From assembly GCA_947459535.1 (NCBI GenBank), contig CANHDY010000004.1, positions 1-40,873 of the forward strand: a stretch of 40,873 bases of DNA, in the 5' to 3' direction. A program made the translations under genes and the position numbers. The notes under the pieces are model-generated. The model did no database searches. It was given only the letters and a program-made list of their open reading frames with translations, and was not told the DNA's origin. Numbering within the stretch: position 1 is the stretch's first letter; every line of letters begins with the position of its first letter. Source of the DNA: Rickettsiales bacterium. Its GTDB lineage: Bacteria; Pseudomonadota; Alphaproteobacteria; Rickettsiales; SXRF01. This document shows, in pieces, positions 1 to 40,873 of this stretch.

Positions 1-141
1 CCCAATCACCGCGCCATAGCTCAAGGCAAGGCGCTGCGAGAGTGCATTTTCGCCGGAAAAAGCAAGCATCATCGCCGCCGCAAATGGCAGCACACCGGCA
101 TAGGTGAGCAGCTTGCTGAGACGAATATTTTGCGGTGTCAT
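1..141 (-). CDS. DUF3429 membrane protein, N-terminal part only (cut by window edge)
   Basis: The minus-strand frame from the ATG at 141 stays open to the window edge (47 codons). It reads [20 protein letters not shown], followed by a hydrophobic stretch and an AlaLeuSerTyrGlyAlaValIle segment. This resembles the start of DUF3429 (TspO-like small membrane protein) family members, which open with a similar Ala/Leu-rich helix and a YGAVI motif. The ATG overlaps the stop of the upstream DUF2256 gene in an ATGA junction, so it is probably translated by coupling as the last visible gene of the photolyase operon. The function is unknown. Only about a third of the usual length is visible. Confidence 0.6.
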
Positions 142-281
142 CGTGGTTTCATCCTGCAGCGATCCGAGCAATATTTCACATCCTGCCACACTTTCTCCCA
201 TTTTTTGCGCCAGGTAAAGGGGCGGCCGCAGCTTATGCAGATTTTTTGTGGCAGGTTGGTTTTTTTGACTCCGCGCGGCAT
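138..281 (-). CDS. DUF2256 small zinc-ribbon-like protein
   Basis: A 47-aa protein beginning [13 protein letters not shown]. It has four cysteines in two pairs (C15/C18 and C38/C42) around a basic aromatic core (PFTWRKKW). This is the full DUF2256 pattern, which normally spans 40-60 residues. I start at the ATG at 281 because it follows the DUF2237 stop at once and matches the family length. The longer open frame upstream of it overlaps DUF2237 and has no family resemblance. The paired cysteines suggest a bound metal, but no activity is established. DUF2256 genes are often seen next to photolyase/cryptochrome genes, as here, so a link to photoreactivation is plausible but unproven. Its stop overlaps the next start (ATGA). 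Confidence 0.75.
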
Positions 282-282
282 G

Positions 283-654
283 CTACTGCCTCTGATAACG
301 CCGCAAAATCTCAAGCGGAATGAATTCCAGCGCGTTTTCATGCGTGGCGGCCAGATCCACTGGCGGCGCAGCGCCAGCCTCTTCGGCCTCCTTCCAGCGC
401 AGCGCACAGAGGCACCATCTGTCGCCCGGCTTTAAGCCCGGAAAATCATACTCCGGCCGCGGCGTCATCAGATCATTGCCGCGCGATTTGGTGAAGGTGA
501 GAAATTCCTCCGTCACCATCGCCGCAACGACATGACGCCCGGTATCATGCGCACCGGTGCGGCAATAGCCATCGCGGTAAAAGCCGGTCATCGGGCTTGT
601 GCCGCATGGCATCAGCTCGCCGCCCAGCACATTTTTCTGTCTCTCTTCACTCAT
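283..654 (-). CDS. DUF2237 family protein
   Basis: A 123-aa protein that matches DUF2237 along its whole length. Visible hallmarks are an N-terminal [11 protein letters not shown], then [33 protein letters not shown], the [10 protein letters not shown] block and a C-terminal ATHENAL motif. The conserved cysteines (in MPCG, GYC and WCLC) suggest a metal- or redox-active site, but the biochemical role is unknown. The start ATG at 654 overlaps the DUF393 stop (ATGA), and the stop lies two bases before DUF2256. It therefore belongs to the same transcript as the photolyases. No signal peptide or membrane segment is visible, so it is probably cytoplasmic. Confidence 0.85.
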
Positions 655-1025
655 GATTTTTTCTCCGGTAATTCGCAGCGATCATAGCCGAGGCGGCTAA
701 AACGCCAGCGCGCAAAATGACGATAGAGCCAGCTTGCCAAGCTTAAAACCAGCGGCAGTTTAGCAAGGCGTGCGAGCAGATGCCAGTGCGGGAGTCGCTG
801 CCAGATGATGATAAAGGCCGCTACTGCGATATGCATCTTTCCCGCATCATCTTCCACATGCAGCGCCATCAGCCCATCGCTTACGGCGTAGCCCTTAGCG
901 GTGAATGGCTCCGGCGCTTTGGTGATGTCGACCCAGCTAAACACGCCTGCCGGCGCGATGCGCTGATAATGCGCGATTTCACGCGCACAAAGCCCGCAGG
1001 CACCATCGTAAAACACCGTGATCAT
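651..1025 (-). CDS. DCC-family thiol-disulfide oxidoreductase (DUF393)
   Basis: A 124-aa protein starting MITVFYDGACGLC, which is the DxxCxxC (DCC) signature of DUF393 at residues 7-13. The family is thioredoxin-like in its N-terminal half and is annotated as thiol-disulfide oxidoreductase by similarity. The C-terminal half contains a hydrophobic stretch (LARLAKLPLVLSLASWLYRH) and the GYDRCEL tail usual for the family. Its substrate is unknown. Start and stop both form ATGA overlaps with neighbours (Fe-S photolyase upstream, DUF2237 downstream). Its place in a photolyase operon suggests a redox or maintenance role in photo-oxidative stress, which is inference. Confidence 0.85.
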   Translation of the reverse strand: MITVFYDGACGLCAREIAHYQRIAPAGVFSWVDITKAPEPFTAKGYAVSDGLMALHVEDDAGKMHIAVAAFIIIWQRLPHWHLLARLAKLPLVLSLASWLYRHFARWRFSRLGYDRCELPEKKS

Positions 1026-2560
1026 AGGCTGCCCTTTTCCATGCTGACTAATATCTGCGCCGCTTTAGCACGAATGGCACGCTTTTTTTCCGGCGAAAAT
1101 TTATCCCATGTGGCAAAGACATAGGGCATGCGCTGGTTGCCGCGAAACCTGTCCTCGTGGCGCACCAGAAAATCCCAGTAGAGCGCATTAAACGGGCAGG
1201 CTTTCTCGCCGGTCATCTCCTCCGGATCATAGCGGCAATGCTGGCAGTAATTACTCATGCGATGGATGTATTTGCCGCTGGCGGCGTAAGGCTTGCTGGC
1301 CACCACCCCATCATCGCCAAACAGTGCCATGCCAAGCGTATTGGGCATCTCCACCCACTCATAGGCATCCGCATACACCGCAAGGTACCATGCCTGCACC
1401 TGCACGACATCCAGCCCGGCGAGGAGCGCAAAATTGCCGGTGATCATCAGCCGCTGGATATGGTGCGAGTAGGCATGATCGCGCGTGTGGCGCACGCTCT
1501 CTGCCATGCAGAACATGTGGGTGTCTGCACCCCAGTAAAATTCCGGCAGCGGCCGCGTCGCCGCGAGCGTGTTTCGTTTGCCGTAGTCCGGCATGAAATG
1601 CCAGTACACTCCGCGGATATATTCGCGCCAGCCAAGAATCTGGCGGATGAAACCTTCGGCGGCATTCAGCGGCGCTTTACCGCCCCGAAAGGCGCGCTCT
1701 GCCATTTCGCATAGCTCGAGCGGCAATAGTAGCCCGGCATTTAAATAGGCGGAAAGCAGCGAATGATAGAGATAGGCCTCGCCCGCCACCATCGCATCCT
1801 GATAATCACCAAAAAGCGGTAGCAGCTCGCGTATGAAATGCTCCGCTTCCTTAAGCGCCTCTTGTCGTGTGAGAGCAAAATGAAACGGCTCGAGTGTTCC
1901 GAAATGATGGCCGAAACGCTCTCTCACAAGCGCCAGTACTTCTCTGGTGATAGCAGATTTCTGATGCATCAGGCGCGGCGGCGAGGTCAAGCCCGCTTTC
2001 GGCGGCTTTCTGTTTTCCTTGTCATAGTTCCACTGGCCGCCGGTGGGCGCACCATCTTTTTCTATCAGGATGCCATATTTTTTTCGCATCTCGCGGTAGA
2101 AAAACTCCATGCGAAGCTGCTTTTTGCCTTTTGCCCAGGCGGCAAACTCGCTATGCGTTGCCAGAAAGCGTGTATCTGGCAGAATCTCAACAGGAATGCC
2201 TAGTTGCTTTTGCCACGAGCGCATCATTTCCAGCACGCGATATTCACCCGGCTCCGCAAGGATGATACGCGCGGGCTTAAGCGCCGCCGCCGCGCGCGCT
2301 ATCTCGCCGGTGAGGCTTCCAGTATTTTCGGCATCATCCAGCTTAGTGTAGCGCACATTGAATCCCGCCGCCTCAAGCTCGCGCGCGAAATGACGCATGG
2401 CGGCAAAAAGAAAGGCGATTTTCTTGGGGTGGTGCGGCACGTAGCTCGCCTCCTGAATCACCTCCGCCATCAGGATGGTATCGTGCGCCTTGTCCGCCCC
2501 TTTCAGGCAGGCAATACTGTGCGATAATTGATCTCCAAGAATAAGTCGTAGTGTGGTCAT
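1022..2560 (-). CDS. phrB: Fe-S bacterial cryptochrome/(6-4) photolyase family (PhrB-like)
   Basis: A 512-aa protein of the FeS-BCP family, which repairs (6-4) photoproducts in DNA using FAD, a ribolumazine antenna and a [4Fe-4S] cluster. The N-terminus MTTLRLILGDQLSH is typical. GGQWNYDKENR (residues 174-184) is a family hallmark. Cysteines C351, C439, C442 and C455 sit one residue off the cluster ligands of Agrobacterium PhrB (350, 438, 441, 454). Tandem histidines H366/H367 in AYSHHIQRLM match the catalytic pair. I start at the ATG at 2560, which overlaps the upstream photolyase stop (ATGA); the longer frame to 2680 is only a shadow of that gene. The symbol phrB follows the Agrobacterium usage and is used by family resemblance. 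Confidence 0.92.
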   Translation of the reverse strand: MTTLRLILGDQLSHSIACLKGADKAHDTILMAEVIQEASYVPHHPKKIAFLFAAMRHFARELEAAGFNVRYTKLDDAENTGSLTGEIARAAAALKPARIILAEPGEYRVLEMMRSWQKQLGIPVEILPDTRFLATHSEFAAWAKGKKQLRMEFFYREMRKKYGILIEKDGAPTGGQWNYDKENRKPPKAGLTSPPRLMHQKSAITREVLALVRERFGHHFGTLEPFHFALTRQEALKEAEHFIRELLPLFGDYQDAMVAGEAYLYHSLLSAYLNAGLLLPLELCEMAERAFRGGKAPLNAAEGFIRQILGWREYIRGVYWHFMPDYGKRNTLAATRPLPEFYWGADTHMFCMAESVRHTRDHAYSHHIQRLMITGNFALLAGLDVVQVQAWYLAVYADAYEWVEMPNTLGMALFGDDGVVASKPYAASGKYIHRMSNYCQHCRYDPEEMTGEKACPFNALYWDFLVRHEDRFRGNQRMPYVFATWDKFSPEKKRAIRAKAAQILVSMEKGSL

Positions 2561-4062
2561 AGCGGTAGCTCCATCTGCGGCGCAGATCTTTGCGGCTTTC
2601 GTCTGGAAGGCGGCCGCGCGCGGCTGCCAAGGCGCTGGTAAACTGCGCGTGCCTGCTCCTGAAACTCTGATGAGCTCCATGCACGGCTGAGTTTCGCCCG
2701 CGCCTCTTTCACCGCCGCCTCATGTGGCACGATGGGCGCCGGATAGCCCGCTGGCGGCGTTTCCATACGCCACGGTTCATGAATGAAACTCTGCGCCGCA
2801 GCTTCAAGCTCCGGCACATAGCGGCGGATGAATTTACCCTGCGGATCCTGCTCCAGCGATTGCTTGATAGGGTTGTAGATGCGCACGGTATTGATGCCCG
2901 TGACACCGGATTGCATCTGAAACTGCGAGTAATGAATGCCCGGTTCGTAATCCGTGAAAAGTCTGGCAAGCAGCGGTGCGGTTTGCCGCCAGTCGAGCCA
3001 GAGATGATAGCTGGCAAAACTCACCAGCATGGCGCGCATGCGAAAGGTGATCCAGCCATTGTCATGCAGGCTGCGCATGCAGGCATCGACCAGCGGGTAG
3101 CCGGTGCGCCCATGAATCCATGCCTCAAGCCACGCCTCATTGCCATGCAGCTCCCGCAGCCCCTCAAAGGCGGGATGCATGCAGTGTGTCTCAAGCGCGG
3201 GTTGCTGCTCGAGTTTCTGCACAAAATGGCAGCGCCACGCGAGGCGTGAAAGAAAAGCGCGAAGGCCGCGCGCCATGTAGGCAGCCTCCGGATCGCTCAG
3301 GCCACGAAGGCTTGCAAGCTTGCTTTTCGTCTGCTGCTCAATCTCGCGCACGGATAAGGTGCCATAGGCAATGTGGGCGGAAAGGCGCGAGCAATGGCGC
3401 GCGGAAACGCCGGGCTTTGAGATGGTGGCCGTGTAGCGGCGCGCTCGCTCTTTCAGAAACGAGGCCAGCAACTGCTGCCCCTGCCCGCGCCCGCCCTGCT
3501 GCACATGGCCAATATCAAGCCGGCCAAACATCGCATCCTGTTTATCTGGTAGCATGCCTGCCTCCAGAGCGGTCGGCGTAAGTGAGGTCGGCGGCGCCAC
3601 CAGCGGCTGCTGCATGCGCGCATCGCGCTGCGCCTGCCAGCTATCGCGCGTGGCAAGCTTTCGCACCACCCCATGCGAAGGAAATTCCAGCCAGGAAATG
3701 TCATGGCTGCGGCACCACATGCTAACGCGTTTATCGCGCGCATAGGTCCAGCCATTTCCTGTTTCTTCGTGAGAATAGAGTGTCAGCTTACCGGCACTTG
3801 ATCGAATGGATTCCAGCACCGAAACTATCTCGCCCACCCGCACCACCAGCGGCGCGCCCAGCGCCGCCAGCTCCGCGCGTAGTAGCGCCAGCGAATCATG
3901 AATGAAATGCCAGTGACGGCGCGAGACATCCGCAAGCTGCCAGTACTCAGGCTCCACCACATAGAGCGGCAGAACGCGGCCGCCAGCCTTGGCCGCAGCG
4001 GCAAGCGGTGCGTGGTCACCTGCGCGCAGGTCGCGCTTGAACCACACCACCGCCAGTGTCAT
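2557..4062 (-). CDS. cryptochrome/deoxyribodipyrimidine photolyase family protein
   Basis: A 501-aa flavoprotein. The N-terminal photolyase alpha/beta domain begins LAVVWFKRDLRAGDH and holds HEETGNGWTYARDKR near residues 98-112. The C-terminal FAD-binding domain has the block WIHGRTGYPLVDACMRSLHD, then DNGWITFRMRAMLVSF and a QSGVTGINTVRIYNP segment. These fit light-driven repair of cyclobutane pyrimidine dimers or a cryptochrome-like photoreceptor. I cannot assign the subclass from motifs alone. The start lies one base after the SDR stop and the stop overlaps the Fe-S photolyase start, so the two photolyases are co-translated. Together they would cover both main UV lesions. Confidence 0.9.
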   Translation of the reverse strand: MTLAVVWFKRDLRAGDHAPLAAAAKAGGRVLPLYVVEPEYWQLADVSRRHWHFIHDSLALLRAELAALGAPLVVRVGEIVSVLESIRSSAGKLTLYSHEETGNGWTYARDKRVSMWCRSHDISWLEFPSHGVVRKLATRDSWQAQRDARMQQPLVAPPTSLTPTALEAGMLPDKQDAMFGRLDIGHVQQGGRGQGQQLLASFLKERARRYTATISKPGVSARHCSRLSAHIAYGTLSVREIEQQTKSKLASLRGLSDPEAAYMARGLRAFLSRLAWRCHFVQKLEQQPALETHCMHPAFEGLRELHGNEAWLEAWIHGRTGYPLVDACMRSLHDNGWITFRMRAMLVSFASYHLWLDWRQTAPLLARLFTDYEPGIHYSQFQMQSGVTGINTVRIYNPIKQSLEQDPQGKFIRRYVPELEAAAQSFIHEPWRMETPPAGYPAPIVPHEAAVKEARAKLSRAWSSSEFQEQARAVYQRLGSRARPPSRRKPQRSAPQMELPL

Positions 4063-4063
4063 A

Positions 4064-4762
4064 TCAGGCTTTCATTTTGGGCCGCACGCGTGATAAGCCG
4101 CCATCCACTGCCAGCACCTGCCCAGTGATCCAGCTATTTTGAGGATCAAGTAGAAACACAATCGCGCGCGCCACATCCTCCGGCGTGCCGAGGCGGCCAA
4201 GCGCATGCATGGCTTCCGAGAATTTGCGCGAGGCATCATTCGCGGTGAGCTGCGCGGTAAGCGGGGTTTGCGTGAGCCCCGGCGCGACCGCGTTAAAGCG
4301 CAGGCTGGAAGGCGCGTAGGTGGCGGCGGCAGAAAGCACCAGGCCGATAATGCCCGCCTTGGCGGCGGCAATCGCTTCGTGATTCGCGAGCCCCTCCATC
4401 GCTGCGGCAGACGATACCAGCACCACTGAGCCGCCCTTAGTCATGTGCTTGCCCGCGGCGCGTGCGGTCGCAAACGCCGTGGTGAGCGAGGCATCGATGG
4501 TCGCCTGATATTGCTCTTTGGTGGTAAGGTGCGCCGAGCGCAGCAGCAGCGAACCAGAACAATTCACCACGCCATCAATCTCGCCGGCCTGTTTGAACGC
4601 AGCGTCCACCGCGTCAAAATCCGTGGCATCGAGCACGAGGTCGGGCTTGATTTTGCTATCACCGCGCGCGGTGGTGAAGACCTCATGCCCCGCCTCTTTC
4701 AGCTGACTGACCACCGCCTGACCAATGCCGCTCGACGCAGCAATCACTAGAAATTTTGCCAT
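4064..4762 (-). CDS. atypical short-chain dehydrogenase/reductase (SDR)
   Basis: A 232-aa protein with an SDR Rossmann fold: SSGIGQAV near residues 10-17, an acidic DATDFD segment, VNCSG in place of NNAG (66-70), VLVSS (S117/S118), and a C-terminal WITGQVLAVDGG typical of reductase-type SDRs. The active-site YxxxK reads IAAAK, so Ile131 stands where the catalytic tyrosine should be; Lys135 is kept. The cofactor glycine motif also lacks the usual leading TG. It is therefore either catalytically impaired or uses another residue. It overlaps the DJ-1 stop as TAATG, has a good GGAG ribosome site, and lies one base before the photolyase. Similar SDRs accompany photolyases elsewhere; the role is unknown. 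Confidence 0.85.
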   Translation of the reverse strand: MAKFLVIAASSGIGQAVVSQLKEAGHEVFTTARGDSKIKPDLVLDATDFDAVDAAFKQAGEIDGVVNCSGSLLLRSAHLTTKEQYQATIDASLTTAFATARAAGKHMTKGGSVVLVSSAAAMEGLANHEAIAAAKAGIIGLVLSAAATYAPSSLRFNAVAPGLTQTPLTAQLTANDASRKFSEAMHALGRLGTPEDVARAIVFLLDPQNSWITGQVLAVDGGLSRVRPKMKA

Positions 4763-5463
4763 TATTTTTTCTCCTTCAGTGCGGCAATCACCAGCTCCGC
4801 CACTTTTTGGGAAGAAGCCGGGTTCTGGCCAGTAATCAAATTGCCATCCGCGACCGCGAAGGGCTGGAAATTGGGCGCTTCTTCATGTTTTGCGCCGAGT
4901 TCTTTCAGGCGCGTTTCCAGCAGGAAAGGCATCACTTCCGTGAGCTTCACTGCCTCTTCTTCTTCGTTGGTGAAGGCAGCCACGCGCTTTCCTTTCACCA
5001 CCGGCGTGCCGTCTTTAAACTTTGCACCAACCAGCCCCGCCGGCCCATGACAAATGGCGGCAACAATACGGTTATCCTCGAGCGTATCCGCCACCAGCCT
5101 CGCCAAATGCGCGCTTTCCGGCAGATCAAACATGGTGCCGTGCCCGCCCGGCAGCACGATGGCTGCGTAGTTTTTGCCATCAATATCTGCCAGTGGTTTG
5201 GATTTTTCAATTTTCTGCTGCGCCTTGTCATCCTTCATGTAGCGGGCGACCGAGCCTTCCGCCTCGCTGCCAGCTTCCGGTTTGCTTTTAGGATCAATCG
5301 GCACGGCGCCGCCCTGAATAGAAGCAACATCCACCTCATAACCGGCATCGACCAATGCATAGTAGGGGGTGGTGAATTCTTCAAGCCACAGGCCGGTGGG
5401 CTGGCCGGTGGCGGGAATCTGCGCGTGGGAGGTGAGAATAAACAAGACAGCAAGCGACTTCAT
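4762..5463 (-). CDS. DJ-1/PfpI superfamily protein (type 1 glutamine amidotransferase-like)
   Basis: A 233-aa protein of the DJ-1/Hsp31-like group. Visible are TSHAQIP near the start, E28/E29 in LWLEEF, the PGGHGT loop (105-110) and the nucleophile elbow AAICHGPAGL with Cys138 followed by His139. Family members act as glyoxalases, deglycase-like or chaperone proteins; the substrate cannot be read from sequence. The ATG at 5463 has a clear AGGAG site. It is the first gene of the photolyase operon, preceded by a sigma70-like promoter at 5492-5520. Its presence suggests that the operon handles carbonyl or oxidative damage as well as DNA lesions (inference). Confidence 0.88.
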   Translation of the reverse strand: MKSLAVLFILTSHAQIPATGQPTGLWLEEFTTPYYALVDAGYEVDVASIQGGAVPIDPKSKPEAGSEAEGSVARYMKDDKAQQKIEKSKPLADIDGKNYAAIVLPGGHGTMFDLPESAHLARLVADTLEDNRIVAAICHGPAGLVGAKFKDGTPVVKGKRVAAFTNEEEEAVKLTEVMPFLLETRLKELGAKHEEAPNFQPFAVADGNLITGQNPASSQKVAELVIAALKEKK

Positions 5464-5491
5464 AACAACTCCTGTGTTTTAAACGCAGCCG

Positions 5492-5520
5492 ATATTAGAC
5501 CAGCCAGTATGATTTTTCCA
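5492..5520 (-). promoter_or_regulatory. putative sigma70 promoter of the photolyase operon
   Basis: On the minus strand TGGAAA (5520-5515) and TAATAT (5497-5492) are separated by 17 bases, placing transcription start near 5485, about 20 bases before the DJ-1 ATG. I saw no sigma-E/ChrR-like TGATC -35 element here. Read by eye only. Confidence 0.5.
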
Positions 5521-5536
5521 GCAGAAATCTGCCCGC

Positions 5537-6523
5537 TCAGCCCGCCGCCCGCCCGTAGCGCCTGAAGACAAAATCGGCGATGCGGCGCGGATGCCCCAGA
5601 AGTGCGGCCAGCAGCACCTCGGAAGGGTAACGCCAGCATTTGCGCAGCAGACGGAGCAGCGGTTTTTTGCGCTTATAGGCTGCCGCTGCGTGCTCTTCTG
5701 TCAGCAGCGTTTTCAGACGCTGGTAATTGGCTGGCATAGCGATATTCCTCGCCGGATCCGGCGCGCCGACTTTGCGCGCGCACAGCACCGTGCCGCGATA
5801 GTCCGGATGGTCGATCACCTCAAAGCCTGCCTTGCTGAGCAGGGCTTTCAACGTGTCGTGGTTGAAGTTGTAAATGTGCGCGTAGTGATAGCGGTTGATG
5901 GGGGAGTGGTGGGTGGTTTCAATGTCCGGCACATCCACCATGATCAGCCCGCCCGGCTTCAGCCAGCGATTCAGCATCGACAGCGATGTCAGCGGCGCCT
6001 GCAGATGTTCAAGCACATGGTGCAGGGTGATGACATCGATGGTTTCAGCGCCAATCTCCGCCTGCTCCAGTACTGCGGTGGTAATATGCACGCCGAAGGT
6101 GCTGCGCGTGTAGTCAGAATAGCCGATATGCGGCTCCAGACCCTCGGCTTTAAAACCCGCGCGGCCTGCGAGATAGACAAATTCGCCGCTGCCACTGCCA
6201 ACATCAAGCAGCCTCAGCCCCTTGGGCGCGAACTGGCCAAGGCGCTTAAGGCGCTCAAGCGCGGCGCGTGAGTAGCGCAGAATATGTTTGCGCTGCGGCG
6301 TGAACACGCCCTTGTAGTCGCTGCGATAATGCTGACTGTAATAGCTATCCAGCTCCTCTTTGCTGGGAATCGGGTGGCTATGCACCAGACCGCAGCCAGT
6401 GCAGATGCCGGTGGTCAGATGCTGGCCGCCGCGGCCGCGCATGGCCACAATCTCAAGCTCATGCTCGCCGCAGATTTTGCAAGGCTGGCCACTTTGAACT
6501 TTTTCACCCACATGGTAGCTCAT
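5537..6523 (-). CDS. zinc-ribbon class I SAM-dependent methyltransferase
   Basis: A 328-aa protein. The N-terminus has two CxxC pairs (C15/C18 and C41/C44), a small zinc ribbon seen in a group of methyltransferases linked to sugar or cell-surface modification. The SAM-binding motif I is LRLLDVGSGSGEF near 104-114, followed by an acidic ITLHHVLEHL motif and WLKPGGLIMVDVPD. The C-terminal part contains basic residues and WRYPSEVLLAALLGHPRR. The substrate is unknown. I start at the ATG at 6523, which has an AGGAGG site 7 bases upstream and overlaps the transporter stop (TGATG); the longer frame to 6616 is a shadow. It would be controlled by the upstream Mn2+ riboswitch together with the transporter. 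Confidence 0.85.
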   Translation of the reverse strand: MSYHVGEKVQSGQPCKICGEHELEIVAMRGRGGQHLTTGICTGCGLVHSHPIPSKEELDSYYSQHYRSDYKGVFTPQRKHILRYSRAALERLKRLGQFAPKGLRLLDVGSGSGEFVYLAGRAGFKAEGLEPHIGYSDYTRSTFGVHITTAVLEQAEIGAETIDVITLHHVLEHLQAPLTSLSMLNRWLKPGGLIMVDVPDIETTHHSPINRYHYAHIYNFNHDTLKALLSKAGFEVIDHPDYRGTVLCARKVGAPDPARNIAMPANYQRLKTLLTEEHAAAAYKRKKPLLRLLRKCWRYPSEVLLAALLGHPRRIADFVFRRYGRAAG

Positions 6524-7092
6524 CACACACCTCCTGCGTAAGCGGCCAATTGAATCAAGCCAAACATAACAAAAAGCATGGCCGCTACATAGCGAAAAAA
6601 TGGCCGCATCAACCATGCACCGGCGCGCTTGCCCGCCAGCACCACCGGTACGTTTGCCAGTAGCAGCCCCAGCGTGCTACCCAGCGCCACCCACAGCACC
6701 GATTCATGGGTCGCCGCGAGCGCGAGCGTCGCCAGCTGGGTTTTATCCCCCATTTCCAGCAAAAAAAACAGCACCAGACTTGCGGTGAATGCGCCTGCGG
6801 TGAGCCAGCGGCTTGGCAGCTTTGGCGCGCTGTCGGGCTTAAGGAGCCACAGCCCCATCACCACAAACGCCGCCGCGAAAATCATCGAAAAAACAGGCGA
6901 TGCCAGCTCGCTGCCAAGCGCATAGCCCAGCCAGGAGGCCAGTGCGTGGTTGAGCAGTGTGGCCAGGGTCATACCGGCAATAATCGCCAGCGAACGGGCA
7001 TAATGCGCGGCCAGCATCAGCGCCAGCAGCTGGGTTTTATCACCTAGTTCAGCCACTGCGACCAGCGGCATGGAAACAATAAAAGGATGCAT
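6523..7092 (-). CDS. TMEM165/GDT1 family (UPF0016) transporter, likely Mn2+ exporter
   Basis: A 189-aa, roughly six-helix membrane protein with the two diagnostic ExGDKT motifs, AELGDKTQ (residues 14-21) and LEMGDKTQ (112-119), which form the cation site in this family. Known members move Mn2+ and/or Ca2+; bacterial MneA/Mnx-type proteins are linked to Mn2+ homeostasis. A central charged loop (KPDSAPKLPSR) joins the two halves. The ATG at 7092 lies downstream of a yybP-ykoY-type riboswitch (7172-7394), which strongly supports manganese as substrate. It shares its stop with the start of the methyltransferase. Confidence 0.92.
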   Translation of the reverse strand: MHPFIVSMPLVAVAELGDKTQLLALMLAAHYARSLAIIAGMTLATLLNHALASWLGYALGSELASPVFSMIFAAAFVVMGLWLLKPDSAPKLPSRWLTAGAFTASLVLFFLLEMGDKTQLATLALAATHESVLWVALGSTLGLLLANVPVVLAGKRAGAWLMRPFFRYVAAMLFVMFGLIQLAAYAGGV

Positions 7093-7171
7093 CGATTTAA
7101 ACAGGGGATCAGGCAGCGGTTACACCATACGACAGCAAAGCCCGCCCAATCCCGACGCCGGCCAAACTGCC

Positions 7172-7394
7172 GTAGGTCTCACCACGTACACCGGGCTGAC
7201 TGACAAAATACTGCCGTATTTTGACGCTGCCTTCGGCGCGGCCAGCTTGGCTTTCGGCCTAAGCTAGCGTAGCCAATAAAAATTATTGGCTACTGCGGGA
7301 CGCACCATAACCACCCGGACGAACCAGTCAGCGGTCAAGTATGTTGACGCGTCCATTTCCAAAAAGGAAATCAGGTTACTCCCCTAAGACCATG
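7172..7394 (-). promoter_or_regulatory. yybP-ykoY family manganese riboswitch with large insert
   Basis: Read on the minus strand, the leader contains GGGGAGTAACC, GGAAATGGACGCGTCAAC followed by ATACT, and GGTGAGACCTACGG at the 3' side. These match the conserved core of yybP-ykoY leaders such as E. coli alx and mntP. P1 can be drawn as GGTCT (7391-7387) pairing with AGACC (7179-7175). Between them lie extra hairpins at 7269-7293 (11-bp perfect stem) and 7204-7223 (8-bp stem). It sits 80 bases before a TMEM165/GDT1 gene, a classic partner. High Mn2+ is expected to increase expression. Confidence 0.85.
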
Positions 7395-7396
7395 TT

Positions 7397-7424
7397 GATT
7401 TAGCAGAATTTCGTGCTTATGCAA
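7397..7424 (-). promoter_or_regulatory. putative promoter of the riboswitch transcript
   Basis: On the minus strand TTGCAT (7424-7419) and TAAATC (7402-7397) are separated by 16 bases, so transcription would begin close to the 5' edge of the riboswitch. The match is moderate. Confidence 0.35.
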
Positions 7425-7477
7425 GAAAAATGGCATCTTACTGATACGTTAGGAGGGCACAGTGATGCCCGGTTGTT

Positions 7478-7509
7478 AACAGGCGCGGCCAAACGCGAGC
7501 GCGCCTGTT
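7478..7509. repeat. 10-bp inverted repeat downstream of phasin gene
   Basis: AACAGGCGCG (7478-7487) and CGCGCCTGTT (7500-7509) form a perfect 10-bp stem with a 12-base loop. It lies about 60 bases after the phasin stop and could end that transcript, but no T-tract follows on the minus strand. The rest of 7425-7566 shows only a small GGGCA/TGCCC hairpin (7455-7470). Confidence 0.5.
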
Positions 7510-7566
7510 TCCCGGCAACAACATCAGACGTGACTCCCGCCTCGAACCGAAAGGTTAGCAGCTTTC

Positions 7567-8073
7567 TTATGCCGCCATGGCCTTACGGAGTTGGTGGGAC
7601 GCATTAACACTGTGTTCCTGAAGGGGATCAAATGCCTTGCCACAACCATCGAACCAAACCTCCATTAATGCATTTGCCTCGTTAAAATAACGATCCATCG
7701 CTTTCTGCCATGCATTTTCACGCCACTTGCTCAAGTCGTTGAGATTGCGACATGCCAGAACTTCTTTGAAAAATGCGGCATTGTCAGAAAAAGCACGGTC
7801 TACGCTTTTCATCCATTGTTGGCTCACTTCACGCAACGCTTTCGAAGTGGCATTCCCCGACTCAACGCCCGCACAAAGCGCACCGCTGCAAGCGCCAGCA
7901 TATTCACGCGCCACACGGTTAAAATAATCCGCCTCGCGCAACATCTCCTCAATGCCATCGTGGCCCATGCTTATCGCTTTTTCCTTGGCATCACTCACCA
8001 TCTGCAGCGTTTCTCCCGCGTCCGGCTTTGCGCTTGTATGATTACGAGCCATTTTCCTTGCTTGCTGTGTCAT
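7567..8073 (-). CDS. phasin family protein
   Basis: A 168-aa, helix-rich protein without signal peptide. It carries the Phasin_2-like pattern of amphipathic helices: ADYFNRVAREYAGACSGALC, ESGNATSKALREVSQQWMKS, DNAAFFKEVLACRNLNDLSK and WQKAMDRYFNEANALMEVWF. Phasins coat polyhydroxyalkanoate granules and some act as general stress chaperones. No PHA synthase is visible in the window. The ATG at 8073 has a GGAAAG site 7 bases upstream. It is divergent from the host-attachment-like gene, and the FNR-like box between them is better spaced for the latter. Confidence 0.75.
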   Translation of the reverse strand: MTQQARKMARNHTSAKPDAGETLQMVSDAKEKAISMGHDGIEEMLREADYFNRVAREYAGACSGALCAGVESGNATSKALREVSQQWMKSVDRAFSDNAAFFKEVLACRNLNDLSKWRENAWQKAMDRYFNEANALMEVWFDGCGKAFDPLQEHSVNASHQLRKAMAA

Positions 8074-8146
8074 AAACTTTCCTTTCTGTGGTTGGATGGT
8101 CTGGAATCAGCAGACAACCCTCTCACACAGCTTAGAGCTCATGACT

Positions 8147-8160
8147 ATGATTACGGTTAA
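8147..8160 (+). promoter_or_regulatory. FNR-like box upstream of host-attachment-like gene
   Basis: ATGAT-TACG-GTTAA resembles the TTGAT-N4-ATCAA FNR consensus (7 of 10). A possible -10, TAGATA (8184-8189), lies about 30 bases from the box centre, close to class II activator spacing. This is the weakest of the six boxes. Confidence 0.5.
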
Positions 8161-8220
8161 AGTATTAGCAGGAAAAATATGCCTAGATACCTCCCCCCGA
8201 TAACTTGAATGGAGGAATGT

Positions 8221-8544
8221 ATGACACTAAACCATAGCTGGGCCGTGGTGGTGGATGACGGCCATGTATCGGTATTGAGCAGCCGCATTGCAGCCGAGGA
8301 TATTGTGCCTGTACGAGCACTGAATCGTCATAGTATCAACCGTGAAGAAGCAAGCGCCTATCTGGAAGAAGCGCTGGAGAATAACCGCTATGCCGCGCTC
8401 ATGCTGGTGGGCGCACCGGATAATTTGTACAACTTCCGTAAAACATTGAAGGAGCCGGTGCGAAGGCGTGTGGTGGCGGAAGTGATCCGGCCGAATCATA
8501 AGCCAGAATATATTGATGAACGCATCGAAGAGATGTGCGCCTGA
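8221..8544 (+). CDS. short host-attachment-like protein (PF10116-like)
   Basis: A 107-aa protein with N-terminal SWAVVVDDGHVSVLSSR. The C-terminal half reads ALMLVGAPDNLYNFRKTLKE, then PVRRRVVAEVIRPNH. This recalls the 'protein required for attachment to host cells' family, whose members keep a VVAD(G) start and a LG-LR-x-L...VxxEI end. It is shorter than the usual 140-150 residues, missing the variable middle. I start at 8221, six bases after GGAGG; the in-frame ATG at 8209 would use that Shine-Dalgarno as coding. Family members are often found in FNR/Anr-controlled stress clusters, which fits here. Function unknown. Confidence 0.6.
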   Translation: MTLNHSWAVVVDDGHVSVLSSRIAAEDIVPVRALNRHSINREEASAYLEEALENNRYAALMLVGAPDNLYNFRKTLKEPVRRRVVAEVIRPNHKPEYIDERIEEMCA

Positions 8545-8604
8545 GGCGCAGCCATCAACGTGAAGGCGCATGGGTTGGAAAAGCAGCAACCAATAGCAGC
8601 ACAA

Positions 8605-8644
8605 GCGCATAAAAAATCATAGGATTTTTTATGTGCAATTTTTG
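8605..8644. terminator. rho-independent terminator after the 8221-8544 gene
   Basis: A 14-base arm (8605-8618, GCGCATAAAAAATC) pairs with GATTTTTTATGTGC (8623-8636) around a 4-base loop, with one G-T pair, followed by a short T-run. Confidence 0.75.
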
Positions 8645-8654
8645 TTGATGGACT

Positions 8655-8668
8655 TTGACTGCGATCAA
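8655..8668 (+). promoter_or_regulatory. FNR box and class II promoter of hsp20
   Basis: TTGAC-TGCG-ATCAA matches the FNR consensus at 9 of 10 positions and extends to the 18-base CTTTGACTGCGATCAAAG. A TATAGA -10 element (8690-8695) puts the box centre at about -41, the class II activator position. Confidence 0.8.
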
Positions 8669-8763
8669 AGAATTCACCGCTCGCAGGACTATAGAGAGAA
8701 AAACGCTCACATGCGTGAACGCGGCCTTCCAACTTGAATCCAACCTGAAAGATGGAGAATATT

Positions 8764-9267
8764 ATGACAGTTCGTGATTTACTACCTTTTGGCAGAACTT
8801 CGGTGCCGGTGACGCGCGGCGGAAACCCCATCGTTAGTTTTCAGGATGAAATGAATAAATTGTTTAGCGATTTCTTTGGTGATTTGTCTGTGCCCGGCTG
8901 GGCGAGGCCGTCGTCGGAGCTCTCCCTTGCCATCAGCCCGGCGGTAGATGTGACCGAAAACAGCAAGGAGTTCAAAATCTTCTGCGACCTTCCCGGCATG
9001 GAAGCAAAGGATGTGCAGATCAGCACCGCCGAGGGCTACATCACCATCAAGGGTGAGAAAAAGCAGGAGAGTAAAGAAGAGCATGAGGGATATTTCCGTC
9101 AGGAGCGTTCTTACGGCTCGTTCCAGCGCGTCGTGGCGCTGCCAGATACTGCTAACCTCGATAAGGCCGAGGCCAGTTTCAAAAACGGCGTGCTTACAAT
9201 TGCCGTGCCCAAAAAAGCAGGCGCTCAGAGCAAAGAACGGAAAATCGAGATCAAGCAGGCGGCTTGA
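8764..9267 (+). CDS. Hsp20/alpha-crystallin small heat shock protein
   Basis: A 167-aa chaperone. An N-terminal arm (RDLLPFGRTSVPVTRGG, then FQDEMNKLFSDFFGD) is followed by the alpha-crystallin domain: AVDVTENSKEFKIFCDLPGM, YITIKGEKK, the GSFQRVVALPD strand and FKNGVLTIAVPKK, the conserved G-V-L motif. The family binds unfolding proteins without ATP. I use the ATG at 8764, eight bases after GGAG; the in-frame ATG at 8752 lacks a site. An FNR box sits upstream, so induction at low oxygen is likely. A strong terminator follows at 9282-9323. Confidence 0.93.
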   Translation: MTVRDLLPFGRTSVPVTRGGNPIVSFQDEMNKLFSDFFGDLSVPGWARPSSELSLAISPAVDVTENSKEFKIFCDLPGMEAKDVQISTAEGYITIKGEKKQESKEEHEGYFRQERSYGSFQRVVALPDTANLDKAEASFKNGVLTIAVPKKAGAQSKERKIEIKQAA

Positions 9268-9281
9268 AGTAGTTTATTGAG

Positions 9282-9323
9282 ACTGGTGCGCGGGCTGTTT
9301 TATGCTCGCGCCTCCAGTTTTTT
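9282..9323 (+). terminator. rho-independent terminator of hsp20
   Basis: ACTGG-T-GCGCGGGC pairs with GCTCGCGC-CT-CCAGT around TGTTTTA, followed by a run of six T. The remainder of 9324-9493 has no recognisable gene or FNR box. Confidence 0.8.
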
Positions 9324-9493
9324 AAGCTGCGCATCAATAGCCCTGCCTATGTAGTATGACACACCGCCGGCTTATTAACCGTACTTGACGAGCTGGAGGC
9401 GCTTGTATTTGCCGACGGCATCGGCAAAAATGTTGCCACTGCACGCGAACCGAACCGATTACTCACTCAGCGCGCTGATGAAAGGAAAATCCC

Positions 9494-10048
9494 ATGCCGG
9501 TTCGAACTGTTGATGCAAATACCTTAAAGATATGGCTCGACAAGAACGAAGCCGTACTCGTGGATGTGCGTGAGGCGGAAGAACATCAGGCCAGCAGCAT
9601 TCCCGGCGCGACGCTGCTGCCGCTAGCGAATGTTTCCAGATCGACCCTGCCAAACTACGCTGGCAAAAAATTGGTGGTTCACTGCCGTAAAGGCGGACGT
9701 GGCGGCACGGCGTGCGAGAAGTTATTAGCCGAAGACCCTAATCTCGACATTTACAATCTCGAAGGTGGGATTGAGGCATGGGCGAAAGCGGGGCAGTCAA
9801 TCAAGGCCGATGGCGCATTCTTTCTGCCGTTGGACAGGCAAGTGCAGCTGACCATTGGCCTATGCCTGTTCATTGGAAGCTGGCTGGGTTACAGTTACGA
9901 GAGTCCGGCATGGTTTCTGTTGACTGGATTACTTGGTACCGGCCTGATTATCGCCGGAGCTAGTGGCTCTTGTGGGCTTGCCTTGCTGATGGCCAAAGCA
10001 CCATGGAACCAGAAGAGTACGGCTGCTTCATATTGTAAGGTGAAATGA
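9494..10048 (+). CDS. rhodanese domain fused to DUF2892 membrane domain
   Basis: A 184-aa protein. Residues 1-105 are a rhodanese domain (VLVDVREAEEHQASSIPGA, active-site loop HCRKGGRGG with Cys64, and NLEGGIEAWAKAG). Residues from about 112 onward are a DUF2892 domain with two hydrophobic helices (VQLTIGLCLFIGSWLG and WFLLTGLLGTGLIIAG). It should sit in the inner membrane with its sulfurtransferase domain in the cytoplasm. The family moves sulfane sulfur, often in sulfide detoxification. OsmC follows after one base, so the two are probably cotranscribed; OsmC-like proteins and rhodaneses often act together in sulfur and peroxide stress (inference). Confidence 0.9.
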   Translation: MPVRTVDANTLKIWLDKNEAVLVDVREAEEHQASSIPGATLLPLANVSRSTLPNYAGKKLVVHCRKGGRGGTACEKLLAEDPNLDIYNLEGGIEAWAKAGQSIKADGAFFLPLDRQVQLTIGLCLFIGSWLGYSYESPAWFLLTGLLGTGLIIAGASGSCGLALLMAKAPWNQKSTAASYCKVK

Positions 10049-10049
10049 T

Positions 10050-10451
10050 ATGGCTGAAGAAAAAAAGATCACCGGTTATGTGACAGAAACCGGCGAAAGT
10101 GCCTATGCCGTTTCCATTGACGTGAATGGCCACACGCTTAAAGGCGACGAACCGGTATCGTTTGGCGGCGGCAATTCTGGCCCTGCACCTTACGATTTGC
10201 TGCTGGCAGCGCTCGGTGAATGCACGGCGATGACAGTGCGCTGGTATGCCCTCCAGCAGAAATGGCCGCTCGAAAAGGTGGAAGTAAAACTCTCGCACCA
10301 GAAAATCGACAAAGTCGATACCTTTGAGAAACAGATAATTATCCACGGAGAAAAGCTCACGGCGGAGCAACGCAGTAAACTTATCGACGTCGCCGCCAAG
10401 TGTCCCGTGCAGCGCACATTGCAATCGGATGTGGTGATTCACACTATTTGA
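10050..10451 (+). CDS. OsmC family protein (peroxide/thiol stress)
   Basis: A 133-aa OsmC-like protein. The catalytic cysteines are Cys58 in LAALGECTAMT and Cys118 in AAKCPVQRTL, the arrangement used for reducing organic hydroperoxides. The N-terminal half contains the beta-rich part with SFGGGNSGPAPYDLLLAAL. It starts one base after the rhodanese stop with a GGTGAAATG-type leader. Its end overlaps the tail of the convergent P-type ATPase by 8 bases. A role in redox or sulfur-stress defence is likely. Confidence 0.9.
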   Translation: MAEEKKITGYVTETGESAYAVSIDVNGHTLKGDEPVSFGGGNSGPAPYDLLLAALGECTAMTVRWYALQQKWPLEKVEVKLSHQKIDKVDTFEKQIIIHGEKLTAEQRSKLIDVAAKCPVQRTLQSDVVIHTI

Positions 10452-12282
10452 TATCCGCCTCCACCTTCGGTTGCCAGGTCAGGCGCAGCGCATTCATGAT
10501 CGCAAGCACGTCGATGGCTTCTTGCAATAGCGCGCCCTGCACGGGAGTGATGTGCCCCAATGCTGCGAAACCCATACCGATAAGGCTCACTACAATGCCA
10601 CCAATCGCGCTTTGCAGGGCGATTGCCCGAAAGCGCGCACTGATATGAATCAGCTCATCCACCTTCGCCAGTGTATTTTCTAAAATGACCGCACCTGCGG
10701 CTTCTGCCGTCACACTCTGACCACCAAAAGCGATGCCGACAGTAGCCACCGCAAGCGCAGGCGCATCGTTAATGCCGTCACCCATAAACAATGTCGGTGC
10801 CTTGCTATTCTCTGCCTGCACGATGGCAACTTTCTGCTCTGGCGACTGGCTGGCATGCGTGTCCGTGATGCCGATCTGTTTTGCCAGATATTCCACTTCA
10901 GAGGCGCGGTCACCCGATACCAGCATCACTTTGGTAAATTGATGTGCAGGCGCAAGGTGGTTGATAAAGGATCGCCCCTCGGCACGTGGGGCATCCCGAA
11001 AGGAGAAGATACCCGCAGGCATGCCCGCAGCCAGTACCACACATTCCATACCGGGTTGGGCGGGTGGCAAACCGGCAACGATCGCTTGTGCCAACTTCTT
11101 ACGGTGGCTGATGATGATCTCTTGTCCGTCAATCTGGCCGGTGAGGCCTTGCCCTGGTTTTTCTGATACGCGCACCGCTTCTTTGAATGCAATCTTTTCC
11201 TGCTGGGCTTTTTTAAGAATGGCCGAGGAAAGCGGATGCTTGGAATAGCGCTCTAAACTGGCAGTGACTTGTAACAACGCATCACGGCTCATGGTTCCCA
11301 GCGGGATGATTTCGGTAAGTTCCGGTTTGCCATAGGTCAGCGTGCCGGTTTTATCAAAAATTGCCGTGCGGCAAGTAGGCAAACGCTCCAGCACCCCTGG
11401 GTCTTTGATTACAATACCATGGCGTGCCGCAAGCGATATTGCACCAATGATGGTGACAGGAATGGCGATAATCAAGGGGCACGGAGTAGCAATCACCAGC
11501 ACCGAGAGAAACCGCAACGCATCGCCCGTAATAAGCCAGGCAAGGCAAGCAACCACCAACGCAAATACAGCAAATGCCGCCCCCAATCGATCCCCCAGAC
11601 GACGCAGGCGTGGGCGCTCTTGTTCTGCCTGTTCCATCACCTGCATGATTCTGGCATAGCGCGAATCCTGCGGCAGTTTTTCAGCACGGATGGTAAGTGC
11701 TGCTTCGCCGTTTACTGCGCCGGAGAGCACCGCCACGCCGGGTGCTTTAGAAACCAGATACGGCTCTCCGGTGAGGTAGGATTCATCCATCGAGCCATGG
11801 CCTTCGATCACGATGCCATCCACCGGTGCGGTTTCATGCGGGTAGATCACCATCGTATCAGCAATGGCAATATCGCTGATAGCGATATCCTCAATATGTT
11901 CACCAATTTTACGATGGGCACGTGCAGGCATACGTGCAGCAAGTAACCGTAGTGCGGTAGACGCCCGCCGCACAGCATAAATCTCCAACGCCTGCCCCCC
12001 CGCAAGCATCAGAATAATCAGCGCCGCTGCAAGATATTGCTCCAGTATGGCTGCAGCGACCAGCTCGATCCCACCCAGCAAATCCGCGCCCCATTCACCC
12101 TTCAGTGTTTTAATGGCAATTCGGATAACCAGCGGTATACCGCCAATGGTAATCAGCGTCAGAAGTGGCATGTCACGATTCTGAGCCAGTACGAAATGCA
12201 GTCCCATGGCCACAAGCGCGGCAATCACCAGCGCAAACTGCCAGCGAGAATATAGTGGCGGTTCAGTCTCCGCTGTTGTCAT
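10444..12282 (-). CDS. P1B-type metal-transporting ATPase with TPCP motif (P1B-5-like)
   Basis: A 612-aa P-type ATPase. Motifs seen: TGEP (171-174) in the actuator domain, TPCP (266-269) in the transport helix, DKTGT (310-314) with the phosphorylated Asp310, KHPLS (348-352) and GDGINDAPAL (501-510). The last helix carries LLQEAIDVLAIMNALR (586-600). TPCP plus QExxD is the pattern described for P1B-5 ATPases such as Sinorhizobium Nia (Ni/Fe). It has neither an N-terminal heavy-metal domain nor the C-terminal hemerythrin domain of typical P1B-5 proteins. The start overlaps the MgtC-like gene by 20 bases, so they form an operon, preceded by an FNR-like box at 12783. Substrate is inferred, not shown. 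Confidence 0.85.
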   Translation of the reverse strand: MTTAETEPPLYSRWQFALVIAALVAMGLHFVLAQNRDMPLLTLITIGGIPLVIRIAIKTLKGEWGADLLGGIELVAAAILEQYLAAALIILMLAGGQALEIYAVRRASTALRLLAARMPARAHRKIGEHIEDIAISDIAIADTMVIYPHETAPVDGIVIEGHGSMDESYLTGEPYLVSKAPGVAVLSGAVNGEAALTIRAEKLPQDSRYARIMQVMEQAEQERPRLRRLGDRLGAAFAVFALVVACLAWLITGDALRFLSVLVIATPCPLIIAIPVTIIGAISLAARHGIVIKDPGVLERLPTCRTAIFDKTGTLTYGKPELTEIIPLGTMSRDALLQVTASLERYSKHPLSSAILKKAQQEKIAFKEAVRVSEKPGQGLTGQIDGQEIIISHRKKLAQAIVAGLPPAQPGMECVVLAAGMPAGIFSFRDAPRAEGRSFINHLAPAHQFTKVMLVSGDRASEVEYLAKQIGITDTHASQSPEQKVAIVQAENSKAPTLFMGDGINDAPALAVATVGIAFGGQSVTAEAAGAVILENTLAKVDELIHISARFRAIALQSAIGGIVVSLIGMGFAALGHITPVQGALLQEAIDVLAIMNALRLTWQPKVEADIK

Positions 12283-12727
12283 AACGATCGCTCGCAGTTT
12301 CTTTATGCTTTGTTTGGGAATTTATATAATGCACAATCGGGCGTAGCGACACGTTTACCAACATGATGCAGACAGTCAATAATGCCGCCTCGGCAAAATA
12401 ACCCGCGCCAGCAAAAAGCCCCACCGCCACGCTGCACCATAAAGTGGCGGCAGTATTACAGCCTTTGATCGTTATGCCCTCATGTATGATGACACCCGCG
12501 CCCAGAAAACCAATGCCGGTGATGATGCCAGCAATAATATGTACGATAGCCGTCGGATCACCCGTGGGTAATCTTTCAGCAAATGCCATCATCGCTGCCG
12601 AGCCAAGCGTGACCAGTGTGTTGGTGCGCAAGCCCACATAACGGCTGCGCCATTGCCGCTCCAGGCCAATGGCGCTGCCGAAAAGCAGCGCCAGTCCTAA
12701 TCGCAGCGCCAACTCATGAAAACTCAT
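12263..12727 (-). CDS. MgtC/SapB family membrane protein
   Basis: A 154-aa membrane protein with the MgtC signature GLERQWRSRYVGLRTNTLV near residues 21-39 and four or five hydrophobic helices. It lacks the C-terminal soluble domain of virulence MgtC, so it is the short SapB-type form. MgtC-like proteins modulate ATP synthase, Mg2+ or acid tolerance in various bacteria; the role here is unknown. I start at the ATG at 12727, downstream of AAGAG; a longer frame to 12751 would begin upstream of the likely transcript start. It heads a two-gene operon with the ATPase. Confidence 0.85.
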   Translation of the reverse strand: MSFHELALRLGLALLFGSAIGLERQWRSRYVGLRTNTLVTLGSAAMMAFAERLPTGDPTAIVHIIAGIITGIGFLGAGVIIHEGITIKGCNTAATLWCSVAVGLFAGAGYFAEAALLTVCIMLVNVSLRPIVHYINSQTKHKETASDRYDNSGD

Positions 12728-12782
12728 ATGCACTCTTACATTACCACCCACTGACTCTTAGCCGTAAAAATAGTGGGCGGAC

Positions 12783-12796
12783 TTAACCGAAATCAA
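12783..12796 (-). promoter_or_regulatory. FNR-like box of the mgtC-ATPase operon
   Basis: On the minus strand TTGAT-TTCG-GTTAA, 8 of 10 to the FNR consensus. A weak -10, TAAGAG (12760-12755), lies 29-30 bases from its centre, exact class II spacing. The 335-base gap 12728-13063 holds this box and the one at 12985, and otherwise nothing I recognise. Confidence 0.65.
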
Positions 12797-12984
12797 TTTT
12801 CTGAAAGAATCAAACAAACTGCTGGTAGTGAAAATCTGGAGGGTTTTACAACCATTGCTCCTGTCTCGGCACGATTGTCTCTGCTTCGCATTGATAATGA
12901 GAAATCGTCGTTGCAGCCCCCCTCGTATCTGCACAGTTACGGAAATACATACCGCAATTCTTCATCACTTTTTTCTGCACTAAT

Positions 12985-12998
12985 TTGATCGTGGTTAA
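12985..12998 (+). promoter_or_regulatory. FNR-like box of the PepSY operon
   Basis: TTGAT-CGTG-GTTAA, 8 of 10 to the FNR consensus and nearly the same half-sites as the divergent box at 12783. A weak -10 candidate TAATTG (13021-13026) is about 30 bases from its centre. Confidence 0.65.
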
Positions 12999-13063
12999 AG
13001 TTTTCTCTGAAAAACAAAGCTAATTGTTCGGTTCCTTAAGCAAGCGAAAAAGAGAGGGTGATC

Positions 13064-13588
13064 ATGTTACGATATCTTTTAATGGGCACTGCACTATCCT
13101 GTTTCATCCTGCCCACCGCTTCTTCGGCAGTGGCTGCGGAACCCGCCACAGGCATTGTGGAGACAGGGCTTCGCAAAGCGGTGGATGTGGCGCTTGCCCA
13201 TACCTCTGGTCAGGTGCTGGAGGTGGAGCGTGAGTATAAAGATGGCAAGCAAGTCTATGAGGTCGATATCGTGCACGGCAACCAGCTCACGGAAGTGAGT
13301 GTGGATGTCATTGAGCAGAAAGTGATCCGTGCGAAAACCGATGATGTTAAACATCGTATCAAGAAATCATTGATCTCCGATAAAACCCTTGCCGCCTTAC
13401 GGGGGGCAAAGGTGACACTGCCTGAAGCCATCGCCAAAGCAGAAGAAGCCAGGCAGGCCAAGGCCTCGGAGGTGGATTTCAAACGCGAGGACGGCAGGTA
13501 TGTCTATGAAATCAAAATGCAGGCCAATGATAAGCACATGGAAGTGCTGGTGGACATCAACACAGGTGAACTGCGCGAAGAAAGCTAA
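13064..13588 (+). CDS. exported protein with two PepSY domains
   Basis: A 174-aa protein. The first 26 or so residues form a Sec signal peptide (LMGTALSCFILPTASSAVAA). Two PepSY-like repeats follow: about 30-75 (ALAHTSGQVLEVEREYKDGK, then YEVDIV) and about 118-172 (LPEAIAKAEEARQAKASEVD, then YEIKMQANDKHMEVLVDINTG). PepSY domains are thought to bind or inhibit partners in the periplasm; the target is unknown. I choose the ATG at 13064, just after AGAGAGGG, over the in-frame GTG at 13058. It is first in an operon with a Cys-rich helical bundle and a membrane protein, behind an FNR-like box. Confidence 0.85.
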   Translation: MLRYLLMGTALSCFILPTASSAVAAEPATGIVETGLRKAVDVALAHTSGQVLEVEREYKDGKQVYEVDIVHGNQLTEVSVDVIEQKVIRAKTDDVKHRIKKSLISDKTLAALRGAKVTLPEAIAKAEEARQAKASEVDFKREDGRYVYEIKMQANDKHMEVLVDINTGELREES

Positions 13589-13602
13589 TAGCCGAAGGGA
13601 AG

Positions 13603-13953
13603 ATGATGATGGATACGAGAACTGAAGCCATTACCTACTGCCATGAGTGCCATATCGCTTGTCAGGAAGCGCTCGCTTATCATGGCGATGAGAAAGGTGG
13701 ATCACAACTTTCTCACCAGCACATCAAGCGCCTGATGGCGGCGATTACGCTCACACAAACCACAACGGACATGTTGATTATCCGCGCGCCGCTGATCGAC
13801 CAGCTATGTGAACTAACCGCGCGTGTGCTTGAGCAATGCGCCGCCAGCTGTGATGCCATCCATATTGATGCCATGAAACGCGCGGCCAGCAGCTGCCAAC
13901 GCTGTGTTCATGCGCTTTACGAAGCAAGCAATCACATCAAGCAGGCAGCCTAG
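13603..13953 (+). CDS. Cys-rich four-helix-bundle protein (DUF326/Csp-like)
   Basis: A 116-aa cytosolic-type protein with eight cysteines in helical spacing: C13, C16 and C20 (CHECHIAC), C69, C79 and C83 (CELTARVLEQCAASC), C98 and C101 (CQRC). It resembles DUF326 and the copper-storage Csp family, whose cysteines line a four-helix bundle and hold many Cu(I) ions. Eight cysteines is fewer than in characterised Csp proteins, so capacity would be smaller. There is no signal peptide. ATGs at 13603, 13606 and 13609 are all possible after GAAGGGAAG. It lies between the PepSY gene and a membrane protein, a few bases from each. Copper is a family-based guess. Confidence 0.75.
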   Translation: MMMDTRTEAITYCHECHIACQEALAYHGDEKGGSQLSHQHIKRLMAAITLTQTTTDMLIIRAPLIDQLCELTARVLEQCAASCDAIHIDAMKRAASSCQRCVHALYEASNHIKQAA

Positions 13954-13962
13954 AGGGTTTCC

Positions 13963-14400
13963 ATGGAGCACGTTGTCGCGTTCATGATCGGCACGACTGC
14001 GATTGTGATCGGCTTTTCACTTTTATTGCACCCCAATGCTTGGCTGGCGTGGGTGAAACATTTACGCGCACAGGGGGTATCTGCCGCGTTGATGGTGGGT
14101 TATCTGCACCTCATCATCGGCACATTCATCGTTGGGTTTCACTGGAAATGGCAAGGCTGGCCCTTACTGCTCACACTCATTGGCGTGAAAGCTATCCTTG
14201 AAGGTGTTGTCTACACGTTGTTCCCTAAAGCGATGCTGGCGATGCTGGCGTGGTATGAGCCGCTTCATCGTGGATGGTGCCGCGTTGCGGGGCTTTTAAC
14301 CATTGTCATTGGCATGCTGGTACTATGCGAATGGATGCAATATATGTGGCCGGACTACGTCTGGTATCCACGCTTTAATCAAGCAAGCTCAGCGCAATAG
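13963..14400 (+). CDS. unknown four-helix membrane protein
   Basis: A 145-aa protein with about four transmembrane helices: VAFMIGTTAIVIGFSLLL, SAALMVGYLHLIIGTFIVGF, WPLLLTLIGVKAILEGVVYT and VAGLLTIVIGMLVLCEWMQY. It is rich in Trp and His (HPNAWLAWVKH, HWKWQGWP). I do not recognise the family. It begins ten bases after the Cys-rich protein, with AGAGGG upstream, so it completes the PepSY operon. A role tied to metal or redox handling in the membrane is only suggested by its neighbours. Confidence 0.75.
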   Translation: MEHVVAFMIGTTAIVIGFSLLLHPNAWLAWVKHLRAQGVSAALMVGYLHLIIGTFIVGFHWKWQGWPLLLTLIGVKAILEGVVYTLFPKAMLAMLAWYEPLHRGWCRVAGLLTIVIGMLVLCEWMQYMWPDYVWYPRFNQASSAQ

Positions 14401-14434
14401 CGCACCCTGCTGCACACGTCCTAGACGGCGATGC

Positions 14435-14470
14435 GAAAAAACGCCCGGCTCACGGGCAGTGTGAGCCGGG
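14435..14470 (-). terminator. rho-independent terminator of the CBS-gene transcript
   Basis: CCCGGCTCAC (14444-14453) pairs with GTGAGCCGGG (14461-14470), a perfect 10-bp stem. On the minus strand it is followed by GCGTTTTTT. It also separates this transcript from the convergent PepSY operon. Confidence 0.9.
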
Positions 14471-14494
14471 GAACGGGAAATCCGCGTTTCGGGA

Positions 14495-14953
14495 TTAATC
14501 ACAGCCCCAGCCCGCAACAGCTTTCTGTTGCGGCTTAACAAGTTCGTGCAGCACTTTGTCGCCTTTGTCTCGGTTGCCCTGAGCGCGCAGTAGCTCCGCC
14601 TGCGTGACAATACCGGTGGCACGCTTCCCCTTATTCACCACCAGACGACACACGCTATTCATGCGCATTTTCTCAGCTGCATCTTCGATATCGTCCTCTT
14701 CATCGCAGCAATGCACCTTCCTGGTCATCACTTCCTGCACTTGCGTTTTAGCCGGGTCTTTGCCCTCGGCCGTAACACGGATAGTGATGTCGCGGTCAGT
14801 AATCATACCGATGATTTTGTCGGGATCCTCTCCCACTGGCAGCACGCCGCAATCCATCCCCTTCATGCGCTTTGCTGCTTCTTTTATACTGTCTGCAGGG
14901 TCGATTAACTCCGGCTCAAAGGTCATTACATCTTTGACTTTAATCGGTTTCAT
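14495..14953 (-). CDS. tandem CBS-domain protein
   Basis: A 152-aa protein made almost wholly of two CBS motifs. The first is VKDVMTFEPELIDPADSIKE to PVGEDPDKIIGMITDRDITI. The second is VQEVMTRKVHCCDEEDDIED to LVVNKGKRATGIVTQAELLR. A paired CBS module binds adenine nucleotides; stand-alone ones sense energy state. The tail ends in GWGCD, and Cys-Cys sits in the second motif. The start ATG at 14953 follows GGAG; the longer frame to 15115 is an overlap with a small ORF. It is the last gene of a three-gene minus-strand transcript and often occurs in FNR/Anr-controlled stress sets. Confidence 0.9.
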   Translation of the reverse strand: MKPIKVKDVMTFEPELIDPADSIKEAAKRMKGMDCGVLPVGEDPDKIIGMITDRDITIRVTAEGKDPAKTQVQEVMTRKVHCCDEEDDIEDAAEKMRMNSVCRLVVNKGKRATGIVTQAELLRAQGNRDKGDKVLHELVKPQQKAVAGWGCD

Positions 14954-15003
14954 AATAATTCTCCGTTGGTTAATGGTTCTCAGTAAAACCGTCCGCAAAC
15001 ACA

Positions 15004-15183
15004 TCAGTGATCGCCCGCATGAGGGAAATAACCGATACTCATAACTACCGTACTCGCCGTGAAAAGATGTTTGCTGGTTTGCTTTTCTATTGTCGTAGTC
15101 TCGGCAAGATCGCACGGTTTGTGTCCTGTCTCTTGCGTCCAGACCCCCGGGGCAACAATATGTTTTTCTTTAATATTCAGCAT
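15004..15183 (-). CDS. small unknown protein, 59 aa
   Basis: A complete small ORF from ATG 15183 to TGA 15006-15004, encoding a 59-aa protein that begins MLNIKEKHIVAPGVWTQETG and ends IGYFPHAGDH. It has an AGAAGGGG ribosome site seven bases upstream and starts 12 bases after the preceding gene's stop. Position, spacing and site argue that it is translated. I recognise no family, and no membrane helix or signal peptide is clear. It lies between the 105-aa protein gene and the CBS gene on one transcript. Confidence 0.55.
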   Translation of the reverse strand: MLNIKEKHIVAPGVWTQETGHKPCDLAETTTIEKQTSKHLFTASTVVMSIGYFPHAGDH

Positions 15184-15195
15184 AGCGAGCCCCTT

Positions 15196-15513
15196 CTAAT
15201 CCGTCGCCACATCGCACGCGCGCTGCTCTTCCGGCGTAAGGAATACCCCCGCGCCGCCATCATCAACGCTTAAAAAATCTTCTACGGCCTTAAGGTGCTC
15301 GATATCTTGACCAATGGCACTTTCCAGAAATGATCCCGGCACAGGCTGTACCCCCTCCAGCAAATCATCAACATAATCCATGACCTGCACTGGCGTGAAA
15401 GGTAAATCACGCCAACTCGCGCGCGCCAGCGGCGACTGCATGCGCTGGATTGCCTGATGAGTCTGGGCAGCGATTTCGCCGACATATTGTTTATATTGTC
15501 TTGTGGTTTGCAT
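15196..15513 (-). CDS. unknown 105-aa protein
   Basis: A small acidic, probably helical cytosolic protein (MQTTRQYKQYVGEIAAQTHQ at the start, FLTPEEQRACDVATD at the end). I recognise no domain. A strong GGAAGGAG site lies eight bases before the ATG at 15513. It is first in the transcript with the 59-aa protein and the CBS protein. An FNR box (15570-15583) lies about 60 bases upstream with a weak -10 at the right distance. The middle segment, PFTPVQVMDYVDDLLEGVQP, looks helical. The overlapping frame 15282-15530 is discounted for lack of a ribosome site. Confidence 0.65.
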   Translation of the reverse strand: MQTTRQYKQYVGEIAAQTHQAIQRMQSPLARASWRDLPFTPVQVMDYVDDLLEGVQPVPGSFLESAIGQDIEHLKAVEDFLSVDDGGAGVFLTPEEQRACDVATD

Positions 15514-15569
15514 GGGGCTACTCCTTCCATAACGGGAGCCAGACCCTAGGGGAAAACCCGCGAATTACT

Positions 15570-15583
15570 TTGATTATGGTCAA
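15570..15583 (-). promoter_or_regulatory. FNR box upstream of the 105-aa gene
   Basis: TTGAT-TATG-GTCAA, 9 of 10, extending to CTTTGATTATGGTCAAAG. A weak minus-strand -10 (TAGGGT, 15548-15543) sits about 29 bases from its centre. The site is near-symmetrical, so it could also act on the divergent regulator gene. Confidence 0.75.
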
Positions 15584-15605
15584 AGCTGCCCCGAATCTGA
15601 AAAAT

Positions 15606-15619
15606 TTGACCAAAATCAA
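15606..15619 (+). promoter_or_regulatory. FNR box upstream of the Crp/Fnr regulator gene
   Basis: TTGAC-CAAA-ATCAA, 9 of 10 to the FNR consensus, flanked by AAATT/AATTT. A weak TATGGA at 15641-15646 is about 29 bases from its centre. With the box at 15570 it suggests autoregulation. Confidence 0.7.
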
Positions 15620-15716
15620 ATTTACGGCTTACTGCAAAAATATGGATGACCTGCACAAGTTGTTATTCTATGTTCTCAATGCAACTGTTAATTTAACGTA
15701 ACGCGTAAACAGCCGC

Positions 15717-16517
15717 ATGAGTCTGGAAACAAAAACAGCAGCAGCGATAGCTCGCGGTAGCAAGCCCTCGCCACGAGTGTTTGACGTTCTCTCATTTTTT
15801 TCGGATTTAAACGATGCGGAGAAAGCGGAACTTCTTTCTGTCGCAAGCTACAAACATGCACAGCGTGGACAACAACTGTTTCTTGCGGGCGACCCCATCA
15901 CACATCTTTACTGGATATGTACAGGCACAGTGCAGCTCTACCGAGAAACACCTGATGGGCATGAGCTGACCGATAGCTTTCAAGTTATTGGCGATGTTCT
16001 CTTTGATCCCGATGCTCTGCAAAATAAAAGTAACCACGTGATGAATGCCAAGGCACTACAGAATACCACGCTGCTGGCTGTGCCTATGGATTGGATTACC
16101 AGCCACCTCAAAAGCTGGGATCATCTGGCAAATAAATTTTTATACTTGCTTGCTGCCCGGGCACAGGAAGCTCGCCTTGAGGCAGAACACCAGGCCACAA
16201 TGAATGCCGCGCAGATTATCACCTGTTTTCTACAACATATGTGCGTTGCGTATGGGTTTGATCCTTGCGGATTTACACTCCCTTACACCAAAAGTCTGAT
16301 CGCCTCGCGGCTTGGTATGGAGCTGGAGAGCTTTTCCCGTACATTACCAAAACTGCGTGAGCTTGGCATTGTGGTAAAAGGTAAAGAAGTCTCGTTTACT
16401 GACATTGCCTCAGCACAGGCATTTTGTTGCGGCCGCTGCTCTGCCGCGGAGCAATGCCCCACACACAGGGTCATGAAGGGGCGGTCAAACATAACAAAGA
16501 ATCGTAGCAGATGCTAA
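15717..16517 (+). CDS. Crp/Fnr family regulator with FNR-type recognition helix and C-terminal Cys cluster
   Basis: A 266-aa regulator. The cNMP-like beta-roll covers about 25-125 (HLYWICTGTVQLYRETPDG), then the dimer helix, and a winged HTH at about 188-222 (TKSLIASRLGMELESFSRTL). The recognition helix has E204, S207 and R208, the ExxSR set that reads TTGAT half-sites in E. coli FNR. The N-terminal Cys cluster of FNR is absent. Instead C237, C238, C241 and C247 lie after the HTH; C238-x2-C241-x5-C247 recalls the C-terminal cluster of Bacillus Fnr. It is thus a candidate oxygen-sensing Fe-S regulator of the boxes seen across 8-16 kb. The C-terminal tail is basic. Confidence 0.88.
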   Translation: MSLETKTAAAIARGSKPSPRVFDVLSFFSDLNDAEKAELLSVASYKHAQRGQQLFLAGDPITHLYWICTGTVQLYRETPDGHELTDSFQVIGDVLFDPDALQNKSNHVMNAKALQNTTLLAVPMDWITSHLKSWDHLANKFLYLLAARAQEARLEAEHQATMNAAQIITCFLQHMCVAYGFDPCGFTLPYTKSLIASRLGMELESFSRTLPKLRELGIVVKGKEVSFTDIASAQAFCCGRCSAAEQCPTHRVMKGRSNITKNRSRC

Positions 16518-16656
16518 GAGCCGACAGATAGCTCCGATAGTTAGAACCGCCCATCTTGTTGAACTCTATCATCATTCGAATCAATAATGTTACACATTAT
16601 AGATTCATCACACTCGCTGTGCGGATTAAAATCACTAGAATTATAGTCCGGCCTTC

Positions 16657-16672
16657 GCTCGCAAGGGCGAGC
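16657..16672. repeat. short perfect hairpin downstream of the regulator gene
   Basis: GCTCGC-AAGG-GCGAGC, within a larger imperfect GC-rich palindrome (about 16649-16681). It may end transcription of the regulator gene or be a repeat relic; no T-tract is present. Otherwise 16518-16723 shows no gene. Confidence 0.4.
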
Positions 16673-16695
16673 TACGGCGGACACTTGATTTTCTA

Positions 16696-16710
16696 AGCGG
16701 CAAAGCCGCT
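16696..16710 (-). terminator. possible terminator after tRNA-Phe
   Basis: AGCGGC-AAA-GCCGCT, a 6-bp stem 14 bases beyond the tRNA 3' end. The downstream minus-strand sequence is A-rich, not T-rich, so this is uncertain. Confidence 0.3.
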
Positions 16711-16723
16711 AATAAAATCTAAA

Positions 16724-16799
16724 TGGTGCCTCGAGCCGGAATCGAACCAGCGACACAGGGATTTTCAGTCCCTTGCTCTACCAACTGAGCTATCGAGGC
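16724..16799 (-). tRNA. tRNA-Phe (anticodon GAA)
   Basis: A complete 76-base cloverleaf on the minus strand. The acceptor is GCCTCGA/TCGAGGC with discriminator A and an encoded CCA (16726-16724). The D-arm is GCTCAGTTGGTAGAGC, the anticodon loop CTGAAAA on a GGGA/TCCC stem, and the T-loop GGTTCGATTCC. The anticodon GAA reads UUC/UUU. Confidence 0.97.
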
Positions 16800-16828
16800 A
16801 CATGCCATATCGGCAATAAAGAGCCTGC

Positions 16829-16857
16829 GTTATAGAAGAAGCGTTTTTGCTTGTCCA
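16829..16857 (-). promoter_or_regulatory. promoter of tRNA-Phe
   Basis: On the minus strand TGGACA (16857-16852), 17 bases, TATAAC (16834-16829): near-consensus sigma70 spacing, placing the start about 20-25 bases before the tRNA. Confidence 0.7.
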
Positions 16858-16923
16858 GCGCGTTATAAGGCTTTGGCCGGTTGAAATGCTGGTTGATTTT
16901 GCACTGTCGCTTGCGCGGCGCAT

Positions 16924-18849
16924 ATGCTAGTAGCGTATGAGATGGCGCGGATTTCTGGCATCACATCGATAATACGCGGTTTGCGCGGACCTCTGACTGG
17001 GCGCACTGGAAGCCTGCTGTGGTCTTCCTTCTGCCAGTATTTCGTGGTGCTGCTGCTTGTTTCCTTCGCGGCAAGAATGACCTCGCTATATTTGAATGAC
17101 GCAGGTTTTCCGGCTGCGCGCTATGATTACTGGCTGGTGCTGGCTAGGGGGCTGAGCTCTGATGCGGTTTCGGCGTTGCTGGTGGCGCTTCTGGCGCTCA
17201 CCAGCTACCGGCGGCATGGTGTCTTTTACGTTTTATCGCTGGCCTGGGCGTATTTTCATGCGGCAAATATCGATTACATCGAGGTCAACCGCTCCTACCT
17301 TCCTTTTTCCCAGCTGGACGAAGCACTGGATGCAACGTTTCTGATCGGATCGGCGCTTAGTGACTCTGTGCTGCTGAAATTTCTCCTGCTCACGGTGGGG
17401 GCTGGCGTCGTCTGGCTGATGGCGCGCCGCCATGCAAGGCTGGTGAAACGAACTGCGCTGATGGCGCTGGTGATGGCGGCAATCGGCGTAGCTTTCATCC
17501 CCTATCAGGTCAATATTGCCGGCTGGAAGCAGCTCCACCCCATTGAAGGCAATGCCACAGAATTTTTCTACGATCATTTTGTTGATGAGCGGTTTTCGAA
17601 CATCAAGGCCAGCGCGGACATGGCTCAAAAATATCGCCATGTCGATCTTTCCGGCAGCCCGAGATTGCCCCATCAGGATAGCCCGAAACCCCGCAATATC
17701 ATTATATTAGCAGTAGAAGGTCTGTCCAACCAGCATCTTGAGCAGGGCATGACACCTTACCTGAAAGATCTGGCAGGCGAGTCGCTGTATGTGCCTCATT
17801 TTCTTGCTCTTAACCGCATGACACTCAACGGCACCTATGCCATTAACTGCGGCACCTATCCACCGCTGGCTTCAAGAGACTATCAGCAGCTGAAAGCGGG
17901 CGTGAAGACCGTTAAGTTTTTAGATGAACCCCGCGCGCTCAACAGCACCATCATACGGCGTATTGCCAGAAAAAATGCTAAAAAGCACCCCTGCCTGCCG
18001 AAAATCCTCGCCAGTGCCGGCTATGAAACCGTTTATTTGCAAGGGGCGCATATTGGCTTCATGGGCAAAAGCCGTTTTCTGCCAATGCTGGGCTTTCGTG
18101 AAGCACGCGGGGTTGAAGCCATGCCACGCAAACGCACCAAAGGCGGCTGGGGGCTGGATGACGGTACACTGCTTAATGACTACGGCATCGACATGGTGCG
18201 ATCGCTTCAGTCGCGCAGCCAGCCATGGCTACTTTATTTCATGACCGTAGGCACCCATCATCCTTTTAATGTGCTGCCGCGTGATTTCATGCCCAAGGAG
18301 CCAAGCCGTATGAAACGCGCCTATCGCTATGTGGATCAGGAAATTAAAACTTTCGTGGATACTCTCCGTGCGGAAGGCGTGTTGGATTCAACCCTGTTGC
18401 TGATCACCAGCGATGAATCGTTGTTTCATTATCCGTCGGATGAATATCCGGAGAAAGCAAGCACTAATCAGGGCGTACTTCTGGTATTCACGCCGGAGGG
18501 CTACCGTGAACGGGTCAGCGATCTCTACACACAGGCGGATATCTATGTCAGCCTGCTTGATTATCTAGGAAAACCGATCCCGAGTCATCTGCGCATGGGA
18601 CGATCTGTTTTCAGGCAATATACGTCATTCCGTCCTTTGGTTTTTGGCGAATCTTACCGTCAGTTCTTATTTGGCATTCCCAAGGAAAATACCTTTATTG
18701 CCTGCAGCACCAGAACTAAGGTCAGATGCTCAACCTTTGTGTTCGATAAACCGTCATTCTTTGATGCGAAATTCAAACCAATGCAGCAAGATGAAGACAG
18801 TATTTGGGAATTAATCCAGACACTCAAGAGCGTGTCCGACTATCCCTGA
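16924..18849 (+). CDS. LTA-synthase-like membrane sulfatase-fold protein
   Basis: A 641-aa protein. About five hydrophobic helices fill residues 35-195, followed by an extracytoplasmic alkaline-phosphatase/sulfatase-fold domain. E265 (ILAVEGLSN) and T304 (LNGTYAINCGTYPP) match the metal and nucleophile residues of LtaS. WGLDDGTL (409-416), THHPF (444-448) and a TSDES motif (495-499) follow; the last has Glu where most members carry DH. The group transfers phosphoglycerol or phosphoethanolamine to glycans or lipids. In a Gram-negative this would act in the periplasm, perhaps on glucans or lipid A; the substrate is unknown. The start is uncertain (ATG 16924 or 16942); no clear ribosome site. 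It ends one base before the convergent outer-membrane factor gene. Confidence 0.82.
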   Translation: MLVAYEMARISGITSIIRGLRGPLTGRTGSLLWSSFCQYFVVLLLVSFAARMTSLYLNDAGFPAARYDYWLVLARGLSSDAVSALLVALLALTSYRRHGVFYVLSLAWAYFHAANIDYIEVNRSYLPFSQLDEALDATFLIGSALSDSVLLKFLLLTVGAGVVWLMARRHARLVKRTALMALVMAAIGVAFIPYQVNIAGWKQLHPIEGNATEFFYDHFVDERFSNIKASADMAQKYRHVDLSGSPRLPHQDSPKPRNIIILAVEGLSNQHLEQGMTPYLKDLAGESLYVPHFLALNRMTLNGTYAINCGTYPPLASRDYQQLKAGVKTVKFLDEPRALNSTIIRRIARKNAKKHPCLPKILASAGYETVYLQGAHIGFMGKSRFLPMLGFREARGVEAMPRKRTKGGWGLDDGTLLNDYGIDMVRSLQSRSQPWLLYFMTVGTHHPFNVLPRDFMPKEPSRMKRAYRYVDQEIKTFVDTLRAEGVLDSTLLLITSDESLFHYPSDEYPEKASTNQGVLLVFTPEGYRERVSDLYTQADIYVSLLDYLGKPIPSHLRMGRSVFRQYTSFRPLVFGESYRQFLFGIPKENTFIACSTRTKVRCSTFVFDKPSFFDAKFKPMQQDEDSIWELIQTLKSVSDYP

Positions 18850-18850
18850 G

Positions 18851-20359
18851 CTAGAATAATGTTTCCAGTAATCCACCATCGCTGGGCTTGCTGTAGGTCA
18901 TTTCCTCCCACCCGCCGCCCAGCGCGCGAATGAGGCTCACGGCCGCGTTCATGCGCGCGCCCTGCCCCGCGATGGCGGCGCGGCTGGCGGCCAGCGCCTG
19001 CCGGTCGCTCTCTGCCACTTCAAAATAGCTGACATCCCCCTGCTCATAGCGCCTGCGGGTTAAATCCAGCGTGCGGCGGCTGGCGCTGGCGGCTTTATCC
19101 AGCTCCTGCTGCGCCTCGGCAAGCAGGCGCTGGCTGGAGAGGGCATTTTCAACATCAGCAAACGCAACCAGCACCTGCGCGCGGTAGGCCTCGAGCGACC
19201 CCTCATAGACCGCCTGCGCGCTATCGACGCGGGCGATGGTGCGGCCGCTATCAAAAATGGTCATGGCGAGCGCGCTGCCGCCCACCTGCCCCAGCGCCCA
19301 GTTTCGGCTGCTCCATTTGAAAAGATCAGCAAGGCTGGCTGATTCATAGCCAAAGTTCGAAGTGAGCGACAGGCTGGGGAAAAATGCCGCGCGGGCGACC
19401 CCAATGCGCCGGTTGGCCGCCTGCATGGTGGAGGCCGCCTGCGCCACATCCGGCCGCCTTGCGAGCAAGGTCGAGGGCAGGCCAGCAGGAATATTCGGCG
19501 GCGTCATGACCACCGATGCCTCGGGAAAGCGGTAGGTTGAAGGCAGCTCGCCAAGCAGCACCGCAAGGGCATTTTCATAACCCGCGCGCGCGCGATCCAG
19601 CGAGAGAAGATCTGCTTTTGCCTGCGCGAGATCGGCCTCGGTGCGGCGAGCGTCCTGCTCGGAGACGGTGCCAACATCAAACCGCCGCTGCATGATGCGC
19701 GCCGCCTCTTCGCGCACCGCGACTGTATCACGCAGCAGCAGCCGCTCGGCATCCAGCGCGCGCAGCGTAAAATAGGTGCTGGCGACATCGGCCTGCAGCG
19801 CCAGCAGCGTGCTGCGATAGAGCGCGTCCTGCGCGTCGGTTTCAAATTCCAGTGCGCGCTCGCTATCTAAGATGCGGGCGAATAAATCCACCTCATAGGT
19901 GATCGTCGCGCCGGCGCCGTAAAGATTGTAGGGCTTTAAATCATTCGTGGCGCCGCCAAAGGCTACGTTGCCGGCGCTTGCTGATTTAGCGCGCACCGCA
20001 TTGCCGCCAGCCTGCAACGTGGGAAGCAGCGTGGAAGCCACACTGCGCGCCTGCGCCCGCGCCTGATTCACACGCGCGGCGGCAATTTTAAGGTTCGGGT
20101 TGTTACTGGCTGCCTGCTCCTGCAGGCTGCTTAGCACACCATCATCAAAGATGCGCCACCACTGGCCGCGATCTTCACCTTCTCGCGGCGTGATTTCTTT
20201 CCACTCACCCACCTGCTCGGCGGCAATTTGCTCTTTATATTGCTCCGGCAGCTTGGTTTCCGGCATCACAAAATCAGGCACCAGGCTGCAGCTGCTGAGC
20301 AGTGTTGTTGTGAGAAGCAGGCTGGCAACTAGCGACCGACGACTAGAGACACTATTCAC
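18851..20359 (-). CDS. RND efflux outer-membrane factor, NodT-type lipoprotein
   Basis: An OMF-family protein of about 502 aa (TolC/OprM type). After a short signal, LLTTTLLSSC gives a lipobox cysteine. Two OEP repeats follow, with NLKIAAARVNQARAQARSVA, TYEVDLFARILDSERALEFE, LARRPDVAQAASTMQAANRR and RRYEQGDVSYFEVAESDRQ, all family hallmarks. It forms the outer-membrane channel of the tripartite pump. I choose the GTG at 20359, seven bases after AAGGAG and overlapping the RND stop (GTGAATAG). The in-frame ATG at 20374 is an alternative without a clear site. Confidence 0.9.
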   Translation of the reverse strand: MNSVSSRRSLVASLLLTTTLLSSCSLVPDFVMPETKLPEQYKEQIAAEQVGEWKEITPREGEDRGQWWRIFDDGVLSSLQEQAASNNPNLKIAAARVNQARAQARSVASTLLPTLQAGGNAVRAKSASAGNVAFGGATNDLKPYNLYGAGATITYEVDLFARILDSERALEFETDAQDALYRSTLLALQADVASTYFTLRALDAERLLLRDTVAVREEAARIMQRRFDVGTVSEQDARRTEADLAQAKADLLSLDRARAGYENALAVLLGELPSTYRFPEASVVMTPPNIPAGLPSTLLARRPDVAQAASTMQAANRRIGVARAAFFPSLSLTSNFGYESASLADLFKWSSRNWALGQVGGSALAMTIFDSGRTIARVDSAQAVYEGSLEAYRAQVLVAFADVENALSSQRLLAEAQQELDKAASASRRTLDLTRRRYEQGDVSYFEVAESDRQALAASRAAIAGQGARMNAAVSLIRALGGGWEEMTYSKPSDGGLLETLF

Positions 20360-23300
20360 GACGCTCTCCTTCATGATGGTGCGCGTGTTCAAGCGAAGCA
20401 GAGTGGAGCTGCCCGCCAAACATCATGCGCAGGCCAACATAGAAAATGGGAGTGAGGAATAGGCCGAAGAAGGTCACACCCAGCATGCCTGAAAACACCG
20501 CCACGCCCATATCCTGACGCATCTCCGAACCGGCTCCGCTTGAAAAGACCAGCGGCAACACGCCCATAATAAAAGCAAAAGAAGTCATGAGAATGGGACG
20601 AAGACGCAGACGGCACGACTTGATGGCCGCGTGAAACGGCGAGAGCTTCTGCATAATCTCAAGCTCGCGCGCAAACTCCACAATTAAAATGGCATTTTTG
20701 CAGGCAAGCCCCACGAGTACGATGAGTCCTATCTGGGTGAAGATATTGTTATCGCGCCCGACGATCCACACGCCAAAAATGGCCGACAGCAAACACATCG
20801 GCACAATCAGAATCACCGCCAGCGGCAGCACCAGGCTTTCATATTGCGCGGCCAGCACCATGAACACCAGCAGCACACAAAGCGGGAAAATGAGCAGCGC
20901 AGCATTGCCGGCGAGAATTTCCTGATAGGTGAGCTCCGTCCATTCGAAGGTCATGCCTTTGGGTAGAGTCTCCTTCACAATACGCTCAATCTCGTCCTTC
21001 ACTTGCCCGGTAGAATAGCCAGCTGCCGGGCTTACGTTGATATCCGCCGAGCGATAGGCGTTGTAGCGCGTGGCATTATCCGGCCCATAGCTTTCAGTGA
21101 TTTTGATGAGCGCGCCGAGCGGCACCATCTCGCCAGAACTACTCCTGACTTTCAGCTGCAGCATATCGCTGGCGCGATCACGAAACTCGCTGTCTGCCTG
21201 CGCGAACACACGGTAGGTGCGGCCGAATTTATTAAAGTCATTGATGTAAGCCGAGCCGAGATAGATTTGCAGGGTTGCAAAAATATCGGTGATGGCAACG
21301 CCCATCTGCTTGGCGCGCACGCGGTCAACCTTCACTTCCAGCTGCGGCACGTTAATGCCGTAGAGTGAGTAAGCACCGCCCTGCGGGTCAAACACCGGCG
21401 ACTGCCGCGCCTTGCCGAGAATTTCGTTTTTGACGGCATCGAGCGCTTCATAGCCAAGATCCGCACGATCCTGAATCTGCAGCTTCGCACCGCCAGTGGT
21501 CGATAGCCCCATCACCGGCGGTGGTGGCAGGGCGAGCACCGGAAAGGCCTCTTTAATCTGCATGAAATACTGCCCCATCAGCGCTCCGGAAATGGCGCCA
21601 GCGGAAAGATCAGGCGTGGTGCGTTCTTCAAAGGGTTTCAGCGATACGAAGGTGATACCGGCGCTGGGGCTGTTGGTGAAGCCCTTGATCGAAAGCCCCG
21701 GAAACGCCACCGCGCTCTGAACGCCCGGCTGCTTCATCATAATATCCGACATTTTGCGCATCACCTCTTCGGTGCGATCCAGATTCGCGCCGTCGGGGAG
21801 CATGGCAAAACTCACCAGATATTGCTTATCCTGCTGCGGTATGAAGCCTTTCGGAGTGAGATGAAACAGGAGGCCCGTGACGCCGATGAGCACGACATAG
21901 CCCATCACAAAAGCGCGCTTACGCGACAGTGAGCTCTGAACACCGAGCGAATAGCGCTCAGACTGGCGGCCAAAATAGCGGTTAAACAGGTCAAAGCCCT
22001 GCGGTGCACCCGCGGCGGGCGGCGTGATCATATGGCGAATGGTTTGGAACGCGCCAATAAGCAAAGAACCTACCCTGGTGATTGTTATCGCTATGATCAC
22101 AACCATCATGGCTGCAAAAATCATCTCAGTAATGCTGCTGCTTAGTGGCAACACTGAGATTATTCCAACGATCAGATACGCAAATAACGTGAGGGAAATA
22201 GCTACTAATGCCAGCCTATTTAATTGGACTTTCTTAAACAGGAAAACAAACAACGCGGCAGCGAGCACGCTCCAGAATGATAATCTGATCAGTATTTCTA
22301 TGAGTTTAAGAATGGAAGAAAAATCAAAACTGCTTTGCAGCAGCAGCCCGCGAATCGCAGCTAGTTGCGAAGGGATAAATGTAAACGATAAAAAGATAAG
22401 CGGGATAACAATCAATCCAACGATATACCACTTCCATGCATGGAAGATGCCGCCGAACAGCCTCTCAATTCCGCGCGTGAGCTTGTCTTTGGGTAGCCCC
22501 TTGGGCTTTAGCAGCATAGCGGCCAGCGCTGGGCTTAAGGTGAGTGAATTGAACGCGGAGATAACGGTGGAAATAGCAATGGTGAGCGCGAATTGCTGGT
22601 AGAACTGGCCGGTGAGGCCGCTCATGAAGGCAATCGGCACGAACACGGCAATCAGCGTGAGTGCAATCGCGATGATCGGGCCGCTTACCTCGCGCATCGC
22701 CTGATAGGTCGCTTCAAGGGGGCTTAAGCCCTCTTCGATATTACGCTCGACATTTTCCACCACGACAATCGCATCATCCACCACAATCCCGATGGCGAGC
22801 ACCAGGCCGAAGAGCGATAGCGCATTAATCGAAAAACCAAACCCATACATGAAGGCGAATGTGCCCACGATCGATACCGGCACCGCAAGCAGCGGAATGA
22901 TCGAAGCACGCCAGGTTTGCAGGAAAACGATCACCACCAGCACCACCAGCGCCACCGCCTCGAGCAGGGTTTTAATCACTGCCGTGATCGAATCACGCAC
23001 GAAGACTGTAGGGTCGTAGACGATGCTGTAGTCGAGTCCGGGCGGAAAATCTTTTTTAAGCTCGGCCATGGTGCTTCGGATATCATCAGAAATTTGGATG
23101 GCATTCGAGCCAGGAGCTTGAAAAATGGGAATCGCCACCGCCTGCTTATTATCCAGCAGCGAGCGCAGTCCATATTCCGACGCGCCCAGCTCAATGCGCG
23201 CCACATCGCGAAGGTAGGTCACGCCGCCAGTTTGCGGATCGGTCTTCAGCACGATTTCACCGAATTCTTCTTCGGTCTGCAGACGCCCCTGCGCGCTGAC

Positions 23301-24008
23301 GTTCAGCTGAATTTCAGTACCTTCGGCATAGGGCGGCCCGCCGATTACACCAGCGGCCACCTGCACGTTCTGCTCGCGCACCGCCATCACCACATCGGTG
23401 GCGGCTAAGCCGCGCGCGGCCATTTTTTCCGGGTTCAGCCACAGGCGCATCGCATAATCGCCGGAGCCAAATACCGCCACTTGCCCCACTCCGCGCACAC
23501 GCGCCAAAGCGTCCTTCACGTTCAGCACTGCATAGTTGCGCTGATAGAGCATATCGCGGCTGCCATCCGGCGAGAGCAGATGCACGACCATGGTCAGATC
23601 CGGCGAGCTTTTCACCGTCGTCACACCAAACTGGCGCACCTCTTCCGGCAGTCGCGGCAGTGCCTGCGACACACGATTTTCCACCAGCTGCTGCGCTTTG
23701 TCCGGATCGGTGCCGATTTTAAAGGTGACGGTCAGGCGCATCACGCCGTCGCTGGTGCCCTGCGACGACATGTAGAGCATGCCCTCGACGCCGTTAATCT
23801 GCTCTTCCAGCGGCGCGGCCACCGTTTCAGAAATCACTTTTGGATTCGCGCCCGGATATTGCGCGGAAACTTCCACCGTGGGCGGCACGACATCAGGATA
23901 TTCCGAGATGGGCATCAGCGGAATGGCAATCAGACCGGCGATAAAAATCAGCGCCGAGAGCACTCCGGCAAAAATCGGGCGATCGACGAAAAAGCGGGAG
24001 AAGTTCAT
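20352..24008 (-). CDS. HAE1-type RND efflux permease with hydrophobic insertion
   Basis: A 1218-aa inner-membrane pump of the AcrB/MexB family; normal length is about 1030-1060. It starts MNFSRFFVDRPIFAGVLS and shows SEYPDVVPPTVEVSAQYPGA, VGIVVDDAIVVVENVER-type helix-4 acidic residues, LKPKGLPKD after helix 6, and the C-terminal GLACKNAILIVEFARE segment. Residues of about 506-668 are extra: a block with about four hydrophobic helices between the helix-6 region and the amphipathic segment NRYFGRQSERY. The DNA of this block looks AT-richer than the rest. The frame is intact. It exports hydrophobic or amphipathic compounds using the proton gradient, with the adjoining MFP and OMF. Confidence 0.92.
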   Translation of the reverse strand: MNFSRFFVDRPIFAGVLSALIFIAGLIAIPLMPISEYPDVVPPTVEVSAQYPGANPKVISETVAAPLEEQINGVEGMLYMSSQGTSDGVMRLTVTFKIGTDPDKAQQLVENRVSQALPRLPEEVRQFGVTTVKSSPDLTMVVHLLSPDGSRDMLYQRNYAVLNVKDALARVRGVGQVAVFGSGDYAMRLWLNPEKMAARGLAATDVVMAVREQNVQVAAGVIGGPPYAEGTEIQLNVSAQGRLQTEEEFGEIVLKTDPQTGGVTYLRDVARIELGASEYGLRSLLDNKQAVAIPIFQAPGSNAIQISDDIRSTMAELKKDFPPGLDYSIVYDPTVFVRDSITAVIKTLLEAVALVVLVVIVFLQTWRASIIPLLAVPVSIVGTFAFMYGFGFSINALSLFGLVLAIGIVVDDAIVVVENVERNIEEGLSPLEATYQAMREVSGPIIAIALTLIAVFVPIAFMSGLTGQFYQQFALTIAISTVISAFNSLTLSPALAAMLLKPKGLPKDKLTRGIERLFGGIFHAWKWYIVGLIVIPLIFLSFTFIPSQLAAIRGLLLQSSFDFSSILKLIEILIRLSFWSVLAAALFVFLFKKVQLNRLALVAISLTLFAYLIVGIISVLPLSSSITEMIFAAMMVVIIAITITRVGSLLIGAFQTIRHMITPPAAGAPQGFDLFNRYFGRQSERYSLGVQSSLSRKRAFVMGYVVLIGVTGLLFHLTPKGFIPQQDKQYLVSFAMLPDGANLDRTEEVMRKMSDIMMKQPGVQSAVAFPGLSIKGFTNSPSAGITFVSLKPFEERTTPDLSAGAISGALMGQYFMQIKEAFPVLALPPPPVMGLSTTGGAKLQIQDRADLGYEALDAVKNEILGKARQSPVFDPQGGAYSLYGINVPQLEVKVDRVRAKQMGVAITDIFATLQIYLGSAYINDFNKFGRTYRVFAQADSEFRDRASDMLQLKVRSSSGEMVPLGALIKITESYGPDNATRYNAYRSADINVSPAAGYSTGQVKDEIERIVKETLPKGMTFEWTELTYQEILAGNAALLIFPLCVLLVFMVLAAQYESLVLPLAVILIVPMCLLSAIFGVWIVGRDNNIFTQIGLIVLVGLACKNAILIVEFARELEIMQKLSPFHAAIKSCRLRLRPILMTSFAFIMGVLPLVFSSGAGSEMRQDMGVAVFSGMLGVTFFGLFLTPIFYVGLRMMFGGQLHSASLEHAHHHEGERRE

Positions 24009-24030
24009 GCGATGCCTCGCATCGCGGATG

Positions 24031-24132
24031 ACAGATGACGGATGGCGGATGGCAAGTAACGAATCATCATCCTACTCCTTCACCGGCTCTTGCGGGGCTC
24101 GCTCTGCGGGCGCTTTGTCATCCGTCATCTGT
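24031..24132. repeat. inverted repeat pair around the MFP stop codon
   Basis: ACAGATGACGGATG (24031-24044) and its perfect complement CATCCGTCATCTGT (24119-24132) flank the MFP stop; further GGATGGCGGATGGC and TAATCCGTTATCC pieces extend the similarity. The right arm is translated as the MFP tail (LQMTDDKA). Confidence 0.75.
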
Positions 24133-25253
24133 AATCCGTTATCCAACTTATCGCCATTCATGGCGACAAGTTCAGGAACCACCGGCGCGCCGGGGAAAAA
24201 GACGCGCTGCGTGCCATTGATGACAATTTTTTCGCCCGGCTTCAGGCCATCTTCCACTATGCGCAGGCCTTCGGCCACGCCGCCCAGTGTCACCGCGCGC
24301 TGCTCGGTGGTGCCGTCTTCCTTCACCACAATCACGAACTTGCGGCTCTGATCTGTACCGATGGCTTTTTCAGCCACCAAAATGACAGGATGCGCCGCCG
24401 CATCCGCAATGCGCACTCGGGCAAAGAGTCCGGGCAAGAGCGAGCCATCCGCATTATCAAAAATAGTGCGCACACGAATGGTGCCGGATGCGATATTCAG
24501 CTGGTTATCAAATGATTGCACGCGGCCAGTGTAGGTTTTATCGCCGGTGGACAGCGCCAGCTCCACCGGAATGGACGAGATGGTTTCCTGGCTGCCCAGC
24601 GCCGGCTGCAAATAGCGCACGAAGGTCTGCTCATCGATTTCCACATCAGCATAAATCGGCGCGATGGAAACCACGCTGGTGAGCACGGGCGCGTTACCGC
24701 CGCTATCGACAAGATTGCCAACAGTGAGCTCCGGACGGCTTGCGCGGCCTTTGATTGGCGAGCGCACCTCGGTGTATTCTATATCCAGCTGGGCGCGGGT
24801 GAGCGCGGCGCGGGCGATCTCAACTTCATTTTTACGCTGGTCAAACTCCCGCTTGGGAATCGCCTTATCCGCTATCAGCGTGCGGGCACGAGCGAACTCT
24901 GCTTCAGCGAGCGCGGCAGTTGCCTGCGCCGCTTTCAGGGTTGCGGCGTAAGGGCGCGGGTCGATGGTAAAAAGTGGCTGGCCGGCCTCCACCATCTGCC
25001 CTTCAGCAAAATGCAGTTTCTGAATCACGCCGGAGACGCGCGGGCGAATCTCGGCGCTCTCCACGGCGCTGAGGCGCCCCGTGAATTCGCGCCACTCGCG
25101 CACATCTTTGGCCACCACCTCGGCAACCTCCACCGGCATTGCATCGCCCATGCCCGCCTGCCCGCCAGCACCGCCGCCGCCTGAAACCATGGAATACACT
25201 CCATAACCGCCTGCAGCGACAAGGATAAGAAACGCAAGATAACGACGCGGCAT
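24072..25253 (-). CDS. RND membrane fusion protein (HlyD/AcrA type)
   Basis: A 393-aa periplasmic adaptor. An N-terminal membrane anchor (YLAFLILVAAGGYGVYSMV), glycine-rich spacer, then the lipoyl half-motifs (RPRVSGVIQKLHFAEGQMVE), alpha-hairpin coiled coil, second lipoyl half (SPIKGRASRPELTVGNLVD) and beta-barrel/MP domains. It links the RND pump to the outer-membrane channel. It starts 6 bases after the ArsR-type gene. Its last 25 or so residues (NGDKLDNGLQMTDDKAPAER) are encoded by a palindromic repeat arm and have no family match, so the tail was probably added by repeat insertion. Confidence 0.92.
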   Translation of the reverse strand: MPRRYLAFLILVAAGGYGVYSMVSGGGGAGGQAGMGDAMPVEVAEVVAKDVREWREFTGRLSAVESAEIRPRVSGVIQKLHFAEGQMVEAGQPLFTIDPRPYAATLKAAQATAALAEAEFARARTLIADKAIPKREFDQRKNEVEIARAALTRAQLDIEYTEVRSPIKGRASRPELTVGNLVDSGGNAPVLTSVVSIAPIYADVEIDEQTFVRYLQPALGSQETISSIPVELALSTGDKTYTGRVQSFDNQLNIASGTIRVRTIFDNADGSLLPGLFARVRIADAAAHPVILVAEKAIGTDQSRKFVIVVKEDGTTEQRAVTLGGVAEGLRIVEDGLKPGEKIVINGTQRVFFPGAPVVPELVAMNGDKLDNGLQMTDDKAPAERAPQEPVKE

Positions 25254-25259
25254 AATGAC

Positions 25260-25610
25260 CTATTTTTTAGTTTTGGTTTTTTTGACTTTGTAGGGTTTGT
25301 GGTGTGCGAGGATGGATTCGAGCAGACCGGGAAATTTCTTATCAATGTCCTTTTTGCGAAGCGTGTTGTGCACCTCAATGCCTTTTTTTTCTGACCTCAC
25401 CAGACCGGATTCCCTGAGTATCCGAAAATGAAAAGACAGAGTAGAAGGCGAAATCACATCGCAGCTTTGATTGCAGCGCATGCCTTCACATTCCATCAGC
25501 CGCACCACGATTTCACGTCGCAGCGGGTCAGAAAGCGCATGCACCAACGCATCCAGCGAGATTTGTTGCAAGGTGGGGTGATGGAACGGCATGGCGGGCT
25601 TGTAATGCAT
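25260..25610 (-). CDS. ArsR-type winged-helix regulator of the RND operon
   Basis: A 116-aa protein with ArsR-like HTH: LDALVHALSDPLRREIVVRL, then ISPSTLSFHFRILRESGLVR and a wing SEKKGIEVHNTL. Three cysteines (C41, C46, C50) sit just before the recognition helix and could sense thiols, electrophiles or metal. The C-terminus is Lys-rich (KVKKTKTKK). It heads the operon regulator-MFP-RND-OMF, which suggests local repression of the pump. A TTCAA-N5-TTGAA inverted repeat lies just upstream at 25623-25637. Start at ATG 25610; the internal Met7 is an alternative. Confidence 0.85.
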   Translation of the reverse strand: MHYKPAMPFHHPTLQQISLDALVHALSDPLRREIVVRLMECEGMRCNQSCDVISPSTLSFHFRILRESGLVRSEKKGIEVHNTLRKKDIDKKFPGLLESILAHHKPYKVKKTKTKK

Positions 25611-25622
25611 TTATTTTAATAA

Positions 25623-25637
25623 TTCAAGAATATTGAA
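25623..25637. promoter_or_regulatory. putative operator between the ArsR-type gene and divergent lipid operon
   Basis: TTCAA-GAATA-TTGAA, a perfect 5-bp inverted repeat in an AT-rich stretch 13 bases before the ArsR-type ATG, a usual place for an autoregulatory site. Which protein binds it is inferred. Confidence 0.45.
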
Positions 25638-25676
25638 ATAATCATGGACGCATGTGTTCTGGCTGCGATATTCGCC

Positions 25677-25706
25677 TTGACGAGTGGCCGCCTGAGCGCC
25701 TAATCT
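25677..25706 (+). promoter_or_regulatory. putative promoter of the lipid-modification operon
   Basis: TTGACG (25677-25682), 18 bases, TAATCT (25701-25706). Transcription would begin within a few bases of the ATG at 25715, and no ribosome site is seen, so the transcript may be leaderless. Confidence 0.4.
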
Positions 25707-25714
25707 TTCGCGCG

Positions 25715-26962
25715 ATGAAAACTGTGGCAGTGATTGGTTCTGGCATTTCCGGCATGGGCGCGGCCTATTTGCTGTCGAAGCGCTATCGCGTGACGCTGTT
25801 TGAAAAAAACGCCGTCACCGGCGGTCATAGCCGCACTAAAACCGTCAGCTTTGACGGTAAGCAGATTCCCGTTGATACGGGCTTCATTGTTTTTAATTAC
25901 CCAACCTACCCTGAGCTGGTGGGGCTGTTTAAGCATCTCGGCGTGGCGCATGAAAAAAGCGACATGTCCTTTGCTTTCACCAGCTCCGGCGGTGCATTTG
26001 AGTGGGGAGCGCGCAGCCTAAATGCTGTGTTTGGCCAGCGCAGCAATCTACTGAATCCCTCCTTTTATAAAATGATTTGGCATGTGCGGCGATTTTTCCG
26101 GCAGGCGCCCGCCTGCCTCGCACGCGCCGATGAGCCAACCCTTGGCCAGCTACTTTCCGAGCTTCGCCTGGGGGATGGCTTCAGGCACCGCTTCATCATC
26201 CCCATGGGCGCGGCGATCTGGAGCTGCCCGGCGGCGGCGATGTTTGATTTTCCCGCCAAGACATTTGTGCGTTTTTTCATCAATCACGGGCTGATGTCGT
26301 TTGGCGGCCAGCACCAATGGTATACGGTAAGCGGCGGCAGCCAGGAATATGTGAAAAAAATCACTGCGCCGCTGGCTGGCCATATCCGCACCAGCGAGGC
26401 GATTAGCTCCGTGCGGCGCGAGGGTGAAAAAATTGCGGTGACGAACCAGCGCGGTGAGGTGTTTTATTATGACGAAGCGGTGCTCGCCTGCCACGCGGAC
26501 GAGGCGCTCGCCATGCTCAGCGACGCAACCGATGACGAGCGCGCGGTGCTTTCCTGCTTTTCCTATCAGGCCAACCAAGCCTACCTGCATTCCGACCCAC
26601 GCTTCATGCCAAGGCGCCGCGCCTGCTGGGCAAGCTGGAATTATCATGAAGGCGCGCCGGGCAAAGTTTCGCTCACTTACTGGATGAATCTGCTCCAGAA
26701 TATCGACGAGACCTATCCGCTGTTTGTGACGCTGAACCCCGAAACGCCCCCCGCTCCTGAACTCACTCATGACAGCCATCTGTTTCACCACCCGGTCTTC
26801 ACGCGCGAGGCCATCGCCGCGCAGGCGCGTATTCCTGAAATCCAAGGCAAGCGCGGCATCTGGTTTGCCGGCGCATATCAGCGCTACGGTTTTCATGAAG
26901 ATGGTTTGCAAAGCGCCGTAAAAGTTGCCGAGATGATGGGAGCGAGCATCCCGTGGCGCTAG
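25715..26962 (+). CDS. FAD-dependent amine-oxidase-like oxidoreductase (COG2907)
   Basis: A 415-aa flavoprotein. The N-terminus MKTVAVIGSGISGMGAAYLL is the FAD-binding Rossmann motif, followed by LFEKNAVTGGHSRT. Later blocks, VDTGFIVFNYPTYPELVGLF, GAAIWSCP, YTVSGGSQEYV and the C-terminal GIWFAGAYQRYGFHEDGLQS, are typical of the COG2907 group. These proteins accompany DUF1365 and CFA-synthase-like genes and are thought to oxidise or desaturate membrane fatty acids. I start at 25715 because the Rossmann fold begins there; the upstream extension to 25652 has no family match. The next gene overlaps its end. Confidence 0.85.
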   Translation: MKTVAVIGSGISGMGAAYLLSKRYRVTLFEKNAVTGGHSRTKTVSFDGKQIPVDTGFIVFNYPTYPELVGLFKHLGVAHEKSDMSFAFTSSGGAFEWGARSLNAVFGQRSNLLNPSFYKMIWHVRRFFRQAPACLARADEPTLGQLLSELRLGDGFRHRFIIPMGAAIWSCPAAAMFDFPAKTFVRFFINHGLMSFGGQHQWYTVSGGSQEYVKKITAPLAGHIRTSEAISSVRREGEKIAVTNQRGEVFYYDEAVLACHADEALAMLSDATDDERAVLSCFSYQANQAYLHSDPRFMPRRRACWASWNYHEGAPGKVSLTYWMNLLQNIDETYPLFVTLNPETPPAPELTHDSHLFHHPVFTREAIAAQARIPEIQGKRGIWFAGAYQRYGFHEDGLQSAVKVAEMMGASIPWR

Positions 26963-27711
26963 CGCATGGCCTGATGGTCGCTGATGTTTTCCACAAACGG
27001 CTGCACCCGAAAGAGCATGCTCTCAGCTACAAAGTCTATTATCTCTGCCTGCCAATGTCGCGGCTTGGCGAGGCCGCCGGAAGGCTGCTTCGCATCAATC
27101 GCGGCGGGCTGATGAGCTTTCGCGCAAGCGATTACGGCTTTGGTGACAAAGGCGAGATCTGGGCGCGCAGTGTGCTGAAACAGTATCAGCTGGCGGCAGC
27201 GGATGGTGAGCTGGTGCTGGTTACCATGCCGCGCATTCTGGGCTATGGCTTTAACCCGGTGAGTTTCTGGTTTTGCCTCGGTAAAGACGGTGCACTGCGC
27301 GCTGTTATCTCGGAAGTCAACAACACGTTCGGCGAGCGCCATGCCTATATTTCCTATCATGACGACCAGCGCCCCATCACCAAAGACGATGTGCTGGAAA
27401 GCCGGAAAATTTTCCATGTATCCCCGTTTATGAAGGTTGAAGGGCGCTATGAATTTCGCTTCAGCTACAGCGAAGAAAAAATCGGCGTGTGGATTGATTA
27501 TTTTGATAACCAGCGGAAAATGCTCATTACTTCCGTCGTTGGCAAACGCACTGGTCTAGATGATAAAAGCCTGCTAATTTGTTTTTTTACCTACCCGCTG
27601 GTGACGCTGAAAGTGATCGCGATGATCCATCTGCATGCGTTGAGGCTTGTCATCAAGGGTATTAAATATCATATTAAACCTGAGCCACCGACCGAAGAGA
27701 TCAGTCGATAA
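26953..27711 (+). CDS. DUF1365 family protein
   Basis: A 252-aa protein matching DUF1365: ADVFHKRLHPKEHALSYKVY, NRGGLMSFRASDYGFGDKGE, TMPRILGYGFNPVSFWFCLG, ISEVNNTFGERHAY and KIFHVSPFMKVEGRYEFRFS are all conserved blocks. It begins at a GTG inside the end of the preceding gene (10-base overlap). The family is consistently linked with CFA-synthase-like methyltransferases and has been implicated in fatty-acid modification under singlet-oxygen stress; the reaction is not assigned. Confidence 0.88.
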   Translation: MALAHGLMVADVFHKRLHPKEHALSYKVYYLCLPMSRLGEAAGRLLRINRGGLMSFRASDYGFGDKGEIWARSVLKQYQLAAADGELVLVTMPRILGYGFNPVSFWFCLGKDGALRAVISEVNNTFGERHAYISYHDDQRPITKDDVLESRKIFHVSPFMKVEGRYEFRFSYSEEKIGVWIDYFDNQRKMLITSVVGKRTGLDDKSLLICFFTYPLVTLKVIAMIHLHALRLVIKGIKYHIKPEPPTEEISR

Positions 27712-27713
27712 CT

Positions 27714-28880
27714 ATGATGAACCGTTTTTACGAACGCCTGCTGTTTGACACGTTTGAGCGCGCGATTGAACGCGGCGACATCACCATCACCGCTCCCGGC
27801 GGTGCTACCAGAACCTTCAAGGGAAGTGTGCCCGGCGCCAAAGCAATCTGGCAGATTCATGATTGGCAGGTGGTCAAGGCGCTTGCCAGCCGCGGGGATA
27901 TTGGCCTTGGCGAGACGTATACGCAGGGGCTATGGGACAGCCCGGATTTGGATGCGCTGTTTACCGTGTTTATCGACAATCTCAGCCGGCTGGACCGCTT
28001 TGCCAATGGCAGCCCGCTCAGCCGCGCCTGGCTTGCGCTGGTCAACAACATCATACGCCGAAACAGCCTGCGCGGTAGCAGCCGTAATATCCGCGCGCAT
28101 TACGATGTCGGTAATGAATTTTACAAGCTATGGCTGGATCCGACGATGACCTATTCATCCGCCATCTATTCCGGAAACGAAATGACGCTTCAGGACGCTC
28201 AGCGCGAAAAATACCAGCGCATCCTTTCCAAAATTGAGGAAGGCCGCAAACATATCCTTGAAATCGGCTGTGGCTGGGGCGGCTTTGCCGAAGAGGCCGC
28301 ACAGCGCGGCCACCGCCTGACCGGCCTGACGCTTTCGCACCAGCAGCACGCCTATGCCAGCGAGCGGCTGAAACACCAGCCGGCTGATATTCGCCTGCAG
28401 GATTACCGCGAGACCGGCGGCATGTTTGATGCCATTGCCTCGATCGAGATGTTTGAGGCGGTGGGTAGCCGCTACTGGCCATCATATTTTGATACGCTGA
28501 AATCGCGCATGGCGAAGGATGGTGTCGCCATGGTGCAGACCATCACCGTGGGCGATGAGATTTTCAACGATTACGCCGCGCGCAGCGACTATATCCGCCA
28601 TTATGTGTTTCCCGGCGGGCTGCTGCCATCGGTGGCAAGATTCCGCGAAAGCGCCGAAAAAGCAGGCCTTGCGGTGAAAGAGGTGTTTGCCTTCGGGCAG
28701 GACTATGCGCGCACGCTGCGCGAGTGGATGGCGCGCTTTGATGCCAGCGAAACGGCTATCCGCGCACTTGGCTATGATAGCGCCTTTATTCGCAGCTGGC
28801 GGCTGTATCTTGCGATGTGCGCCGCGTCGTTTGCCTGTGAGCGCACCAACGTGGTGCAGGTGGAGCTGGTGCATGCGTAA
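27714..28880 (+). CDS. cyclopropane-fatty-acid-synthase-like SAM methyltransferase
   Basis: A 388-aa Mycolic_acid/CFA-synthase family enzyme. Seen are IRAHYDVGNEFYKLWLDPTM, TYSSAIYSG, the SAM motif ILEIGCGWGGFAEEA (181-195), LTGLTLSHQQ, IASIEMFEAVG and YIRHYVFPGGLLPS. It methylates unsaturated acyl chains of phospholipids. In such operons it may make methyl-branched or furan-precursor acids rather than cyclopropanes (R. sphaeroides ufa pathway); I cannot decide from motifs. It lies two bases after the DUF1365 stop (ATG 27714 or 27717). Its end overlaps the next gene by 8 bases. Confidence 0.88.
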   Translation: MMNRFYERLLFDTFERAIERGDITITAPGGATRTFKGSVPGAKAIWQIHDWQVVKALASRGDIGLGETYTQGLWDSPDLDALFTVFIDNLSRLDRFANGSPLSRAWLALVNNIIRRNSLRGSSRNIRAHYDVGNEFYKLWLDPTMTYSSAIYSGNEMTLQDAQREKYQRILSKIEEGRKHILEIGCGWGGFAEEAAQRGHRLTGLTLSHQQHAYASERLKHQPADIRLQDYRETGGMFDAIASIEMFEAVGSRYWPSYFDTLKSRMAKDGVAMVQTITVGDEIFNDYAARSDYIRHYVFPGGLLPSVARFRESAEKAGLAVKEVFAFGQDYARTLREWMARFDASETAIRALGYDSAFIRSWRLYLAMCAASFACERTNVVQVELVHA

Positions 28881-29436
28881 ATGTTATCGTCATCGCGAGC
28901 TGAAGGCGAAGCGATCCAGTACGAAAATCTGGATTGCTTCGCTTACGCTCGCAATGACGGCACTATTCAGTTCTGGTGTATTTGCTAAGCCACCAGAGAT
29001 TGAAAAAGCCATCAAAGCCGAGGCGGCTTATGGCAAAGGCGCGCTCACAAGGCTGATTTTCCATGCCTACGACGCCGAGCTGTGGACGGATACCAAACCC
29101 TGGTCGTATGACGCGCCGTTTGCACTCAGCCTTACTTACCGCATGAATTTCACCAGTGAAGAGCTGGTGGAAAAAACCCTTGACGAGCTTGCGCGCATCC
29201 ATGGCGATAAAAGCCGCTACCGCGATGAGCTGTATCAGGCGTTTCCGGAGGTCAAAGACGGCGACCGCATCACCGCGCTTTTCCTGCCGGAAAAGGGAGT
29301 GCGTTTTTATTATAACGGGCATAAAACCTCGATGATCCCCTCGCCCGCTTTTGCCCGCAAGTTTTTTGATATCTGGCTGTCGGATCAAACCTCTGAGCCA
29401 CGCCTGCGCCGCAAGCTGCTGGGGCTCGGCGCATGA
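28873..29436 (+). CDS. chalcone-isomerase-like exported protein (PF16036-like)
   Basis: A 187-aa protein. The mature part has AYDAELWTDTKPWSYDAPFA, LSLTYRMNFTSEELVEKTLD and PEKGVRFYYNGHKTSMI, matching the CHI-like domain seen in DUF3833/CFA operons, probably a fatty-acid-binding fold. The first 38 residues form a signal peptide whose basic region (YRHRELKAKR) and hydrophobic core (IWIASLTLAMTALFSSGVFA) are encoded by a palindromic repeat (28888-28959). The ATG at 28873 overlaps the CFA gene end; upstream codons in this frame are a shadow. It likely works in the periplasm on membrane lipids. Confidence 0.78.
   Translation: MRKCYRHRELKAKRSSTKIWIASLTLAMTALFSSGVFAKPPEIEKAIKAEAAYGKGALTRLIFHAYDAELWTDTKPWSYDAPFALSLTYRMNFTSEELVEKTLDELARIHGDKSRYRDELYQAFPEVKDGDRITALFLPEKGVRFYYNGHKTSMIPSPAFARKFFDIWLSDQTSEPRLRRKLLGLGA
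28888..28959. repeat. GTCAT-CGCGAG palindromic repeat, copy 1 (inside coding sequence)
   Basis: Begins CGTCATCGCGAGC, ends GCTCGCAATGACG, with GCGATCCAG and CTGGATTGCTTCGC as inner arms. The same family occurs at 29446-29526 and 33681-33763. It encodes the signal peptide of the chalcone-isomerase-like protein. Confidence 0.9.
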
Positions 29437-29445
29437 TAAGTTTTT

Positions 29446-29526
29446 CGTCATTGCGAGGGAGCGAATGCGACCGAAGCAATCCAGAAAGATTCAGCTGGAT
29501 TGCTTCGCCTTCGGCTCGCAATGACG
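29446..29526. repeat. GTCATTGCGAG palindromic repeat, copy 2
   Basis: Begins CGTCATTGCGAGG, inner GAAGCAATCCAG and CTGGATTGCTTCGC, ends GCTCGCAATGACG. The terminal ATGACG holds the likely MFS start codon at 29521. Confidence 0.9.
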
Positions 29527-30789
29527 GCTAACTTGACCTATCATCAGCTTCTTCGCTATGCCGTTCTTGGCATTCCGCTTGGGTTTGTCGGGCTGCCGCT
29601 GTATGTGCATTTGCCGAAATACTACGCGGATTTTCTACCACTGTCGCTGGCGGCCATTGGCTTCGCGCTTTTTGCCACGCGTATTGTGGACTGTGTGGCC
29701 GATCCGTTCATCGGCGTGCTGTCGGATCGTCTGGCGGCGAAGCGCCGGCTACTCAGCGTCGCCGCGGCTTTAGTGATGGCACTGGGTGTCATCGCGCTGT
29801 TCTTCCTGCCGAGCTACGCCACCAGTGAAACGGCGATGCCGCTACTCATGCTGCTGCTTTGTATCACCTACCTTTCCTTCAGCCTGCTATCGGTGAATTT
29901 TTTTGCAAGTGGGCTGCTCATTTCCACCGACCCGCGCGAAACCACGCGCATCTCCGCCTGGCGCGAAGGCGCGATTATTCTTGGCGTGCTGGTGGCCTCT
30001 GCTTTGCCGCAAATACTCACAGAGGGACGCAGCAGCGAAGAAGCCTATCATCTCTTTGCGTGGATCGCAGCGTGGGTGATTATAGCCGCTTTGTTTACTC
30101 TTAAATCGCCATCATCCATTAAAACACCCCCACCCTGCCCTCCCCCGCAAGCAGGGGAGGTAAATTTTAGAGCTGTCTGGGAAAATAAAACGCTGCGCTG
30201 GATTTTTGCGATTTTCTTTATCAACGCCATTCCGCCTTCCATCACCGCGACGCTGTTTTTATTTTTTGTCTCGGATGTGCTGGGCGCGCCGGATTCAAGC
30301 GGCGCGTTTCTCGGGCTGTATTTCCTTGCCGCAGTACTTGCCATGCCGCTATGGGTAAAGCTGGCCACGCGCATCGGCAAACGCCGCTCGCTGATCAGCT
30401 CAATGACGCTCGCCATCCTTTCCTTCATCTGGGCGTATGGGCTGGATAGCAGCAATAGCACCATGTTTTATGCCATCTGCCTGCTTTCCGGCGCGGCGCT
30501 CGGCGGCGATTTGGCAGTGCTGCCCTCGCTGCTTTCAGACGCGCTGAAGGGCAAAGAACATCAAGGCGGGCTCGAGTTCGGCATCTGGAACTTCATCAGC
30601 AAATTCACCCTCGCCATGGCGGCCGGCATCGCGCTGCCGCTGCTGGCAGCGCTGGGCTATGAATCAGGCGCACGAAGCGAGGCAAGCCTTGGCGCACTCT
30701 CATTTGGCTACGCGCTGCTGCCCTGCCTCTTTAAACTCGGCGCGCTCGCACTACTTATACTAAGCCCCTTAGAGAGGAAAAACCCATGA
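29521..30789 (+). CDS. MFS carrier of the GPH/MelB type (COG2211)
   Basis: A 422-aa, 12-helix transporter. TRIVDCVADPFIGVLSDR after helix 2 is the MelB-type motif; ISAWREGAIILGVLVASALP and LSGAALGGDLAVLPSLLSDA also fit. Members in DUF1365/CFA operons are thought to move lipids or related compounds. The ATG at 29521 lies in the right arm of a repeat; the family N-terminus (LRYAVLGIPLGFVGLPLYVH) begins about 11 residues later and no other ATG is near. Residues of about 198-215 (SSIKTPPPCPPPQAGEVNFR) are encoded by another repeat inserted in frame in the central loop. Its stop overlaps the next gene (ATGA). Confidence 0.87.
   Translation: MTANLTYHQLLRYAVLGIPLGFVGLPLYVHLPKYYADFLPLSLAAIGFALFATRIVDCVADPFIGVLSDRLAAKRRLLSVAAALVMALGVIALFFLPSYATSETAMPLLMLLLCITYLSFSLLSVNFFASGLLISTDPRETTRISAWREGAIILGVLVASALPQILTEGRSSEEAYHLFAWIAAWVIIAALFTLKSPSSIKTPPPCPPPQAGEVNFRAVWENKTLRWIFAIFFINAIPPSITATLFLFFVSDVLGAPDSSGAFLGLYFLAAVLAMPLWVKLATRIGKRRSLISSMTLAILSFIWAYGLDSSNSTMFYAICLLSGAALGGDLAVLPSLLSDALKGKEHQGGLEFGIWNFISKFTLAMAAGIALPLLAALGYESGARSEASLGALSFGYALLPCLFKLGALALLILSPLERKNP
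30126..30163. repeat. CTCCCCCGCAAGC repeat inside the MFS gene
   Basis: CCTCCCC-CGCAAGCA-GGGGAGG hairpin (30139-30160). Shares the 13-base CTCCCCCGCAAGC with the intergenic element at 39726-39738. Translated in frame as a Pro-rich loop. Confidence 0.8.
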
Positions 30790-31316
30790 AAAAACTCTGC
30801 GCCCTTGCTGCCACCGCTGCCTTCATGCTTGGCGGCTGCAGCGCCACCACCACCGAAGATTATGCCAGCAAAACCCCCAAGCTCGACATCCGCCACTATC
30901 TTAATGGGCCGCTCGAAGCGCATGGTATTTTGTTTGATATGTCCGGCAAAGCTGACCTTGAATTCAAGGTCACGATGAAGGGCGCATGGAACGGCAATAC
31001 CGGCACGCTGGATGAGGATTTTGTGTTCAGCGACGGACGCAAGGACAAGCGCGTCTGGACGGTAACATTCAAAGATGACCACCACTTTACCGCGACCGCC
31101 CATGATGTCATTGGCGAGGCCGTGGGCACCCAGCACGGCAATGCCGTGAATATGAAATACACGCTGCGGGTAAAGCGCGCAAATGGCGATATGATTGATC
31201 TTACGATGGATGACTGGATGTATTTGCTGGATGACAAAACCCTGATCAACCGCACCAAGATGAAAAAATTTGGTTTCACGGTCGGTGAGCTGGTGATTAC
31301 GTTCAGGAAACTCTAA
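30786..31316 (+). CDS. DUF3833 lipoprotein
   Basis: A 176-aa protein with a lipoprotein signal (LCALAATAAFMLGGC, lipidated Cys18). DUF3833 blocks are clear: LDIRHYLNGPLEAHGILFDM, LDEDFVFSDGRKDKRVWTV and YTLRVKRANGDMIDLTMDDW, ending KFGFTVGELVITF. It is probably an outer-membrane or periplasmic lipid-associated protein and co-occurs with CFA-like, DUF1365 and MFS genes. The start overlaps the MFS stop (ATGA). Confidence 0.9.
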   Translation: MKKLCALAATAAFMLGGCSATTTEDYASKTPKLDIRHYLNGPLEAHGILFDMSGKADLEFKVTMKGAWNGNTGTLDEDFVFSDGRKDKRVWTVTFKDDHHFTATAHDVIGEAVGTQHGNAVNMKYTLRVKRANGDMIDLTMDDWMYLLDDKTLINRTKMKKFGFTVGELVITFRKL

Positions 31317-31319
31317 CAT

Positions 31320-31388
31320 CGTCATTCCCGCGAAAGCGGGAATCCAGAATATTTAATAAACTGGATGCCCGTTTTCACGGGCATGACG
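31320..31388. repeat. GTCATTCCCGCG palindromic repeat, copy 1
   Basis: CGTCATTCCCGCG-AAAG-CGGGAATCCAG on the left; CTGGATGCCCG-CGGGCATGACG on the right. It fills the gap between DUF3833 and SDR genes. Related copies at 35107-35194 and 36341-36490. Confidence 0.9.
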
Positions 31389-31398
31389 TAGGAAGGTA

Positions 31399-32196
31399 AT
31401 GATGCATTATTTTTCCGGCAAGCATATCTGGCTGATCGGCGCGAGCGAGGGTATCGGCGAGGCGCTGGCGGCAAAGCTGGCAGCAGCGGGCGCGCATGTG
31501 TGTCTGTCAGCGCGGCAAGCTGATAAGCTGGAGGCGCTTAAAGGTTCCCTGCAAGGAACGAATCACCTCGCCGCCCCGCTTGATGTCACCTCGCTTGAAA
31601 GTTTGACATCAGCATGGGAAAAGATTCAGCAAAACTGGCCGCGCGTTGATACCGTGATTTACAATGCCGGAACCTATGAGCCGATGGATGCCACGCAGTT
31701 TGATCTTGCTAAAGTAGAGCATGCGGTGGATGTAAATTTTCTTGGCGTGCACCGTATGCTCTCGCTGGTTTTGCCTTATTTTATAGAACGCGCCAGAAGC
31801 CCTCACCCTAACCCTCTCCCGGAGGGAGAGGGAATCCCTCACATCGCCCTGGTTGCGAGTGTGGCGGGTTATCGCGGCCTGCCCGCCGCGATGGGTTACG
31901 GCGCAAGCAAAGCCGCGCTGATTCACCTCGCTGAAAACCTGAAAGCAGATTTGAAGGACATGGTGAAGGTGCAGGTAATTAACCCGGGCTTTGTCGCCAC
32001 GCGCCTTACGGCGAAAAACAATTTCCACATGCCGATGATGATTTCGGCGCAGAAAGCAGCGGATTATATCTTTGCTGGGCTGCAGAGCAGCCGCTTCGAA
32101 ATTCACTTCCCGCCTGCTTTTTCACTGCTGCTGAAAGCGCTCGCACGCCTGCCCTACGGGGTTTATTTCTGGCTGCTGAAGCACATGAAATTTTAA
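31399..32196 (+). CDS. SDR family oxidoreductase of the lipid operon
   Basis: A 265-aa classical SDR: GASEGIGEALAAKLAA, NAGTYEP, LVASVAGYRG, catalytic YGASK and NPGFVATRLTAKN. NAD(P) and substrate are not clear; relatives in CFA/DUF1365 operons are unassigned reductases. Residues of about 133-146 (RSPHPNPLPEGEG) are encoded by a palindromic repeat inserted in frame just before the catalytic serine strand. The frame remains open, and all catalytic residues are intact. An AGGAAGG site precedes the ATG at 31399 (31402 is also possible). Last gene of the operon. Confidence 0.87.
   Translation: MMHYFSGKHIWLIGASEGIGEALAAKLAAAGAHVCLSARQADKLEALKGSLQGTNHLAAPLDVTSLESLTSAWEKIQQNWPRVDTVIYNAGTYEPMDATQFDLAKVEHAVDVNFLGVHRMLSLVLPYFIERARSPHPNPLPEGEGIPHIALVASVAGYRGLPAAMGYGASKAALIHLAENLKADLKDMVKVQVINPGFVATRLTAKNNFHMPMMISAQKAADYIFAGLQSSRFEIHFPPAFSLLLKALARLPYGVYFWLLKHMKF
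31800..31833. repeat. CCCTCACCCTAACCC repeat inside the SDR gene
   Basis: CCCTCACCCTAACCC followed by CTCTCCC-GGAGGGAGAGG. Its first 21 bases are identical to 38049-38069 in the RND gene. Both copies are read in the same frame as SPHPNPLP. Confidence 0.9.
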
Positions 32197-32199
32197 GTC

Positions 32200-32300
32200 C
32201 GTCATCCTGCGATCTCGCCGTAGCGCAAGCGAAGGCGGATGCGCAGGATCTCATGCAGCATAGGATCCTGTGCTCGTCACTGGCGTGACGCCACAGGATT
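32200..32300. repeat. ATCCTGTG/CGCAGGAT compound palindrome overlapping the tnaA 3' end
   Basis: Two hairpins: ATCCTGCG with CGCAGGAT (about 32204-32250) and AGGATCCTGTG with CACAGGAT (about 32262-32300). It begins with GTCAT like the other families. It encodes the last dozen or so tryptophanase residues. Confidence 0.75.
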
Positions 32301-33666
32301 GGAGCGGCTCGAAATGGGCGGTGAAGTGGCGCAGGAACGGCGCCTGCCAGGTGATGCGGTGCGGCATAATTCGGCTAGCGTTTTTCTTCACCTCCGCGAG
32401 CACTTCGATCACATAATCAAAATGGCTCTGGGTATAAACGCGGCGTGGGAATGCGAGGCGTACCAGCTCGCGCGGGCCGCTGATTTCGCTGCCGTCCTTG
32501 TGCTTGCCAAACATTACGCTGCCAAGCTCCACCGCGCGGATGCCGCCTTCGAGATAGAGCGCGTTGATGACGCCGATGCCGGGATAATCGGTTGGCTTTA
32601 AGTGCGGGCAAAAACGCTGCGCATCGATAAACACGGCGTGGCCGCCCGGCGGGCGCACGATGGGAATATCAAGCGCGATCAGCCGATCGGCCATGTATTG
32701 CACGGTGGCGTGGCGGTAGCGCTGGTAATCTTCTTCCAGCGCTTCCATTAGCCCCACAGCAATCACCTCGAGGTCACGTCCGGCTAGGCCGCCGTAAGTT
32801 GGAAAGCCTTCGGTGAGAATCAGCATGTTGCGAAAATCTTCCGCCCACTTGTCGTCATTGCAGGTGAAAAACCCGCCGATATTGGCAAGCCCGTCTTTTT
32901 TCGCGCTCATCGAGGAGGCGTCGGCGTAGGAGAACATTTCCTGCGCAATCGCAAGCAGCGACTTATTCTGATAGCCCGGCTCGTGCTGCTGGATGAAATA
33001 GGCATTTTCGGCAAAGCGGCATGAGTCCAGCACCAGTGGGATGTTGTGCTTTTTCAGCACGGCTTTCACAGCGCGGATATTTTCCATCGACACCGGCTGA
33101 CCGCCGCCGGTGTTATTCGTGACCGTGATCATGCCGAAAGGAATTTTCTCACGTCCGTGCTTGGCAATACAGGCCTCTAATTTAGCAATATCCATATTGC
33201 CCTTGAACGGCTTGTCAGCGGCAAGATCCATCCCGGCATCGGTGAGCAGATCCAGCGCCTCGGCGCCCGCCACTTCGAGATTAGCGCGGGTGGTGTCAAA
33301 ATGGCTGTTATTGGGAATCACATGGCCGGGCTTAATGCGCGTCTGGGCGAGGATGCGCTCGCCTGCCCTGCCTTGATGGGTGGGGAAAATATGCTTCATG
33401 CCGGTGATGTTTCGCACTGTCTGCTCGAAGCGCTGCCATGAATAGCTGCCCGCATAGCTCTCATCGCCGAGCATCAGCGCCGCCCACTGCTTGGCCGACA
33501 TCGCGCCGGTGCCGCTATCGGTGAGCAGGTCGATGGTGATATCCTGCGCCTGAAGCAGAAACACGTTATGGTGCGCTGCAGCAAGTGCAGAGTCGCGCTG
33601 GCTGCGGTTTGTAATCGGCACCGCCTCGGTCATTTTGATGCGAAATGGCTCGATGATTGTTTTCAT
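32251..33666 (-). CDS. tnaA: tryptophanase (beta-eliminating lyase; tyrosine phenol-lyase less likely)
   Basis: A 471-aa PLP enzyme that splits tryptophan to indole, pyruvate and ammonia. Family blocks: LTDSGTGAMSAKQWAALMLG, FPTHQGRAGERIL, VTNNTGGGQPVSMEN and the PLP-lysine segment SMSAKKDGLANIGGF (Lys256/257). GIRAVELGS has a leucine where tyrosine phenol-lyase carries its substrate arginine, favouring tryptophanase, although ANIGGF is closer to tyrosine phenol-lyase. The normal end is near LRHFTAHFEPL. The last dozen or so residues (VTPVTSTGSYAA) come from a repeat. No tnaC leader or tnaB permease is seen. Confidence 0.88.
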   Translation of the reverse strand: MKTIIEPFRIKMTEAVPITNRSQRDSALAAAHHNVFLLQAQDITIDLLTDSGTGAMSAKQWAALMLGDESYAGSYSWQRFEQTVRNITGMKHIFPTHQGRAGERILAQTRIKPGHVIPNNSHFDTTRANLEVAGAEALDLLTDAGMDLAADKPFKGNMDIAKLEACIAKHGREKIPFGMITVTNNTGGGQPVSMENIRAVKAVLKKHNIPLVLDSCRFAENAYFIQQHEPGYQNKSLLAIAQEMFSYADASSMSAKKDGLANIGGFFTCNDDKWAEDFRNMLILTEGFPTYGGLAGRDLEVIAVGLMEALEEDYQRYRHATVQYMADRLIALDIPIVRPPGGHAVFIDAQRFCPHLKPTDYPGIGVINALYLEGGIRAVELGSVMFGKHKDGSEISGPRELVRLAFPRRVYTQSHFDYVIEVLAEVKKNASRIMPHRITWQAPFLRHFTAHFEPLQSCGVTPVTSTGSYAA

Positions 33667-33680
33667 AAAAGGCTCCTCAT

Positions 33681-33763
33681 TGTCATCGCGAGCCGCGCAA
33701 GCGGCGTGGCGATCCAGTTAGCAGTTGAACAAGCTGGATTGCTTCGCTACGCTCGCAATGACA
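33681..33763. repeat. GTCAT-CGCGAG palindromic repeat, copy 3
   Basis: TGTCATCGCGAGCC at the left, GCGATCCAG and CTGGATTGCTTCGC inside, GCTCGCAATGACA at the right. It lies between tnaA and the divergent isocitrate dehydrogenase gene. Confidence 0.9.
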
Positions 33764-33831
33764 GAATTTCAACTCATTCTTAATATACGCGAATTAAGCT
33801 CGCTACAATTTTTCTACAACAGGATTTACTT

Positions 33832-35106
33832 ATGACTCAAAAAATTCCCGCTCCCGCGATGGTGTATATTGCCGGTGAGGAAATGACGCGTGAAGTGATG
33901 AAGCGTGTGCTGGATGCGTGGGTTTCTCCTTACCTTGAAACAGCCAAATGGCAATGGTTTGATCTCTCCTGCAAAAGCCGGGATACGACCGGCGATAAGG
34001 TGCTGAAAGATGCCATTAACGCTGGCGCCGAGGTGGGCGCGATTTTCAAAGAACCAACGATTACGCCGACTGACGAACAGATGCGCGAAATGGGGCTTTC
34101 CAAACCGCTCGGCAGCCCGAATGGCAAGATGCGCGCGGCGTGGAATGGCTATTCGATCGACCGTGATACCATCGTGGTGCCCGGGCTTGAAAATTTGATG
34201 GGTTATAAAAGGCCGGTGCTGTTCTGCCGCCATGCGGTGGGCGGGGAATATGGCGCGGGTCATGCCGTGGTCGGCCCCGGCACTCTCAAACTGCTCTATA
34301 TTGCGAAAGACGGCACCGAACAGGTGATCGACACGCGCGAACTCATTGACCAGAAAAATGCCGCCGTGGTCTATCACAACCCGCTGGATAATGTGCCGCT
34401 GCTGGCGCATCATTTCTTCAGCCGAGCCTTAGCGGCGAAGGTGACGCCCTACATTGTCACCAAAAAAACGGTGTTCAAATGGCAGGAGCCATTCTGGAAG
34501 CCGATGAAGGAAATTTTCGAACGCGATTACAAAGCGAAATTTGCGGAGGCCGGCCTGCTCGACAAAACCGGCGGCGAGCTGCGTCATCTGCTCTCGGATG
34601 ATGCGGTGATGAAAATGGCGCAGTGGCGCGATGGCGGCTTTGCCATGACCGCGCATAATTATGACGGCGACGTGCTGACCGATTTAGAGGCGCAGATTTA
34701 TAAATCGCCTGGTTTTATCTCATCGGTGCTGACCGGCGTGAAAGCCAGCGGCCAGAAAATCATGGAATTTGAGGCCTCACACGGCACGATTGCCGACCAG
34801 TATCACAAGTTTTTAAAAGGCGAGGAAACCTCGGTCAACCCGCTCGGCATGGTCTATGCGCTGCGCGGCGCGATTGATCATTCAGCGACACTCGCGCTGG
34901 AAAACAAGCAGATCGACAGCAGCTCAGCCGAACGCATCAAAACCTTCACCAGCCTGATGTATAGCGCCATGTGCGAAGCGATGGCTGAAGGCAAAGGCAC
35001 GCGTGATTTATCCGGCCCAAGCGGGCTTACCACCGAAGGCTTCATCACCGAAGTGGCTGGCAGGTTGAAAAGCAAAGTCGCGAAAGACCTGAAAATCGCG
35101 GCGTAA
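33832..35106 (+). CDS. icd: isocitrate dehydrogenase, eukaryote-type (type II) homodimer; cofactor possibly NAD+
   Basis: A 424-aa TCA-cycle enzyme like human IDH1/2: IAGEEMTREVMK, SPNGKMRAAWNG, FCRHAVGGEYGAGHAVVGPG, AHNYDGDVLTD and EASHGTIADQYHKF. The adenine/2'-phosphate site reads A321-D322-Q323 where NADP+ enzymes have T-R-H (AHGTVTRHY), so the arginine and histidine that grip the NADP+ phosphate are Asp and Gln. That points to NAD+ use. An AGGA site lies before the ATG, and TACAAT (33804-33809) is a possible -10. Stands alone, between repeats. Confidence 0.9.
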   Translation: MTQKIPAPAMVYIAGEEMTREVMKRVLDAWVSPYLETAKWQWFDLSCKSRDTTGDKVLKDAINAGAEVGAIFKEPTITPTDEQMREMGLSKPLGSPNGKMRAAWNGYSIDRDTIVVPGLENLMGYKRPVLFCRHAVGGEYGAGHAVVGPGTLKLLYIAKDGTEQVIDTRELIDQKNAAVVYHNPLDNVPLLAHHFFSRALAAKVTPYIVTKKTVFKWQEPFWKPMKEIFERDYKAKFAEAGLLDKTGGELRHLLSDDAVMKMAQWRDGGFAMTAHNYDGDVLTDLEAQIYKSPGFISSVLTGVKASGQKIMEFEASHGTIADQYHKFLKGEETSVNPLGMVYALRGAIDHSATLALENKQIDSSSAERIKTFTSLMYSAMCEAMAEGKGTRDLSGPSGLTTEGFITEVAGRLKSKVAKDLKIAA

Positions 35107-35194
35107 TGTCTATCCCCGCGGAAGCGGGGATCCTGACCCCCGCCTCTGTGTGACGAGAGATTCTTACTGGATTCCCGCTTACGCGGGAATGACG
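35107..35194. repeat. GTCATTCCCGCG-family repeat, copy 2
   Basis: Left arm CCCCGCGGAAGCGGGGATCC, right arm CTGGATTCCCGCTTACGCGG ending GAATGACG. It starts immediately after the isocitrate dehydrogenase stop and can fold as two GC-rich hairpins, which may serve as a terminator. Confidence 0.85.
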
Positions 35195-35235
35195 AATGGC
35201 TTGTCCAAACCCGCCAGTCTGATAGAGTGCTGGCC

Positions 35236-36366
35236 ATGGTTTCTAAGCGTTTGATTCTTGGTCTGGTGGTGGTCGCTGGCAGCGCCTACGGCGCTTACAG
35301 CTATTTCCTTTCCGGCGACGAGAGCAGCAAACAGCCGCCGCGCGGCGCGAGCGTCACGGTTGCGGCCGCCAGCCGGCAGGATGTTCCCCTTCAGCTATCG
35401 CTCGTGGGCACGGCGGAAGCCTTTGAAACGGTCGCGGTTAAATCGCGGCTGGATTCACAAATTATCGAGGTGGCGTTCAAGGATGGCGATTTGGTGAAGG
35501 AAGGCCAGCTGCTATTTACGCTCGATGACCGAGCGCTGGCCGCACAGGCACGCGAGCTGGAAGCAGAGCTTATGCAGGGCAAGGCGCAGCTGGTGAACAG
35601 CCGCCTGCAATATGAACGGGCGCAGGAGCTTTTTAAAACCAACACCGTGGCACAGGCTCGGGTGGATGATACGAAGGCGGCGTTTGAAGCGCAGCAAGCC
35701 GCGGTGCAGGCAACCGCGGCCAGCCTTGAAAACGTCCGGGTCATGCTGGGCTATAGCCGCATCACCGCCCCCATTTCTGGCCGCGCCGGAAGCATCCACG
35801 CCACGCGCGGCAACAATGTGAAGGCCAACGACGTGACGCCGCTGGTGGTCATTAATCAGGTGCAGCCGCTGCGTGTGCAGGTGGCGATCCCGCAGCGCCA
35901 TGTGGGCGAGGTGCGCCGCGCCATGGCCACAGGTCAGGTTGCCGCCACCGCCACCCATGACGGCGCCGATACCCTGTCACGTGGGGTGCTGGATTATCTC
36001 GATAATGCCGTGGATGTCACCAGCGGTACGCTTGCTGCGCATGTGCGCTTTGCCAATGAGGACGAAGCGCTGTGGCCTGGCATGTTCCTGCGCGTCACCC
36101 TCACGCTTGGCACCGAACAGGCAGCGCTCACCGTTCCTGCCGCAGCGATTCAGGGTGATGAAGGGGCGCGGTTTGTGTTTGTGGTGGATGAGGCTGGCAA
36201 AGCGAAGCGCACCAATGTCACCGTTTCCAGAATCATGGCGGATGTCGCGGTGATTGAAAGCGGGCTGGAAGAAGGCGCCCACGTCATCACCGATGGGCTG
36301 CTGCGGGTGAGTGATGGCAGCGCGGTGGAAATTAAGGATTCGTCATCCCGTGGTGCGGAGCAGTAG
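35236..36366 (+). CDS. RND membrane fusion protein (MdtA-like)
   Basis: A 376-aa adaptor: N-terminal anchor RLILGLVVVAGSAYGAYSYF, lipoyl halves (VKSRLDSQIIEVAFKDGDLV and ITAPISGRAGSIHATRGN), coiled-coil hairpin in between, and beta-barrel domain ending VIESGLEEGAHVITDGLL. It pairs with the next RND gene. The start at 35236 begins the anchor; the GTG at 35227 is an alternative. The last eight residues (SSSRGAEQ) and the stop are encoded by a palindromic repeat, so the native tail was probably replaced. No outer-membrane factor gene adjoins; the one at 18851 could be shared. Confidence 0.9.
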   Translation: MVSKRLILGLVVVAGSAYGAYSYFLSGDESSKQPPRGASVTVAAASRQDVPLQLSLVGTAEAFETVAVKSRLDSQIIEVAFKDGDLVKEGQLLFTLDDRALAAQARELEAELMQGKAQLVNSRLQYERAQELFKTNTVAQARVDDTKAAFEAQQAAVQATAASLENVRVMLGYSRITAPISGRAGSIHATRGNNVKANDVTPLVVINQVQPLRVQVAIPQRHVGEVRRAMATGQVAATATHDGADTLSRGVLDYLDNAVDVTSGTLAAHVRFANEDEALWPGMFLRVTLTLGTEQAALTVPAAAIQGDEGARFVFVVDEAGKAKRTNVTVSRIMADVAVIESGLEEGAHVITDGLLRVSDGSAVEIKDSSSRGAEQ

Positions 36367-36490
36367 CGCAGCGAGCACGGGATCCACGCTAAAAATGTCA
36401 GTAGACATTTTTAGACGCAAAAAGTCTTCTGACTTTTTGCTATACTGGATCCCGGATAAATTTTGCTGCTGCAAAATTTTCCGGGATGAC
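36341..36490. repeat. GTCATCCCG-family repeat, large composite copy
   Basis: CGTCATCCCG at the left and CCGGGATGAC at the right enclose inner hairpins: AAAATGTC/GACATTTT, GCAAAAAGTC/GACTTTTTGC and AAATTTTGC/GCAAAATTTT. It fills the MFP-RND junction and ends 11 bases before the RND ATG. Confidence 0.9.
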
Positions 36491-36501
36491 AAAAGGAAAT
36501 T

Positions 36502-39500
36502 ATGAACCTCTCAGAGTTCTGTATCCGAAGGCCGGTTTTTACCACGCTGCTGATGCTGGCGGTGGTGGTGGCGGGCTTTGCGGGTTACCGCGCCCTGCCG
36601 GTATCGGCGCTGCCGAAAGTGGATTTCCCCACCATTCAGGTGACCGCGCGCCTGCCCGGCGCAAGCCCGGAGACAATGGCCTCGTCGGTGGCCACGCCGC
36701 TGGAGCGGCAATTTTCAACCATCGCCGGCATCAGCTCCATGACCTCCACCAGCTACCTGGGTGTTTCGGAAATCACCCTGCAATTTGAGCTGGATCGCGA
36801 TATTGACGGCGCGGCGCTCGATGTGCAAACGGCGATTGCGGCAACGCTCAGCCGCCTGCCGCCGGAAATGCCGACCGCGCCCTCGTTTCGCAAAATCAAC
36901 CCGGCTGATCAGCCGATTTTATTCATTGCCGTCTCGTCGGATACGCTGCCAATTTCAAAAGTGAATGAATATGCCGATACGCTGATGGCGCAGCGTATCT
37001 CGATGGTCTCGGGCGTGGCGCAGGTGCAGATTTTTGGCGCGCAGAAATATGCGGTGCGCATTGAGGCGGATCCCAAGCGGCTCGCCGGTCATGACATCAG
37101 TTTTGATGAGGTGGAGCGCGCGGTGGCGGCCGCCAGCTCGAATGCGCCCACCGGCGTGATCAGCGGCGAAAAGCAGCTTTTTAACCTGAAAGTTGCCGGC
37201 CAGCCGATGGATGCGGCGACCTTCCGGCCACTGATTGTGACATGGAAAAACGGCGCGCCAGTTCGGCTTTCGGATATCGCGACCGTGACCGACTCGGTGG
37301 AAGACGAGCGCTCGGTCGGGTTTATTGACGGCGAGCGCTCGGTGGTGCTTGCCATTCAGCGCCAGCCGGATGCCAATACCATTCAGGTGGTGGATGATAT
37401 CCGCGCCCTGCTGCCGCAGTTTCGCGCGCAGGTACCGGCGAGCGTGACACTCACCCCGATGCTCGATCGTTCGGCTTCGGTGCGTGAATCGGTGCATGAT
37501 GTGCAGCTGACACTGGCGCTCAGTGTCGTGCTGGTAGTGCTGGTGATCTATGCGTTTCTGCCGAGCCTGTCTGCCACTTTCATTCCGGCGATTGCCATTC
37601 CGCTATGCATCATGGCGACTTACGGCGCCATGGCGCTGCTTGGTTTTTCGCTCAACAACGTCTCGCTGCTGGCCATCACGCTATGCGTTGGGTTCATGGT
37701 CGATGACGCGATTGTGATGATGGAAAACATCATGCGCTATCTGGAGCGCGGCATGGCACCGTTTGAAGCGGCTATCAAGGGCGCGCGTGAAATCACCTTC
37801 ACCATCATCTCCATCAGCCTGTCGCTGGTCGCGGTGTTTATTCCGGTTTTATTCATGGGCGGGGTGATCGGGCGGCTGTTTAACGAGTTTGCGGTGACCA
37901 TCACTGTTGCCACGCTGGTCTCGGCGCTGGTTTCACTCACCTTAACTCCCATGCTCTGCAGCAGGTGGCTGAAAGCCCATCATTCCCCCTCCCCCCATAG
38001 GGAGGAGGATGGGAGCGGCGCGACAGAGGATAGATCTCTCATACAAAGCCCTCACCCTAACCCTCTCCCAAAGGGAGACGGAATATCTTCGCGCTTCGAA
38101 AAGCTCTGGCAGTACAGTGTGCGTGGCTATGAGTCCAGTCTCGGCTGGGTGCTGCGCCACCAGCGCGCCACGCTGCTTACTACCCTTGCCAGCATCGCGC
38201 TTACGGTGGGTGCGTTCATGATCGTACCCAAAGGGTTTTTCCCGCTGGAAGATACCGGCTTTGTCTTTGCCTCCACCGAAGGCGCGCAGGATATTTCTTT
38301 TGAAGCGATGATGGAAAAGCAGATCGCCGCCGCTGAGATTGTTCGCGCTGATCCGGCGGTGAAGAATGTATTTTATGCGGTGGGCGGCGGGCGCGGCGCA
38401 CTCAATACCGGCCGCATGTTTTTCAGCTTAAAACCGAGGGGCGAGCGCGATCATGCAAGTAAGGTGATTGCCCGCCTGCGCGCTAAAACCGCCAGCGTGC
38501 CGGGCATTAATGTGTTCATGCAGCCGGTGCAGAACATCACCATTGGCGGAAGATTAAGCCGCGCGCTGTACCAATACACGCTGCAAAGCTCTGACCTTGA
38601 GGCGCTCTACGGCGCCGAGGCCAAACTGATGGCGGCGCTGCGCAAGGAAAGCGGCTTTCGCGACCTCAATTCCGACCTGCAGATGAAAAGCTTAGAGACG
38701 CACCTGCTCATTGATCAGGAAAAGGCGGCGAGCATGGGCATTACCTTTGAAGATATCCGCCGCGCGCTGTATCAGGCGTTTGGCACGGCGCAGGTGGGCA
38801 CGCTCTACACCCCCACCAACGATTACGCGGTGATACTGGAAGCAAAAAGCGATGCCTCGCCGTCGCCCGATGAGATTCAGCAAATTCACCTGCGATCAGC
38901 GAGCGGCACGCTGGTGCCGATGAGCAGCTTTGCCACCCTGATGCAGCGCACCGGCGCACTTTCGATCAACCATCAGGGACAGATGCCGTCGGTGACCATT
39001 TCTTTCAACCTTGCCGAAGGTTTTGCGCTGAGCCAGGCGGTCGATCGCATTCGCGCGCTGGAGCGCGAGGCAGGACTTTCCGAAGCCATCACCACTAATT
39101 TCCAGGGCGCGGCCAAGGCGTTTGAAGATTCTGAGAAAAATCAGGGCATGCTGATTATTCTCACCATCCTCGTGGTCTATATCATCCTCGGCATGCTGTA
39201 TGAAAGTTTCATTCACCCGGTGACCATCCTCTCCGGCCTGCCATCGGCGGGGCTTGGCGCAATTCTCGTGCTGCTGCTGTTTGGCATGGATCTCAACGTC
39301 ATCGCGCTGATCGGCCTTCTGCTGCTGATTGGTATTGTAAAGAAAAACGCGATCATGATGATTGATTTTGCAGTGGCCGCGCGCGCTGAGGGAAGTAGCG
39401 CCGAGGAAGCGATTTATCAGGCCTGCCTGCAGCGCTTCCGGCCGATCATGATGACCACCTTCTGCGCGCTGTTTGGCACGCTGCCGATTGCGCTGGGCAT

Positions 39501-39630
39501 TGGCGCCGGCGCCGAGCTGCGCCAGCCGCTGGGGGTGACGGTGGTGGGCGGGCTTATTACTTCGCAGGTGCTAACCCTTTATATTACCCCGGTCATTTAC
39601 CTATTTTTTGAGCGGCTTCGTAAATCATAG
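36502..39630 (+). CDS. RND efflux permease (MdtB/MdtC-like) with in-frame repeat insertion
   Basis: A 1042-aa pump. Seen: MNLSEFCIRRPVFTTLLMLA, KVDFPTIQVTARLPGASPET, LCVGFMVDDAIVMMENIMRY, TLTPMLCSRWLKA after helix 6, KGFFPLEDTGF, and the C-terminal IGIVKKNAIMMIDFAVAARA. Residues of about 491-531 (starting HHSPSPHREEDGSGA and including SPHPNPLPKGDG) have no counterpart in the family and match two repeat elements; the frame stays open. The site is the cytoplasmic loop after helix 6, near where the other RND pump carries its insertion. AAAGGAAATT precedes the ATG. Substrate unknown. Confidence 0.92.
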   Translation: MNLSEFCIRRPVFTTLLMLAVVVAGFAGYRALPVSALPKVDFPTIQVTARLPGASPETMASSVATPLERQFSTIAGISSMTSTSYLGVSEITLQFELDRDIDGAALDVQTAIAATLSRLPPEMPTAPSFRKINPADQPILFIAVSSDTLPISKVNEYADTLMAQRISMVSGVAQVQIFGAQKYAVRIEADPKRLAGHDISFDEVERAVAAASSNAPTGVISGEKQLFNLKVAGQPMDAATFRPLIVTWKNGAPVRLSDIATVTDSVEDERSVGFIDGERSVVLAIQRQPDANTIQVVDDIRALLPQFRAQVPASVTLTPMLDRSASVRESVHDVQLTLALSVVLVVLVIYAFLPSLSATFIPAIAIPLCIMATYGAMALLGFSLNNVSLLAITLCVGFMVDDAIVMMENIMRYLERGMAPFEAAIKGAREITFTIISISLSLVAVFIPVLFMGGVIGRLFNEFAVTITVATLVSALVSLTLTPMLCSRWLKAHHSPSPHREEDGSGATEDRSLIQSPHPNPLPKGDGISSRFEKLWQYSVRGYESSLGWVLRHQRATLLTTLASIALTVGAFMIVPKGFFPLEDTGFVFASTEGAQDISFEAMMEKQIAAAEIVRADPAVKNVFYAVGGGRGALNTGRMFFSLKPRGERDHASKVIARLRAKTASVPGINVFMQPVQNITIGGRLSRALYQYTLQSSDLEALYGAEAKLMAALRKESGFRDLNSDLQMKSLETHLLIDQEKAASMGITFEDIRRALYQAFGTAQVGTLYTPTNDYAVILEAKSDASPSPDEIQQIHLRSASGTLVPMSSFATLMQRTGALSINHQGQMPSVTISFNLAEGFALSQAVDRIRALEREAGLSEAITTNFQGAAKAFEDSEKNQGMLIILTILVVYIILGMLYESFIHPVTILSGLPSAGLGAILVLLLFGMDLNVIALIGLLLLIGIVKKNAIMMIDFAVAARAEGSSAEEAIYQACLQRFRPIMMTTFCALFGTLPIALGIGAGAELRQPLGVTVVGGLITSQVLTLYITPVIYLFFERLRKS
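37981..38014. repeat. purine/pyrimidine-rich inverted repeat inside the RND gene
   Basis: CCCCCTCCCCCCATAGGGAG followed by GAGG, an imperfect hairpin read in frame as HHSPSPHREEDG, directly upstream of the repeat at 38049. Confidence 0.7.
38049..38081. repeat. CCCTCACCCTAACCC repeat inside the RND gene
   Basis: 21 bases identical to the copy in the SDR gene (31800-31820), followed by a hairpin arm CTCCC-AAAGG-GAG. Read as SPHPNPLPKGDG. Confidence 0.9.
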
Positions 39631-39750
39631 TTCTCCCCCCGCTTGCGGGGGGGAGTTAGAGGGGGGTGATTCACCCCCACCACTCGCCTAAGAATGTTGT
39701 CAAAACAACATTCAAGGCTCATTGCCTCCCCCGCAAGCGGGAGAGGTTAA
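39631..39750. repeat. CTCCCCCCGC/GCGGGGG compound repeat after the RND gene
   Basis: Three hairpins in a row: CTCCCCCCGCTTGCGGGGGG, GAATGTTGTC-AA-AACAACATTC and CTCCCCCGCAAGCGGGAG. Shares CTCCCCCGCAAGC with the MFS-gene insertion. May end RND transcription. Confidence 0.85.
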
Positions 39751-39790
39751 GACTTGAATTTCTAGGCCCAGCGCGCTATAGAAGCGCTCT

Positions 39791-40612
39791 ATGGCTACAC
39801 CCCTGCTCAAACGTTTTTATCAGGATCGCTTCCTGCAGATGCGCTCCTTCACACTCACCCTGCTGACTGTAGGCGCGCTGTCGGCGCTTCTTTTGAATGT
39901 CATGCCCGCATCGCACTATGTGTTCTCACCCGGCGTATGGCACCTGCTGCTCGTGCCGCTTGCGATCTATCTGGGCGGTGTATCGGCGGTGTGGATTCAT
40001 AATGCGACCCATGGTAGCTTTTCGCCCAAATGGCTGAACTGGCTCTGCGGCCAGATCGCTGGCGTCCATCAGCTCTGGGGCTTTACCGGCTGGAAGCTGA
40101 TTCACCTGCTGCACCACATGTATTCCGATGATGAAAAGCTCGATACCCATCCGCCCAAGGGCATGACGATCTGGACGTTCGGCAAAATCATGTTTGTGTA
40201 TTCATCCAAACAGGTCTCCGCGCGCTACCGCGAACATTGGGGAGACAGCAAGCAAACCATGCTGATCCAGCAGTTGGGGCTTGGTGTTTTTCTGGCAATG
40301 GCGGCGGTCAATCTCATCTTCTGGTTTGCGCTGCTTGGGGCGAACGGGTTTGTGTTTTTCTTTATCCCATCCTACATCACCAATCACCTGCTCTTCATCG
40401 ATATTAATTACAGCGCGCATCCGGCGGATCCAAAAACCGGTGAGACAGCCGCCGCCAACCTGAACCACACGCCGTACTATAAGCTCGCTAATTTCCTGTG
40501 GTCAGGAATTTATTTCCACGGCAACCACCACAGAAAGCCCCTGCTCTTTAACCCGCGCATGATGCCGGAGCGAGCGCCCAGGCGGCCGGACGAACTTAAA
40601 GAAGCAGCTTAA
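39791..40612 (+). CDS. membrane fatty-acid desaturase family protein
   Basis: A 273-aa di-iron membrane protein. Histidine boxes: HNATH (70-74), HLLHH (105-109) with H120 in LDTHPP, and HGNHH (243-247). Hydrophobic helices lie at about 20-38, 48-66, 160-182 and 185-200. DINYSAHPAD near 205 and NLNHTPYYKLANFLW precede the last box, as in acyl-lipid or acyl-CoA desaturases. It would introduce a double bond in membrane fatty acids; position and carrier are unknown. ATG 39791 has no strong ribosome site. It may complement the lipid-modification operon upstream. Confidence 0.85.
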   Translation: MATPLLKRFYQDRFLQMRSFTLTLLTVGALSALLLNVMPASHYVFSPGVWHLLLVPLAIYLGGVSAVWIHNATHGSFSPKWLNWLCGQIAGVHQLWGFTGWKLIHLLHHMYSDDEKLDTHPPKGMTIWTFGKIMFVYSSKQVSARYREHWGDSKQTMLIQQLGLGVFLAMAAVNLIFWFALLGANGFVFFFIPSYITNHLLFIDINYSAHPADPKTGETAAANLNHTPYYKLANFLWSGIYFHGNHHRKPLLFNPRMMPERAPRRPDELKEAA

Positions 40613-40623
40613 CGATCAATAAA

Positions 40624-40873
40624 TTATTGTTTGGCTTTGCGGGCAGCTTCGCGCTCAGCGCGTTTTGCCGCATTATGAGCGCGGATATCCGCCTGCGTGA
40701 TCACGCCGGATTTACGATCATCCACCGCGTCGAAAAACTTTTCGTGGTGCGCAAAAAATTCGGCCTTGGTAAGCTTGCCATCGCGGTTTTCGTCCGCACG
40801 CACAAACCAGCGGATCGGGCGGGGCTTTGCTTTCGGATCAACGACCGGCGCGGGCTTTCCTTCACGCTTGGCG
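40624..40873 (-). CDS. EF-hand protein, C-terminal part (cut by window edge)
   Basis: The minus frame from the window edge to TAA at 40626-40624 encodes about 82 residues. The first EF-hand loop is complete, DENRDGKLTKAE, and a second is weaker, DDRKSGVITQAD (two residues off consensus). The tail is Lys/Arg/Ala-rich (AAKRAEREAARKAKQ), helical. Such two-EF-hand exported proteins are common in proteobacteria; calcium binding is likely and the role unknown. Start and any signal peptide lie outside the window. Confidence 0.8.
   Translation of the reverse strand, partial: AKREGKPAPVVDPKAKPRPIRWFVRADENRDGKLTKAEFFAHHEKFFDAVDDRKSGVITQADIRAHNAAKRAEREAARKAKQ

Follow-up and report, generated by a model that had tools for sequence, protein, structure and literature searches.

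Palindromic repeats that are translated as part of proteins have been described in Rickettsia, in Wolbachia and in some REP-rich genomes, and inteins and homing endonucleases place a nuclease domain within essential proteins such as DnaE. The intrastrand triplex motif of E. coli (TM, also TMECO or PIT) is always intergenic in strain MG1655, and its description, in the parts drawn on here, names no mobilising protein (Holder 2015, PMC4666352). DUF559 is a Vsr-like family of the PD-(D/E)XK type, described as a predicted nuclease or a putative mismatch-repair enzyme, with ycjD as its E. coli member; the portions of these accounts used here mention neither a bracket of repeats nor in-frame residence in other genes (PMC1189080, PMC12907096). 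Our literature searches found no paper linking TM to DUF559.

We analysed a 40,873-nucleotide stretch (the window) of a Rickettsiales genome, G000, in which palindromic repeats had been predicted to be inserted in frame within three protein genes. Translations confirmed that the genes for an MFS carrier, a short-chain dehydrogenase (SDR) and an RND efflux pump carry and translate such repeats at the predicted places (Table 1). The repeats also recur in the window, as had been claimed: the TM copies of the SDR and RND genes are 92% identical over 39 nt, and a copy of the MFS type lies at 39725-39750. According to the original prediction, the SDR and RND copies share 21 identical bases and one reading, SPHPNPLP; the reading stands, and the shared run actually comprises 24 consecutive bases, AAGCCCTCACCCTAACCCTCTCCC. 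Judged from its sequence, this shared element is a copy of the TM/PIT triplex motif already described from E. coli. The RND gene contains two neighbouring elements belonging to different palindrome families.

Table 1. Repeat-bearing genes of the window and their palindromic elements
Feature	Position	Strand	Evidence or remark
MFS_2 carrier gene	29521..30789	+	translation; Pfam MFS_2 1.1e-62
C-rich palindrome in central linker of MFS_2 carrier, CCTCCCCCGCAAGC family, reads TPPPCPPPQAGEV	30126..30163	+	
Short-chain dehydrogenase (SDR) gene	31399..32196	+	translation; Pfam adh_short 5.6e-39
TM (triplex-motif) palindrome, 39 bp, in SDR, reads SPHPNPLPEGEGI	31797..31835	+	
RND efflux pump gene (AcrB/AcrD/AcrF family)	36502..39630	+	translation; Pfam ACR_tran
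RND palindrome 1, ATTCCCCCTCCCCCC..GGGAGGAGGATGGGAG, reads HHSPSPHREEDGSG	37981..38018 (repeat match 37985-38008)	+	absent from G001
RND palindrome 2, TM copy, reads SPHPNPLPKGDGI	38046..38084	+	
MFS-type palindrome, intergenic copy	39724..39746 (repeat match 39725-39750)	+	88% identical to 30139-30164 in MFS gene

Alignment with relatives, which had been proposed as the check on insertion, gave clear results for two of the genes and a weaker one for the MFS carrier. In both the SDR and the RND gene the insertion is in frame (net 39 bp and, for the whole RND insertion, net 87 bp) and missing from the same-genus genome G001, with which the genes are otherwise alignable. The SDR insert is absent from 19 of 19 homologues and the RND repeat peptide from 49 of 49, G001 included in each set. 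A Cupriavidus RND homologue (L042) has an unrelated long insert at the repeat site. In the predicted model of the RND protein, residues 494-526 lie between two helices with pLDDT below 50, a low value to be expected because these columns are without homologues. The palindrome of the MFS type was found at 17 places with at most 3 mismatches. Compared with G001, the MFS linker is seven residues longer and partly replaced, and this comparison revealed no clean empty site for the repeat; from the alignment, the MFS case looks like a linker replacement and is weaker than the SDR and RND insertions.

In the genome of 1.89 Mb, the 21-base core has 58 matches when up to 2 mismatches are allowed, and a reversed control pattern has none. 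The unit is composed of a hairpin, CCCTCTCCC-loop-GGGAGAGGG, and a third strand, GGGTGAGGG, and is present singly or as an inverted pair. This agrees with the TM/PIT definition, CCCTCTCCC-loop-GGGAGAGGG-NN-GGGTGAGGG, in types A (TTA) and B (CCGG) of Table 1 in PMC4666352. The elements measure 33-87 bp and encode a peptide rich in Pro, Gly, Glu and Arg; the G+C content of the DNA stretches examined is 0.55. Nine in-gene pairs of 81-87 bp have their hairpins inside and their third strands outside. Genome-wide, 72 TM clusters were obtained: 40 in frame between coding flanks, 2 that look disruptive, 29 other and 1 at an edge. Copies are thus far from equally frequent in and out of frame, and the frame bias that the original prediction suggested counting is pronounced: with phase and length taken as random, the probability of at least 40 of 42 is 1e-25, and it is 4e-7 even if all insertions were multiples of 3, when the in-frame elements' own open frames are used for the estimate. 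Some 35 genes, including many housekeeping ones, carry TM palindromes; the 35 ORFs were compiled from 38 in-frame clusters, one of which is weak (L101). YkuD and RecO are not counted as interrupted on both sides. Several further palindrome families also lie in frame within genes of G000.

G001 is nearly free of TM palindromes. Thirty of the 35 TM-bearing genes could be compared with it, their proteins aligning at 71-95% identity, and none of the 30 G001 genes has a TM peptide at the site; the orthologues lack the inserted segments. In 29 of the 30 the net length difference is divisible by 3; the exception (L116) is probably an anchor effect, since the protein alignment shows this insertion in frame. 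Inspection of the 30 alignments by eye revealed no clear target-site duplication. In-frame TM copies are also present in the family member G004 (9/12) and in G005, assembled in 7 contigs, where 16 of 21 copies were examined; among all listed copies, they are rare in G044 (3/44) and absent in G023 (0/28).

The trail to DUF559 began from one IleRS loop. An inverted-repeat score of at least 12 characterizes 17 of 28 DUF559 loci (30 minus L340 and L341, which had no tblastn match), compared with 7/1200 and 3/369 random segments. Polypyrimidine hairpins flank both sides of 12 of the 28 loci versus 1/1759 controls, and at least one side of 21 versus 4-18% of controls; among the seven loci with no hairpin on either side, four are bracketed according to the inverted-repeat score and three by neither measure. 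In several lineages that are not related to one another, DUF559 has inverted ends no more than about 150 bp away on either side, and different DUF559 copies are bracketed by different repeat subtypes. Both DUF559 genes of G005 are located between two TM copies, and the DUF559 domains within HolC and LipB of the window's genome have repeats on their flanks that by sequence are of the MFS palindrome's type. Of 12 named records, picked among 40 listed of 46, five have a clear two-sided bracket and seven do not, including E. coli, where a TM remnant and then a full TM come after ycjD. Twenty-six of the 36 domains taken into the alignment (25 of the 28 loci, HolC and LipB of G000, and nine of the 12 named records) are bracketed, a count that favours the DUF559 reading because the three named records left out (N. 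gonorrhoeae, Sinorhizobium K101 and Methylobacterium) are without a clear two-sided bracket. Also outside the alignment are L330, L338 and L339 (fragments or weak) and a weak, unflanked DUF559 copy of G000 (C34). Fifteen positions are invariant in all 36 domains, embedded ones included, among them D50, E61, D63 and H67 (alignment columns).

Across 398 genomes, TM and DUF559 co-occur in 60, TM alone is found in 20, DUF559 alone in 50 and neither in 268. DUF559 is thus present in 60/80 TM genomes versus 50/318 others (Fisher 8e-24, without correction for phylogeny). The corresponding numbers in one family of 73 genomes are 8, 5, 3 and 57 (1e-5, likewise uncorrected). Some TM-rich genomes have no DUF559 match, namely, G193 (81 copies), G252 (65), G044 (42) and G086 (28). 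DUF559 is also embedded in frame in host genes: HolC and LipB in the window's genome, and IleRS (three cases), DnaE (two), RecG and a PRK06567-like protein in relatives. A clean empty site was sought for the DUF559 element of S. meliloti and not found. As an empty ycjD site, an E. coli O157:H7 strain was rejected; it offers no simple empty site because an efflux operon stands beside sapF at ycjD's place. We found no direct sign of movement.

Taken together, these observations show that palindromic elements of the TM/PIT type have been inserted in frame into genes and that such elements are associated with DUF559. The DUF559 nuclease is the likely protein partner of the repeats, and the following account is probable. 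The full element would consist of a DUF559 gene between two inverted repeats, and the short TM palindromes would be its gene-less relatives, which the nuclease would either spread or accompany; we infer that DUF559 mobilises the repeats. Insertions that break genes would be lost, and the survivors would be those in loop positions that keep the frame and contain no stop, serving as linkers rich in Pro, Gly, Glu and Arg. A full element surviving in a gene would leave a nuclease domain within the host protein. Presumably, the insert-bearing products are made and functional. A broader proposal is more finely balanced: the DUF559 (YcjD/Vsr-like) gene between inverted hairpin-plus-third-strand repeats, together with its gene-less palindromic relatives, may constitute an unnamed class of mobile elements which would explain TM/PIT of E. 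coli and many bacteria, and which would live in frame, without splicing, in tolerant loops of essential genes (IleRS, DnaE, RecG, HolC, LipB), the host protein carrying the nuclease domain. The DUF559 bracket points to a possible agent behind the spread of a repeat that ranks among the commonest in bacteria, and since the E. coli member of the candidate enzyme family is ycjD, a little-studied gene present in laboratory strains, the origin of these repeats is directly testable. In addition, the natural set of insertions shows at which sites important proteins can accommodate about 10-130 additional residues.

Several other explanations have to be considered. Ordinary REP/RPE behaviour, in which a Y1 transposase (RAYT) or another unseen transposase moves the palindromes and DUF559 is merely nearby, appears doubtful. 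GTAG and CGTC REPs do occur in ORFs of several species (PMC3733652), and a few CGTC-type repeats are in frame in G000 as well, these counts being upper bounds ('CGTC1' at one mismatch) because several 'CGTC1' matches in genes look like chance. However, the TM elements end in CCCTCA/TGAGGG and by eye have neither a GTAG nor a CGTC tag, and the gene bracketed by repeats, as measured at DUF559 loci, is DUF559. RAYT was dropped as the mover after a search of seven genomes with PF01797 (Y1_Tnp), which gave no match in G000, G001, G004, G005, G009 and G044, and one at cut-off in G023. Passive spread, whereby triplex-forming repeats prone to recombination and slippage are copied by template switching with DUF559 as a passenger between copies, is likewise unlikely. 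TM loci are reported to be unstable in E. coli (PMC4666352), TM is found in genomes without DUF559, and the order of third strand and hairpin in the nine in-gene pairs is opposite to that of the ends around DUF559, so these pairs are not simple internal deletions of a DUF559 element. Passive copying fits poorly, however, with the closely placed inverted ends in unrelated lineages, the separate subtypes around separate DUF559 copies and the enrichment of DUF559 in TM genomes. Their location in essential proteins, IleRS, DnaE and RecG for instance, might suggest that the inserts are cut out of the transcript or of the translated protein, as introns or inteins are, leaving normal proteins. This is very unlikely: RNA splicing would need neither the frame nor the stop-free reading that 40 of the 42 clusters within genes preserve, no intein splicing (Hint) domain was matched by Pfam among 12 long DUF559 ORFs, and the boundaries and lengths of the inserts vary. 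Finally, although the G000 assembly is a MAG in 130 contigs, the possibility of pseudogenes or assembly artefacts is negligible, given the hexamer coding signal, which continues without a change of frame from one side of the in-gene clusters to the other, the identity of the proteins to those of G001, the in-frame copies in G004 and in the 7-contig G005, and DUF559 brackets in records of named organisms.

In comparison with described systems, the likeness to Rickettsia palindromic elements (RPE) noted in the original prediction is well supported. Like RPEs (Ogata 2000/2002, via PMC10969869 and PMC3733652), the TM inserts are palindromic, interspersed and multicopy, with several families per genome, and are inserted in frame and free of stops in unrelated genes, being absent from orthologues. 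They differ in length (33-87 bp versus ~150 bp; PMC10969869), apparently in sequence, in the TM blocks and the Pro/Gly/Glu/Arg-rich peptide, in the G+C content of their surroundings (0.55) and in the link to DUF559. With TM/TMECO/PIT they share the three-block sequence, types A and B, inverted pairs and a wide distribution (PMC4666352), yet more than half of the clusters of G000 (40 of 72) sit in frame within genes. Being intergenic characterizes the E. coli copies and is not part of how TM is defined. GTAG/CGTC REPs with RAYT (Di Nocera 2013, PMC3733652) are similar in being short hairpins, in forming inverted dimers, in occurring partly in ORFs and in having a transposase gene with copies of its own repeat on either side, whereas the elements described here have no GTAG/CGTC tag, their genome G000 has no Y1 transposase match, and DUF559 stands in RAYT's place. 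YcjD and other DUF559 proteins (PMC1189080, PMC12907096) belong to the same family, with conserved core residues; a Caulobacter member has been proposed to act in mismatch repair, which counts against DUF559 as the mover. Finally, the embedded DUF559 domains resemble inteins and homing endonucleases in placing a nuclease within essential proteins such as DnaE, and differ from them in having no splicing domain among the Pfam matches, in their palindromic borders and in the existence of short, nuclease-free forms.

The repeats that the original prediction had placed in the MFS, SDR and RND genes of the window (contig 4 of the 1.89-Mb, 130-contig genome G000) are all present and translated in frame. 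Relative to the congeneric genome G001, 39 bp are inserted in SDR and a net 87 bp in RND, and the flanks of both inserts align well. Alignments with relatives agree with insertion: the SDR insert is missing from all 19 homologues and the RND repeat peptide from all 49, one of which (locus L042) has a different long insert at the same place. The MFS case is weaker: the central linker holds the palindrome and exceeds that of G001 by 7 residues. An AlphaFold2 model built from 31 sequences for the RND pump has pLDDT <50 over more than three residues in a row only at 494-526, inside the insert and flanked by two helices; since low confidence is expected for alignment columns without homologues, what the model shows is limited to the position of the insert between helices.

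The window also contains intergenic CGTC-type palindromes, probably of the families tied to RPE-6 and RPE-4 (Rickettsia palindromic elements) in PMC3733652. The MFS frame, with its ATG at 29521, has a 5' extension that overlaps one of these palindromes.

Coordinates of the features in the window and at one further locus
Feature	Position	Strand	Remark
MFS gene	29521-30789		palindrome in linker
SDR gene	31399-32196		insert
RND gene	36502-39630		insert
CGTC-type palindrome	28917-28961		GTCATTCCCGCG.. or GTCATTGCGAG.. type
CGTC-type palindrome	29438-29534		same types
CGTC-type palindrome	31319-31347		same types
CGTC-type palindrome	33676-33770		same types
CGTC-type palindrome	35107-35195		same types
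Long imperfect palindromes	36345-36490		upstream of RND gene; GTCATCCCG...CGGGATGACA; nested inverted repeats, by eye
yybP-ykoY manganese riboswitch	7202-7396	-	45.3 bits, barely over gathering threshold of 45
Tandem 18-nt unit CCCTCACCACCATTCTAG	L139 3489-3557	-	adjoins in-frame TM copy (SPHHHSSPHHHSSPHPSPLP); looks like slippage expansion within a gene

The repeat core CCCTCACCCTAACCCTCTCCC occurs 58 times in G000 (at most two mismatches), and its reversed control pattern was not found in the same search. Together with its hairpin partner, the core reads on the opposite strand as CCCTCTCCC-loop-GGGAGAGGG-TTA-GGGTGAGGG, which Table 1 of PMC4666352 gives as type A of the G/C-rich intrastrand triplex motif (TM; a hairpin plus third strand); type B of that table corresponds to the paired form's second arm. 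According to the same paper, TM is known from >260 genomes and its location in E. coli MG1655 is always intergenic. The exact core is present in 80 of 398 sampled Pseudomonadota genomes.

To classify the G000 copies, we fetched the loci around them (376 kb including the window) and used these sequences to train a hexamer coding score; a cluster needed an open frame and a score >0 on both sides to count as in frame. Among 72 TM clusters, 40 are in frame between coding flanks, two are out of frame though both flanks are coding on the same strand, 29 lie elsewhere and one is at an edge. Genic copies are thus far from equally often out of frame. With open frames derived from the in-frame elements, the probability of at least 40 of 42 is ~1e-25 for random phase and length, and 4e-7 with all lengths set to multiples of three. 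Within the same loci, 73% of random positions fall inside genes, so the repeats show no preference for genes; where they survive inside genes, they do so in frame. A 3-nt loop (33-bp arm) was seen inside genes only (10/40 in-frame clusters versus 0/31 others; Fisher 0.004), and all nine inverted pairs listed, which measure 81, 84 or 87 bp and have their third strands at the outer ends, are in frame inside genes. On average, 3.7 of six frames are open, yet 22 of 33 in-frame clusters with a single arm share one frame and direction (PHPNPLP...).

In total, 35 G000 ORFs carry in-frame TM. Those scanned with NCBIfam are DnaX, PurH, TruA, IleRS and KsgA/RsmA, as well as a YbbP-like permease below its cut-off; by sequence, we take others to be MnmG, PurD, HemF, RibD, NadE, ThiE, RecG, ArgJ, GpmI and more. 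Thirty could be compared with a G001 gene in the fetched loci, the remaining five being without a G001 locus: the TM peptide is found at the insert site in none of the 30, and the net length difference is divisible by three in 29. Other palindrome families are likewise inserted in frame, as counted in loci selected for TM and C-rich copies: 9/26 clusters of the CCTCCCCCGCAAGC type and 7/14 (one not in frame) of the partly overlapping CCTCCCCC..AGGGGGAGG type, 3/15 (one not in frame) for GTCATTGCGAG, and 6/19 for GTCATTCCCGCG, several of these six resembling chance matches. By the same procedure, TM clusters are in frame in 9/12 cases in G004 and 5/14 in G005 (one not in frame; 16/21 copies fetched), both of the same family, compared with 3/44 in G044 and 0/28 in G023. 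In-frame load thus characterises some lineages and not the TM repeat as such.

A single IleRS loop, aligned across 16 relatives, illustrates the range of inserts. It is empty in six genomes (G003, G008, G012, G013, G015 and G022), has just a few extra residues in G035 and G042, and aligns poorly in G025. G000 and G005 have TM elements there, and what look like CGTC-type palindromes occupy it in G001, G006, G009 and G010. In G001 (L198/L287), the CGTC-like palindrome VIPNAPAEGSKDSSPLARND lies where G000 has its TM insert, so that one loop seems to be filled by different palindrome families in sister species. The loop of G019 (L301) contains an in-frame GNAT acetyltransferase domain (PF13302, 6.6e-19); NCBIfam has an exception family, 'ileS_w_GNAT'. 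In G004, a TM-type arm, a complete domain of ~105 residues and a second arm follow one another in frame, and the domain is the Vsr-like nuclease DUF559 (PF04480, 1.6e-44).

PF04480 has 36 matches in 19 of 31 genomes, many within long open frames. DUF559 interrupts, in one frame, IleRS in G045, G004 and G042 and RecG in G015; it also interrupts DnaE between NTPase and finger domains (G019, G042) and a PRK06567-like protein (G018; two stretches, below that model's cut-off). In G000 it resides within HolC and LipB, whose profiles are each split into two matching stretches; in sequence, the palindromes around both domains match the type found in the window's MFS gene. DUF559 also lies after the C-terminal domain of G004 RecO and after part of a YkuD domain in G005, two genes that are at most candidates for interruption on both sides. 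Family scans of 12 long DUF559 ORFs listed no intein domain. DUF559 is thus resident in frame within housekeeping genes. Fifteen positions are invariant in all 36 aligned domains, which therefore look maintained, embedded ones included; among these positions are the D, E, D and H that such a nuclease core should have.

TM-type inverted repeats are strongly associated with DUF559. In G005, each of the two DUF559 copies has a TM copy on either side at a distance of no more than about 60 bp. Among 28 placeable DUF559 loci, 17 have an inverted repeat scoring at least 12 within 130 bp and 11 one scoring at least 20, compared with seven and two, respectively, of 1200 random segments of TM-rich loci; in 369 segments of the same loci away from DUF559, three reach 12. 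Polypyrimidine hairpins occur on both sides in 12/28 loci versus 1/1759 controls, and on at least one side in 21/28 versus 4 to 18%; bracket and hairpin are both missing in 3/28. Of twelve records of named organisms, five show a clear two-sided bracket (Sinorhizobium meliloti, Pseudanabaena, Azospirillum lipoferum, Sphingomonas and Deinococcus), six a one-sided or weak one (Shinella, A. brasilense, Methylobacterium, N. gonorrhoeae, Synechocystis and E. coli), and Sinorhizobium K101 no clear one. The E. coli member, ycjD, lies between sapF and fabI; a TM remnant directly follows it and a full TM, identical in sequence to entry 9 in Table 1 of PMC4666352, lies ~150 bp beyond, with nothing TM-like on the other side. 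A 1200-bp ycjD query is at least 80% covered in 3330/5426 genomes. The locus is variable, since E. coli O157:H7 (L355) has efflux genes beside sapF in place of ycjD. Across the 398 genomes (DUF559 at E < 1e-10), 60 have both TM and DUF559, 20 TM only, 50 DUF559 only and 268 neither (Fisher 8e-24, phylogeny ignored). A test within one 73-genome family, which limits the phylogeny problem, gave 8/5/3/57 (1e-5, phylogeny likewise ignored).

DUF559 is probably the enzyme of an element ending in TM-type repeats, the short palindromes being forms of the element without the gene. In favour counts the order seen in four of the five paired TMs from E. coli in Table 1 of PMC4666352, where the hairpins are outermost and the third strands innermost, the arrangement also found around DUF559; the opposite order of the nine G000 in-gene pairs and the lack of a DUF559 match in some TM-rich genomes count against it. 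Possibly, the association is passive, or TM is moved by an unseen transposase.

Among the open-licence matches listed, no paper links DUF559 to TM-type repeats in its title or the start of its abstract. YcjD is already known as a PD-(D/E)XK relative of Vsr (PMC1189080), and a Caulobacter DUF559 protein is tied to DNA damage, with a proposed role in mismatch repair (PMC12907096). RPEs and REPs (short hairpin repeats) within ORFs have also been described (PMC10969869, PMC3733652).
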